Below are positions 1 through 48,229 of a DNA stretch of 48,229 bases, in pieces; position 1 is the stretch's first letter; the number at the start of each line of letters is the position of its first letter. The stretch comes from Terriglobia bacterium (GTDB lineage Bacteria > Acidobacteriota > Vicinamibacteria > Vicinamibacterales > CAVVIG01). The notes beneath the pieces were generated by a model, which searched no databases, had not been told where the DNA came from, and worked only from the letters and a program-made list of their open reading frames with translations. A program made the translations under genes and the position numbers. The DNA lies in contig JAIQFX010000033.1 of NCBI GenBank assembly GCA_020073005.1, forward strand, positions 1 to 48,229. Direction: 5' to 3'.

Positions 1-3000
1 TTGAACGTGTAGCGGAAGCTCAGCATCATCACGTAGACGTCGCTGATGCCGGCCGTTGTCTGGAACGTCTGGCTGATCAACGACGGGCCTGACGCGGTAG
101 TCACGGTCTGCAGGTTGTACGTCAGACGGCCTTGCGCATCCGCGCTCGGGCTGGTCAAGAGGCGCGTGTTGAACGGGACCTGACCCACACCCCAGTCGTG
201 GTTCAACAGATTCCCGAAGTTCGTGATGTCGAGGCGAATCTGTCCGGAGTGGCGGTGGCCGCTGATGCTGTGGAACACGTCCTGGATCAAGCTCAGGTCC
301 AGCCGCTTGACGATCGGATAGAACAGCGCTCCGCGCTCGGCGTACTGTCCGCGGCGCGAGCTCAGGTAGCTGTCCTGACTGATGTAGGCGTCGAACGCCG
401 CCGCCTGGTCCGCCGCCGTGAACGTCTTGCCGCCCGTCGTCAGCGACTTGAAGTTCATCTCCGACGTGTCCTTCGGGATGTAGATCAGGTCGTTGGTCGC
501 GCTGTCGCCGTTCGCATCGGCTGAGAAGATGTAGCTCGAGTTGCCGTTCGTGTGCGCATCGAAGAACGCCGACACCGTCGTCGCGCCCAGGTTGAAGTAC
601 TGGTGCGTGTACGACGTGGTGAAGAAGACACGATGGCCGGGCGAGTTCGCCGAGAACGCCAGCGCCGGGTTGTTCGGATCGTTGACCATCGCGGCGCTTG
701 TCCAGGAGCCGGCGGCGATTGAACCCGGGTCCACCGTGTTCTTCGACTCGCCGTAGCTGTAGGCGCCTTTGATCTGGAAGCCATGCGTCAGCGGCTTGGC
801 CAGGCTCGTGGCGACCGTCCACGACCGGCCGACGCTCTGGTTCTGCAGGACGATGTTCTCGATGATCTGATCGCCGGTGGCGTTGTTGATGCGGTTCACG
901 CACGGCCCCACCTGTCCCGCGGCCGCGCACGCCGTACCGACCCAGTGTGGCCGGTTGTCGACGCCCGCGTATGCGGACTGCGCCGCCGGCAGGTTGGCGT
1001 TGATGTACGCCATGCCGTTGACGTCGCGGTTGTAGATGAACTCAGCGGTGCCGACGAGGCCCAACGGCAGCTTGCGGTCCACCGCGACGTTGCTTCTCCA
1101 GGTCTGCGGAAACTTGAAGTCGGGATCGGTGACCGCGAGGTCGACGCTGGCGGCCGGCGCGCCCGTCACCGTCGCCGGCTTGTACTTGTCCGGATTCGGA
1201 TTGAACGGGTAGGCCGTGGTGTTATCGGTCTGGACGAGACCGGTCAGCATGCCCGTGTTGCCGATCTGGTTGGAGACCCAGACGTAGGCCGGCTTGCCGG
1301 TGAACACGCCCGTGCCGCCGCGCAACTGCGTCTGCTGATCGCCTTTCAGGTCCCAGTTGAATCCCACTCGCGGCGACCACAGCGGCGAGGCTTTCGGCAG
1401 CGCGCCGGTGTTGTACTTGACGGCGTTGCCGCTCGCGTCGCGGAAGTTCAGCGCGTCGACGGCCGGGTTGTCGTACGCGGTGTCGCCCCATTTGGCCACG
1501 TCCACCCGGACGCCGGCGGTCACCGTGACGTTGGTCCGCGGCCGCCACTCGTCCTGCGCGTAGCCGCTGCTGTACCAGACGTCCAGCGGCTGGATCGGCT
1601 TGTCCAGCCCGGGGACGTTCATGTAGCGCACCTGGAACCGCAGAAGCGTGACCGGCGACACGACGCGATTCGGGTTCGTCAGATACCCGTTGGCGTCCGT
1701 GTAGAAGTCGGTCAGGCTGCTGTACACATAGGCGCTCTGCTTGCCGGGGAAGAACACGTTCTCGGAGTGGTACTTCTCGACGGCGCCGCCGAAGGTCAGC
1801 GAGTGGCTCTTGCCGAACTTCGTGAAGCTGTCCTGGGCCTGGAACGTGTTGTAGCGGAGCTCGTTGTTGGGCGTGAACGGCTCCGAGCCGAACGACGTGT
1901 ACGCGATGCTGTTGCTGAGGATGTCGGTGAATGGAAAGAGCGTGCCGATGTCGCCGCGGCTCTCGTCCTGGTGGGTGTAGCCGGCGATCAGGCTGTTCGA
2001 CATGCTGCTGCCGAGGACCGAGTTCCACTCACCGATGCCCGAACGGATGTTCTCGAGAATCGAGTAGTTCGAGTTCGCGAAGTTCAGGAAGTTGCTCGAG
2101 AACGTAGGCCTTCCGCCCGAATTGCCCAGCGAGTTGGAACTCGACAGATTCACCGGTGTGTTCGAATTCAGCTGATGGTACTTGAAAGTGATCTTGTTCG
2201 AGCTGTTGAGATTGTAGTCGCCCTTGATGAGGAACGGCTTGCCGGGCGTCGTCTTGCTGATGTTGTCGAACGGGCCCGGGTCGTAGTTGAACTTCGAGTT
2301 CAGGAACCCGCTGAGCGTGTTCAAGTCGGACGCGAGGACCCGCGTCGTGTTTCCTATCGCAGGTGCACCTCCAGGATTCGACGTGAAGGTCGTCAGCGGC
2401 CTCGTGTCTTCTTGCTTCTCAAAGTCCTCGAAGACGAACAGCTTGTTCTTCACGATCGGACCGCCGATCCACTCGCCGGTGTCGGTCGTGGTGAACGTGC
2501 CCGGATTGAATGGCAACCCACGCGCCTCTTTGCCGACGAACGATTCGTTGCGAAGCCGGTGATACACGGATCCGGTCCACTGGTTGGTCCCGCTGCGCGT
2601 CACGGTGTTCACGCCCGCGCCGACGAAATTGCCCTGGCGCACGTCGAACGGCGCGACGCTCACCTGCACCTGCTCGATCGCTTCGAGCGAGATCGGCGCC
2701 ACGCCCGTTCTGTCGCCAGGCTGGCCGGCGAGGCCGAAGGAGTTGTTGAAGTACGAGCCGTCGACCGTGATGTTGTTCATCCGGTTGTCCTGGCCCGCGA
2801 ACGTGCCTGACCCGCCGTACTCCGGCGACAGGCGCGCCATGTCGTTGATTCGTCCCGAGATGGTCGGCAGCGTCGCGAGATCCTCTCGCGTGACCGCGGT
2901 CGCCGCGCCGGTGCGCGTCGAGCTGAACACCGGGTCGCTCGCCCCGGTCACGGTAATCGTTTCGGCAATCGCCGCGACCCGCAGCGTGAACTCGAGGTCC

Positions 3001-3323
3001 TGCGCCACGCCCAGGCTCAGCGTGATGTTGCTCCTGGCTTCCGTCCGGAATCCCGTCAGCGCCGCGCTCACCGTGTACGGACCGCCGACTCGCATGCCGG
3101 GGATGAAGAATCGTCCATCGGCCTGGGTCACGGCTTCGTAGTTGGTTCCCGAAGGCTCGTGAACGGCGGTGACGCTGGCTCCGGGGATCACTCCTCCCTG
3201 CGCGTCCTTGACGACGCCCGTGACGGACGCCGTGGTGACGCCCTGTGCGTGCGCAAGGCCGGCCGGCAAGAGCAGCGTTCCGAAGGCCAGGAGAGCAATC
3301 GTTCTGAGAATCGTGCGACTCAT
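1..3323 (-). CDS. TonB-dependent receptor with carboxypeptidase-regulatory-like N-terminus (3' end cut by window)
   Basis: The start is ATG at 3323 on the minus strand, and 1107 codons are visible without a stop. The N-terminus is a signal peptide (MSRTILRTIALLAFG, cleaved near AHAQG). A carboxypeptidase-regulatory-like beta domain follows (about residues 25-105, GVVKDAQGGVIPGASV), then a plug-like region with an NNITVDG stretch, then a long Asn/Ser/aromatic-rich beta barrel. The last codons read MLSFRYTF plus AA, a typical outer-membrane barrel end, so only about two codons are missing. Family knowledge: Oar-like/SusC-like receptors take up large substrates across the outer membrane, and acidobacteria carry many. 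The substrate cannot be deduced. No SusD-like partner gene is visible. Confidence 0.9.
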   Translation of the reverse strand, partial: MSRTILRTIALLAFGTLLLPAGLAHAQGVTTASVTGVVKDAQGGVIPGASVTAVHEPSGTNYEAVTQADGRFFIPGMRVGGPYTVSAALTGFRTEARSNITLSLGVAQDLEFTLRVAAIAETITVTGASDPVFSSTRTGAATAVTREDLATLPTISGRINDMARLSPEYGGSGTFAGQDNRMNNITVDGSYFNNSFGLAGQPGDRTGVAPISLEAIEQVQVSVAPFDVRQGNFVGAGVNTVTRSGTNQWTGSVYHRLRNESFVGKEARGLPFNPGTFTTTDTGEWIGGPIVKNKLFVFEDFEKQEDTRPLTTFTSNPGGAPAIGNTTRVLASDLNTLSGFLNSKFNYDPGPFDNISKTTPGKPFLIKGDYNLNSSNKITFKYHQLNSNTPVNLSSSNSLGNSGGRPTFSSNFLNFANSNYSILENIRSGIGEWNSVLGSSMSNSLIAGYTHQDESRGDIGTLFPFTDILSNSIAYTSFGSEPFTPNNELRYNTFQAQDSFTKFGKSHSLTFGGAVEKYHSENVFFPGKQSAYVYSSLTDFYTDANGYLTNPNRVVSPVTLLRFQVRYMNVPGLDKPIQPLDVWYSSGYAQDEWRPRTNVTVTAGVRVDVAKWGDTAYDNPAVDALNFRDASGNAVKYNTGALPKASPLWSPRVGFNWDLKGDQQTQLRGGTGVFTGKPAYVWVSNQIGNTGMLTGLVQTDNTTAYPFNPNPDKYKPATVTGAPAASVDLAVTDPDFKFPQTWRSNVAVDRKLPLGLVGTAEFIYNRDVNGMAYINANLPAAQSAYAGVDNRPHWVGTACAAAGQVGPCVNRINNATGDQIIENIVLQNQSVGRSWTVATSLAKPLTHGFQIKGAYSYGESKNTVDPGSIAAGSWTSAAMVNDPNNPALAFSANSPGHRVFFTTSYTHQYFNLGATTVSAFFDAHTNGNSSYIFSADANGDSATNDLIYIPKDTSEMNFKSLTTGGKTFTAADQAAAFDAYISQDSYLSSRRGQYAERGALFYPIVKRLDLSLIQDVFHSISGHRHSGQIRLDITNFGNLLNHDWGVGQVPFNTRLLTSPSADAQGRLTYNLQTVTTASGPSLISQTFQTTAGISDVYVMMLSFRYTF

Positions 3324-3437
3324 GTGTTCTCCATAGTTCGAGTACGGTAACCGGTGAGCGGATGGGATCATGTTGAGCAGAGGATTACGCCGAAAGACGG
3401 AGTATTTTAACCCTGCGGCGTGACGGCAGTGATACAA

Positions 3438-3469
3438 AAAGGCCGTTGGGTGTGAACCCAACGGCCTTT
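3438..3469 (-). terminator. Rho-independent terminator after the TPR lipoprotein gene
   Basis: A perfect 13-bp stem (arms 3438-3450 and 3457-3469, core GGCCGTTGGG) encloses a 6-nt loop. Read on the minus strand the hairpin runs into TTTTT. It lies 30 nt beyond the stop of the TPR lipoprotein and upstream of the TonB receptor start, so it should separate the two minus-strand units. Confidence 0.88.
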
Positions 3470-3499
3470 CGATCCAATGCGTTGTAGGGGAACGCGCGA

Positions 3500-4471
3500 C
3501 TAGCTGGTGATGCCCGAGGCCTTCTTCTTCCGGAGCTCCTCCGCCTTGTCGCGCAGCTGGTCTGCCTGCTTCACGAGCGCCATCGCCTTGTCGTGGTCCT
3601 TCTCCATATTGGCTTCCAGGCGCAGCAGGAGGTTCTTGTAGACCAACGCTTCCATGTAGTCGGCCTTGATCTGGAGGGCCCGGTCGACCGCCTCTACGCC
3701 CTTCTGGACGAACGCACGCTTCTCGTTTTCCTTGAGCTTGAAGTCGCGATAGGCCTCGTCCCAGTAGTAGACGGCAATCGTATGAAACGCCTCGGGATTA
3801 TTAGGTTCCTTCGAGGCGCGCTCTTCGAGCGCTTCGATCGTCTTGTCGAAGTGCCCCTGCCGGTTGTAGTACCCGGCCAGTGTTGTGTAGACGGCGGGGT
3901 CTGAGGGCTTGTTGTTTTTCGCGGCGACGAGAATGCGCTCGGCTTCGTCATAGACGCCGGCGTCCTCGTACAACTTGGCGAGCTGGAAATAGACGGCCGG
4001 GTCGCCCGGGTCCTGACGGATCATGTTCTGCAGCACCGGTTCAGCCTTGACCGGATCGTTCAGCTTGTCGGGACCGTACGCCGCGACCAGGTATTCCAGC
4101 GAGAGCTTGCTGAGGCTCTTGTCCTTGGGGTCGGCCGATGCGGCGAGCTTGTCGGCCGCCTTCTGGTAGTTCTCGACCGCCTTCTGGAGGAGCTGGTCGT
4201 TGGCGGCGTCGCCTTTCTTGCTCGGCTTGTAGAGATTGTCGTAGCTATTGCCGAGGAAGAAGTAGGCCTGCGCAAGATTGGGATCGGCGGCCACCGTGTC
4301 TTCGTAAAGGCCCGCGGATTTCTTGTAGTCCTGCTGCTGGTACGCCTGGTTCGCGGCCTTGAACGCTTTCATGGCCTGCAACTGGCCCACCTTTGCGCAT
4401 CCAGACGACGCGACGATTCCCAGGGTCAGCATCGCGACGCCTGTGAGCGATGCTCCCGACAAAGAACGCAT
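3500..4471 (-). CDS. TPR-repeat probable lipoprotein
   Basis: This 323-residue protein starts with a basic n-region and a hydrophobic core ending in ASSGC, so it is probably a lipoprotein with Cys25 as the acylated residue. The lipobox is not ideal because Ser stands at -3. The rest is helical tetratricopeptide repeats (for example DPNLAQAYFFLGNSY, DPAVYFQLAKLYEDAG, DPAVYTTLAGYYNRQG and NNPEAFHTIAVYYWD), ending in a Lys/Glu-rich helix. TPR proteins are scaffolds, so a cell-envelope assembly role is likely but the partner is unknown. It has its own strong promoter and terminator and appears monocistronic. Confidence 0.85.
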   Translation of the reverse strand: MRSLSGASLTGVAMLTLGIVASSGCAKVGQLQAMKAFKAANQAYQQQDYKKSAGLYEDTVAADPNLAQAYFFLGNSYDNLYKPSKKGDAANDQLLQKAVENYQKAADKLAASADPKDKSLSKLSLEYLVAAYGPDKLNDPVKAEPVLQNMIRQDPGDPAVYFQLAKLYEDAGVYDEAERILVAAKNNKPSDPAVYTTLAGYYNRQGHFDKTIEALEERASKEPNNPEAFHTIAVYYWDEAYRDFKLKENEKRAFVQKGVEAVDRALQIKADYMEALVYKNLLLRLEANMEKDHDKAMALVKQADQLRDKAEELRKKKASGITS

Positions 4472-4513
4472 TGAGCCCCCTTAAGAGAAGATGAGCGTGG
4501 CCGGAACCGCGTC

Positions 4514-4543
4514 AGTATAGTGAACCAAAAAATCGTACGTCAA
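4514..4543 (-). promoter_or_regulatory. Sigma70-type promoter for the TPR lipoprotein gene
   Basis: On the minus strand TTGACG (4538-4543) and TATACT (4514-4519) are separated by 18 bp. The -10 lies 42 nt upstream of the ATG at 4471, giving a leader of about 36 nt. This is the best consensus promoter seen in the window. Confidence 0.75.
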
Positions 4544-4574
4544 GAACCGTAACGGTCACGAGTTGTCATTTTTC

Positions 4575-4610
4575 GGCCGTTTTCGGGCACGTTCCGAGGG
4601 AAAACCGGCC
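4575..4610 (+). promoter_or_regulatory. Leader hairpin upstream of rel
   Basis: GGCCGTTTTC (4575-4584) pairs with 4600-4610 as ten base pairs with one bulged C, around a 15-nt loop. It lies 58 nt before the rel ATG and may be a 5'-UTR structure. No U-tract follows, so it is not an obvious attenuator. The loop shares GGCACGTTCCG with the leader of the cold-shock gene at 40773. Its function is inference only. Confidence 0.4.
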
Positions 4611-4668
4611 CGCTGTGCCTATCATAGGGCACGCCTTCACCCGACAAGGTGGTTAGACACCAGGTTCC

Positions 4669-6852
4669 ATGATTCGCTTCGAGGATCTGCTCGAAAAAGT
4701 CCGGGCGTACAGCCCCGACGCCGACGTCGAATTGCTCCGGCGCGCCTATGTTTTCACGGCGTTCGAGCACAAGGGACAGGTGCGCCATTCGGGCGAGCCT
4801 TATCTGATTCATCCGCTGGCGGTCGCCGACCTCCTGGCCGACATGAAGCTGGACGTGGTCGCGGTCGCCGCAGGCCTGCTCCACGATGTCGTCGAAGACA
4901 CGCTCACGACGATCGAGCGCATACAGGAGCTGTTCGGACCCGAAGTCGCGCACGTCGTCGAAGGCGTCACCAAGATCAGCGCGATCCCGTTTTCGTCGAG
5001 CGAGGAGCGGCAGGCGGAGAACTTCCGCAAGATGCTCCTCGCGATGGTGGACGACATCCGCGTCATCCTCGTGAAGCTCGCGGACCGGCTCCACAACATG
5101 CGGACGCTGAACCATCTGCCCGAGGATCGGCGGATCAAGATCGCGCAGGAGACGCGCGACATCTACGCGCCCATCGCCAATCGTCTCGGGATGGGCAAGG
5201 TCAAGAACGAGCTCGAGGAACTGTCGTTCCGCTATCTCGAGCCGCAGGCCTACGAAGCGCTTCGCGTCAAGGTGGACGCGAAGCGGCGCGCAACCGAAGG
5301 CCTCATCGAAGGCCTGAAGAAGACGCTCACGGCCAAGCTCGCCGAGGCGCAGGTGCCCGTTCTCGAGATCGACGGGCGCATCAAGCGCCTGTGGAGCATC
5401 AGCCAGAAACTGAAGCGCCAGAAGATCGAGCTCGAGCAGGTGTACGACTTCATCGCGATGCGCGTCGTCACCGACAGCGTCAAGGACTGCTACGCCGCGC
5501 TCGGCATCATCCATCAGACGTGGTCGCCCGTGCCCGGCCGCATCAAGGACTTCATCGCGATGCCCCGGCCCAACGGCTATCAATCGCTGCACACGTCGGT
5601 CATCAGCGAGCACGGGATGCCGTTCGAAGTGCAGATTCGCACGATGGCGATGCACCGCATGGCGGAAGAGGGTATCGCCGCGCATTGGAAGTACAAGGAG
5701 GGCCGCGTCGGCGATCAGCGCGACGAGCGGTACTTCAAGTGGATGCGGCAGCTGCTCGAGTATCAGCAGGAAGTCGGCGATCCGCAGGAATTCATTCAGA
5801 ACCTCAAGGTCGAGCTGTACCCCGAAGAGGTGTACACGTTCACGCCCAAAGGCCTCGTGAAGGCGTTTCCACGCGGCTCGACGCCGATTGACTTCGCGTA
5901 CGCGATCCACACCGACGTCGGCCACCAGTGCGTCGGCGCCCGCGTGAACGGCAAGATGGTGCCGCTCCGGACTCATCTCAAGAACGGCGACATCGTCGAA
6001 ATCGTGACGCAGGCCGGCCACAAGCCGAGCCGCGACTGGCTCAACTTCGTCGTCACGTCGCACGCCCGCTACAAGATCAAGCACCTGATTCGGCTCGAGG
6101 AAAAAGCGCACGCGATCGAGCTGGGCCGGCGCCTCTTCGAGAAGGACGCGCGCCGCTACGATCTGAATCTCAAGACGCTCGCGGAAGGCGGCGAGGCGTG
6201 GACGAAAGTGCTGACTGACGTCGGGGCGCAGAAAGTCGAGGACGTCTTCGCGCTCATCGGGTACGGCAAGACGTCGCCGAAGCAGATTCTGTCGAAGCTG
6301 GTGCCCGCCGACAAGCTGCGCGAGAAGCCGCCCGAAGGCGCCGTGGCGTCCGTCGTCAGGCGCGTTCTCGGGTCGGGCGAAGAGAAGATCAAGGTCCGCG
6401 GCTTCGACGATCTGATGGTGTTCCGGGCGCGCTGCTGCAATCCGATCCGCGGTGAAAAGATCGTCGGCTACATCACGCGCGGAAAAGGCGTCTCAGTCCA
6501 TTCGGCCACCTGTCCGAACGTGGTCAACCTGCTGTACGACCCCGAACGCCGGATCGACGTCGAGTGGGACAAGTCCACCGGCACCGACGCGGGCGCGCGC
6601 TACACCGTGAAACTGACGATGGAAGTCGAGGATCGAAAGGGGTTGCTCGCCGCCGTCAGCGCGAAGATCGCCGACATCAACACGAACATCAAGAACCTCG
6701 AAGCCCGGACCGATGATGTGCAGCACGCGCGGATCGACGTCACCGTGGAAATCAGCGATTTGAAACACCTGGAGAAAGTGATCAAGTCGCTGCGCGGCGT
6801 GGATGGCGTGCTGGGGGTCGAGCGGGCGGGCCGGGCCGGCGGCGTGCTCTAG
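4669..6852 (+). CDS. rel: Bifunctional (p)ppGpp synthetase/hydrolase (Rel/SpoT)
   Basis: This full-length 727-residue long RSH protein makes and degrades (p)ppGpp in the stringent response. The N-terminal HD hydrolase domain has His-Asp at 72-73 within LLHDVVEDT and a later KLADRLHNMRTL motif. The synthetase domain (about 236-345) has GRIKDFIAMPRPNGYQSLHT and EVQIRT. A TGS domain (about 385-450, FPRGSTPIDFAYAIHTDVG), a Cys-containing region (CCNPIRG through CPN) and a C-terminal ACT domain follow. Both active sites look intact, so it is probably the bifunctional type. It stands alone and converges on ridA with a 6-nt gap. A DksA-like partner lies 1.8 kb downstream. Confidence 0.96.
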   Translation: MIRFEDLLEKVRAYSPDADVELLRRAYVFTAFEHKGQVRHSGEPYLIHPLAVADLLADMKLDVVAVAAGLLHDVVEDTLTTIERIQELFGPEVAHVVEGVTKISAIPFSSSEERQAENFRKMLLAMVDDIRVILVKLADRLHNMRTLNHLPEDRRIKIAQETRDIYAPIANRLGMGKVKNELEELSFRYLEPQAYEALRVKVDAKRRATEGLIEGLKKTLTAKLAEAQVPVLEIDGRIKRLWSISQKLKRQKIELEQVYDFIAMRVVTDSVKDCYAALGIIHQTWSPVPGRIKDFIAMPRPNGYQSLHTSVISEHGMPFEVQIRTMAMHRMAEEGIAAHWKYKEGRVGDQRDERYFKWMRQLLEYQQEVGDPQEFIQNLKVELYPEEVYTFTPKGLVKAFPRGSTPIDFAYAIHTDVGHQCVGARVNGKMVPLRTHLKNGDIVEIVTQAGHKPSRDWLNFVVTSHARYKIKHLIRLEEKAHAIELGRRLFEKDARRYDLNLKTLAEGGEAWTKVLTDVGAQKVEDVFALIGYGKTSPKQILSKLVPADKLREKPPEGAVASVVRRVLGSGEEKIKVRGFDDLMVFRARCCNPIRGEKIVGYITRGKGVSVHSATCPNVVNLLYDPERRIDVEWDKSTGTDAGARYTVKLTMEVEDRKGLLAAVSAKIADINTNIKNLEARTDDVQHARIDVTVEISDLKHLEKVIKSLRGVDGVLGVERAGRAGGVL

Positions 6853-6858
6853 CCGCGT

Positions 6859-7239
6859 TCAGACGAAGCTGGCGATCACGTCGATCTCGACGCGCGCGTC
6901 CTTCGGCAATCGCGCCACCTGCACGGTCGCTCTCGCCGGATACGGCTCGACGAAATACGTTCCGTAGACCTGGTTCACCGTCCCGAAGTCATTCATGTCC
7001 GCCAGGAATACTGTCGTGCGCACGACGTTCGCGAACGAGAGCCCCGCGGCTTTCAGCAGCGCGCCCACGCTGTCGAGCACGCGCCGGGTCTGCGCGGCGA
7101 TGTCGCCGTCGATCATCTGTCCTGTGGCGGGATCGATCGGGATCTGTCCTGAGACGAACAGAAGCTGGCCGGCGCGGACGGCGGGCGAATAAGGACCGAT
7201 GGCCTTGGGCGCGCCGGGGCTGGAAAGCGACTGGCTCAC
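6859..7239 (-). CDS. ridA: RidA/YjgF family enamine/imine deaminase
   Basis: The 126-residue length is typical of the family. Members hydrolyse reactive enamine/imine intermediates, such as 2-aminoacrylate released by PLP enzymes, to keto acids plus ammonia. It begins with the usual APKAIGPYSPAVRAG stretch and carries SGQIPIDPATG and the C-terminal PARATVQVARLPKDARVEID segment, where the conserved arginine binds the substrate carboxylate. It lies 9 nt downstream of rpmB on the same strand and is probably co-transcribed. Confidence 0.93.
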   Translation of the reverse strand: MSQSLSSPGAPKAIGPYSPAVRAGQLLFVSGQIPIDPATGQMIDGDIAAQTRRVLDSVGALLKAAGLSFANVVRTTVFLADMNDFGTVNQVYGTYFVEPYPARATVQVARLPKDARVEIDVIASFV

Positions 7240-7248
7240 GAGTGGTGA

Positions 7249-7440
7249 CTACGCGGCCTTGATGACGCGTCCCGAGCGGAGGCATCGCGTGCACACGCGG
7301 ATCCGTTTGTGGCCGCCGTTGATGACCGCCCGGACTGTTTGAAGGTTCGGTTCGAATCGGCGCGGGCTCACGTTGTTCGCGTGGCTGTGTTGACGTCCGA
7401 CGACCGGTTCTTTCCCGCACATTTCGCAGCGCTTGGCCAT
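7249..7440 (-). CDS. rpmB: 50S ribosomal protein L28
   Basis: This 63-residue protein starts MAKRCEMCGKEPVVG, followed by HANNVSPRRFEPNLQ and RIRVCTRCLRSGRV, the L28 signature. Two CxxC pairs (C5/C8 and C50/C53) make it the zinc-binding form. A longer open frame continues upstream, but ATG at 7440 is the natural start because AGGTG lies 6 nt before it and homologues begin here. Confidence 0.95.
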   Translation of the reverse strand: MAKRCEMCGKEPVVGRQHSHANNVSPRRFEPNLQTVRAVINGGHKRIRVCTRCLRSGRVIKAA

Positions 7441-7522
7441 AAGAGCACCTGTAATTTCAGAAGTCGAAACACCTAGTCTAGCCGACGCGAACGAGGCCAC
7501 GCAAGCCAGCGGACGCGCCGTA

Positions 7523-8257
7523 TCAGGGCACGATGATTCGCGGCTCGGACGGGGCAGACGCGGCCTCAGCCTCGCGATCCGGGGGGTTCTTGATGACGCG
7601 CCCGAGGAGATCGAGAAACGCGCGGCGGTTGGCCTGATCGAGCGCGCGGATCTCGCGCACGGCGTCTTCGACGCGGCGCAGCACGACGGCCGCGTCACGC
7701 TCGAAAGGCGAGCCGAGGCCTTTGCCGGCGTCAAGCAGCACCGGCTTCAACGCCGAGACGAGCCGCTCCGCGGGAAGCGACGCGGGGCGATGTTCGTAGA
7801 TCACGCCGCGCGCCGACGTTTCGAATGTCGCGGCCAGCGCCGCCGTCGCCTCGGCCACATCGTCGTCCACGAGCGATTGCAGTGCAGCCGGTTCGTATCG
7901 CGCGAGAAACGTATTGATCAGGAAGAAGAGCTGCGACTGACGCTCGTTGAAGTCGCGCATGAACTGGACGAGCAGGCCCAGGTCACGCTGCTGCTGGCGC
8001 ACCAGGACTGCCGGCGGATGCTCGCGCGCGCTCGCCAGCCACGTGCAGTCGGGCGGGCACTGAACTTGAACCAGCCGTTTCGTCCCGCAGCACACGGCAC
8101 AGATTTGTTGGCCGACGGCTGGACAGCCGCGCCGCGCGCGCCGGGCGCCGCAAAGGGGACAAACCACAGGGGCATTATGTTCTAACTGGGAACGCTGCTG
8201 GATTCTCCACGGGAACTGTGCGGACAAAACCGCACCAAGGCCGTCACCGTGGGACAA
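7523..8257 (-). CDS. Hypothetical protein with N-terminal cysteine-rich (zinc-ribbon-like) module
   Basis: It has up to 244 residues and I do not recognise a named family. Residues about 33-70 carry CPLCGARRARRGCP, then CAVCCGTKR and CPPDC, a dense set of Cys pairs suggesting a treble-clef or ribbon zinc site. The remainder is predicted helical (RDFNERQSQLFFLINTFLARYEP, FLDLLGRVIKNPPD) and ends Ala/Pro-rich. The start is uncertain: ATG at 8257 is the furthest upstream, while a GTG just before the first CPLC is possible. It lies upstream of rpmB, 82 nt apart. A nucleic-acid or protein-binding role is only a guess from the cysteines. Confidence 0.65.
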   Translation of the reverse strand: MSHGDGLGAVLSAQFPWRIQQRSQLEHNAPVVCPLCGARRARRGCPAVGQQICAVCCGTKRLVQVQCPPDCTWLASAREHPPAVLVRQQQRDLGLLVQFMRDFNERQSQLFFLINTFLARYEPAALQSLVDDDVAEATAALAATFETSARGVIYEHRPASLPAERLVSALKPVLLDAGKGLGSPFERDAAVVLRRVEDAVREIRALDQANRRAFLDLLGRVIKNPPDREAEAASAPSEPRIIVP

Positions 8258-8625
8258 TTTCGCTACACCTCAAGCGTCTCCTCAAGCGGACAGCAGAGGT
8301 CGTGAAGATCCAGAACCGTTTCAGGATCCCCGGCGTCTAAGCGATCATCACTTTTTGAACAACTGGTTGACTCGTGAAGAGACCGATGACTAACGGATTA
8401 AGAATGAACGAGTTGAGCCAGCCAGTCGCGACGGTCTCGAGAATCGCCTGGCACTTTCTGGGGCAGATCGGCAGCATGACGTCGCGAGGAATCGACCGAA
8501 CACGTAGGGCTTGCAATAGGACTCTAGGTCATCATAAAATTGGCAATTCATTTGCATAGCTGTTGGCAATCTTAGCGGGGGCTTGGGCCAGCGTGGGCTG
8601 GCGGAGACGGGAAGGAGCGGCGGCC
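8258..8625. other. Intergenic stretch between a divergent gene pair, no gene supported
   Basis: These 368 nt separate the minus-strand Cys-rich gene from the plus-strand DksA-like gene. A 61-codon open frame (8374-8559) has no recognisable product or ribosome-binding site. The right end is AT-richer and holds a weak promoter-like pair (8511-8540). I see nothing else. Confidence 0.6.
8511..8540 (+). promoter_or_regulatory. Possible promoter for the DksA-like gene
   Basis: TTGCAA (8511-8516) and TAAAAT (8535-8540) are spaced by 18 bp, in a locally AT-rich patch 86 nt before the DksA-like ATG. The match is moderate and unproven. Confidence 0.35.
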
Positions 8626-9084
8626 ATGAGGAACATTCAGAAGGCGGAAGCGGGAGCGAAGATGTCGCGGACCCGCTATAGCGAACTCAAGCAGATGCTC
8701 GACGAGCGGCGTCGCGAGATCCAGGCGCAGGTGCAGGGTAAGATGCGCGGTGTTCGCGAAGAGGGCTCGTGGGGCGGGAAGCTCAACGAGGTGCTGGACG
8801 CGGTCGAGAGCGCCGAGGCGGACATCCAGGAAGATCTGGAGCTGGCCCTCGTTCAGATGAAGTCGGAGACGCTCAACAAGATCACCGATGCGTTGACGCG
8901 GCTGGAGCAGGGCGATTACGGCAACTGCTACGAGTGCGGCGAGGAAATCGCCGAGAAGCGCCTGCGCGCGCTTCCCTTCGCGGTCCGCTGTAAGGACTGC
9001 GAAGAGGCGAAAGAGGTCGCAGAGCGGCGCGAGCGACAGCTTGCTGCGCGGCGCGGTTCGGCTTCACTCTTCTTCGACATGTAA
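8626..9084 (+). CDS. DksA/TraR-family zinc-finger transcription regulator
   Basis: This 152-residue protein combines an N-terminal coiled coil (about 10-95, SRTRYSELKQMLDERRREIQ, then DIQEDLELALVQMKSETLNK) with a C4 zinc finger, CYECG followed by CKDCEEAK, spaced as in DksA. Such proteins insert into the RNA polymerase secondary channel and often act with ppGpp. The start is ATG at 8626 because AAGGAG (8612-8617) lies 8 nt upstream; a TTG 63 nt earlier lacks this. The coiled-coil tip residues are not a clear match to the E. coli DksA DxxDxA motif, so it may be a CarD-independent DksA paralogue. Confidence 0.85.
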   Translation: MRNIQKAEAGAKMSRTRYSELKQMLDERRREIQAQVQGKMRGVREEGSWGGKLNEVLDAVESAEADIQEDLELALVQMKSETLNKITDALTRLEQGDYGNCYECGEEIAEKRLRALPFAVRCKDCEEAKEVAERRERQLAARRGSASLFFDM

Positions 9085-9114
9085 TGCACGGCGACCCATC
9101 AGCTTACTGACACG

Positions 9115-9137
9115 GGGCTCCGCCGGTGGCGGAGCCC
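9115..9137 (+). terminator. Hairpin after the DksA-like gene
   Basis: A perfect 10-bp stem (GGGCTCCGCC at 9115-9124 and its complement at 9128-9137) closes a 3-nt loop 30 nt after the stop codon. No T-tract follows, so termination would be weak or Rho-assisted. Confidence 0.5.
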
Positions 9138-9212
9138 AATCCCCTCCGCCCCGGCGTCTTTCCCATCATTTGTAGTACCGTCCGGCTGCAATCCGGACAG
9201 AAAGAGGTCGCG

Positions 9213-11660
<2,448 letters not shown>

Positions 11661-11673
11661 ACGGCGGACCCGC

Positions 11674-12639
11674 GTGTCCGCCTGTCTGGTCTACTCGGCC
11701 CGATATCACATCGATATCGGGCCGCACGTTTTCCCCACCCGCAAGTACGCCCTCGTCTACGAACGGCTGGTAGGGGACGGGTCTCGCAGCCCAGAGCAGG
11801 CGAGACCCGTCCCCTGCGACGTCGTCGAGCCGCGCGCGGCCGGCTGGGACGAGCTCGCGCTCGTGCATTCTGCCGACTATCTCTTCAAGATGCGCACGGG
11901 CACGATGTCGCCTGAAGACGTCGCGCAGCTCGAGCTGCCGTGGTCAGAGGCGACGGTCGACGCGTTTCGCATCATGGTCGGAGGGACGTGCCAGGCCGCG
12001 TTGATCGCTTGCGGCCTGGAAGGAAGAAGTGTGAAGGCAGAAGGAAGAAGTTCGAAGGCGGAAGGCGGAAGTCCCGTGGTGTGCCACATCGGCGGCGGGC
12101 TGCATCACGCGTTTCCGAATCACGGCGAAGGCTTCTGTCCGTTCAACGACGTGGCGGTTGCTGCGCGCGTGCTTCAGTCGCGCGGCCTCGAGCGCGCGGC
12201 CGTCATCGATCTCGACGTGCATCACGGCAACGGCACGGCGCTCATCTTCGAGTCCGACCCGCGCGTGTTCACCTTCTCGATGCACCAGCAGCACAACTAC
12301 CCGATGTGGAAGCCGCGCGGATCGCTGGACATCGGATTGCCCGACGGCGCGCATGACGCGACGTACCTTGCCGAGCTCGAGCGCGCGCTGCCGCAGGTGA
12401 TGGCGAGCGGGCCGGAGTGTGTGTTCTATCTGGCGGGCGCGGATCCGTACGAGGACGACCAGCTTGGCGGACTTCGGTTGACGAAAGAAGGGCTGCGTCA
12501 ACGCGATCGGCTCGTCATCGATACGGTCCGCCGCGCGCGCGTGCCGCTCGTCGTCGTGCTCGCCGGCGGCTACGCCCGCCGCGTCGAGGACACGGTCGCC
12601 ATCCACGTCGCAACGATCAAGGAAGCCCTCAGGGAATAA
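11674..12639 (+). CDS. Histone-deacetylase-family hydrolase carrying two in-frame repeat insertions
   Basis: This 321-residue arginase-fold zinc hydrolase belongs to the bacterial HDAC-like group (acetoin-utilisation or acetylpolyamine type). Active-site segments are intact: HIGGGLHHAFPNHGEGFCPFN (tandem His), VIDLDVHHGNGT (Asp and His zinc ligands), AGADPYEDD (Asp) and VLAGGYA (Tyr). Two stretches look foreign. GDGSRSPEQARPVP is encoded by a perfect DNA palindrome, and the residues between CGLEG and SPVVC are encoded by GAAG-headed heptamers. Both fall between, not in, conserved motifs, so the enzyme may still work. The GTG start is 13 nt after lon; its 3' end overlaps the convergent nudix gene by 11 bp. 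The substrate is unknown. Confidence 0.88.
   Translation: MSACLVYSARYHIDIGPHVFPTRKYALVYERLVGDGSRSPEQARPVPCDVVEPRAAGWDELALVHSADYLFKMRTGTMSPEDVAQLELPWSEATVDAFRIMVGGTCQAALIACGLEGRSVKAEGRSSKAEGGSPVVCHIGGGLHHAFPNHGEGFCPFNDVAVAARVLQSRGLERAAVIDLDVHHGNGTALIFESDPRVFTFSMHQQHNYPMWKPRGSLDIGLPDGAHDATYLAELERALPQVMASGPECVFYLAGADPYEDDQLGGLRLTKEGLRQRDRLVIDTVRRARVPLVVVLAGGYARRVEDTVAIHVATIKEALRE
11773..11814. repeat. Palindromic repeat inside the HDAC-like gene
   Basis: The arms are GGGGACGGGTCTCGC (11773-11787) and its exact reverse complement (11800-11814), separated by 12 nt. The element spans 42 nt, a multiple of three, and keeps the reading frame, adding GDGSR and ARPVP plus the spacer residues. The same arms recur at 38819-38862. 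Confidence 0.9.
12019..12074. repeat. Heptamer-period array inside the HDAC-like gene
   Basis: Eight consecutive 7-nt units all start GAAG (GAAGGAA, GAAGTGT, GAAGGCA, GAAGTTC, GAAGGCG and so on). It is translated as a low-complexity Gly/Arg/Ser/Lys/Glu segment just before the conserved HIGGGLHHA motif. Confidence 0.85.
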
Positions 12640-13135
12640 GCGTCAGCGCGTACGCGGTCTTCAGGTCCACGATCTCGCCGCGCTCGACCATGGCCCGCAC
12701 TTCGCCGACGGGCACGATGCGCGCCTCGATGTCCTCGTCCTCGTCAGGATGATGTGGAGCATTGGGCGCGGGCAGGCGCAGATCGGACACGCGGAAAAAG
12801 ATCAGCTCCTCGTCGCAGAAGCCGGGCGACGGAAACAGACCGCGCAGCCGCTCGATCCGATGCGGGACGCGGCCGATCTCTTCTTCGCACTCGCGCCGCG
12901 CCGTCTCTTCCGCGGACTCGCCGGGATTGAGCCGGCCCGCCGGAAACTCCCACGTCATCCGATCGATCGGCGCGCGGTACTGCCGGATGATGACGACGCG
13001 GCCGTCCTCCTCGAACGGGATCAGGACCACCGACGGAGAGTGCCGCACGATCTCGACGCGGTGCGTCCGGCCGTTCGGAAACCGGCGCTCGCCGGTCTCG
13101 ACCGAGAACACGCGGCCTTCAAAGACGATCGCCAT
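12629..13135 (-). CDS. Nudix hydrolase (ADP-ribose pyrophosphatase type)
   Basis: This 168-residue protein has a complete Nudix box, GRLNPGESAEETARRECEEE followed by IG, preceded by the WEFPAG stretch typical of ADP-ribose pyrophosphatases. Such enzymes cleave ADP-ribose to AMP and ribose-5-phosphate and need Mg2+. It overlaps the rluD stop by 17 nt on the same strand, so it is the last gene of the ileS-lspA-lgt-rluD operon. Its 3' end overlaps the convergent HDAC-like gene by 11 bp. The exact substrate is inferred from family resemblance. Confidence 0.9.
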   Translation of the reverse strand: MAIVFEGRVFSVETGERRFPNGRTHRVEIVRHSPSVVLIPFEEDGRVVIIRQYRAPIDRMTWEFPAGRLNPGESAEETARRECEEEIGRVPHRIERLRGLFPSPGFCDEELIFFRVSDLRLPAPNAPHHPDEDEDIEARIVPVGEVRAMVERGEIVDLKTAYALTLIP

Positions 13136-14075
13136 GAATCTGCTCCGTGAGCTCGTCGAGCACGCGCTGCAGGTCGTCTGGCAGCGGGCTCTCGAATTCC
13201 AGCCGCCGTCCGTCGACCGGATGCGTGAACGCCAGGCGCGCCGCGTGGAGAAACGGACGGTTGAGATGCGTGACCGCGCGCAGATCGCCGGGCACGCGCC
13301 GGTGCACGCCGCCGTAGACCGGATCGCCGACGACGGGATGGCCGATCGCGCTCAGGTGGACGCGGATCTGATGCGTGCGTCCCGTGTGAATCGCGAGATG
13401 CGCGAGCGTCAGCGTCCGGCCGAAATGTTCAGCTTTCGTGATCCGCGTCACGGCCTCGCGGCTCCTGCGCGCGCGCGCGGACATCTTCTTGCGATCGCCG
13501 GGATCGCGGCCGATGGGCAGATCGATCCGCCGGCCCGCCATCACCTCGCCCCACACGAGCGCGATGTACTCTTTTTCCACTTCGCGATCGTGGAACTGCC
13601 GCGCGAGCTCCTCGTGCGCCGCGTCGTGCTTGGCGACGACCATCAGTCCGGACGTGCCGCGATCGAGGCGATGGACGATGCCCGGGCGCTTCTCGCCGCC
13701 GATGCCGCTGAGATCGTGGACGTGATGGAGCAGCGCGTTGACGAGCGTGCCGCTCGTGTGGCCCGCGGCGGGATGCACCACCATGCCGGCGGGCTTGTCG
13801 ACGACGATGATGTCGCGGTCCTGATAGAGGATCGGCAGCGGCAGCGCTTCGGGTTCCGGCACCGCATCGACCGGCGCGGGCACGTCGACGGCCACGGCCT
13901 GCCCGGCCTTCACGGGCTGATTCGCTTTCGCCGGACGCCCCGCCACCATGACGTGGCCGTCCTTGATCAAGCGCTGGATCTGCGACCGCGACTGCGGAAG
14001 CACAGTGACGAGAAACTGATCGAGGCGCGCGCCCTCGCTTTCCGAAGGCACCGTGATGGTGTGAGTCGGCGTCAC
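13119..14075 (-). CDS. rluD: Ribosomal large-subunit pseudouridine synthase, RluD family
   Basis: This 318-residue protein combines an N-terminal S4 RNA-binding domain (ARLDQFLVTVLPQSRSQIQR) with a RluA-type catalytic domain holding GIVHRLDRGTSGLMVVAK, where the Asp is the nucleophile, and TGRTHQIRVHL. It isomerises uridines in 23S rRNA. The start is GTG at 14075, which overlaps the lgt stop as GTGA (4-nt coupling); a longer open frame upstream merely shadows lgt. The RluD assignment rather than another RluA-class member rests on the S4 domain and the lspA-rluD neighbourhood. Confidence 0.9.
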   Translation of the reverse strand: MTPTHTITVPSESEGARLDQFLVTVLPQSRSQIQRLIKDGHVMVAGRPAKANQPVKAGQAVAVDVPAPVDAVPEPEALPLPILYQDRDIIVVDKPAGMVVHPAAGHTSGTLVNALLHHVHDLSGIGGEKRPGIVHRLDRGTSGLMVVAKHDAAHEELARQFHDREVEKEYIALVWGEVMAGRRIDLPIGRDPGDRKKMSARARRSREAVTRITKAEHFGRTLTLAHLAIHTGRTHQIRVHLSAIGHPVVGDPVYGGVHRRVPGDLRAVTHLNRPFLHAARLAFTHPVDGRRLEFESPLPDDLQRVLDELTEQIHGDRL

Positions 14076-14872
14076 GCCGCCTTCGTCGCGCGCTTCGGCT
14101 CTGGTGACAAGGCGCGCGACAGGTACACGAGCATGCCAATCGCGAGCGGCGCGAGCAGGATCGAAATGAACTGCGACGTCGAGAAGATGCCGACCGTGCC
14201 GCGCTCGTCGCCGCGGTAGATCTCGATGATGAACCGCGAGATGGCGTAGAGGAGCATGTAGAGCCAGAACGTACGGCCCGCGAACCCGCCCTTCCTCCGC
14301 TCGATCCACAGCAGCAGCCCGAGGATCAGAAACTCCGCGCCGGCTTCGTAGAGCTGCGTCGGATGCAGCGGGACGCCGAGCGGCGTGCCGACGTTGCTCG
14401 CGGCGAACGGATCGGTGAACGTGATGCCCCACGGCCTGCTGGTCGGCTTGCCGTAGCAGCAGCCGGCGAAGAAACACCCGAACCGGCCGACGACGTGGCC
14501 CAAGGCGATGCCCGGCGCGAACACGTCGCACGTCGTCCAGAGCGGCAGGCCCGCGCGGCGGATGTAGCCGAGCGCGACCGCGACCGCGAGGATGAGGCCG
14601 CCGTAGAACACGCCGCCGACGCGCACCAGCGTCAGCAGCTCGCGCGGATTCTGCGTGAACGACTTGAAGTCGACGATGAGCAGCAGCAGCTTCGCGCCGA
14701 CGAGCGCGCTGATGATGATGTAGATGCCGAGATCGAGGATGCGATTCGCGTCCAGGCCGCGGGCCTTCGCGCGCGTCGTGGCGAGTTTCAACCCCAGCAG
14801 GTACGCGGCGGCGAGCAGGACGCCGTAGGTGTAGACCGTGATCGCGCCGAGCTCGAAAAGTCGTGGGTACAT
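14072..14872 (-). CDS. lgt: Prolipoprotein diacylglyceryl transferase
   Basis: This 266-residue inner-membrane enzyme has about seven hydrophobic segments. It transfers diacylglycerol from phosphatidylglycerol to the lipobox cysteine of prolipoproteins. The Lgt signature GHVVGRFGCFFAGCCYGKPT is present, followed by PLHPTQLYEA and the arginine-containing SRFIIEIYRGDERG. It sits directly after lspA, so both lipoprotein-processing steps are in one operon. The stop overlaps the rluD start by 4 nt. Confidence 0.95.
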   Translation of the reverse strand: MYPRLFELGAITVYTYGVLLAAAYLLGLKLATTRAKARGLDANRILDLGIYIIISALVGAKLLLLIVDFKSFTQNPRELLTLVRVGGVFYGGLILAVAVALGYIRRAGLPLWTTCDVFAPGIALGHVVGRFGCFFAGCCYGKPTSRPWGITFTDPFAASNVGTPLGVPLHPTQLYEAGAEFLILGLLLWIERRKGGFAGRTFWLYMLLYAISRFIIEIYRGDERGTVGIFSTSQFISILLAPLAIGMLVYLSRALSPEPKRATKAA

Positions 14873-14876
14873 AGTT

Positions 14877-14902
14877 CGCTCGCCTGAAAGGCTCGCGCTA
14901 CA
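14877..14902. repeat. Dispersed ~25-bp repeat at the lspA-lgt junction
   Basis: The element contains GAAAGGCTCGCGCTACA preceded by CGCTCGCCT. It runs from just upstream of the lgt start into the last codons of lspA. Copies lie at 22331-22355 and, inverted, at 42752-42775. Confidence 0.8.
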
Positions 14903-15455
14903 GTGGCGCGCTGCCTTGACGCTTGTCGACGCCGAGCATGTCCAGAATCATGATCGCCACGCCGATCGAAATGGCCGAGTCCGCGACGTTGAACGCCCAG
15001 AAATGATACGTCCGCCAGTAGACGTCCACGAAATCGACGACGGATCCGGAGACGAGGCGGTCGATCAGGTTGCCGGCCGCGCCGCCGATGATGAGTGAGA
15101 GGCCGATGCGCGCGACCAGTTGATGGTGCGCGAGGCTGGCGGCATAAATGCCGACGCCGAGCAGCGCCGCCGTGGCCACGATCGCGATGATCGCGGTCTT
15201 GAACGGAAAATCCGCGTAGTTGAGGATCCCGAACGCCGCGCCGCTGTTGCGGACGTGCGTGAAGTCCACGAACCCCGGCACGACCGTCACGCTCTGGTGA
15301 ATGGACAGCGTCGCCCGCACGATCGCCTTCGAGATCTGATCGCAGGCGACGATCAGAATGGGCAGCAGCACTTCGAGCCGCCTCGGCCGCAAAGGCGCGG
15401 CCTCGCTTGGTCCCGCTCCATTGATGACGTCGACGTCGTCGAGGGCGTCGCTCAT
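14898..15455 (-). CDS. lspA: Lipoprotein signal peptidase (signal peptidase II)
   Basis: This 185-residue membrane aspartyl protease cleaves the signal peptide of diacylglyceryl-modified prolipoproteins. There are four hydrophobic segments, and the two catalytic aspartates lie in [11 protein letters not shown] and FNVADSAIS. The conserved [11 protein letters not shown] segment is present. Start ATG 15455 overlaps the ileS stop as ATGA; an upstream start would lie deep inside ileS. A short acidic N-terminal extension precedes the first membrane segment. The last codons overlap the dispersed repeat at 14877-14902. Confidence 0.95.
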
Positions 15456-18307
15456 GCGGCTTGATCCCCCGGCGACAGCGCCTCCTGACAGCGTCCGCAG
15501 ATGCCCGCCCACTCAGGATCGCTCGACACCGACGGCACGTAGCGCCAGCAGCGCTCGCACTTCACGCCCGGCGCGCGTTCGATCGCGATCTGCAGTTCGC
15601 CGGCATCGCTCCCGGGGCCGCCCGGGCCCGGCCGCAGCTCGACCTCCGACACGATGAAGAGCATCGGCAGCGCCCGCGCGTGCGCCTGCAGCGGCGCGAG
15701 CGCGGTCGCGGGTCCCGCCAGCACGACTTTCGCCTGCAGCGAGCTGCCAATCTGCTTGTCCCTGCGCATCGGCTCGATCTTCGCGAGCACCGCGTCGCGC
15801 ACTTTGACGAGCGCGTCCCATTGCGCCAGCAGGCCGGCATCCATCAACGCCTGCAGCTCGGACGCGGTGGGGAAGACCGCCATGTGCACGGACTCCTCGC
15901 GCGGTCCCGGCAGGAAGCGCCACAGCTCGTCGGCGGTGAACGACACGATCGGCGCCATCAGGCGGGTCAACCCGTCGGCGATCAGGTACATCGCCGTCTG
16001 CGCGGATCGCCGCTCCTTCGAGCGCGCCGCGAACGTGTACATCCGATCCTTCGAGATGTCGTTGTAGAACGCGCTGAGATCGATCGTCGCGAACGTGTTC
16101 AGCGCCTGGAAGATCGTCCCGTAGTCGTAGTCCTCGTATGCCTTGAGCACGCGCTGGCCGAGATCGGCGTAGCGCGCGAGGATGTAGCGATCGACCTCGT
16201 CCATCTGCGCCAGCGGGACGCGGTCGGTCGCCGGATTGAAATCGTACAGGTTGGCGACGAGGTACCGCAGCGTGTTGCGGATCTTGCGGTACGCCTCGAC
16301 GACGCGCGCGAGGATCTCCTTGCTGATCCGGATCTCCTGCGTGTAGTCGCTCATCGACACCCACAGCCGCAGGATGTCGGCGCCGCTCTGCTTGATGATG
16401 TCCTGCGGCTCGATCGAGTTGCCGAGCGACTTGGACATCTTCCGGCCGTCCTCGGCGACGATGAAGCCGTGGGTCAGCACCTGCTTGAACGGCGGGCGCC
16501 CGCGCGTGCCGAGCCCGACCATCAGCGAGCTCTGGAACCAGCCGCGATGCTGATCGCTGCCTTCGAGATAGATGTCCGCCGGCCACGTCAGCTCGGGCCA
16601 CGCCGACAGCACGGCCTCGTGGCTCGACCCCGAGTCGAACCAGACGTCGAGAATGTTCATCTCGCGCTCGAACGTCGTGCCACCGCAATCGGGGCACGCG
16701 AATCCCTCGGGGATGAACTCTTCCGTCGGTCGCTCGTACCACGCGTCGGCGCCGTATCGTTCGAACACCGCCGCGGTTTTTTCAACGAGCGCCACTGTCG
16801 TGTTGGCCCGCCCGCATTTCGCGCAGTCGACCGCTGGAATCGGCACGCCCCACACACGCTGGCGCGAAATGCACCAGTCGGGGCGGTTCGCGATCATGTT
16901 GTACATGCGGTCGTGGCCCCATGCGGGAATCCAACGCACCTCGTTGTCGATCGCGGAGAGAGCCCGCTCGCGCAGGCTCTGATTCGAACCGGGCAGCCGC
17001 ACGCTGTCCAGCGTGATGAACCACTGGGCCGTCGCCAGGAAGATCACGGGGTTGTGACACCGCCAGCAGTGCGGGTACTGGTGCGAGAACGCCTCGCGAT
17101 GCCACAGGCGGCCGCGCTCTTTCAGCGCTTCCTCGATCTTCGGGTTCGCATCGAACACGCGCTGACCACCGAAGAGCTCGACAGACTCGAGGAAGTGACC
17201 GCCCGGGCCCACGGGCGCGTAGATCTCGAGGCCGTACTTCATGCCCGTGTTGAAGTCGTCGGCGCCGTGACCGGGCGCCGTGTGCACCGCGCCGGTGCCC
17301 GCGTCGAGCGTGACGTACTCGCCCAGCACGCCGACCGACGGCCGCGCGTAGAGCGGATGCTGGAAGCGGATGTGCTCGAGGGTCTTGCCCTTCATCCGCG
17401 CGACGGGCGCGCCGAAGGTCTTGCCGCCGGCCGCGGCGACTTTCGGCGCGAGTTCCTCGGCGACGATCACGCATCGACGCTCGGCTGAAGCCGTCGCGCT
17501 GCTTTCCACTTCGTACGCGGCGTAATCGAAGTCCGGATGAAACGCGATCGCGAGATTCGACGGAATCGTCCACGGCGTCGTCGTCCAGATCAGAACGGAG
17601 ACGTTCCGGCCCTTGAGCGCCGGGACACGCGACGCGAGCTCGCCGGCGCTCTCCGGCAGCAGCGGAAACTCGACGTAGATCGACGGCGAGGTGTGATCCT
17701 CGTACTCGACCTCCGCTTCGGCGAGCGCCGTGCGGCAGTGGATGCACCAGTGGACCGGCTTCTTGCCTTTGTAGACGAGGCCCTGATCGACGAACCGCCC
17801 GAACGCGCGGACGATCGCGGCCTGATACTTGAAGTTCATCGTCAGGTACGGCGCGTCCCACGTGCCAAGAATCCCGAGCCGCTGGAACTGCTCGCTCATC
17901 GTGCCGACGAAGCGCTCCGCGTACGCGCGGCACGCGCGGCAGAAATCCGCGACCGACATCTGCCGCTTTTTCGGCCCGAGCTCGCGATCGACCTGCAGCT
18001 CGATCGGCAGGCCGTGGCAGTCGTAGCCGACGACGTACGGCGCGTCGAAGCCGGCCATCGATCGCGACTTGACGACGAACTCCTTGAGGATCTTGTTGAG
18101 CGCCGTGCCGATGTGGATGTTGCCGTTGGCGTACGGCGGGCCGTCGTGCAGGACGAACTTCGGCGCGCCCGCGCGGCGCGCGCGGATCTTCCCGTACAGG
18201 TCCATCGCCTGCCAGCGCGCGAGCGTCTCGGGCTCGCTCGTCGGCAGGTTCGCCTTCATCGGGAACTCCGTCCGCGGCAGGTTGACCGTGTCCTTCCACT
18301 CAGGCAT
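15452..18307 (-). CDS. ileS: Isoleucyl-tRNA synthetase
   Basis: This 951-residue class I aminoacyl-tRNA synthetase is of usual bacterial length. The HIGH-type motif is HIGT (65-68, within [11 protein letters not shown]) and the KMSKS loop, KMSKSLGN, is near residue 622. The CP1 editing domain has the [16 protein letters not shown] signature. Zinc cysteine pairs occur mid-protein (CAKCGR, CPDCGG) and at the C-terminus ([15 protein letters not shown]), as in the bacterial IleS form. It heads the operon with lspA and is divergent from the M16 peptidase gene, 54 nt apart. Confidence 0.97.
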
Positions 18308-18361
18308 GGGTATCCAACGATTCTATTATGATCTGATGGCGGATCCGCGCCCCGCGACCAG

Positions 18362-19666
18362 ATGAGGAAGATGAAAGAGACGACGCTCGACAATGGACTC
18401 CAGGTGCTCGTGCAGGAGGAGCACACCGCGCCCCTCGCGTCGGTGTGGTGCTGGTACAAGGTCGGCTCCAAGGACGAGCGTCCGGGCCTGACCGGGGTGT
18501 CGCACTGGTGCGAGCACATGAATTTCAAAGGCACCACCAACATCCCGCGCGATCAGGTGAAAGGCATCATCGAGCAGTTCGGCGGCAGCTGGAACGGCTA
18601 CACGTGGATCGACCAGACGACGTATCTCGAGACCGCGACGCGCGACGCGCTCGACCGCATGCTCTTCATCGAGTCCGAGCGCATGGCGAACTGCCTCTAT
18701 CACCCCGACGATTGCGAGTCGGAGCGGACCGTCATCATCTCTGAGCTGCACGGCGGCGAGAACGATCCCGATCAGCTGCTCGATCAGGAGCTGACCGCGA
18801 CCGCGTTCAAGGCGCACGGCTACCGTCATCCGACGATCGGCTGGCTGTCGGACCTCGAGACGATGACGCGCGACGATCTCTACGGCTACTACCGCCGCTA
18901 CTACGTGCCCAACAACGCGACGCTCGTCATCGTCGGCGATGTTGATACCGACGAGGCGCTGCGGCGCGTCGACGCGCACTTCGGCCGCATCGCGCCGGGC
19001 GCGCCGATCTATCGACGGACCACGGTCGAGCCCGAGCAGACCGGCGAACGCCGCCTGACGATTCGGAAAGAAGGCACGACCGCGTACTTGAAGGTTGGGT
19101 ACCACGTCGCGTCCGCGACCGATCCCCACTTCGCGCCGACGCTGCTGCTCGACGCCGTGTTGACCGGCGCGAAAGGCGTCAACCTGTGGTCGAGCTTCCG
19201 CGTGCCGCCGCCGCAACGCAGCGCGCGGCTGTATCGCGCGCTCGTCGAGCGAGGGCTCGCCTCGTCCGTTCACGGATCGCTGGTGCCGACCGAGCAGCCG
19301 TTCCTCTACACGCTGTCGGTGACGGCAACCGACGGTGTGCCGCTCGCGTCGGCGGAGTCGGCGCTGCTCGAGGAATTGGACCGCGTGCGCCGCGACGGCG
19401 TCACCGAGGCGGAGCTGACGAAGGCGAAGGCGCAGCTGCGCGCGCGGATGATCTTCGACGGCGACAGCGTGACCAACATCGCGCATCAGCTCGGCTACTT
19501 CGCCACGATCGCGAGCGTCGACGTGTTCACGACGCTGCCGGCGCGCCTGGCGGCCGTGACGGTCCACGACGTCGCGGCGGCGGCGCGAGACGTCCTCTCC
19601 GCGTCAAACCGCACGGTTGGCTGGTTCGATCCGCTGCCGCTGAAAAGTGCGAAGGCTGACGCGTGA
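18362..19666 (+). CDS. M16-family zinc metallopeptidase, catalytic subunit
   Basis: This 434-residue protein has the inverted zinc motif HxxEH as HWCEH (residues 48-52), with a candidate third ligand at Glu128 in ISELHGGENDP, about 76 residues on as expected. It resembles the catalytic half of two-subunit pitrilysin/processing-peptidase-like enzymes. No signal peptide is obvious. Its stop overlaps the start of a second M16 gene as GTGA, so the two are probably made together as a heterodimer. The substrate is unknown. Start ATG 18362 lacks a clear ribosome-binding site. Confidence 0.92.
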   Translation: MRKMKETTLDNGLQVLVQEEHTAPLASVWCWYKVGSKDERPGLTGVSHWCEHMNFKGTTNIPRDQVKGIIEQFGGSWNGYTWIDQTTYLETATRDALDRMLFIESERMANCLYHPDDCESERTVIISELHGGENDPDQLLDQELTATAFKAHGYRHPTIGWLSDLETMTRDDLYGYYRRYYVPNNATLVIVGDVDTDEALRRVDAHFGRIAPGAPIYRRTTVEPEQTGERRLTIRKEGTTAYLKVGYHVASATDPHFAPTLLLDAVLTGAKGVNLWSSFRVPPPQRSARLYRALVERGLASSVHGSLVPTEQPFLYTLSVTATDGVPLASAESALLEELDRVRRDGVTEAELTKAKAQLRARMIFDGDSVTNIAHQLGYFATIASVDVFTTLPARLAAVTVHDVAAAARDVLSASNRTVGWFDPLPLKSAKADA

Positions 19667-20919
19667 GCCTCTCGCCCGTTCGCGCGGCCCTCGACAACGG
19701 CGCCACGCTGCTCGTCAAAGCGACATCCAAGACGCCCATCGTCGCGATCAATCTGGCGATGCGCGCGGGATCGATCGTGGATCCGCCGGACGCGCCCGGC
19801 GCGACGTGGCTGCTGTCGCGCGTGATCGATCGCGGCACGTCGACGCGATCGGCGGCCGAGGTCGCCGAAGCGCTGGACAGCCGCGGCATCACGCTGAACA
19901 TCGTCGTGACGCGGCACGTGTTCTGCCTGGTGTGCACGTGCCTTGCCGAGGACTTCACGCCGGTGCTCGCGCTGCTCGGCGACATCCTGATGGCGCCGTC
20001 GCTGCCCGACGAGGAAATCGCGACGCGCAAAGGCGAAGTGATCACGGCGATCCGGCAGGACGAGGACAACCCGGCCGTCCGCGCGACCGAATCGCTGATG
20101 GCGCTCCTGTATCCGGACGGCCATCCGTACGGATGCCGGACAAAGGGAACGATCGAATCGGTCGAACGGCTGACGCGCGATCGGCTGCGGCGGCTTCACG
20201 CGGATCGGTTCGCACCGGCCGCGCTGTCAGCCGTCATCGTGGGCGACGTCGACGCGTCGCGCGCACGCGACGAAGTCACGCGCGTGTTCGGCGGCTGGCG
20301 CAAGCCGGCGCCGTCGCCCGCGACGCTGCCGCCGGTGACGCCGGCGTCAGCGCGGCGGCGCGTCGTGATCCCGATGATGAACAAGTCGCAGGCCGACATC
20401 GCGTACGGCTTCACGACGGTGACGCGGCGCGATCCGGCGTACTACGCGTTCTGGCTCATGAACGTCGCGTTCGGCCAGTACGCGCTCGGCGGCCGGCTCG
20501 GCGACAGCATCCGCGAGCGGCAGGGGATGGCGTACTACGTGTCGAGCGCGTTCGACGCCAACATCGCGGAAGGACCGCTCACGATTCGCGCGGGCGTGAG
20601 TCCCAAGAACGTCGATCGCGCGGTCGCGTCGATCGACGAGGAAGTCGCGCGGCTCGTGGCCGACGGTCTCACGCCGAAAGAGCTCGACGAGTCGCGCCGG
20701 TTCCTGATCGGCTCCATGCCGCGCGCGCTCGAGACGAACGCGGGCATCGCGAATTTCCTGCAGACCGAAGAGTTCTTCGGCCTCGGCCTCGACTACGACG
20801 AGCGGCTGCCCGATCTGCTGACCGCCGTCACGCTCGACGACGTGCACGCCGGCGCGCGCCGCGCGCTGCACGTCGATCGCGCGACGGTGGTGATCGCCGG
20901 GCCGTACGAAGAACGGTGA
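19663..20919 (+). CDS. M16-family peptidase, non-catalytic partner subunit
   Basis: This 418-residue protein has the M16 fold (AALDNGATLLVKATSKTPIVAINLAMRAGS, and a C-terminal GGRLGDSIRERQGMAYYV motif that in the family contributes the Arg-Tyr substrate-binding residues). It lacks the HxxEH motif, which is replaced by a segment around ATWLLSRVI. Family knowledge: such subunits pair with a zinc-bearing subunit, each contributing to the chamber. The overlapping GTGA start supports co-translation with the catalytic gene upstream. Confidence 0.92.
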   Translation: MSLSPVRAALDNGATLLVKATSKTPIVAINLAMRAGSIVDPPDAPGATWLLSRVIDRGTSTRSAAEVAEALDSRGITLNIVVTRHVFCLVCTCLAEDFTPVLALLGDILMAPSLPDEEIATRKGEVITAIRQDEDNPAVRATESLMALLYPDGHPYGCRTKGTIESVERLTRDRLRRLHADRFAPAALSAVIVGDVDASRARDEVTRVFGGWRKPAPSPATLPPVTPASARRRVVIPMMNKSQADIAYGFTTVTRRDPAYYAFWLMNVAFGQYALGGRLGDSIRERQGMAYYVSSAFDANIAEGPLTIRAGVSPKNVDRAVASIDEEVARLVADGLTPKELDESRRFLIGSMPRALETNAGIANFLQTEEFFGLGLDYDERLPDLLTAVTLDDVHAGARRALHVDRATVVIAGPYEER

Positions 20920-21620
20920 GCGGAATGCCTGTCCTGCTCGATGCCCGGCCGTACGGCTCCGACAGAGACGAGTACATGCTGGCGCACTACGCCCGGCAGT
21001 TCGCGCCTCTTGTCGATCGCGACATCCGGCTCCTGGAAATCGGCGTGGGCGGCGGTGGGTCGCTTCGATTCTGGGCCGACTACTTTCCCAAGGGCCGCAT
21101 CGTCGGGCTCGACATGGCGGCGGTCGATCTGCGAGAAGGTTCAGAGCGCATCACGATCTATCACGGCATGCAGCAGGACGTGAATCTACTCACGCGAATC
21201 GCGTGCGAGTGCGCGCCCGAGGGCTTCGACGTCATCATTGACGACGCGTCTCACATCGGCGCGCTCACTCGCATCAGTTTCTGGCATCTGCTGACGCGGC
21301 ACTTGAAGGCTGGCGGCATTTTCGCGATCGAGGATTGGGGCACAGGCTACTGGGACGCATGGCCCGATGGACGCCGCGCCACCGACCCCGACCTTCGTCG
21401 TCAGGTGACGCCGGGCGCGACGGCGACCGATGTCACGGAGTTTCCGAGCCACGTGTCGGGCCTCGTCGGCGTGATCAAGGAGATCGTGGACGAAGTTGGG
21501 ATGTACGACCTGTCAACGGGGCCGGGGACGACATCCCCCCGACGGTCGCGGATCGATCGCCTGGAGATTCTTCCGGGAGTCGCGTTCGTGACCCGCGCGG
21601 CAGAGCCTGACGTCCGATAA
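20916..21620 (+). CDS. Class I SAM-dependent methyltransferase
   Basis: The SAM-binding motif LLEIGVGGGGSLRFW is followed by acidic GRIVGLDMAAVD and DVIIDDASHIG. The layout resembles the MycE/TylE and CmcI-like O-methyltransferases, in which the DDASH segment binds metal. GTG 20916 overlaps the previous stop as GTGA (234 residues). ATG 20925, three codons later, is an alternative with no better ribosome-binding site. The substrate is unknown, and no sugar- or macrolide-biosynthesis gene is near. Confidence 0.82.
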   Translation: MSGMPVLLDARPYGSDRDEYMLAHYARQFAPLVDRDIRLLEIGVGGGGSLRFWADYFPKGRIVGLDMAAVDLREGSERITIYHGMQQDVNLLTRIACECAPEGFDVIIDDASHIGALTRISFWHLLTRHLKAGGIFAIEDWGTGYWDAWPDGRRATDPDLRRQVTPGATATDVTEFPSHVSGLVGVIKEIVDEVGMYDLSTGPGTTSPRRSRIDRLEILPGVAFVTRAAEPDVR

Positions 21621-21636
21621 TGTTGCCGCGACATCT

Positions 21637-22326
21637 ATGACCGCTCGCGCCGTGTTCTTCGACGTCGACTTCACGCTCATCTATCCCGGCCCGATGTTCC
21701 GCGGCGAAGGGTACCGCGCGTTCTGCGCGCGCCATGGGATGGACGTCGACGCGGCGAGGTTTCCGCAGGCCGTGGCTGCAGCGGCGCCGCTGCTCGACGT
21801 CCCTGATGAGGCGTACGACGACGAGATCTACATCGCCTACACGCGCCGCATCATCGAAGGGATGGGCGGGACAGGCCCGCAGGTCGATGCGTGCGCGCGC
21901 GAAGTCTACGTCGAGTGGGCCGCGTGCCAGCACTTCGAGCTCTACGACGAAGTCCCCGGCGTGCTGCGCGAGCTCGCCAAAGCCGGGCTGCGCATCGGCC
22001 TGATTTCGAACTCGCACCGCTGCCTGGCGTCGTTTCAGTCGCATTTCGAACTGCAAGGTCTGATCAGCGCGACCGTCTCGTCGTCGCAGCACGGCTTCAT
22101 GAAACCGCACCCGAGCATCTTCGCCGCCGCGCTCCAGCTCGTCGACGCGCAGCCGGCCGACGCGGTGATGGTCGGCGATAGTTTTCGTCAGGACGTCGCG
22201 GGCGCGCTCGCCGCTGGAATGCGCGCCATCCTGCTGCATCGTGGCGACACGCCAACGCCGCCCGGCGCGGACGCGCTCAATGTACCCGTCATCAAGAGCC
22301 TGAACGAATTGGTGGCGTTGCTATGA
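21637..22326 (+). CDS. HAD-superfamily hydrolase
   Basis: This 229-residue protein has HAD motif I as DVDFT (nucleophile Asp in FFDVDFTLI), motif II as ISNSH, motif III Lys in GFMKPHPSIF, and motif IV GDSFRQDV. The helical cap between motifs I and II is subfamily I. It is probably a small-molecule phosphatase or dehalogenase-like enzyme; the substrate cannot be assigned. It follows the methyltransferase by 16 nt. Confidence 0.87.
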   Translation: MTARAVFFDVDFTLIYPGPMFRGEGYRAFCARHGMDVDAARFPQAVAAAAPLLDVPDEAYDDEIYIAYTRRIIEGMGGTGPQVDACAREVYVEWAACQHFELYDEVPGVLRELAKAGLRIGLISNSHRCLASFQSHFELQGLISATVSSSQHGFMKPHPSIFAAALQLVDAQPADAVMVGDSFRQDVAGALAAGMRAILLHRGDTPTPPGADALNVPVIKSLNELVALL

Positions 22327-22330
22327 TCAC

Positions 22331-22355
22331 GCTCGCCTGAAAGGCTCGCGCTACA
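22331..22355. repeat. Dispersed ~25-bp repeat between the HAD and GNAT genes
   Basis: Second copy of the element containing GAAAGGCTCGCGCTACA, identical over 25 nt to the copy at 14877-14902. It fills half of the 49-nt gap between the two genes. Confidence 0.85.
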
Positions 22356-22375
22356 AAGAGACTCGCGACGAAACG

Positions 22376-23203
22376 ATGACCATCACGTACCGCGACCTGA
22401 CGACGCTCGACGAGTTCGGCGCGGTCGTCGAGCTCGAAAAGCAGATCTGGGGGCCGGGCTACGACGATGTCGTGCCGGTGCCGATTCTGGCGGTGACGGC
22501 GCAGCGCGGCGGAATCCTGATCGGCGCGTTCGACGAGGACCGCATGATTGGCTTCGTCTACTCGCTGCCCGGCATCAAAAATCGCAAGCCGACGCAGTGG
22601 TCGCACATGCTCGGCGTCCTCGACGAGTACCGGAAGGGCGGGACCGGGTATCAGCTGAAGGTGCTTCAGCGCGACCGCGCGCTCGAGATGGGCCTCGATC
22701 TGATCGAGTGGACCTTCGATCCGATGCAGGCCGCCAACGCGCACTTGAATTTCGCGAAGCTCGGCATCGTCGTCGAGCACTACGAAGAGAACGTCTACGG
22801 CGAGTCCGCCAGCCCGCTGCATCAGGGCAACCCGACGGATCGCTTCATCGCCGAATGGTGGATCCGGATGCCGCGCGTCGAGCAGCGCCTCGCGGGATCC
22901 GCGCCGATGGCGCCGGTGCTCACCGTCGAGCCGGTCAACCGCACGCGGCCGCAGGAAGAAGACGACGAGGAAAACTGGCTCGAGCCGATCGACGTGACGC
23001 TGACGCTCGACGCGAAGCGGATCAGCGTCGAGATCCCGACCGGCTTCACCGACATGCTGCGCTACGCGCCCGAGCTCGCGCTCGAGTGGCGCATGACGAC
23101 GCGCCGCATCTTCACGACCTATTTCGCGCGCGGCTACCGCGTCATCGAGTTCTTTCTCGACAAACCGAACCGCAAGGGGACGTATCTCCTCGTGAATTTG
23201 TAG
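22376..23203 (+). CDS. GNAT-superfamily N-acetyltransferase-like protein
   Basis: The N-terminal half of this 275-residue protein has the predicted GNAT acetyltransferase layout (VVELEKQIWGPGYDDVVP, then the MLGVLDEYRKGGTGYQLK acetyl-CoA loop region and WTFDPMQAANAHLNFAKLG). This matches the COG3375-type family, often annotated as cholesterol/acyl-CoA-related acetyltransferase-like. The C-terminal third is a separate beta-rich segment after an acidic linker. The substrate is unknown. It lies in the plus-strand run from the M16 peptidases to the PQQ enzyme. Confidence 0.8.
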   Translation: MTITYRDLTTLDEFGAVVELEKQIWGPGYDDVVPVPILAVTAQRGGILIGAFDEDRMIGFVYSLPGIKNRKPTQWSHMLGVLDEYRKGGTGYQLKVLQRDRALEMGLDLIEWTFDPMQAANAHLNFAKLGIVVEHYEENVYGESASPLHQGNPTDRFIAEWWIRMPRVEQRLAGSAPMAPVLTVEPVNRTRPQEEDDEENWLEPIDVTLTLDAKRISVEIPTGFTDMLRYAPELALEWRMTTRRIFTTYFARGYRVIEFFLDKPNRKGTYLLVNL

Positions 23204-23216
23204 TAGGCTGCGCGCC

Positions 23217-24248
23217 ATGAAGATCTTCTCTCTGCTCCTGACCGCGCTGCTGGGTCTCGCGCAAGCCGGCTCGTCCGGCACTCTCCGGATCTACGTCATC
23301 GACGTCGAGGGCGGCGGCGCCACGCTGGTGATTGCGCCGTCCGGTCAGTCGATGCTGATCGACAGCGGCAGTCCCGGTCCGGCGGCGGAGCGCGACTCGA
23401 AGCGCATCGCCGACGCGATGCAGGCCGCGGGGCTGACGAAGATCAACTACCTGTTCACGACGCACTACGACGGCGACCACGTCGGCGGCGCGCCCGCGGC
23501 GAACGCCGTCGCGCACTTCGATCGCTTCTTCGATCATGGCGAGATGGATCCGAAGTGGGAGACGAACGCGAGCGGCGGAGCGCGCTGGGAGGCGTACCTG
23601 GCGATCGCCAAAGGCAAGCGCACGATCACGAACGCCGGCGATACGATTCCGCTCGCCGGCCTGCGCGTCGACGTCGTCGCGTCGCATGGATCCGTGATCG
23701 GCAAGTCGATCAACGGCGGCGGCGCGAAGAACGCGTTCTGCAATCCCGCCGACGTGAAACCGCCGAACACGACCGAGAACTCACAATCGACAGGCGTGCT
23801 CGTGTCGTATCGCGGGTTCACGTTCCTCGACGCCGGCGATCTGACATGGGACAAGGAAACGGATCTGGCCTGCCCCGTCAACAAGCTCGGCCGCGTCTCG
23901 CTGCTGCTGGCGACGCACCACGGCTTCTACAACGATCAATCCGGCGCGCCCGCGCTGCTGTGGGCGATCCAGCCGCAGGTCGTGATTGCGAACAACGGTC
24001 CGCGGAAAGGCATGGCCGCGAACGCGTACGAGCGCATCCAGAAGATCAACGGGCTCGAAGGGCTGTGGCAGTCGCATCTCGCGCTTGCCACTGACGCGGC
24101 GCACAACACGAGCGACGACATGATCGCCAACCCCGAGGCGTCCGCCGACTGCAAGGGTCACTGGATCCGCGTCGACGTCGGATCGGATCACAGCTTCACG
24201 GTCACGAACGGGCGCAATAACTTCAGCAAGACGTCTCACGTACGGTGA
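23217..24248 (+). CDS. Secreted metallo-beta-lactamase-fold hydrolase (ComEC/Rec2-like)
   Basis: This 343-residue protein has a short signal peptide (MKIFSLLLTALLGLAQAG). The metal motif is THYDGDHVGG (His83, Asp85, Asp87, His88), where the second His of the usual HxHxDH is Asp, a variant seen in the ComEC-like branch. The upstream strand MLIDSGSPG and downstream LLLATHHG supply further conserved positions. It probably acts in the periplasm on a phosphoester or similar bond; the substrate is unknown. It ends 8 nt before the PQQ dehydrogenase frame. Confidence 0.85.
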   Translation: MKIFSLLLTALLGLAQAGSSGTLRIYVIDVEGGGATLVIAPSGQSMLIDSGSPGPAAERDSKRIADAMQAAGLTKINYLFTTHYDGDHVGGAPAANAVAHFDRFFDHGEMDPKWETNASGGARWEAYLAIAKGKRTITNAGDTIPLAGLRVDVVASHGSVIGKSINGGGAKNAFCNPADVKPPNTTENSQSTGVLVSYRGFTFLDAGDLTWDKETDLACPVNKLGRVSLLLATHHGFYNDQSGAPALLWAIQPQVVIANNGPRKGMAANAYERIQKINGLEGLWQSHLALATDAAHNTSDDMIANPEASADCKGHWIRVDVGSDHSFTVTNGRNNFSKTSHVR

Positions 24249-24255
24249 CCACGGA

Positions 24256-26382
24256 GTGTCTAACCTTATCCTCCGTTCGTATCCGTGTCCTCCGTGGTTT
24301 ATCCGTCAGTTCGTGGTCGCGGGGATCGTAGCGATCGCGGTGACCGTCACGTTCGCACAGCAATCCGACACCACACGCAATCCGCTCGCGAACAACTCCG
24401 GCGCCGTTGCGGCCGGGCGTGCGCTGTACGACCAGGCGTGCCAGTCATGTCACGGTCCGGCGGGGCAGGGCGATCGCGGTCCGGCGCTCAATACGAACCG
24501 CTTCGTCCACGGCAGCGCCGACGGCGATTTGTTCCACGCGATCCGCGCGGGCTTCGCGGGAACGCAGATGCCGCCGTTCCCGAGGCTGACTGACGATCGG
24601 ACGTGGCAGCTCGTTTCCTACATTCGAAGTCTCGCTGCAAACGCCGCTGCGAGGCCGACGACGCCGCCACAAGCGCCGGTGACCGTCAGGACGAAGGACG
24701 GCCGCGAGCTGCGTGGCGTTCGCCTCAACGAAGACACGTTCTCCGTCCAGTTCGTCGATGCCTCTGGCGCGTCGTACGTGTTCGACAAGTTGACGCTCGA
24801 GGCGCACAGGATCGAGAGCGGCGGCGTCACCTCCGATCGACTCGAGAAGGCGAGCGCCGAGCCGCAGAACTGGCCGATGTACTGGGGTGACTACTCGTCG
24901 ACGCACTACTCGGCGCTGAAACAGATCGACGCGACCAACGTTGCGCGACTAAGGGCCGCGTGGACCTTCCCGATGCCCGGCGACTCCATCCTCGAGGCAA
25001 CGCCGATCGTCGTCGACGGCGTGATGTACACGACGCAGCCGGGCGTCGTCGCCGCGCTCGATGCGCGCACCGGCCGCCAGCTCTGGCGCTACACGCGGCC
25101 GCAGAAGGTCAAGAACCCGTACGAGATCAATCCGTTCAACCGCGGCGTCGCGATCGCGGGCGCTCGATTGTTCGTTGGCACGCTCGACGCGGCGCTGATC
25201 GCGATCGACGCGCGCACGGGCCGCCAGTTGTGGGAGACGCAGGTCGCGGACACGATGCTCGGCTACAGCCTGACCAGTCCGCCGCTCGTCGTGAAGGACA
25301 GAGTGCTCGTCGGCATCACCGGCGGGGAGTTCGGCGCGCGCGGATTTCTCGACGCGTACGACGCGGCGACCGGCCGTCGCCTGTGGCGCTGGTACGCGGT
25401 GCCGGGCCCTGGCGAATTCGGCAACGACACGTGGAAAGGCGACAGCTGGCAGCTCGGCGGCAGTCCGATGTGGCTGACCGGCTCGTACGATCCGGAGTTG
25501 AATCTCGTCTACTGGACGGTCGGCAATCCCGGACCGCAGATCGATCGCTCGACGCGCGGCGATCTCGACAATCTCTTCAGCGACTCCGTCGTCGCGATCG
25601 ATCCCGACACCGGCCAGCGCACATGGCACTACCAGTTCACGCCGAACGACGGTCACGACTGGGATTCGTGCCAGGCCGTCGTCCTCGTCGATCGCGAGTG
25701 GCACGGGCAGCGCCGCAAGCTGCTGCTGCACGCGGATCGCAACGGCATGTTCTACGTCCTCGATCGCACCAACGGCGCATTTCTCTCGGGGACGCCGTTC
25801 GTCTATCAGAACTGGAACAGCGGCTTCGACAATCGCGGCCGGCCGCTCGTCGTTCCCGGATCGAACTCGAGTCGCGAAGGCAGTTTCTTCGTGTATCCCA
25901 CGGTCGGCGGCGGCACGAACTTTCAGGCGCCTTCGTACAGTCCGATCACCGGCTGGATGTACGTCGAGTATCGCGAAGGCGGACAGGCGTACGTGAGCAC
26001 GCCGACGACGTACGAAGCCGGCCGTCAGTACATCGGCCGCGTCGCGGCGGGCGCCGGCGCGACCGTGGGGCCGAAGCCGGGTGAGCCTGCGGCGTCCGCG
26101 GGTATCAAAGCGCTCGATCCCGAGACCGGCAAGACGATGTGGGATTTCAAGATCTTCCAGGGCTCGCTGACGAATGGCGTCCTCGCGACCGCGGGCAACA
26201 TCGTCTTCGGCGCGGTGCGCGACGGCAACATCGTCGCGCTCGACGCGAAATCAGGCGCGCATCTCTGGCACTTCCAGACCGGCGCCAACATGGCCGCGTC
26301 ACCCATGAGTTACGCGGTCGACGGCCGCCAGTACGTCGCCATCGCTGCCGGCAACGTCGTCTACGCCTTCGCGCTGGACTAA
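24256..26382 (+). CDS. PQQ-dependent dehydrogenase with N-terminal cytochrome c domain
   Basis: This 708-residue protein has a signal-peptide core (FVVAGIVAIAVTVTFAQ), then a monohaem cytochrome c domain with CQSCH (62-66) and a likely distal Met105 in TQMPPF. A spacer domain and an eight-bladed quinoprotein propeller follow, with repeated AIDARTGRQLW, AYDAATGRRLW and ALDPETGKTMW motifs. It oxidises an alcohol or sugar in the periplasm and passes electrons to haem; the haem is N-terminal here, while classic quinohaemoproteins have it at the C-terminus. The start is doubtful: GTG 24256 lies in a ~9-bp repeat and its N-terminal residues are repeat-encoded. The stop TAA lies in a heptamer array. 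Confidence 0.9.
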   Translation: MSNLILRSYPCPPWFIRQFVVAGIVAIAVTVTFAQQSDTTRNPLANNSGAVAAGRALYDQACQSCHGPAGQGDRGPALNTNRFVHGSADGDLFHAIRAGFAGTQMPPFPRLTDDRTWQLVSYIRSLAANAAARPTTPPQAPVTVRTKDGRELRGVRLNEDTFSVQFVDASGASYVFDKLTLEAHRIESGGVTSDRLEKASAEPQNWPMYWGDYSSTHYSALKQIDATNVARLRAAWTFPMPGDSILEATPIVVDGVMYTTQPGVVAALDARTGRQLWRYTRPQKVKNPYEINPFNRGVAIAGARLFVGTLDAALIAIDARTGRQLWETQVADTMLGYSLTSPPLVVKDRVLVGITGGEFGARGFLDAYDAATGRRLWRWYAVPGPGEFGNDTWKGDSWQLGGSPMWLTGSYDPELNLVYWTVGNPGPQIDRSTRGDLDNLFSDSVVAIDPDTGQRTWHYQFTPNDGHDWDSCQAVVLVDREWHGQRRKLLLHADRNGMFYVLDRTNGAFLSGTPFVYQNWNSGFDNRGRPLVVPGSNSSREGSFFVYPTVGGGTNFQAPSYSPITGWMYVEYREGGQAYVSTPTTYEAGRQYIGRVAAGAGATVGPKPGEPAASAGIKALDPETGKTMWDFKIFQGSLTNGVLATAGNIVFGAVRDGNIVALDAKSGAHLWHFQTGANMAASPMSYAVDGRQYVAIAAGNVVYAFALD
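24268..24315. repeat. Degenerate ~9-bp-period repeat over the PQQ dehydrogenase start
   Basis: CCGT/TCGT cores recur at spacings of about 8-11 nt (TCCGTTCG, ATCCGTGTC, CTCCGTGGT, TTATCCGTC). It is translated as the n-region of the predicted signal peptide. Confidence 0.55.
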
Positions 26383-26412
26383 CGACCAACGACCAACGAC
26401 TAACGACTATCC
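26378..26412. repeat. Heptamer array holding the stop codons of two convergent genes
   Basis: Five 7-nt units: ACTAACG, ACCAACG, ACCAACG, ACTAACG, ACTATCC. The first unit contains the TAA stop of the PQQ dehydrogenase (26380-26382). The last contains the TAG stop, on the minus strand, of the HIT gene (26407-26409). Confidence 0.85.
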
Positions 26413-26751
26413 AGGAGGCCAGCCGAGGCCGCGTCCGCCGATGAGATGCAGGTGGATGTGGAAGACCGTCTGTCCCGCGTCGCGGTTGGTGTTGAAGACG
26501 ACGCGGAAGCCGCCGGCTGAGATGCCGCGTTCCTTCGCAATCGCGGCGGCCCGCCGGATCACTTCGCCGACAATCTGATCATCGTCCGCCGTCATCTCGT
26601 TGAGCGTTGCGATGTGCCGCTTCGGCACGACGAGCACGTGCGTCGGGCCCTGCGGGTTGATGTCGTTGAAGGCGAGGACGCGGTCGTCCTCGTAGACGAT
26701 CGACGCCGGGATTTCGCGCTTGATGATTCTGCAGAAGAGGCAGTCAGACAT
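26407..26751 (-). CDS. HIT-family nucleotide hydrolase (HinT-like)
   Basis: This 114-residue protein has the histidine-triad motif HIHLHLIGG near the C-terminus, and MSDCLFCRIIKREIPASIVYEDD at the N-terminus with a CxxC that can bind zinc. HinT-type proteins hydrolyse nucleoside phosphoramidates such as aminoacyl-AMP adducts. It is the last gene of the thiD-moaE-moaD-prfA-prmC run, 14 nt after prmC. Its stop lies in a heptamer array. Confidence 0.93.
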   Translation of the reverse strand: MSDCLFCRIIKREIPASIVYEDDRVLAFNDINPQGPTHVLVVPKRHIATLNEMTADDDQIVGEVIRRAAAIAKERGISAGGFRVVFNTNRDAGQTVFHIHLHLIGGRGLGWPPG

Positions 26752-26765
26752 TTCTGGTTCATTCT

Positions 26766-27620
26766 TTACAGCCGTCGCGCGACGGCGGTTCGCGCGATGC
26801 CCTGCAGATCGCGTCGCAGTTCAATCAGCTTGAACGCCGGCGCGTCCCCGATCAGCTGCTCGATCTCCACGTCCTGCCCGAGGCCGAACTCGAAGATGAA
26901 GTAACCGCCGGGCCGCAGGCGGCTCGGCGCCTCGGCGACCAGCCGCGTGATCAGGCCGAGACCGTCGCTGCCGCCGAACAGCGCGACATTCGGCTCGTAG
27001 TCGCGCACTTCGGGCTGCAACGCCGGACGCGCGCCGTCGAGCACGTACGGCGGATTCGCGACGATGACGTCGAAGGGGCCGGCGACGCCGTCGAGCAGAT
27101 CGGCGCGCCTGAAGGTCACGCGATCGCCGACGCCGTGCCGCGTCGCATTGCGCCGCGCGACCTCCAGCGCCTCAGGCGAGATGTCCGTCGCCACAACGCT
27201 CGCGGCAGGGCGCTCGTGCGCGATTGCGACGGCGACGCATCCGCAGCCCGTGCACGCGTCGGCGGCGGCGAGCGGCGTCGACGCGCCGCGAAACAGCTCG
27301 AGCACGGTTTCGACGATCAACTCGGTCGACGGCCGCGGAATCAGGACCGCAGGTGAAACCTCGAAGTCCATTCCCCAGAATTCGCGGCGTCCCGTGATGT
27401 AGGCGAGCGGCTCGCGCGTGGCGCGCCGCGCGACGAGCGAGCTGAAGCGCTCGGCGAAGCCGTCGGGCTCGGGCCCGTTCCCGTCGGTGAGGAATCGCTC
27501 GGTGGTCCAGCCCAGCGCGTGCTGCGCGAGCAGCCGCGCGTCGAGCGTCGATTCAGTCGGGGAGATCTGCGCCTCCCGCAGCCGTTCCCGGCCGGCGGCG
27601 ACGCGCGCGTGAATCGTCAT
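26766..27620 (-). CDS. prmC: Release factor glutamine methyltransferase
   Basis: This protein of about 284 residues methylates the Gln of the GGQ motif of release factors. It has the N-terminal helical domain (LDARLLAQHALGW), YITGRREFWGMDFEVSPAVLIPRPSTE, and the catalytic NPPYVL motif. The SAM loop reads DACTGCGCVAVAIA where DLGTGSG is common, so two Cys replace usual residues. ATG 27620 overlaps the prfA stop as TGATG; a GTG one codon upstream (GTGA) is equally possible. Coupling to prfA is the usual arrangement. Confidence 0.94.
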   Translation of the reverse strand: MTIHARVAAGRERLREAQISPTESTLDARLLAQHALGWTTERFLTDGNGPEPDGFAERFSSLVARRATREPLAYITGRREFWGMDFEVSPAVLIPRPSTELIVETVLELFRGASTPLAAADACTGCGCVAVAIAHERPAASVVATDISPEALEVARRNATRHGVGDRVTFRRADLLDGVAGPFDVIVANPPYVLDGARPALQPEVRDYEPNVALFGGSDGLGLITRLVAEAPSRLRPGGYFIFEFGLGQDVEIEQLIGDAPAFKLIELRRDLQGIARTAVARRL

Positions 27621-28693
27621 CACGACACCGCCGTCGCGTCTTTGAGTTTTTCCGACTGGTAGTGCGTGATGACCTGATCGAGGATCTCGGTGAGATCGCC
27701 GTTGAGGACTTCGGTCAGCCGGTGCGTGGTGAAGTTCACGCGATGATCGGTGATGCGGTTCTGCGGGAAGTTGTAGGTCCGGATCTTTTCCGAGCGCTCG
27801 CCCGTGCCCACCTGGCTGCGGCGGTCCTTCGCGATCGCTTCCTGCTGCTTGCGCAGCTCCATCTCGTACAACCGGGCGCGCAGGACCTTCATCGCCTTCG
27901 CGCGGTTCTTGATCTGCGATTTCTCGTCCTGCTGCGACACGACCGTGCCGGTTGGAATGTGCGTGATGCGGACGGCGGAGTACGTCGTGTTGACGCTCTG
28001 GCCGCCCGGGCCGCTCGAGCAGAAGGTGTCGATGCGGAGGTCTTTGTCATTAATGGTGATGTCGACTTCCTCCGCTTCGGGCAGCACGGCGACGGTCGCC
28101 GTCGACGTGTGGATGCGTCCGCTGGCCTCGGTCGCCGGCACGCGCTGCACGCGATGGACGCCGCTCTCGTACTTCAGCTTGCTGTAAACGCCGCGGCCTT
28201 CGATCGTCGCGATGACTTCCTTCAAGCCGCCGACGTCCGAGTCGCTCGTCGACATCACGTCGACCTTCCAGCCCTGCCGCTCGGCGAACTTGCTGTACAT
28301 CCGGAAGAGCTCGGCCGCGAAAAGCCCCGCTTCGTCTCCGCCCGTGCCGGCGCGGATTTCGAGCATGACGTTCTTCGCGTCGTTCGGATCCTTCGGGATG
28401 AGGAGGATCTTCAGGTCGGCGAGCAGCGCGTCGCGCTTCGCGGTCAGCGACTTCAGTTCCTCCTTCGCGAGCTCGCGCATGTCCGGGTCGCTGCCGGCGA
28501 CCAGCCCCTCGGTCTGCGCGATGTCGCGGACGACGGTCTGGTACTCGCGGAAGCGCTCGACGAGCGGCTCGACGTCCGCCAGCGCCTTCGCGAGCTTCCG
28601 GTACTCGGACGGATCGCTCTGGACCTCGGCCGTGCCGAGCCGGCGCATCAGTTCTTCGTACCGCCGTTCTTCCGATGCAAGCTTGTCGAACAT
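27620..28693 (-). CDS. prfA: Peptide chain release factor 1
   Basis: This 357-residue protein is of standard length. It reads UAA and UAG stops. The catalytic GGQ lies in [20 protein letters not shown] and the codon-recognition domain has the [18 protein letters not shown] segment, with PAT as expected for RF1. ATG 28693 is chosen since homologues start MFxKL; the frame extends to a GTG at 28714 that lies in a repeat. The 97-nt gap to moaD holds paired ~9-bp repeats. Confidence 0.96.
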
Positions 28694-28709
28694 ATTCAAG
28701 ACGACGTTA

Positions 28710-28783
28710 AACACAGAACCCGCTGAACTCGCAGAGGAATTCAGTTATGTCTTCTTTCTGCGTGTTCCGCGATTTCTGCGTTG
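28710..28783. repeat. Inverted pair of ~9-bp-period repeats between moaD and prfA
   Basis: Left block 28710-28736 (AACACAGAA, CCCGCTGAA, CTCGCAGAG) and right block 28757-28783 (TCTGCGTGT, TCCGCGATT, TCTGCGTTG) are the same 27-nt element in opposite orientation. A third copy is at 35669-35695, matching the left block at 22 of 27 positions. The pair could form a stem-loop. Confidence 0.75.
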
Positions 28784-28790
28784 ATCGTCG

Positions 28791-29045
28791 TCAGCCTCCA
28801 GATACAGGTGGTAGAAACGCAATCTCGTCGCCGTCGCGGATTACATGATCCATCCGCGCGTAGTCGGCGTTGACGGCGCTCGAGATCGATCGCTCGTAGC
28901 CGGCGAGCTCCGGGAATTCCTTCGCGAGCTGCCGCCAGACGTCGCCGACCGTCGTCGCCTGCGCGCCCGGCGCCAGGTCCCGCGCCAGTTCCGCGGCGCC
29001 CGCGATGTCGCGCAGCCGCGCGAACAGCCGGACCGTCACGCGCAT
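28791..29045 (-). CDS. moaD: Molybdopterin synthase small subunit
   Basis: This 84-residue ubiquitin-fold protein ends in PPVSGG; the terminal Gly-Gly is thiocarboxylated and donates sulphur to cyclic pyranopterin monophosphate. MRVTVRLFARLRDIAGA is a typical MoaD start. ATG 29045 lies inside the end of moaE, a 10-nt overlap indicating co-translation of the two synthase subunits. Confidence 0.93.
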   Translation of the reverse strand: MRVTVRLFARLRDIAGAAELARDLAPGAQATTVGDVWRQLAKEFPELAGYERSISSAVNADYARMDHVIRDGDEIAFLPPVSGG

Positions 29046-29530
29046 GCGACCCGCTCCGCCTCCGCCCGCGCGCGCGCATCGTCGGGATCCGCCGTCGCGC
29101 CCTCGATCCAGACGTCGCCGCCCTCGAAGTACTCGTGCTTCCAGATCGGCGCGATCTGCTTCACGCGCTCGATCGCGTAGCGGCACGCGGCGAACGCGTC
29201 GCCGCGATGCGGCGACCGCGCGGCAATCGCGACGCTCGCCTCGCCGATCTCCAGCCGCCCGATCCGGTGGTGCAGCGCGAGCCGCGCGCTCGGCCACCGC
29301 TCGGCGATTTCCGCGGCGATGCGCTCGAACGCCTTCAGCGCGAGCGGCTCGTACGCTTCGTACTCCAAATGCCGGACGCGCCGCCCTACGTTGTGGTTAC
29401 GCACGAGACCGAGAAACGTCACCACCGCGCCATCCTGGCCCGGGCGTGTCGAAGGGTCCGCGGACAGCGCGCCGGCCACCCGCTCGAGGTCGAGCGGGCC
29501 GCGGCCGATCGCGAGGAGCGGCGTCGTCAC
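29036..29530 (-). CDS. moaE: Molybdopterin synthase catalytic subunit
   Basis: This 164-residue protein converts precursor Z to molybdopterin with MoaD. It has GAVVTFLGLVRNHNVGRRV, HHRIGRLEIGEASVAIA, SPHRGDAFAACRYAIERVKQ and the active-site Lys motif WKHEYFEGGDVW. GTG 29530 overlaps the thiD stop as GTGA. A TATACT lies 6 nt before this GTG on the minus strand and could give a leaderless transcript, though it may be chance coding sequence. Confidence 0.94.
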   Translation of the reverse strand: MTTPLLAIGRGPLDLERVAGALSADPSTRPGQDGAVVTFLGLVRNHNVGRRVRHLEYEAYEPLALKAFERIAAEIAERWPSARLALHHRIGRLEIGEASVAIAARSPHRGDAFAACRYAIERVKQIAPIWKHEYFEGGDVWIEGATADPDDARARAEAERVACA

Positions 29531-30336
29531 CCTTTAAGTATACCGCCCCAAAAATGATCCAGGAGCGCGGCGCCGTGTCCGACCGCCTGCGCGCGCGCGA
29601 TGGCGCCGGCGACGTAGCGCTGCGCGCGCTCGGCGGCGTCGGGCAACGCGCGGCCCAGCGCAAGGCTCGCCGCGACCGCCGACGCGTACGTGCAGCCGGT
29701 GCCGTGCGTGCGTTTCACGTTGACGCGCGGCGCGCGGAATTCGTGGAACGTGTCGCCGTCGAAAAGGAGATCGATGACGGAGGGTTCAGGGTCCTTGGCT
29801 CGGAGCGCGTGCCCACCTTTGATAATCACCGCTGCGGCGCCTTGATCGTGAATGCGCCGCGCCGCGTCGCGCGTATCGTCCAGCGTCGCGATGCGATGGC
29901 CGCTCAATACTTCGGCTTCCGGAACGTTCGGCGTCACGACGCGCGCGCGCGGGAGCAGCTCGAGGCGCAGCGCCTGGACGCCGTCCGCGTCGAGCAGCGG
30001 CTCGCCGCTCGTCGACACAAGTACTGGATCAAGGACGACGAGAGGCAGGTCGAGTTCTTCGATGGCGGCGGCGACCGCCTCGACGATCGCGGCCGTGGCC
30101 AGCATGCCGATCTTGGTCGCGTGGATCGCCATGTCCGCGGCGACGGCTTCGATCTGCGCGGTCACTTCGTCTGCCGACAGCGGGCTCACGGACTGCACGC
30201 CGATCGTGTTCTGCGCGGTGACGGCGGTGATCGCGCTCATGCCGTACACGCCGAAGGCGGCGAACGTCTTGAGGTCGGCCTGAATGCCCGCGCCTGCACT
30301 CGAATCGCTGCCCGCGATTGTCAGCGCGGTACGCAT
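29527..30336 (-). CDS. thiD: Hydroxymethylpyrimidine/phosphomethylpyrimidine kinase
   Basis: This 269-residue ribokinase-fold kinase phosphorylates HMP and HMP-phosphate in thiamine synthesis. Its start, RTALTIAGSDSSAGAGIQAD, is diagnostic of ThiD, followed by GVYGMSAITAVTAQNT, DPVLVSTSG and the anion-hole motif KRTHGTGCTYASA. It heads the minus-strand run with moaE and moaD and is divergent from bioY 18 nt away. No TPP riboswitch fits in that gap. Confidence 0.95.
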   Translation of the reverse strand: MRTALTIAGSDSSAGAGIQADLKTFAAFGVYGMSAITAVTAQNTIGVQSVSPLSADEVTAQIEAVAADMAIHATKIGMLATAAIVEAVAAAIEELDLPLVVLDPVLVSTSGEPLLDADGVQALRLELLPRARVVTPNVPEAEVLSGHRIATLDDTRDAARRIHDQGAAAVIIKGGHALRAKDPEPSVIDLLFDGDTFHEFRAPRVNVKRTHGTGCTYASAVAASLALGRALPDAAERAQRYVAGAIARAQAVGHGAALLDHFWGGILKG

Positions 30337-30354
30337 ACGTTAAGCTGTCGGTCC

Positions 30355-30996
30355 ATGTATTCCACTTTTCTTGACGTGATGACCACGCGCGCGGATTCCC
30401 GAGCGCTGCGGATCGCCGAACAATTGGGCGCCGTGTGTTTCGTCACCGTGCTGACCGCGATCGCCGCGCAGATCAGCGTGCCGCTGCCGTACACGCCCGT
30501 GCCGTTCACGTTCCAGCCGATGGTGGTCCTCGTCGGCGCCGCCGCGATCGGCGCGCGGCTCGGCATGACCAGCCAGATTCTGTACCTCGCGCTCGGCATC
30601 GCCGGACTGCCGGTCTTCGCCGCGTCGCCCGCGCTGCCGCAGGGCCTCGCGCGCCTCTTCGGTCCGACCGGCGGCTACCTGATGGCGTATCCGTTCGCGG
30701 CGTTCGTCGCCGGCTCGCTTGCCGAGCGCGGATTCGATCGCCGGTACGTCACCGCGGTGCTCGCGATGGTCTGCGGTCTCGCGATGGTCTTCGCGTGCGG
30801 CGTGCTCTGGCTCGGCCTCTTTCCTTACGGGGCGCAGCCGGCGCGCGGCATCTCCGGCGCGCTCGCGACCGGATTCTATCCCTTCATCGTCGCGGATCTC
30901 GGCAAGCTCCTCATCGCCGCGGGCGTGATGCCCGGGCTGTGGCGGCTCACCGGCATCAGCGGCCGCTCGCCTTCGCAAACTTCAGCACAAAAATGA
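30355..30996 (+). CDS. bioY: Biotin transporter BioY
   Basis: This protein of about 213 residues is the substrate-binding S-component of an ECF biotin transporter, with about six hydrophobic segments. It has SVPLPYTPVPFTFQPMVVLVGA, GLPVFA and GPTGGYLMAYPFAAF, all characteristic of BioY. No ECF ATPase or T-component is beside it. ATG 30355 is preferred, with ATG 30379 as an alternative. Its 3' end overlaps the convergent methyltransferase gene by 41 bp. No BirA-type operator was recognised. Confidence 0.93.
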   Translation: MYSTFLDVMTTRADSRALRIAEQLGAVCFVTVLTAIAAQISVPLPYTPVPFTFQPMVVLVGAAAIGARLGMTSQILYLALGIAGLPVFAASPALPQGLARLFGPTGGYLMAYPFAAFVAGSLAERGFDRRYVTAVLAMVCGLAMVFACGVLWLGLFPYGAQPARGISGALATGFYPFIVADLGKLLIAAGVMPGLWRLTGISGRSPSQTSAQK

Positions 30997-31636
30997 ACGG
31001 CGGCACGTCCTCGCGCTGGACGAACCGCAGTCCCGCCTCGCGGGCCGCCGCCATAACACGCTCGGGATCGACGCGCTGATCGGCCGCCGGTCCCGGTCCG
31101 CCGTCGCCCGGCTTGAAGTCGGCGATGCCGAGCACGCCGTTCGGCTTCAGCGCGCGCGCGACGTTCTTCAGCAGCGTCACGACCAGCGTGCGATCCGTCG
31201 GCTCGTCCATTTCGCGAAACGCGTCCGAGATGAGCACCGCGTCGAGCCCGGACGGCAGGCGCGGATCGCTCGGCGTGCCGAGAATCGGCTCCACGTTGTG
31301 CAGGTTCTCGCGCTGCACGCGCTGGCGAATCTCCTCGAGCATCTGCGGCTGGATGTCCTCGGCGTAGACGATGCCGTTCGGGCCGACGCGACGCGCGAGC
31401 CAGAGCGTGAACCATCCTCCCGCCGCGCCGAGCTCGGCGACGACCGAGCCGTCGGCGATCGAGAGCGAATCCATGATCTGCTCGGGCCTCTGCCACTGAT
31501 CGCGATCGGGCGGCTCGATGAGGCCGAGGTCGCGCGGGGCGAAGAGACGGCGGCTCGGCTTCGCCTGCTGGGCGGGAAGGGCGGGAGGGACGGGAAGGGA
31601 GAGGACGATCGCGACGGCCGCCAGGAACTTCTTCAT
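30956..31636 (-). CDS. Secreted SAM-dependent methyltransferase-like protein
   Basis: This 226-residue protein has a signal peptide (MKKFLAAVAIVLSLPVPPALPAQQ). The class I methyltransferase core has VVAELGAAGGWFTLWLARRVG and YAEDIQPQMLEEI, and ends FIFVLKFA. Periplasmic proteins of this kind are common in acidobacteria, but their reaction is unknown. ATG 31636 overlaps the aspartase stop as ATGA. The Pro-rich part of the signal peptide is encoded by a 9-bp repeat. Confidence 0.8.
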   Translation of the reverse strand: MKKFLAAVAIVLSLPVPPALPAQQAKPSRRLFAPRDLGLIEPPDRDQWQRPEQIMDSLSIADGSVVAELGAAGGWFTLWLARRVGPNGIVYAEDIQPQMLEEIRQRVQRENLHNVEPILGTPSDPRLPSGLDAVLISDAFREMDEPTDRTLVVTLLKNVARALKPNGVLGIADFKPGDGGPGPAADQRVDPERVMAAAREAGLRFVQREDVPPFIFVLKFAKASGR

Positions 31637-31667
31637 TTCTTTCCTGCCTTTCCCGCTTCTCCCGCCC
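31571..31667. repeat. 9-bp-period C-rich repeats flanking the aspartase-methyltransferase junction
   Basis: CGGGA recurs every 9 nt at 31573, 31582 and 31591, inside the methyltransferase signal-peptide region. CCTGC/CCCGC recurs every 9 nt at 31643, 31652 and 31661, inside the aspartase C-terminus (GAGEAGKAGKK). The two blocks are complementary in composition. Confidence 0.6.
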
Positions 31668-33069
31668 CGACGATGCCGCCTCGCGTCATGTTCTCCACCG
31701 AAAGGATCTCGTCCAACTGTTTCGCGCTCAACAGCCCCCGCTCGAGCACTAACTCGCGAATCGTCCGGCCGCTCTTCACCGCTTCTTTCGCGATCTCCGC
31801 CGTTGCGGCGTAGCCGATGTACGGACTGAGCGCCGTTGCGGTCGCGGTGCTGCGGTCGAGCAGCGTGCGCGCGCGCGCCTGGTCGGCGACGAGACCATCG
31901 ACGCACCGCAGACGCAGGACCTTCAGCGCTTCGCGAAGAATGGACGAGGCGTGCAGCGCGTTCCACGCGATGACCGGCATCATCACGTTCAGCTCGAGCT
32001 GTCCGGCTTCGCACGCGATCGCGATCGTCGCGTCGCAGCCCATCACCTGAAAGCACACCTGGTTCACCATCTCGGGCACGGACGGATTCACTTTGCCCGG
32101 CATGATCGACGATCCCGGCTGGACCGCGGGCAGCGCGATCTCCGACAGCCCCGCACGCGGGCCCATGCTGAGCAGCCGCAGGTCGCTCGCGATCTTGCTG
32201 ACTTCGACCGCGAGCCGCCGCATCGCGCTCGAGTACGCGAGGACGTCGCCCATGCTCTGCGTGACGCGAAACAGATTCGCCGCGGGCTTCAGCGCCAGGC
32301 CGGTGTAGCGCGCGAGTTGCGCGACAGCGAAGCGGCGAAATTCGTCGCCGGCGTTCAATCCTGTCCCCACGGCCGTCGCGCCGAGATTCAGCGCCATCAA
32401 CTGCCCGGCCGCCGCCTCCACATCGTCCGCTCCGCGCCGGACGCACGCCGCGTAGCCGCCGAACTCCTGACCGAGCGTCATCGGGACCGCGTCCTGCAGA
32501 TGCGTGCGGCCGGTCTTCAGCACGTGCGCGAAATCCGCGGCCTTGCGATCGAGACTGTCGGCCAGCGTCTGCGCCGCCGCGACGAGCGGCGCGGATCCCA
32601 GCAGCAGCGCGAGTCGCGTGGACGCCGGGTACACGTCATTCGTCGACTGACTCATGTTGACGTGATCGTTCGGATGAACGCGGCGATAGGTGCCGAGCGG
32701 CTCGCCGAGGATCTCACCGGCGCGATTGGCGAGCACCTCGTTCGCGTTCATGTTGTGCGACGTGCCCGCGCCGGCTTGATAGACGTCGACGACGAAGTGA
32801 TCGCGCAACGCGCCGCCGAGGATTTCATCCGCCGCGGCACGAATCGCATCCGCGACGTCGCGATCCAGGCGGCCGAGCGACGCGTTGGCGTCGGCGGCGG
32901 CTTTCTTGACGAGAATGGTCGCGGTGACGAGATCGGCGGGCGCGCGCAGTCCGCTGATGGGGAAGTTCTCGACCGCGCGGGCGGTCTGCACACCGTAGTA
33001 CGCGCCGGAGGGAACGCTCAATTCTCCGAGCGGATCGCGTTCGGTGCGGAATGCGTTTTTACCAGCCAC
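31633..33069 (-). CDS. aspA: Aspartate ammonia-lyase (aspartase/fumarase superfamily)
   Basis: This 478-residue lyase interconverts aspartate with fumarate plus ammonia. The superfamily signature GSSIMPGKVNPS is present, with TGRTHLQDAVPMTLGQEF and HPNDHVNMSQSTNDVYPAS. The last motif fits aspartase better than class II fumarase, and a class I fumarase lies next to it. Unlike typical family ends, the C-terminus is low-complexity GAGEAGKAGKK, encoded by a 9-bp repeat. The GTG start at 33069 lies inside a heptamer array whose GGTGG may serve as ribosome-binding site. Fumarate links it to the divergent fum gene. Confidence 0.87.
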   Translation of the reverse strand: MAGKNAFRTERDPLGELSVPSGAYYGVQTARAVENFPISGLRAPADLVTATILVKKAAADANASLGRLDRDVADAIRAAADEILGGALRDHFVVDVYQAGAGTSHNMNANEVLANRAGEILGEPLGTYRRVHPNDHVNMSQSTNDVYPASTRLALLLGSAPLVAAAQTLADSLDRKAADFAHVLKTGRTHLQDAVPMTLGQEFGGYAACVRRGADDVEAAAGQLMALNLGATAVGTGLNAGDEFRRFAVAQLARYTGLALKPAANLFRVTQSMGDVLAYSSAMRRLAVEVSKIASDLRLLSMGPRAGLSEIALPAVQPGSSIMPGKVNPSVPEMVNQVCFQVMGCDATIAIACEAGQLELNVMMPVIAWNALHASSILREALKVLRLRCVDGLVADQARARTLLDRSTATATALSPYIGYAATAEIAKEAVKSGRTIRELVLERGLLSAKQLDEILSVENMTRGGIVGAGEAGKAGKK

Positions 33070-33095
33070 CAGTCACCAGCCACCAGTCACCGGCT
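33061..33095. repeat. Heptamer array between aspA and fumarase
   Basis: Units ACCAGCC and ACCAGTC alternate four times, followed by ACCGGCT. On the minus strand the array contains the aspA GTG start (33067-33069). A near-identical array lies at 35718-35745. Confidence 0.85.
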
Positions 33096-33097
33096 AG

Positions 33098-33103
33098 TAT
33101 ACT
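33098..33103 (+). promoter_or_regulatory. Possible -10 element for a near-leaderless fumarase transcript
   Basis: TATACT ends 6 nt before the ATG at 33110, which would put the transcription start at about the A of the start codon. No -35 match is seen, because that position is inside the heptamer array. Confidence 0.4.
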
Positions 33104-33109
33104 CGTCGC

Positions 33110-34657
33110 ATGTTGCCCGCATTCTTCGACAGCGTCCTCCAACTCGTCATCAAAACGTCCACTGAACTGCCGCCCGATGTGCGCGCGGCGATGAAAACGG
33201 CGCTCGGCTCGGAGCCCGCCGGCACGCGATCGTCGCAGGCGCTGACGATCATCGCGCAGAACATCGATCTCGCCGTCGACAACGAGGGCGCGATCTGCCA
33301 GGACACCGGCATGCCGACGTTCGAGGTGAAGGTGCCGGTCGGCGCGAACCAGATCTGGATGCGCGAGCAGATCAGAAACGCCGTCGCCGAAGCGACCAAG
33401 CGCGGCAAGCTGCGGCCGAATTCCGTCGATTCGATTACGGGGAAGAATTCAGGCGACAATCTCGGGCCGGGCACGCCGATCGTCCATTTCGATCAGTGGG
33501 AGCGCGACGCGATCGAAATCACACTGATCCTGAAAGGCGGCGGCTGCGAGAACACGAACGCGCAGTACGCGCTGCCGATGGAGTTGCCGCATCTCGGCCG
33601 CGCCGATCGGACGCTCGACGGCGTGAGGAAGTGCATTCTGCACGCGGTCTGGCAGGCGCAGGGCAAGGGCTGCGCGCCGGGCGCGGTTGGTGTCGGCGTC
33701 GGCGGCGATCGCACGTCGGGCTACACGCACGCGAAGGCGCAGCTGTTCCGCACGCTCGACGATGTGAATCCGGATCCGCGGCTGGCGGAAGTCGAGCGAT
33801 CGGTGATGGCGACGGTCAACGATCTCGAGATCGGCACGATGGGTTTCGGCGGCAAGGTGACGCTCATCGGCTGCAAGATCGGCGCGATCAATCGGCTGCC
33901 GGCGTGCTTCTTCGTCTCCGTCGCGTACGACTGCTGGGCGTTCCGCCGGCTCGGCGTCGAGCTGGGCGCGTCGACCGGCGCGATCGAGCGCTGGCTGTAC
34001 CGCGATCCGTCGCATCCGATCATTCCGATGCTGGACCAGGCGGGCTTCACGCGCACGGGCCGCGAGGTCGCGCTGAAGGCGCCGCTCACGGAAGCCGACG
34101 TCCGCGCGCTCAAGGTCGGCGATGTCGTGATGATCTCCGGACGGATGTTCACCGGCCGCGACGCCGTGCACACGTACCTGATGAAGAACCAGCCGCCCGT
34201 CGACTTGAACGGGTCGGTCCTGTATCACTGCGGACCCGTCGCGGTGAAGGACACGCCGGGGGAGGGACCCCGGAGTGAAGAAGCCGGGTGGCGCATCAAC
34301 GCGGCCGGTCCGACGACGAGCATCCGCGAGGAGCCGTATCAGGGCGACATCATCAAGCGGTACGGCGTCCGCGCCGTGATCGGCAAGGGCGGGATGGGCG
34401 CGAAGACGCTCGCCGCGATGAAGGACTTCGGTGCCGTGTACCTCAACGCGATCGGCGGCGCCGCGCAGTTCTACGCGCGCGCAATCAAGTCGGTGGACGG
34501 TGTGTCACTCCTCGACTTCGGCACGCCCGAAGCGATGTGGCATCTGACGGTCGAGGACTTCCCCGCGATCGTCACGATGGACGCGCACGGGAACAGTCTG
34601 CACAAAGACATCGAGACTGAATCAGGGCAGCATCTCGAGACCATGACGACGGTCTAA
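33110..34657 (+). CDS. Class I (iron-sulphur) fumarate hydratase
   Basis: This 515-residue [4Fe-4S] hydro-lyase converts fumarate to malate. It has AICQDTGMPTFEVKVP, LILKGGGCENTNAQY with its cluster cysteine, and VLYHCGP, giving the three cluster ligands. The C-terminal beta domain continues from GRDAVHTYL to KGGMGAKTL. A short insertion (DTPGEGPRSEEAG) between the CGP and AGPTTS segments is encoded around a 6-bp GC palindrome and may be another repeat insertion. It is divergent from aspA across a heptamer array. No ribosome-binding site is evident. Confidence 0.93.
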   Translation: MLPAFFDSVLQLVIKTSTELPPDVRAAMKTALGSEPAGTRSSQALTIIAQNIDLAVDNEGAICQDTGMPTFEVKVPVGANQIWMREQIRNAVAEATKRGKLRPNSVDSITGKNSGDNLGPGTPIVHFDQWERDAIEITLILKGGGCENTNAQYALPMELPHLGRADRTLDGVRKCILHAVWQAQGKGCAPGAVGVGVGGDRTSGYTHAKAQLFRTLDDVNPDPRLAEVERSVMATVNDLEIGTMGFGGKVTLIGCKIGAINRLPACFFVSVAYDCWAFRRLGVELGASTGAIERWLYRDPSHPIIPMLDQAGFTRTGREVALKAPLTEADVRALKVGDVVMISGRMFTGRDAVHTYLMKNQPPVDLNGSVLYHCGPVAVKDTPGEGPRSEEAGWRINAAGPTTSIREEPYQGDIIKRYGVRAVIGKGGMGAKTLAAMKDFGAVYLNAIGGAAQFYARAIKSVDGVSLLDFGTPEAMWHLTVEDFPAIVTMDAHGNSLHKDIETESGQHLETMTTV

Positions 34658-34819
34658 GAAGGAACGCAGAAACTGCAATCCCTCACTACCGCTCACGTTG
34701 CAATTCCTGCCGCCTACGGAGCTTCAACGGTTTGCACCAACAATCGCCACGAGATCGTTATCCTTCGTTCCTGGTCGGCCACGACGATGGTAGAGTCGTC
34801 TGCATTCGCGAGGCTGCCG

Positions 34820-35197
34820 ATGGCTGAGAAACGAAGAAACACAATCAACGGGCGCTTGGACGGGCTTGAGGCTGGGCAGAAAGCACTTGCCAGCGACGTG
34901 AAAGAACTCGGTCGCGACGTGACGCAACTGCGGAGCGACGTGACGGAACTACGGAGCGACGTGACGGAACTACGGAGCGATGTGACGGAACTGCGGACCG
35001 GGGTGACGGCGCTCTCAGTCGGTCAGCACAAACTCGAGGTGAGATTCGAGGATCGGCACCAAGTCGTCTTAGCGATCGCCGACGGATTGCATCTGCTCGG
35101 CGAGCAAATGGAACGCGGGTTCGCAGAGGCCCGTCGCGAGAATCGTGAAACAAACGCCAAGCTCGACACGTTCATTCGCGCACAATCACGGACCTAA
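34820..35197 (+). CDS. Small coiled-coil protein with tandem heptad repeats
   Basis: It has about 125 residues from ATG 34820 (GAGG lies 6 nt upstream); the frame opens at 34787. It is almost entirely coiled coil, with seven-residue heptads such as VTELRSD repeated three times in near-identical copies and degenerate ones on each side. The C-terminal half (VLAIADGLHLLGEQMERGF) is amphipathic. I recognise no family. It resembles small oligomeric coiled-coil proteins often found as accessory genes. Confidence 0.7.
   Translation: MAEKRRNTINGRLDGLEAGQKALASDVKELGRDVTQLRSDVTELRSDVTELRSDVTELRTGVTALSVGQHKLEVRFEDRHQVVLAIADGLHLLGEQMERGFAEARRENRETNAKLDTFIRAQSRT
34928..35011. repeat. 21-bp tandem repeat encoding coiled-coil heptads
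   Basis: Three near-identical 21-bp units (34928-34990, each containing CGGAGCGA, differing by one or two bases) and a fourth diverged unit encode one heptad each. The DNA identity exceeds what the protein requires, suggesting recent expansion and possible copy-number variation. Confidence 0.8.
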
Positions 35198-35331
35198 GAG
35201 GTTGTCGACGCCAGCAATCCGCTACCCTTGCCGAGTACTCCGCTCGCGAATTCGTGTTGCAGTATCCGCGGCTCGTCCAAACCCATACCGCCTGTATGTT
35301 CCAGCGATAACCGAGGCAGGAACTAGTGCGC

Positions 35332-35645
35332 ATGGTCAAAGCTGTGACGAATCTCGTATTGGCGATAGTGGTTCCATTCGCGACAATCAGCGCGATTGCC
35401 TTCGTTCTCAATCTGCATGACGTGAAGGCATGGCTTCGTCAGTTCTCGCCGTTCCTATTAATAGCAGAGCAGTTGACGATTCCATTGGCGGCTGCGCTTG
35501 GTTTTGCGTTTGTCGTCCGGCTCACCGAGCAGTCAGGTCAACGGTGTCAAGGCGTTGGATTCAGATCGGACTTGCGATCGTGTATTTTCCGCTGACTTGT
35601 TACCTGATGATCTATTGGCTTGTCGGCCGGGCAGGAGGGATTTGA
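35332..35645 (+). pseudogene. Small membrane protein gene broken by a frameshift
   Basis: From ATG 35332 the frame encodes two membrane segments (AVTNLVLAIVVPFATISAIA and PLAAALGFAFVVRL), then loses hydrophobicity and stops at about 35595. In the +2 frame a third membrane segment (WIQIGLAIVYFPLTCYLMIY) runs to a stop at 35643-35645. Joining the frames near 35540 gives a plausible three-helix protein, so a single indel is likely. It could also be a sequencing error. I recognise no family. Confidence 0.55.
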
Positions 35646-35668
35646 CAAGTCGCCTTGAGAAATGTGGC

Positions 35669-35695
35669 TCTGCGTTCTCAGCGGTTTCTGCGTTT
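35669..35695. repeat. ~9-bp-period repeat (third copy)
   Basis: TCTGCGTTC, TCAGCGGTT and TCTGCGTTT in tandem. It matches the left block at 28710-28736, read on the other strand, at 22 of 27 positions, and abuts the heptamer array at 35718. Confidence 0.75.
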
Positions 35696-35717
35696 ACCGT
35701 CGTCGCGGCCGTTCGGT

Positions 35718-35752
35718 ACCAGTCACCAGCCACGAGCCACCAGCCTCAACCC
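35718..35752. repeat. Heptamer array at the fdhE stop
   Basis: Units ACCAGTC, ACCAGCC, ACGAGCC, ACCAGCC, then TCAACCC, the last containing the fdhE stop (35746-35748, minus strand). It is the same unit family as at 33061. Confidence 0.85.
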
Positions 35753-36675
35753 TTCCGGAGCGCCTTCATGTCCTTCATCGCAGGCCTTCCGTATCCGTGC
35801 TCCATCGCGGCCATGTCGAGATCGGTCGTCTCGATGTCCGTGATCGACAGCAGCGGAAACGGCGACAGCTCGCGCAGATCGATCGCTTTCAGGTACCCGC
35901 TGCAGTTCGCGCAGACCTCGATCCGCCGGTCCTTCCGCTCCGGATCGGGCGCAGCCGTGACGAACTTGTCGCCGGTCTCGTCGCAGTAGATGCACGAGTA
36001 GGCCGTCCGCTCCCACGCGCTCGAACAGAACGAGCAGCGCAGCGTGCGATGGCCGCCGACGACTTCCGCGACCGCCGGCCACGATCCGCACGCCGGGCAG
36101 TACCCGCGGTGCCACTGATCGAGCGCCGCCGCCAGCTCGCCGCTCGCGTTGGCGAACAGCGTCCGCTGCAGCAGGTGCACGAACGGGCTGACCGCGAGCT
36201 CGCCGACGAGCCACAGCAGATCCGGGGACAGGCCGCGATGGAACGCGCCGCTGCGAATCACGTTCTGGTCGCGTGTGAGCGACGCGGTCAGCAGCGACCC
36301 GGGCTCGATCGCGCCGCCCGCGAGCGCCTCGCGGATGTGCGTCGCCGCCTCGCCCGCGCCGCCCGTGGCGAGCGTCTCGCACATCTGCAGCAGCGGCGGC
36401 GTCAGCGTCGGCACCGGCAGCGGAATCGGTTCGCCGGCGATCACGGGAACGCCGCGCGCCAGCTTCGCGGCGAGGTACTTGGGCGGCAGCGAGAGCCGCG
36501 GCATCCTGCCCTGCTCGAGCGCGCCGGAGAGATCGAGGACGAGCGTCAGCAGCCCGCGCTGGAGTTCGATGGCCGGCGCCAGATCGGGCCGGGTCTCGAC
36601 GATGGCGCGCCAGCGATCCTCGGCGGAATGCAGCAAATCCGGCCGGATTCCGGGCGAAACGGGCACGTACGGCAT
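35746..36675 (-). CDS. fdhE: Formate dehydrogenase accessory protein FdhE
   Basis: This 309-residue protein has four CxxC pairs in the C-terminal half (CPACGSW, CSFCSSAW, CIYCDETG, CANCSGYL), the rubredoxin-like metal site characteristic of FdhE, and an N-terminal helical domain. FdhE binds the catalytic subunit of formate dehydrogenase and is needed for its maturation before Tat export. No formate dehydrogenase gene is in the window, but tRNA-Sec (41704-41800) and molybdopterin genes are. It is divergent from erpA, 46 nt apart, and its stop lies in a heptamer array. Confidence 0.9.
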   Translation of the reverse strand: MPYVPVSPGIRPDLLHSAEDRWRAIVETRPDLAPAIELQRGLLTLVLDLSGALEQGRMPRLSLPPKYLAAKLARGVPVIAGEPIPLPVPTLTPPLLQMCETLATGGAGEAATHIREALAGGAIEPGSLLTASLTRDQNVIRSGAFHRGLSPDLLWLVGELAVSPFVHLLQRTLFANASGELAAALDQWHRGYCPACGSWPAVAEVVGGHRTLRCSFCSSAWERTAYSCIYCDETGDKFVTAAPDPERKDRRIEVCANCSGYLKAIDLRELSPFPLLSITDIETTDLDMAAMEHGYGRPAMKDMKALRKG

Positions 36676-36706
36676 GTGGGGTCTGGAAGTATACCAACCG
36701 GGTTGT

Positions 36707-36715
36707 TGCTATAAT
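36707..36715 (+). promoter_or_regulatory. Extended -10 promoter for erpA, near-leaderless
   Basis: TGCTATAAT is a perfect extended -10, ending 6 nt before the erpA ATG (36722). The predicted start site coincides with the start codon, so the transcript would be leaderless. The -35 region has no clear match, as tolerated by extended -10 promoters. Confidence 0.65.
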
Positions 36716-36721
36716 GTTGGC

Positions 36722-37048
36722 ATGATCAACGTGTCACCGACGGCGGCGGAGAAAATCAACGAGCTGCTGACCGAAGAGAACCGGGCCGGCAGCGGACTGC
36801 GCGTGTTCGTTCAGGGCGGCGGCTGCTCGGGCTTCCAGTACGGCCTGATGATCGAAGAGAACGGCCAGGGCTCGGGCGATCAGGTGTTCGAATCGAACGG
36901 CGTCAAGCTGTTCGTCGATCCGATCAGCATCCGGTACCTGAGCGGCGCGGAAGTGGACTTCGTGGATACGGTCACGGGCGGCGGCTTCACGATCAAGAAC
37001 CCGAACGCGACGTCGACCTGCGGCTGCGGTCAGTCCTTCAGCGTTTAG
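36722..37048 (+). CDS. erpA: A-type iron-sulphur cluster carrier (ErpA/IscA family)
   Basis: This 108-residue protein carries the three cluster cysteines as GGGCSGFQYG and the C-terminal CGCGQSFSV. It receives Fe-S clusters from scaffolds and passes them to target enzymes. ErpA, rather than IscA or SufA, is inferred from the GxxVxFVDTVTGGGFTIKNPNATSTCGCG end and from isolation from isc/suf genes. A Fur-ferritin regulator follows immediately, suggesting iron-linked expression. Confidence 0.92.
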   Translation: MINVSPTAAEKINELLTEENRAGSGLRVFVQGGGCSGFQYGLMIEENGQGSGDQVFESNGVKLFVDPISIRYLSGAEVDFVDTVTGGGFTIKNPNATSTCGCGQSFSV

Positions 37049-38014
37049 TTGGAACGTCCCCTTCCCGATCTCACGCGCCTGCGTCCCGCGGGCGGGAAGC
37101 GCTCCACCAAACGAGACCGCATCCTGACGGTGTTTCTCCGTCAGGAAGGGCACGTCAGCGCCGACGAGCTGGTCGACTTGGTGCGCCGCGAAGCGCCCGG
37201 CATCGGGCGCGCCACCGTGTACCGCACGCTGCAGTGGATGGTCGGCGCCGGCGTCGCGCGCAAAGTCGATTTCGGTGAAGGGCGGTCGCGGTTCGAGGCG
37301 TCCTACCGGCATCCGCGGCATTTCCACCTCATCTGCTCGTCGTGCCATCGCTCGTCCGAATTCCTGAGCTCCGACGTCGAGTCGCTGATGGAAGAGATCG
37401 CCGCCGCGCGCCACTTCGCGCCGACGCAAGCCGTCGTCCAGATTCACGGGACGTGCGAGGAGTGCCGCACCGGCAGGAAGACGCCGCCGGTCGACGGCGC
37501 GACGACCGAGCTGGTGTTCGCGCGCGACGCGCTGCGCATGGCGATCGCGACCGAGCGGAGCGGCCTCGAGTTCTACACGCGCGCGGCGTCGCAGACGACA
37601 GATCCGCGGGGCCGGACCGTGTTCCAGAAGCTCGCGGCCGAAGAGAAGGAGCACCTCGGCACGCTGCAGAAGCGCTATCGCGAGCTGGCGGCGAAAGATC
37701 CGCAGCTCGACTCGCGGCCGACGTTTCTGTTCTTCAAAGGCGCCGCGAGCGGGTTGTTCGCCGCGGGCGCCGAGGAGCTCCGCAAGGGCGGGGCGGACGA
37801 CGAGCAGGCGCTGCTCATCGGCATCCGCTGCGAGCGCGGCTCGCACAAGTTCTTCAAGCGCTACGGCGAGCGGTTCGAGGATTCCGAGGGCAAGCAGATC
37901 TTCCTCGAGTTCGCCGACGAGGAGCGCACGCACCTGGAGCTGCTGATTCGCGAGTACAAGGCGCTCCGCGATCGCCAGGGCGCGCGCGCGAGGAAAGCGG
38001 CGGCGCGCCGATGA
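37049..38014 (+). CDS. Fur-family regulator fused to a ferritin-like di-iron domain
   Basis: This 321-residue fusion has a Fur winged-helix region (about 1-140) with IGRATVYRTLQWMVGAGVARKV, the HFHLICSSC metal segment (His91/His93, C96/C99) and CEEC (C136/C139). A linker follows, then a ferritin/rubrerythrin-like four-helix bundle (about 155-305). Ligands are complete: Glu169, Glu199-xx-His202, Glu262 and Glu292-xx-His295. Fur proteins repress genes when metal-bound, so the di-iron domain could add iron or peroxide sensing (inference). The TTG start directly follows the erpA stop, with no obvious ribosome-binding site. Its end overlaps the PHP gene start as ATGA. Confidence 0.88.
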   Translation: MERPLPDLTRLRPAGGKRSTKRDRILTVFLRQEGHVSADELVDLVRREAPGIGRATVYRTLQWMVGAGVARKVDFGEGRSRFEASYRHPRHFHLICSSCHRSSEFLSSDVESLMEEIAAARHFAPTQAVVQIHGTCEECRTGRKTPPVDGATTELVFARDALRMAIATERSGLEFYTRAASQTTDPRGRTVFQKLAAEEKEHLGTLQKRYRELAAKDPQLDSRPTFLFFKGAASGLFAAGAEELRKGGADDEQALLIGIRCERGSHKFFKRYGERFEDSEGKQIFLEFADEERTHLELLIREYKALRDRQGARARKAAARR

Positions 38015-38868
38015 TCGATCTTCACACGCACACGACGGCGTCCGACGGGCGGTTGTCGCCGTCGCAGCTCGTCGCGCGCGCGGCGTCCGCCGGCGTGACG
38101 GTGCTGGCCGTCACCGACCACGATACGGTCGCCGCGTGCGGCGCCGTCGCCGATGCGTGCGCGAAGGCGCGGATCACGTTCGTCCCCGGCATCGAGATCA
38201 CCGCGGTGCTGATGGGCGACGACATCCACATGCTCGGCTATTTCTTCGATCCGCAGTCGCCGGCGCTCGCGACGTTCCTGGAATCGCAGCGGCGCCGGCG
38301 CATCGATCGCGTGCGCGAGATGGTCGATCGTCTGGCGCGGTTCGACATCCATCTCGACGTCGAGGCGATTCTGCGGCCCGGACTCGAAGACGCGACGAAA
38401 TCCGTGGGCCGGCCGTGGATCGCGCGGGCGCTGATCGCGGGCGGGCACGTCGCGACGATGGACGAAGCCTTCGATCGCTGGCTCGCGCGCGATCGCCCCG
38501 CCTTCGTGCCGCGCGCGGCCGCCGTGCCGGCGGAAGTCATCGCGCGTATCCACGACGCGGGCGGCATCGCGTCGATCGCGCATCCGGGTCTGCTCGGGCA
38601 CGACGAATGGATTCCGGGGTTCGCGGGCGCGGGCCTCGACGCCATCGAAGCGCATCACTCGCGCCACGACGCCGAGACGACGTCGCACTACCGTCTGATG
38701 GCCGAACGGATGCAGCTGGCGATCTCGGGCGGCTCGGATTTTCACGGCGACGATTCCCACGGCCCGGCGAATCCAGGCGCCGTCACGTTGCCGCGCGCGG
38801 ATTTCGATCGGCTGGCAAGGGGGACGGGTCTCGCAATGAATCGACGGCGAGACCCGTCCCCCTCCTAA
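38011..38868 (+). CDS. PHP-domain phosphoesterase (RNase AM/YciV-like)
   Basis: This 285-residue protein has the PHP motifs IDLHTHTTASDG, VTDHDTVAACG, PGIEITA, ASIAHPGLL and ISGGSDFHGDDSHG, giving a complete set of His/Asp/Glu metal ligands. The YciV/RNase AM group hydrolyses 3',5'-nucleoside bisphosphates and short RNA 5' ends. The start ATG 38011 overlaps the upstream stop. The last residues (LARGTGLAMNRRRDPSPS) are encoded by a perfect DNA palindrome that contributes the natural-looking C-terminus and lies next to the stop. Confidence 0.9.
   Translation: MIDLHTHTTASDGRLSPSQLVARAASAGVTVLAVTDHDTVAACGAVADACAKARITFVPGIEITAVLMGDDIHMLGYFFDPQSPALATFLESQRRRRIDRVREMVDRLARFDIHLDVEAILRPGLEDATKSVGRPWIARALIAGGHVATMDEAFDRWLARDRPAFVPRAAAVPAEVIARIHDAGGIASIAHPGLLGHDEWIPGFAGAGLDAIEAHHSRHDAETTSHYRLMAERMQLAISGGSDFHGDDSHGPANPGAVTLPRADFDRLARGTGLAMNRRRDPSPS
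38819..38862. repeat. Palindromic repeat forming the PHP protein C-terminus
   Basis: The arms are GGGGGACGGGTCTCGC (38819-38834) and its exact complement (38847-38862), around a 12-nt spacer. It is the same arm sequence and spacer length as at 11773-11814 but is read in a different frame. The TAA stop follows 3 nt after the right arm. Confidence 0.9.
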
Positions 38869-38880
38869 AGGAGCGATTGC

Positions 38881-39345
38881 TTGGCTCAGGCGCTGATTAC
38901 GTCCGTCCTCTTCGGTCTTGTCGGCCTCGTCGTCACGGCGTTTCTCGGCCTGCGCGGCACCGATATCACGCGCCACATTTCCTACGGGTTCTTTTCGGCG
39001 TTGGTGACCCTGCTCGCGCACTCGATGATGATGTTCTACCTGATCGGCAAGGGGAAGGCCGTCAAGGACGCGATGGCCGAGCACAACGTGACCGGCGACT
39101 ACTACCGTCGCATCGCCGCCGCGCGCAAGCCGGTGTTTTCGATTGGCACTTTCGCGATGGCCGTCACGATGGTCGCCGCGATCATGGGCGCGAGCGTCGA
39201 CACGGGCGTGCTGCCGCCGATCGTCCACGCGATGGTCGCGTACGGCGCGATCGCCTGTAATCTCGCCGCCCTGAAGATCGAGATCTCCGCCCTCATCGCA
39301 TCGAGCGCCATCGTCGACGAGGTCAATCGTCAGATCCACTCGTGA
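38881..39345 (+). CDS. Small integral membrane protein of unknown function
   Basis: This 154-residue protein has four probable membrane segments (about 5-23, 33-52, 88-107 and 114-142) and a polar loop with DYYRRIAAARKP between the second and third. I recognise no family. The TTG start at 38881 is preceded by AAAGGAG with a 7-nt gap, so the start is convincing. The next gene overlaps as GTGA. Its neighbour is a degenerate ABC-like protein, so the pair may work together. Confidence 0.72.
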   Translation: MAQALITSVLFGLVGLVVTAFLGLRGTDITRHISYGFFSALVTLLAHSMMMFYLIGKGKAVKDAMAEHNVTGDYYRRIAAARKPVFSIGTFAMAVTMVAAIMGASVDTGVLPPIVHAMVAYGAIACNLAALKIEISALIASSAIVDEVNRQIHS

Positions 39346-40058
39346 CGGCCGCCATTCTCGAAATCGCCGGCGTCTCGAAGGACTATCGCGGGCTTCGTCC
39401 GCTGCGTATTCACGAGCTGACCGTCGCCGCGGGCGAGCCTGTCGCGCTCCTCGGGTTCGATCAGCCCGCCGCCGAAGTGTTCATCAATCTCGTCACCGGC
39501 GCGTCGCTGCCGGACGCGGGCCACGTCCGCCTGTTCGGACGAGCGACGAGCGAGATCGCCGACAGCGCGGACTGGCTGGCGACCGTGGATCGCTTCGGCA
39601 TCGTCAGCGAACGCGCGGTCCTGCTCGAACAGCTGACCGTGATCCAGAATCTCGCGATGCCGTTCACGCTCGACATCGAGCCGCCGGGCGACGACGTTCA
39701 CGCCCGCGCCGCGCGCCTCGCGAGCGAGGTCGGGCTGCCCGAGTCGACGTGGACGCGGCCCGTGGGGGAGCTCGACGTCGCCGCGCACGTCCGCGTGCGT
39801 CTCGGCCGCGCGCTCGCGCTCGACCCCGCGGTCCTGCTGCTCGAGCACGTCAGCGCCGGCTTATCGCCGGCTGACGCGGGGACGCTGGGCGGCGACCTGC
39901 GAGCGCTCGCCGGCCGGCGTGGCGCCGCCGTCGTCGCGGCGACGGCGGATGAGGGGTTTGCCGGCGCGGTCGCTTCGCGCGTGCTGGCGCTCGACCCGGC
40001 AACCGGCCGGTTTCGCGATCATCGCCGTTCCGGGTGGTTCGGACGGCGTCTCGGATAA
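39342..40058 (+). CDS. ABC-transporter ATPase-like protein lacking catalytic motifs
   Basis: This 238-residue protein resembles an ABC ATP-binding subunit overall (LEIAGVSKDYRGLRPL, ALALDPAVLLLEHVSAGLSPAD). All key motifs are degraded. The Walker A position reads GFDQPAAEV with no GK[ST], the signature region is VGELD rather than LSGG, and Walker B lacks the Asp-Glu pair. It probably cannot hydrolyse ATP. GTG 39342 overlaps the membrane-protein stop by 4 nt, suggesting a partnership. It could be a regulator or a structural partner. Confidence 0.72.
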   Translation: MTAAILEIAGVSKDYRGLRPLRIHELTVAAGEPVALLGFDQPAAEVFINLVTGASLPDAGHVRLFGRATSEIADSADWLATVDRFGIVSERAVLLEQLTVIQNLAMPFTLDIEPPGDDVHARAARLASEVGLPESTWTRPVGELDVAAHVRVRLGRALALDPAVLLLEHVSAGLSPADAGTLGGDLRALAGRRGAAVVAATADEGFAGAVASRVLALDPATGRFRDHRRSGWFGRRLG

Positions 40059-40086
40059 AATGGGTCTTCAAAGGAGTGGTGTTCTC

Positions 40087-40536
40087 ATGAGTCTCAAAAA
40101 GCAGCTCGGGCTGTTCGTTCTGATCCTGGTGACCGCGTTTGCGACTGGCGCCAGCGCGCAGACGAAGAAGCCTGCCGCGAAGAAGGCCGCCAAACGCGTG
40201 TTCTTCATCGAGCCGAAGAACGGCGACACGGTGTCGAGCCCCGTCCACATGAAGTTCGGCAGCGAGGGGATCGAGATCGCGGCGGTGCCGCCGGGCGACA
40301 TCACGACCGCGCGCCCCGGGATCGGGCATTACCACATCGGCATCGGCGTCAGCTGCCTCCCGTCGGGCAAAACGATCGTGAAGGGCACGCCGTCGTGGGT
40401 GCACTTCGGCGACGGGAAATCGGAGTTCGACGTGCAGCTCACGCCGGGCACGCACAAGATCGCGCTGCAGATCGGCGACGACCTGCACAAGACCGTGGCT
40501 GGTTTCTGCCAGACGATTACGCTGCACGTGAAGTAA
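40087..40536 (+). CDS. DUF4399-type secreted protein
   Basis: This 149-residue protein has a signal peptide (MSLKKQLGLFVLILVTAFATGASAQ), then a Lys/Ala-rich linker and a beta domain with VFFIEPKNGDTVSSPVHMKF, GIGHYHIGIGV and KIALQIGDDLHKTV, the DUF4399 layout. Its function is unknown; DUF4399 proteins are periplasmic. AAGGAG (40071-40076) supports the start. A composite palindrome follows the stop and may terminate transcription. Confidence 0.85.
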   Translation: MSLKKQLGLFVLILVTAFATGASAQTKKPAAKKAAKRVFFIEPKNGDTVSSPVHMKFGSEGIEIAAVPPGDITTARPGIGHYHIGIGVSCLPSGKTIVKGTPSWVHFGDGKSEFDVQLTPGTHKIALQIGDDLHKTVAGFCQTITLHVK

Positions 40537-40540
40537 CGGG

Positions 40541-40623
40541 GAGGGGACGGGAGTCGCAGTCCTGTCTGTCGTAGGGCGGGTCCTTTCGGACCCGCCTGCC
40601 CGTACAGCGACTCCCGTCCCCTC
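40541..40623. repeat. Composite palindrome, variant of the GGGGACGGG repeat
   Basis: Outer arms GAGGGGACGGGAGTCGC (40541-40557) and their exact complement (40607-40623) enclose an inner hairpin, GGCGGGTCC (40575-40583) and its complement (40588-40596). The outer arm shares GGGGACGGG and TCGC with the copies at 11773 and 38819. It lies 5 nt after the DUF4399 stop and could act as a terminator. Confidence 0.85.
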
Positions 40624-40671
40624 CGTCTCGACTCCTTACGTATGCGCTTTCACGTCTCGACGTGGACGTTC

Positions 40672-40720
40672 CAGGCGCCCCGGCCCGAAACCGGCCGAAA
40701 TCCCTGGAAATATGGCTGGA
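40672..40720 (+). promoter_or_regulatory. Conserved leader element upstream of cold-shock gene 1
   Basis: CAGGCGCCC, then AAACCGGCCGA, then TCCCTGG and ATAT occur in this order in the leader of this gene and in that of the second cold-shock gene (42150-42200, minus strand). It lies 50-100 nt before the ATG and may be a temperature- or Csp-responsive 5'-UTR element (inference). Confidence 0.6.
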
Positions 40721-40772
40721 ATGGAAATTGATAGGCACGTTCCGGGCACGCGTGTGCGCCAAAGGAGACTCG

Positions 40773-40973
40773 ATGGCGACCGGATCTATCAAGCGACTCG
40801 TCCGTGACCGGGGGTTCGGGTTCATTCGCGACGACGGCGGGCAGGAGTGGTTCTTTCATCGGAGCTCGGTCCAGGGTAACTTCGACCAGCTGAATGAAGG
40901 TCAACGCGTCTCGTTCGACGAAGAGCCGTCAGCGAAAGGCCCCCGCGCGGGCAACGTCCGCAGCGAAGGCTGA
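40773..40973 (+). CDS. Cold-shock domain protein
   Basis: This 66-residue CspA-type RNA chaperone has RNP-1-like GFGFIRDD and RNP-2-like WFFHRSSV motifs. AAAGGAG (40761-40767) with 5-nt spacing fixes the ATG; the longer open frame is not needed. It shares the ending KGPRAGNVR with the second cold-shock protein at 41924. The long leader contains the conserved element shared with that gene. Confidence 0.93.
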   Translation: MATGSIKRLVRDRGFGFIRDDGGQEWFFHRSSVQGNFDQLNEGQRVSFDEEPSAKGPRAGNVRSEG

Positions 40974-40982
40974 CGGACGTTC

Positions 40983-41687
40983 GTGATCACACTCGTTCTG
41001 TTCGACATCGACGGTACGCTTGTGCTCACCGGCGGCGCCGGCCTGCGGGCCATGGCGCTGGCCTTCGAAGAACTGTTCGACGTTCCTGACGCCTTCCGCG
41101 GCATGCAGATGGCCGGGCGCACCGACGCGTGGATTCTGTCCGACGCGGCGGCGGCGCACGGCATCGCGCGGGACTCCCCGGCCCTCGCGCGCTTTCCCGA
41201 CGTGTATCTGCGTCATCTCACCGCGGAGATCGAGAAGCCGCATCCGCGCAAGAACGTGATGCCCGGCGTCCGCGATCTGCTGGACGCGCTCGCGCAGCGC
41301 GACGACGTGTACGTGGCGCTGCTGACGGGCAACTACGAAGCCGCGGCGCGCGTGAAGCTCGAGCACTTCGATCTCTGGCGGTACTTTCCGTGCGGGGCCT
41401 TCGGCGACGGCGCGGCCGATCGCAATCAGCTCGTGCCGAAGGCGATCGCGCGCGTCGCCGCGGCGGGCGGCCCGGCGTTCGCGGCGCGCGACGCGGTCGT
41501 CATCGGCGACACGCCGCTCGACGTCACGTGCGCCAAGATCCACGCCGCGAGAGCCGTCGGCGTCGCCACGGGACCGCACGCGATCGACGAGCTACGAGAG
41601 GCGGGCGCCGACGTCGTCTTCTCCGATCTCAGCGAGACGACACACGTGCTGCGCGCCCTCAATCTCCCGATCGAATCTGAATTCTGA
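40983..41687 (+). CDS. HAD-superfamily phosphatase (phosphoglycolate phosphatase-like)
   Basis: This 234-residue protein has motif I FDIDGTLV, cap helices, motif II LLTGNY, and motif IV VIGDTPLDV; the motif III Lys is probably in the QLVPKAIARV segment. It resembles Gph-type phosphatases. GTG 40983 lies 9 nt after the cold-shock stop, so it is probably co-transcribed with that gene. The substrate is not known. Confidence 0.88.
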   Translation: MITLVLFDIDGTLVLTGGAGLRAMALAFEELFDVPDAFRGMQMAGRTDAWILSDAAAAHGIARDSPALARFPDVYLRHLTAEIEKPHPRKNVMPGVRDLLDALAQRDDVYVALLTGNYEAAARVKLEHFDLWRYFPCGAFGDGAADRNQLVPKAIARVAAAGGPAFAARDAVVIGDTPLDVTCAKIHAARAVGVATGPHAIDELREAGADVVFSDLSETTHVLRALNLPIESEF

Positions 41688-41703
41688 AATCTCAAGAACT
41701 CTT

Positions 41704-41800
41704 TGGCGGAAGCGCCTGGGAGTCGAACCCAGCCCCCCCGCGTGAGCGGGGAGCGACCGATTTTGAAGACCGGGAGGGCCACCGGGCCCCGTTCGCTTCC
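41704..41800 (-). tRNA. selC: tRNA-Sec(TCA), selenocysteine tRNA
   Basis: This 97-nt gene on the minus strand includes an encoded CCA. The 5' end is GGAAGCG and pairs with CGCTTCC before G-CCA; position 8 is an A-G mismatch. The D arm has a 6-bp stem (GGGGCC with GGCCCT) and a CGGT loop. The anticodon loop is CTTCAAA with anticodon TCA. A long GC-rich variable arm (CCCCGC, TCAC, GCGGGG) and a T arm CTGGG-TTCGACT-CCCAG follow. The long acceptor plus T arm, 6-bp D stem, long variable arm and UCA anticodon are diagnostic of tRNA-Sec. The neighbouring protein genes are unrelated, and selA, selB and selD are not in the window. Confidence 0.93.
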
Positions 41801-41806
41801 AAGAGA

Positions 41807-41812
41807 ATTCTA
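41807..41812 (-). promoter_or_regulatory. Possible -10 element for selC
   Basis: TAGAAT on the minus strand ends 6 nt before the first base of tRNA-Sec, so initiation would fall at about +1. No -35 match is present, because that position lies in the heptamer array. Confidence 0.35.
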
Positions 41813-41813
41813 A

Positions 41814-41921
41814 ATTGCGGAGTGAGGATTGCGGAATGAATTGCGGAGTGACGATTGAGGATTGAGGATTGCGGATGTCGCGGATTCTTCAATCCGCACT
41901 CCGCAATCCTCACTCCGCAAT
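41814..41921. repeat. Inverted heptamer array between csp and selC
   Basis: Units such as ATTGCGG, AGTGAGG and ATTGAGG run across the left side. The right side carries complementary units (ACTCCGC, AATCCTC, AATCCGC). The outer 22 nt on each side (41814-41835 and 41900-41921) are perfect reverse complements, so a large stem-loop is possible. It touches the stop of the minus-strand cold-shock gene and lies 13 nt upstream of selC. Confidence 0.88.
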
Positions 41922-41923
41922 GA

Positions 41924-42130
41924 CTAGCCTTCGATTAGCCTGACGTCGCCCGCCCGCGGGCCCTTCTGTGATTCCTCGGGCGTGAACTCGACGCGCTGGC
42001 CTTCGCGCAACAGCTCAAACACCGCGCCCCGGACGGAGCTGCGGTGAAAGAAATGCTCGATCCCGCCCTCGTCGCGGATGAACCCGAACCCTTTGTCGAT
42101 GAGGAGCCGTGCGATTGTCCCGGTTGGCAT
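41924..42130 (-). CDS. Cold-shock domain protein (second copy)
   Basis: This 68-residue CspA-type protein has GFGFIRDEGG and HFFHRSSVRG as RNA-binding motifs, and ends KGPRAGDVRLIEG. It is closely similar to the protein at 40773, but on the opposite strand. GGAGGG about 9 nt upstream supports the ATG at 42130. Its leader carries the shared CAGGCGCCC/AAACCGGCCGA element. The stop abuts the heptamer array before selC. Confidence 0.93.
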   Translation of the reverse strand: MPTGTIARLLIDKGFGFIRDEGGIEHFFHRSSVRGAVFELLREGQRVEFTPEESQKGPRAGDVRLIEG

Positions 42131-42149
42131 AACCCGAAGCCCTCCCGTT

Positions 42150-42200
42150 CCGAACCCCCCAGGGATATCCCAAGGGAACTCGGCCGGTTTTGGGCGCCTG
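42150..42200 (-). promoter_or_regulatory. Conserved leader element upstream of cold-shock gene 2
   Basis: On the minus strand CAGGCGCCC (42192-42200), AAAACCGGCCGA, TTCCCTTGG and GATATCC occur in order. This matches the leader of cold-shock gene 1, allowing a 5-nt gap. The GGGATATCCC here is itself palindromic. Confidence 0.6.
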
Positions 42201-42319
42201 CGAAAGGTCCGAACGCCGTCGGGACGCGAGGCCGGCCGAGTGTCTCCAGCTGTAACAAAGCTGGGAAATCGGGGCCAGCATAGGCAGTTCAGTACCCGAA
42301 GTCAAGCAGAGGCCGAGAT

Positions 42320-42478
42320 TTAGCGGAATGGTATCGGTTGGGATACCTGCCAGGTTTCGACGTCTTCCTCCTCGTCGTCGTCTTCGTCCGATTCCTCGTC
42401 GTCCTCGTCGAAATCGTCGTCTTCATCGAGGTCGTCGACATCGTCGTCGAGATCGTCGTCAAGAATGTAACGAGGCAT
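42320..42478 (-). CDS. 52-residue polyacidic protein
   Basis: MPRYILDDDL is followed by a run in which 29 of 35 residues (7-41) are Asp or Glu, ending in ETWQVSQPIPFR. The gene runs from ATG 42478 to TAA 42320 and lies 24 nt after the zinc-ribbon gene on the same strand. The conserved-looking ends (MPRYIL and ETWQVS) argue it is a real gene and not a chance frame. No named family is recognised. Acidic tails can bind basic proteins, metals or RNA-binding domains; its role is unknown. Confidence 0.7.
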   Translation of the reverse strand: MPRYILDDDLDDDVDDLDEDDDFDEDDEESDEDDDEEEDVETWQVSQPIPFR

Positions 42479-42502
42479 AAAGAAAAAGACCGGGCAGACC
42501 GA

Positions 42503-42697
42503 CTACGTCGAGGGCGCGGGTCCGGTGGCTTTGGGTTTCTCGCGGTTGGGCGGCGGATACGTCGTCCAGAAGTGCCGGCCGCACTTCGGGCAGACCCAGA
42601 ACTGGTCGGGCGTCCACGGCCGATCGGGCGCCGGATCGCGCATTTCCATCTGCGTGCCGCAGCGCATGCAGCGGATGTGGAGTTCAGCGTCGCTCAT
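42503..42697 (-). CDS. Small zinc-ribbon protein
   Basis: This 64-residue protein has two CxxC pairs (CMRCGT and CPKCGRHFW) separated by a Pro/Asp-rich loop with DQFWV, and a Pro-rich tail. It is a typical zinc ribbon. I recognise no named family. It probably forms a two-gene unit with the polyacidic protein. On the minus strand TAGAAT lies 7 nt before the ATG and may be a leaderless promoter. Confidence 0.75.
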   Translation of the reverse strand: MSDAELHIRCMRCGTQMEMRDPAPDRPWTPDQFWVCPKCGRHFWTTYPPPNREKPKATGPAPST

Positions 42698-42751
42698 GGC
42701 CGCGATTCTACCCCGGCTTTCATTACTATGTGGCGCGAGCCCTTGATGACT

Positions 42752-42775
42752 TGTAGCGCGAGCCTTTCAGGCGGG
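42752..42775. repeat. Dispersed repeat, inverted copy
   Basis: TGTAGCGCGAGCCTTTC (42752-42768) continues to AGGCGGGC. It is the reverse complement of the copies at 14877 and 22331 except for one base near the end. A partial second copy (GGCGCGAGCCCTT) lies just left of it, near 42732-42744. Confidence 0.8.
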
Positions 42776-42783
42776 CGATCCTC

Positions 42784-43386
42784 ATGATCCCGGCCCTCGT
42801 CCTGGCCGCTGGCCGTTCCTCGCGCATGGGGCGCGCGAAAGCGTCGCTGCCGCTCGGCGGCGACGACACCTTCCTGACGCGCATCGTCCGCACGTTTCTG
42901 GACGCCGGCGTCGACGACGTCGTGGTCGTCGTGGGCCACGACGCTGACGACATCGTCCGGACGTTCGCGGCGAGCGGACTGCCGGCGCGCTTCGTCGTCA
43001 ATCGCGAGTACGACCGCGGTCAACTCTCGTCGCTCGTCGCCGGCCTCGGCGTCGTCGATCGGCCGGGCGTCACCGCCGCGCTGGTGACGCTGGTCGACGT
43101 TCCGCTCGTCTCGGCGGCCACCGTGCGCGCCGTCGTTGACTGCTATCGCCGCACCCACGCGGCCGTCGTGCGCCCGACGTCCGGCGCGCGGCACGGCCAT
43201 CCGCTGCTCATCGATCGATCGCTGTTCGCCGAGCTGCGCGCGGCCGATCCGGCGACCGGCGCGAAGCCGATCGTGCGCGCGCACGCGTCGGCGGCCGGCG
43301 ATCTTCACATCGGCGACGAGGGCGCTTTCGCGGACATCGACACGGAAGAGGAATACGCGCGGCTGCTCAGGAGAGCCGGGCAGTGA
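42784..43386 (+). CDS. MobA/MocA-like nucleotidyltransferase
   Basis: This 200-residue protein begins IPALVLAAGRSSRMGRAKASL, the LxAGxSxRMGxxK signature of NTP transferases that attach a nucleotide to molybdopterin. It also has LVTLVDVPLVSAATV and GHPLLIDRSLF. It best fits MocA (molybdopterin cytidylyltransferase) rather than MobA, since RHGHPLL and the short length match MocA-type proteins. It overlaps the sensor kinase start by 4 nt (GTGA). Confidence 0.85.
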   Translation: MIPALVLAAGRSSRMGRAKASLPLGGDDTFLTRIVRTFLDAGVDDVVVVVGHDADDIVRTFAASGLPARFVVNREYDRGQLSSLVAGLGVVDRPGVTAALVTLVDVPLVSAATVRAVVDCYRRTHAAVVRPTSGARHGHPLLIDRSLFAELRAADPATGAKPIVRAHASAAGDLHIGDEGAFADIDTEEEYARLLRRAGQ

Positions 43387-46301
43387 ACTGGCTGCTCGGC
43401 CTGGCCGCCGCCGCGCAACTCACCGCCGCCGCGCCGGCGCCGCCGAGCGAGTACACGGTTGACCGGTGGACGGTCGAAGACGGTCTGCCGAACAACGCGC
43501 TGAGCGATGTGATGCAGAGCCGTGACGGCTATCTCTGGATCGCGACGTGGGCGGGGACGGTGCGCTTCGACGGTGTCCGCTTCACGCGCGTGGCGGAAGA
43601 CCTGCCTAACGACCACGCGCGCGCGCTGCTCGAAGATCGAAGCGGCGGGCTCTGGATCGGCGTGAGCGGCGGCGGGCTGGCGCGGCTGCAGGGCGGTCGC
43701 GTCAGCGACGTCTTCACGATCGCGCAGGGCCTGGCCGGCAACGACGTCCGCGCGCTCGCCGAGGATGGAGACGGCCGGATCTGGGCCGGCACGGAGAACG
43801 GCATCAGCGTCATCGCGTCGGGCCGGGTGACGACGTTCCGCGCGCCTCGCGATCTGCCCGGCAACACGATCAACGCCCTCGCGCGCGGGCGCGACGGCCG
43901 GATCTGGATCGCCACCTCCGAAGGGCTGTGCCAGACAAAGGCGCTGCACCTCGCGTGCACGCCGCTCGGGACCTTCACCGGCCGGCCGAAAACGATTCTC
44001 GAAGATCGCGCGGGCCGGCGCTGGGTCGGCACGGACGCCGGCGTGTTCTCCATCGCCGGCGGAGGATCCCCGTGCGGCGGGCTCGGTTGCTTCCCGGGCC
44101 GCGAGGTGAGCGCGCTGCTGGAAGCGCGCGACGGAGGCATCTGGGCGGGATTCGCCGACAGCAGCGTCGCGCTCATTCGCGATCGTGTGGTCGAGCGGCT
44201 CGGCCCCGCGGACGGGCTGCCGGCGGGCGGACCCGTCGTGGCGCTGCATGAAGATGTCGAAGGCAGCGTGTGGGTCGCGACGTACAACGGCGGGCTCGGG
44301 CGGCTGAAGCCGAAGCGCGTCACCATGTACTCGACCGCGCACGGACTGCCGGCCAAGGTCGTCGGCTCCATCGTGCAGGATGCGGCCGGCACGATCTGGG
44401 CCGGCGCGCAATGCGGTCCGGTCTCGGAACTCCGAAACGGCCGCTTCGAGCCGCGCTTCGCCGAATACACCAAAGACGCGTGCGCGTGGACGCTCTGGCC
44501 GGCGCGTGACGGCGCGTTGTGGATTGGGACGCGCGGCAACGGCCTCTTCCGCTGGGCCGGCGGGCGCATGGAACACTTCGAGAAGGCGAACGGCCTGTCG
44601 GACGACTACATCTGCGGCCTGTTCGAGGATCGCCAGGGCCGCCTCTGGATCGGCACCGAAACGGGCGGGCTCCACGTGTATGCCGACGGACACCTCTCGC
44701 GCGCCTACGGCGCCGCGGACGGCGTCGCCACCCACGATCTCGCGAGCTTCGCGCAGGATCGCGAGGGCCGGGTGTGGATCGGATCCAACGCGAACGGCTT
44801 GTCGGTGTTCGAGCACGGCGTCTTCCGGACGCTGCGCGGAGCCGACGCGCCGCCGACGGGCAACATCGCGGGCCTGCTGGTCGACAGCCGCGGCGATCTC
44901 TGGATCGGAAGCGCGGCGCACGGCCTGTTCCGGCGGCGCAACGGGAAGTATCAGCCGTTCGGCGCCGACCAGGGACTCGGCGACCGGCTGGTCGCCGTGA
45001 TGCTCGAGGATCGCGAGAGCAACCTCTGGGTCGGCACCGCACGCGGCATTTCGCGGTTGCCGCGGAATCGCATCGACGAAGTCGCGGACGGCCGCCGCGC
45101 GTCGCTCGATCCGATCATCCTCGATCGCAGCGACGGCCTGCTCAACGTCGAAGGATCGGGAGGCGGCCTCGATCCGTCCGGTCTGCGGGACCGCGACGGG
45201 CGCCTCTGGTTCTCCACGATCGACGGCATCGCCGTGATCGATCCCGCGACGTTCCGCACCAATCGGATCGCGCCGCGCGTGCTCGTGGAAGACGTGATCG
45301 CCGGCGGCCTCCCGTCGCCGCGCGCCGCCGACGGCACGGTCCACGTGGCGCCGGGCACGCCGTCCATCGAAGTGCGCTACACCGCGTTCAGCTTCCTCGC
45401 CCCGCAGAAGGTGCGGTTCAAGTTCCGGCTGCGCGGCTACGATCAGGACTGGCGCGACGTCGACACGCGCCGCGTCGCGTATTACACGCGGCTCCCGCCC
45501 GGCGAGTACACGTTCGAGGTGCTGGCGGCGAACAACGACGGGCTGTGGAGCTCCGCGCCGGCGACGCTCGGCTTCGTGGTCGCGCCGTTCTGGTGGGAAC
45601 GCCGGCCGGTCCAGGCCGCGGCGACGTTGCTTCTGCTGGTGATGGGCGGTGTCGCCGTGCGCCGCGTGTCGCTGCGGCGCGCGCGGGCGCGCCTCGCCGA
45701 GCTCGAGCGCGAGCAGGCGCTCGACCGCGAGCGCGAGCGCATCGCGCGCGACCTGCACGACGATCTCGGCTCTCGCCTCACGCACATCGCGATCATGGCG
45801 GATGCGCCGGGCGCGAACGATCGCGACGGCCGCATCGCCCGCGCGGCGCGCGACGCCGTGCAGACGATGGACGAGCTCGTGTGGGCCGTAAACGCGCGCA
45901 ACGACACGGTCGAGGGGTTCGCGCAGTACCTCGCGCAGTTCGCCGAAGAGCACGTCGCGGCGGGCGGCCTGCGGTGCCGGCTGCTCGTGCCGCCCGATCT
46001 TCCGGCGCGCACCCTGGGCGCCGACGTGCGGCGGCACCTCTACCTCGCGTGCAAGGAAGCCGTCAACAACGCCGTCAAGCACGCGCGCGCGTCCGAGATT
46101 CGCGTCGGCGTCCGCGTCGACGCCGACGCGCTCGTCGTCGAAGTCGTCGACGATGGGCGCGGACTGACAAAAGAAGACATGGACCCGACGGGGAACGGTC
46201 TGAAGAATCTCCGTGAAAGGATGGATGCCGCGGGCGGGACCCTTGCGTTGGAGTCCGCTCCGGGCCGCGGCACGCGGATCATCTTCACGACGCCGCTGTG
46301 A
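43383..46301 (+). CDS. Two-component sensor kinase with Reg_prop propeller and Y_Y_Y domain
   Basis: This 972-residue protein has an N-terminal signal-like hydrophobic stretch and then Reg_prop propeller repeats (LWIATWAGTVRFDG, IWIATSEGL, LWIGTETGGLHVYADG). A Y_Y_Y beta domain (about 640-735), one membrane segment (about 740-760) and a HisKA_3 dimerisation domain with phosphorylatable His792 in RDLHDDLG follow. It ends in a HATPase_c domain (KEAVNNAVKHA, DDGRGLT, GNGLKNLRERM). The periplasmic propeller is expected to sense a ligand. GTG 43383 overlaps the MocA-like stop. The response regulator follows 58 nt after the stop. Confidence 0.93.
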   Translation: MNWLLGLAAAAQLTAAAPAPPSEYTVDRWTVEDGLPNNALSDVMQSRDGYLWIATWAGTVRFDGVRFTRVAEDLPNDHARALLEDRSGGLWIGVSGGGLARLQGGRVSDVFTIAQGLAGNDVRALAEDGDGRIWAGTENGISVIASGRVTTFRAPRDLPGNTINALARGRDGRIWIATSEGLCQTKALHLACTPLGTFTGRPKTILEDRAGRRWVGTDAGVFSIAGGGSPCGGLGCFPGREVSALLEARDGGIWAGFADSSVALIRDRVVERLGPADGLPAGGPVVALHEDVEGSVWVATYNGGLGRLKPKRVTMYSTAHGLPAKVVGSIVQDAAGTIWAGAQCGPVSELRNGRFEPRFAEYTKDACAWTLWPARDGALWIGTRGNGLFRWAGGRMEHFEKANGLSDDYICGLFEDRQGRLWIGTETGGLHVYADGHLSRAYGAADGVATHDLASFAQDREGRVWIGSNANGLSVFEHGVFRTLRGADAPPTGNIAGLLVDSRGDLWIGSAAHGLFRRRNGKYQPFGADQGLGDRLVAVMLEDRESNLWVGTARGISRLPRNRIDEVADGRRASLDPIILDRSDGLLNVEGSGGGLDPSGLRDRDGRLWFSTIDGIAVIDPATFRTNRIAPRVLVEDVIAGGLPSPRAADGTVHVAPGTPSIEVRYTAFSFLAPQKVRFKFRLRGYDQDWRDVDTRRVAYYTRLPPGEYTFEVLAANNDGLWSSAPATLGFVVAPFWWERRPVQAAATLLLLVMGGVAVRRVSLRRARARLAELEREQALDRERERIARDLHDDLGSRLTHIAIMADAPGANDRDGRIARAARDAVQTMDELVWAVNARNDTVEGFAQYLAQFAEEHVAAGGLRCRLLVPPDLPARTLGADVRRHLYLACKEAVNNAVKHARASEIRVGVRVDADALVVEVVDDGRGLTKEDMDPTGNGLKNLRERMDAAGGTLALESAPGRGTRIIFTTPL

Positions 46302-46318
46302 GGCACATGGATATGCAC
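46301..46318 (+). promoter_or_regulatory. Candidate regulator box 1
   Basis: AGGCACAT, a 4-nt gap, then ATGCAC, between the kinase stop and the response-regulator start. The same two blocks with the same 4-nt gap occur at 47070-47087. Confidence 0.5.
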
Positions 46319-46359
46319 TGTGCGGGTGAGCGGCGCTGATCCATAGTCCGAATGCGAAC

Positions 46360-46986
46360 ATGTCTGCGATTCGCGTCGCGATCGTCGAGGACGACGCACC
46401 GCTTCGCGCGGCCTTCACACGCCTGATCGACGACGCGGACGACATGTCCTGCGAGGGCGCGTTCGCGTCCGCGGAAGAGGCCCTGGATCGGCTGCCGGCC
46501 AGCGCGCCGGACGTCGTGCTCATGGACATCAATCTTCCGGGAATCAGCGGGATCGAGTGCGTCCGCCAGCTGCGCGCGAAGAACGTCGATTCGCAGATCG
46601 TGATGCTGACGACGTTCGACGACGCGACGTCGGTGTTCGAGTCGCTGAAGGCCGGCGCGGCCGGGTACGTGCTCAAGCGATCGCCGGCGCCGGAAATCCT
46701 CGCGGCGGTCCGCGACGTGGTCGCCGGCGGCGCGCCGATGAGCGGCGCCGTGGCGCGCAAGGTCGTCCAGTTCTTCGGCCAGCGCGGCCCCGCGCCGGAA
46801 GTGGAGTCGCTGACCGACCGCGAGCGCGAGGTCCTCGTCGCGCTCAGTCAGGGCCAGCAGTACAAAGAGGTCGCCGACACGCTGGGCATCAGCATCAACA
46901 CGGTCCGCAAGTACATCAAGGCGATCTACGAGAAGCTGCACGTCAACACCCGCCTCGACGCGATCTCGAAGCTCGGAAAGGTTTAG
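46360..46986 (+). CDS. NarL/FixJ-type response regulator
   Basis: This 208-residue protein has a receiver domain with acidic pair DD at 11-12, phosphorylation site Asp56 (VVLMDINLPG) and Lys in YVLKRSPAP. A LuxR-type helix-turn-helix (LTDREREVLVALSQGQQYKE, then TVRKYIKAIYEKLHV) spans about 150-200. It is the obvious partner of the adjacent kinase. Its target may be the Tat/GMC genes 200 nt downstream, where a shared box is seen. The TAG stop lies at the start of a heptamer array. Confidence 0.94.
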   Translation: MSAIRVAIVEDDAPLRAAFTRLIDDADDMSCEGAFASAEEALDRLPASAPDVVLMDINLPGISGIECVRQLRAKNVDSQIVMLTTFDDATSVFESLKAGAAGYVLKRSPAPEILAAVRDVVAGGAPMSGAVARKVVQFFGQRGPAPEVESLTDREREVLVALSQGQQYKEVADTLGISINTVRKYIKAIYEKLHVNTRLDAISKLGKV

Positions 46987-47068
46987 CTGTCAGCTATCAG
47001 CTGTCAGCTGTCAGTCCCGAACCCTGAACCCCGAACCCTGAACCCGGTACCCGGTACCCGGTCCCCGC
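46985..47068. repeat. Twelve-unit heptamer array after the response regulator
   Basis: Units shift along the array: AGCTGTC/AGCTATC, then AGTCCCG, AACCCTG/AACCCCG, AACCCGG, TACCCGG and TCCCCGC. All 84 nt fit a 7-nt register. The first unit overlaps the response-regulator stop TAG (46984-46986). Confidence 0.88.
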
Positions 47069-47069
47069 C

Positions 47070-47110
47070 AGGCACATCTTCATGCACCACACGAACATGC
47101 ACTTACGTGC
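47070..47110 (+). promoter_or_regulatory. Candidate regulator box 2 upstream of the Tat/GMC genes
   Basis: AGGCACAT (47070-47077), 4 nt, ATGCAC (47082-47087), then a second ATGCAC (47097-47102) and GTGC (47107-47110). The first two blocks and their spacing match box 1 exactly. It lies about 80-120 nt before the next gene. Confidence 0.5.
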
Positions 47111-47188
47111 GTCCGGTGCGGTCGCGATACTTGCCGCTCATCAGACTTAAGTAGGACCGCCGGATCTCGTCCGGGTGGGGGGACCTCG

Positions 47189-47836
47189 ATGAGCGATCAC
47201 GCACTGACACGCAGGGACTTCGTCGCGCGCGCCGTCGCCGCCATCGGCGGCCTCGCGGCGGTGCCGCCGATCCTCGAGCGGCTCGGGCTGCTCGACCAGG
47301 CGCTGAAGGCGACGCCCGATCTCACGCATGACACCATCAACGGGCTGGGCGCGTTCCTGATTCCCGGGCCCGACGCGTACTCCGTGGCGCAGGGCGTCAC
47401 CGCGCCCGATCCCGGCGCGATCGGATTCGGCGCGACCGACGCCTACATTCACGCGCTGAATTACGACTTCCTGTTTCTCCCGACGCTCGCGGATTCGGTG
47501 GCCGCGCTGCTCAACGACGTCGCGCTGACCGTCAACCCGTCGTCGGCCACCGGCGTCTTCCAGTCGGCGTTCGCCAATCTCTCGTTCGCGGACAAGGCGA
47601 AGGTCTTCGAAACACTCGACGGCGATTCGCAGTACGACGACTTGCGCAATCTGATCAGCATCGTGCCCGGCCTGCTCGTGTTCGTCGCGTTTTCCGAGGC
47701 GCCGGTCTGGGATCGCGCGACGCGCACGCTGACGGGCATGCCGGGCGCGTGGACGCTCGCCGGCTATCCGGGACCCGCCGAAGGCCGGGACGAGTTCATC
47801 GGTTACTACGAGAACCGGAGGAAAGCCGATGCGTGA
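47189..47836 (+). CDS. Tat-exported gluconate 2-dehydrogenase subunit 3-like protein
   Basis: This 215-residue protein has a twin-arginine signal, TRRDFVARAVAAIGGLAAV. The rest is helical (HDTINGLGAFLIPGPDAYS, LADSVAALLNDVAL). It matches the small partner subunit of GMC-type membrane dehydrogenases (gluconate 2-dehydrogenase subunit 3 family). The flavoprotein gene that follows overlaps by 8 nt and supports this. The subunit carries the Tat signal for the complex and helps maturation or stability. Confidence 0.85.
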   Translation: MSDHALTRRDFVARAVAAIGGLAAVPPILERLGLLDQALKATPDLTHDTINGLGAFLIPGPDAYSVAQGVTAPDPGAIGFGATDAYIHALNYDFLFLPTLADSVAALLNDVALTVNPSSATGVFQSAFANLSFADKAKVFETLDGDSQYDDLRNLISIVPGLLVFVAFSEAPVWDRATRTLTGMPGAWTLAGYPGPAEGRDEFIGYYENRRKADA

Positions 47837-48229
47837 CGTCATCATCGTCGGCGCCGGCGGCGGCGGCGCGGTGGTCGCCAAGGAGCTCGCGGCGCAGGGG
47901 CTCGACGTGCTGCTGCTCGAAGGCGGTCCGCGCAACGCGCATCCCGAGACGGACTGGTCGCACTACGAGATCGATCAGACCGATGCGGTGCAGGGCAACT
48001 TCCGCTGGGGCCCGGCCGATCGCACGCGATCGCCGTGGACGCGCGACATCAAAGGGCCGGGCGTCATCTGGCAGGTGTCGGGCGTCGGCGGCACGACGCT
48101 GCACTACTTCGCGAACTGTCCGCGCGCGCTGCCCGGTAGCTTCCACGGTTACTCCGGGCCGGACGCGGCGGCCTACGATCGCGAGCACGAATACCCGTTC
48201 AGCTACCGCGAGCTGCTGCCGTACTTCGA
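47829..48229 (+). CDS. GMC-family FAD oxidoreductase (5' part, cut by window)
   Basis: About 133 codons are visible. The N-terminus reads VIIVGAGGGGAVVAKELAAQ and then VLLLEGG, a Rossmann FAD-binding fold with its ribose-binding Glu. VSGVGGTTLHYFANCPR follows, as in GMC family members. GGAGG (47817-47821) 7 nt upstream fixes the ATG start. It should oxidise an alcohol or sugar in the periplasm together with the Tat subunit upstream. Confidence 0.9.
   Translation, partial: MRDVIIVGAGGGGAVVAKELAAQGLDVLLLEGGPRNAHPETDWSHYEIDQTDAVQGNFRWGPADRTRSPWTRDIKGPGVIWQVSGVGGTTLHYFANCPRALPGSFHGYSGPDAAAYDREHEYPFSYRELLPYF

Follow-up and report, generated by a model that had tools for sequence, protein, structure and literature searches.

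Few bacterial regulators have been studied as thoroughly as Fur, whose known forms, to our knowledge, detect metal through sites within the Fur fold. A third metal site, which we take to be H87, D89, E108 and H125 in E. coli Fur, is not counted here as a defining feature of the family. Fur of E. coli (8j6w) and of Magnetospirillum (4rb2) shares with the protein described here a winged helix, a dimerisation fold, the residues H/E/H/H/E and a 7-1-7 palindrome at iron-uptake genes; the fusion differs by adding a whole ferritin-like domain and, within its order, by being without the third-site residues, and the predicted box of this order, TGAGAYTNARTCTCA, is a G/C-modified form of the Fur box. 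PerR belongs to the same family and has the same overall site, from which the fusion departs by a Glu for Asp104 (compared with the accessible part of PMC4866751). COG1633/erythrin proteins and rubrerythrin (2oh3, 2fzf, 1ryt) have the same four-helix bundle with E, ExxH, E and ExxH, whereas in the fusion this bundle forms the C-terminal part of a repressor and no rubredoxin was matched. MbfA likewise joins a ferritin-like domain to an iron-homeostasis protein, its partner being a VIT1-type exporter; it is a membrane exporter under Irr control, as given in the accessible part of PMC7762939, while the domain of the fusion sits in the regulator itself. Irr is a Fur-family iron regulator, as the fusion most likely is too. 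The initial annotation knew of no characterised example of this architecture, and none was found in the open-access literature (a scope that leaves out most subscription papers), either on Fur with rubrerythrin or ferritin-like domains or on a Fur so built from Vicinamibacter or other Acidobacteria. Both parts, Fur and erythrin, are known families; what would be new is their union in one protein that serves an order as its main regulator.

The window, i.e. the whole stretch of 48,229 nt that was analysed, comes from a genome of the Vicinamibacterales (Acidobacteriota), and "order" refers to this order in all counts. The features of the locus are collected in Table 1. The start codon TTG of the fusion abuts the erpA stop codon TAG, in keeping with the position directly after erpA noted initially, and the translation of a relative (L003) has Met at the equivalent codon, which supports the TTG start. 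erpA was the next gene upstream on the same strand for 63 of the 64 distinct order fusions (match edges no more than 243 bp apart); for the 64th (L003/L034, one genome), an erpA broken by an internal deletion stands beside an intact fusion, which could be an assembly fault. No ErpA match was found within 2 kb upstream of any of the 27 fusion loci outside the order, some of which lie on short contigs. The erpA mRNA is probably leaderless. Between erpA and the opposite gene, which is FdhE-like with a Pfam match below the family cut-off, positions 36686-36715 of the window hold divergent extended -10 elements, with the form TATACCAA-N7/8-TTGGTATA in close relatives. In close relatives, a palindrome precedes erpA; it was considered as an operator and rejected, since it reads as these two divergent elements.

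Table 1. Features of the erpA-fusion locus, with positions in the window
Feature	Position	Strand	Basis and remarks
TATAAT -10 element, erpA-fusion operon	36710..36715	+	ends 6 bases before erpA ATG; without Fur box
erpA, A-type Fe-S carrier	36722..37048	+	Pfam Fe-S_biosyn; directly upstream of the fusion
Fur-erythrin fusion gene	37049..38014	+	321 aa, TTG start, TGA stop; ORF, Pfam, order-wide matches
Fur part, residues 11-141	37079..37471	+	winged helix, Zn site C96/C99/C136/C139, regulatory site H35/E83/H91/H93/E104
Ferritin-like (erythrin/COG1633) four-helix domain, residues 150-310	37496..37978	+	Pfam, model, structure and sequence alignment
Di-iron ligand codon E169, helix 1	37553..37555	+	
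ExxH motif E199/H202, helix 2	37643..37654	+	
Di-iron ligand codon E262, helix 3	37832..37834	+	
ExxH motif E292/H295, helix 4	37922..37933	+	
PHP-domain gene	38011..38868	+	ATGA overlap with fusion stop; usual downstream neighbour within the order

Residues were compared in an alignment of full-length fusions, 91 distinct sequences in all, of which 64 belong to the order (the one in the window among them) and 27 do not. Pfam FUR (PF01475) covers residues 15-132 (E 1.6e-24, 86.8 bits against a curated cut-off of 23.1). The Fur residues had been described as kept, which stands for the DNA-binding, zinc and regulatory sites but not for the third metal site. T56, Y58 and R59 of the recognition-helix region are in place, as are both CxxC pairs of the structural Zn site; C96 and C99 were kept in 63 of 64 order sequences (X in the remaining one), C136 and C139 in all 64, and all four Cys in 27 of 27 fusions outside the order. 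H35, E83, H91, H93 and E104 provide the His, Glu, His, His and Glu of the regulatory site, with E83 occupying the O-donor position equivalent to the Cys ligand of Zur, and E104, at the position of PerR Asp104, is found in 64/64 order and 27/27 outside sequences. The accessible part of PMC4866751 ties Asp104 of PerR to fast H2O2 sensing and gives Zur a Cys ligand in the regulatory site; by comparison with that text, a PerR-type reading of the Fur half is ruled out by the Glu and a Zur-type reading by the lack of a regulatory-site Cys. With this Glu, the site within the Fur half is not expected to sense peroxide in the manner of PerR. Together with the four Cys, the regulatory residues mark an iron-type Fur. 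The third-site positions of E. coli Fur align to R90, F92, E111 and A128; within the order, R90 was found in 64/64 sequences, F92 in 60/64 and S, A or T at position 128 in 63/64, while the fusions outside the order mostly have His at the third-site positions. The third site is thus absent within the order.

In the second half, Pfam Rubrerythrin (PF02915) was matched in two stretches, the best at residues 160-215 (whole-protein E 3.9e-12, 47.1 bits against a cut-off of 22.8). By sequence alignment, the four ligand motifs are in register with 2fzf and the di-iron ligands lie at the positions initially claimed. No rubredoxin family was among the Pfam matches of the fusion up to E 1. An AlphaFold2 model (input alignment of 29 sequences) has four long helices after a Fur fold, with a mean pLDDT of 82.7 and a pTM of 0.61, at which the relative placement of the two domains is not fixed by the model. 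The matches listed by Foldseek were Fur-family structures. In VIA-align, for which values under about 13 are common among helical bundles, the second half matched 2oh3 (COG1633; Z 15.7, rmsd 2.5, 134 aligned) and rubrerythrin 1ryt (Z 14.5, rmsd 3.2, 140 aligned); this comparison covers the best 50 rows, and families beyond them may match too. With one 321-aa reading frame, two Pfam domains, order-wide conservation and a model of both folds, the fusion of Fur to a ferritin-like domain is real, as first reported. A role as the organism's only iron store was ruled out by a separate ferritin (PF00210), present in the source genome as well as 53 of 60 order genomes.

The fusion was the one Fur-family match in the source genome. 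Across the order, a Fur-family match was obtained in 140 of 148 genomes, exactly one in 88, and comparison of the match tables identified the sole Fur-family protein as the fusion in about 86 of the 148; two genomes (G025, G048) have a single match that is not the fusion. Given this sole-Fur status, the iron-type sites and the predicted box beside iron genes (below), the fusion is most likely the order's main iron repressor, in agreement with the iron regulator suggested initially. A repressor role is very probable on these comparisons; that the fusion is this main repressor and also carries the di-iron domain as a second input for iron or oxidants is judged somewhat better than even, and gating of the repressor by the di-iron centre is put forward tentatively. 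The mechanism proposed, a possible one, is a two-site Fur in which a mononuclear Fe(II) site is combined with a di-iron centre that would gate binding to the operator according to how much iron is present and to oxidation state. The Fe(II)-loaded Fur half would bind the box just downstream of the -10 element at uptake promoters (FTR1, FeoAB, TonB receptors) and, to judge from comparative genomics, block transcription of iron-uptake genes at sufficient iron; the C-terminal erythrin domain would bind a di-iron centre, and DNA binding may respond to how far this centre is occupied or to its oxidation state. If true, one protein would merge the jobs of Fur and of a PerR-like sensor and serve a whole order, with older relatives across the phylum. 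Reliance of a whole order on a Fur equipped with a di-iron domain of its own would reveal a new way in which a single repressor can be wired to both iron level and oxidants. With operators and targets predicted (FTR1, FeoAB, TonB receptors and ferritin), the role is directly testable, and lineages in which the di-iron ligands, a Fur ligand or the gene altogether have been lost provide natural experiments.

The six di-iron ligands were complete in 62 of 64 order sequences and in 17 of 27 from outside, so that the loss of ligands in all homologues, named initially as a refutation, does not apply. This conservation within the order favours a metal role of the ferritin-like domain, although the ten remaining outside fusions, all of family f42, lost at least one ligand and kept the Fur ligands and most fold residues. 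As these ten retain the fold, not every Fur so built needs the di-iron centre, and the ten leave room for a structural role. In such a reading, which seems unlikely, the domain would reinforce dimerisation of Fur, standing in for the lost third site, and its metal would be structural; the replacement of third-site residues within the order, with mostly His outside, also speaks for it. Against it, ligand conservation in the order resembles that of the Fur metal sites, and a Fur ligand is gone as well in the sole order sequence with ligand loss. One of the two order exceptions is a sequence cut by a contig end; the other, L116 of genome G028, lacks five of the six di-iron ligands and has H35R too. 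G028 has another Fur-domain protein, whose FUR match (E 4.7e-33) was stronger than any other in the search; in the tree, this protein joins a Campylobacterota Fur (88/93, long branches). With di-iron ligands and a Fur ligand lost and a second Fur present, this genome is a natural experiment. Outside the order, nine of the ten ligand-poor genomes were examined for further Fur proteins, and all nine have at least two Fur-family matches, as do 5 of 11 genomes whose ligands are intact; almost all of these nine belong to one genus, and the tie between ligand loss and an extra Fur is a hint only.

The ferritin-like domain could instead act as a guard, a ferroxidase or peroxidase that clears H2O2 or excess Fe(II) locally and keeps Fur metallated under aerobic conditions. 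The complete ligand set and the rubrerythrin/COG1633 fold would suit such an enzyme, and rubrerythrins are described as peroxide scavengers in the accessible part of PMC5114695; nevertheless, a rubredoxin-type electron-transfer domain was not matched by Pfam and one enzyme per repressor amounts to a small capacity, which makes this role distinctly unlikely as the main one.

Binding sites were searched in the source genome with the general Fur-box pattern at up to two mismatches, which gave 37 sites versus 6 in the reversed control; 25 of the 37 lay inside genes according to a simple gene call. The site TGAGACTGAGTCTCA is located 21 bp before an FTR1 iron permease gene (Pfam FTR1, E 5.1e-30), and the perfect palindrome before this gene led to the refined pattern TGAGAYTNARTCTCA, with which 45 sites versus 13 in the control were found at up to two mismatches. 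Besides FTR1, no evident iron gene was found behind the general-pattern sites read or behind 18 more refined-pattern sites of the source genome, where FTR1 is the one clear predicted target.

The exact refined box was present in 73 of 148 order genomes, with none in the reversed control of each; it was absent from the other 75, many of them fusion-bearing, and these 75 include every genome sampled from families f10, f11 and f15, where the fusion is present in most. The first site was read in 30 of the 73 box-bearing genomes. Adjoining genes encoded FTR1 (12), a TonB-receptor plug (8), FeoA/FeoB (5), ferritin (1), PepSY_TM (1), CbiX (2) and an unknown product (1), so that 26 of the 30 sites adjoin iron genes (FTR1, FeoA/FeoB, TonB receptors, ferritin). 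The genes of 20 sites were scanned with Pfam, 19 of them with a match, and those of the other ten were assigned by eye as close likenesses. At 7 of the 30 sites, the box lies inside the longest reading of the frame, and the gene start is uncertain there. A ferritin gene (PF00210) at L222 has about three tandem Fur-like boxes upstream, an arrangement that would fit direct control of iron storage.

Nowhere along its 48,229 nt does the window, which holds the fusion's own operon, match the box consensus at 12 or more of 14 positions. Control of erpA or of its own operon by the fusion was rejected on this ground, and the erpA promoter, initially proposed as the place for a binding assay, is not an evident target: such sites stand before FTR1, FeoA/FeoB, TonB receptors and ferritin elsewhere in the order. 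erpA would be a conserved operon partner and not a predicted target of the fusion.

An FTR1 search of 100 order genomes gave relatives in 38; 40 FTR1 upstream regions were fetched, 39 of them usable. A score of at least 11 of 14 against the refined box was reached at 28 of 35 FTR1 loci of fusion-bearing genomes and at none of the four from fusion-less genomes (G025, G076, G082, G087), compared with about 1.3% of letter-shuffled upstream regions. The coupling of box and fusion has a hypergeometric p of 0.004, with the four fusion-less loci all from family f15 and not independent; in f15, a good box was present at one of three scored fusion-bearing loci (L198; not L177 or L182). A promoter was recognised at 20 of the 28 boxed loci, with the box beginning 11-16 bp after the -10 hexamer, placed as an operator would be.

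Some iron-gene promoters, namely FTR1 promoters (among L163-L200) and the TonB-receptor promoters at L236, L248 and L249, carry a second palindrome that overlaps the -35 element and reads CCGACTTGACCGGTCGG or CCGACC-N5-GGTCGG. Among FTR1 loci, 13 of the 35 from fusion-bearing genomes have it, and so do all four from fusion-less genomes; at these four, the promoter and the second palindrome persist and the box is missing. Two of the fusion-less loci (L181, L194) have a further copy at the position of the Fur box. This palindrome may mark another iron regulator, which bears on the quite improbable case that a different protein binds the box and the fusion controls something else, e.g. its own operon or oxidant genes. 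Of the ten fusion-less genomes, three (G048, G079, G105) keep an exact box, that of G048 before feoB, as would be expected if box and fusion were separate, and the second palindrome at some shared promoters allows for another regulator. This is countered by the nature of the box, which is a 7-1-7 palindrome like that of Fur and stands next to iron genes in many genomes that have the fusion as only Fur, by its loss at all four fusion-less FTR1 loci that retain the second palindrome, and by the box-free window.

Outside the order, the refined box was hardly above the control, with 28 sites versus 19 at up to one mismatch in 15 fusion-bearing genomes and 11 versus 3 in five genomes with a stand-alone Fur. 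Among the 17 loci returned there, none had the box before an evident iron gene; at L306, it lies inside a gene resembling an outer-membrane receptor by eye.

The fusion or pieces of it were found in 139 of 149 order genomes, most with near-full-length matches at 60-93% identity; of the remaining ten, three (G025, G048, G079) gave weak matches only and seven no match. That a sequencing or assembly error had joined neighbouring genes, the other refutation named initially, is practically discounted by an uninterrupted fusion in most of the 149 genomes, the single-contig genomes G003 and G016 included, and nothing in its favour was found, L117 alone being broken by ambiguous bases. The search for the same domain pair in other genomes, suggested at the outset, also gave near-full-length forms at 32-42% identity outside the order, at least 27 of them, within the same phylum and from at least ten families (f22, f25, f35, f42, f54, f59, f62, f67, f69 and f91). 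In four sampled genomes of other families in the same class, the best matches lay over the Fur part, one extending to residue 178. The check beyond the phylum consisted of one scan of genome contigs that reaches close relatives and is a weak test.

In a tree of Fur domains, the 18 order fusions used formed one clade (99/98), and 25 of the 27 outside fusions grouped together (94/76). The free trees separate the two sets, although a single clade of all fusions gave an AU p of 0.447, or 0.418 without two long-branched rows, and one origin of all fusions is not rejected by these sequences. Two records titled Acidimicrobiia (L012, L017) have the gene order erpA-fusion-PHP and fusions of 71-75% identity, and their titles are probably wrong. 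In genome G292, a stand-alone relative of the ferritin part (L108) is preceded by a run of N bases and is possibly a fusion.
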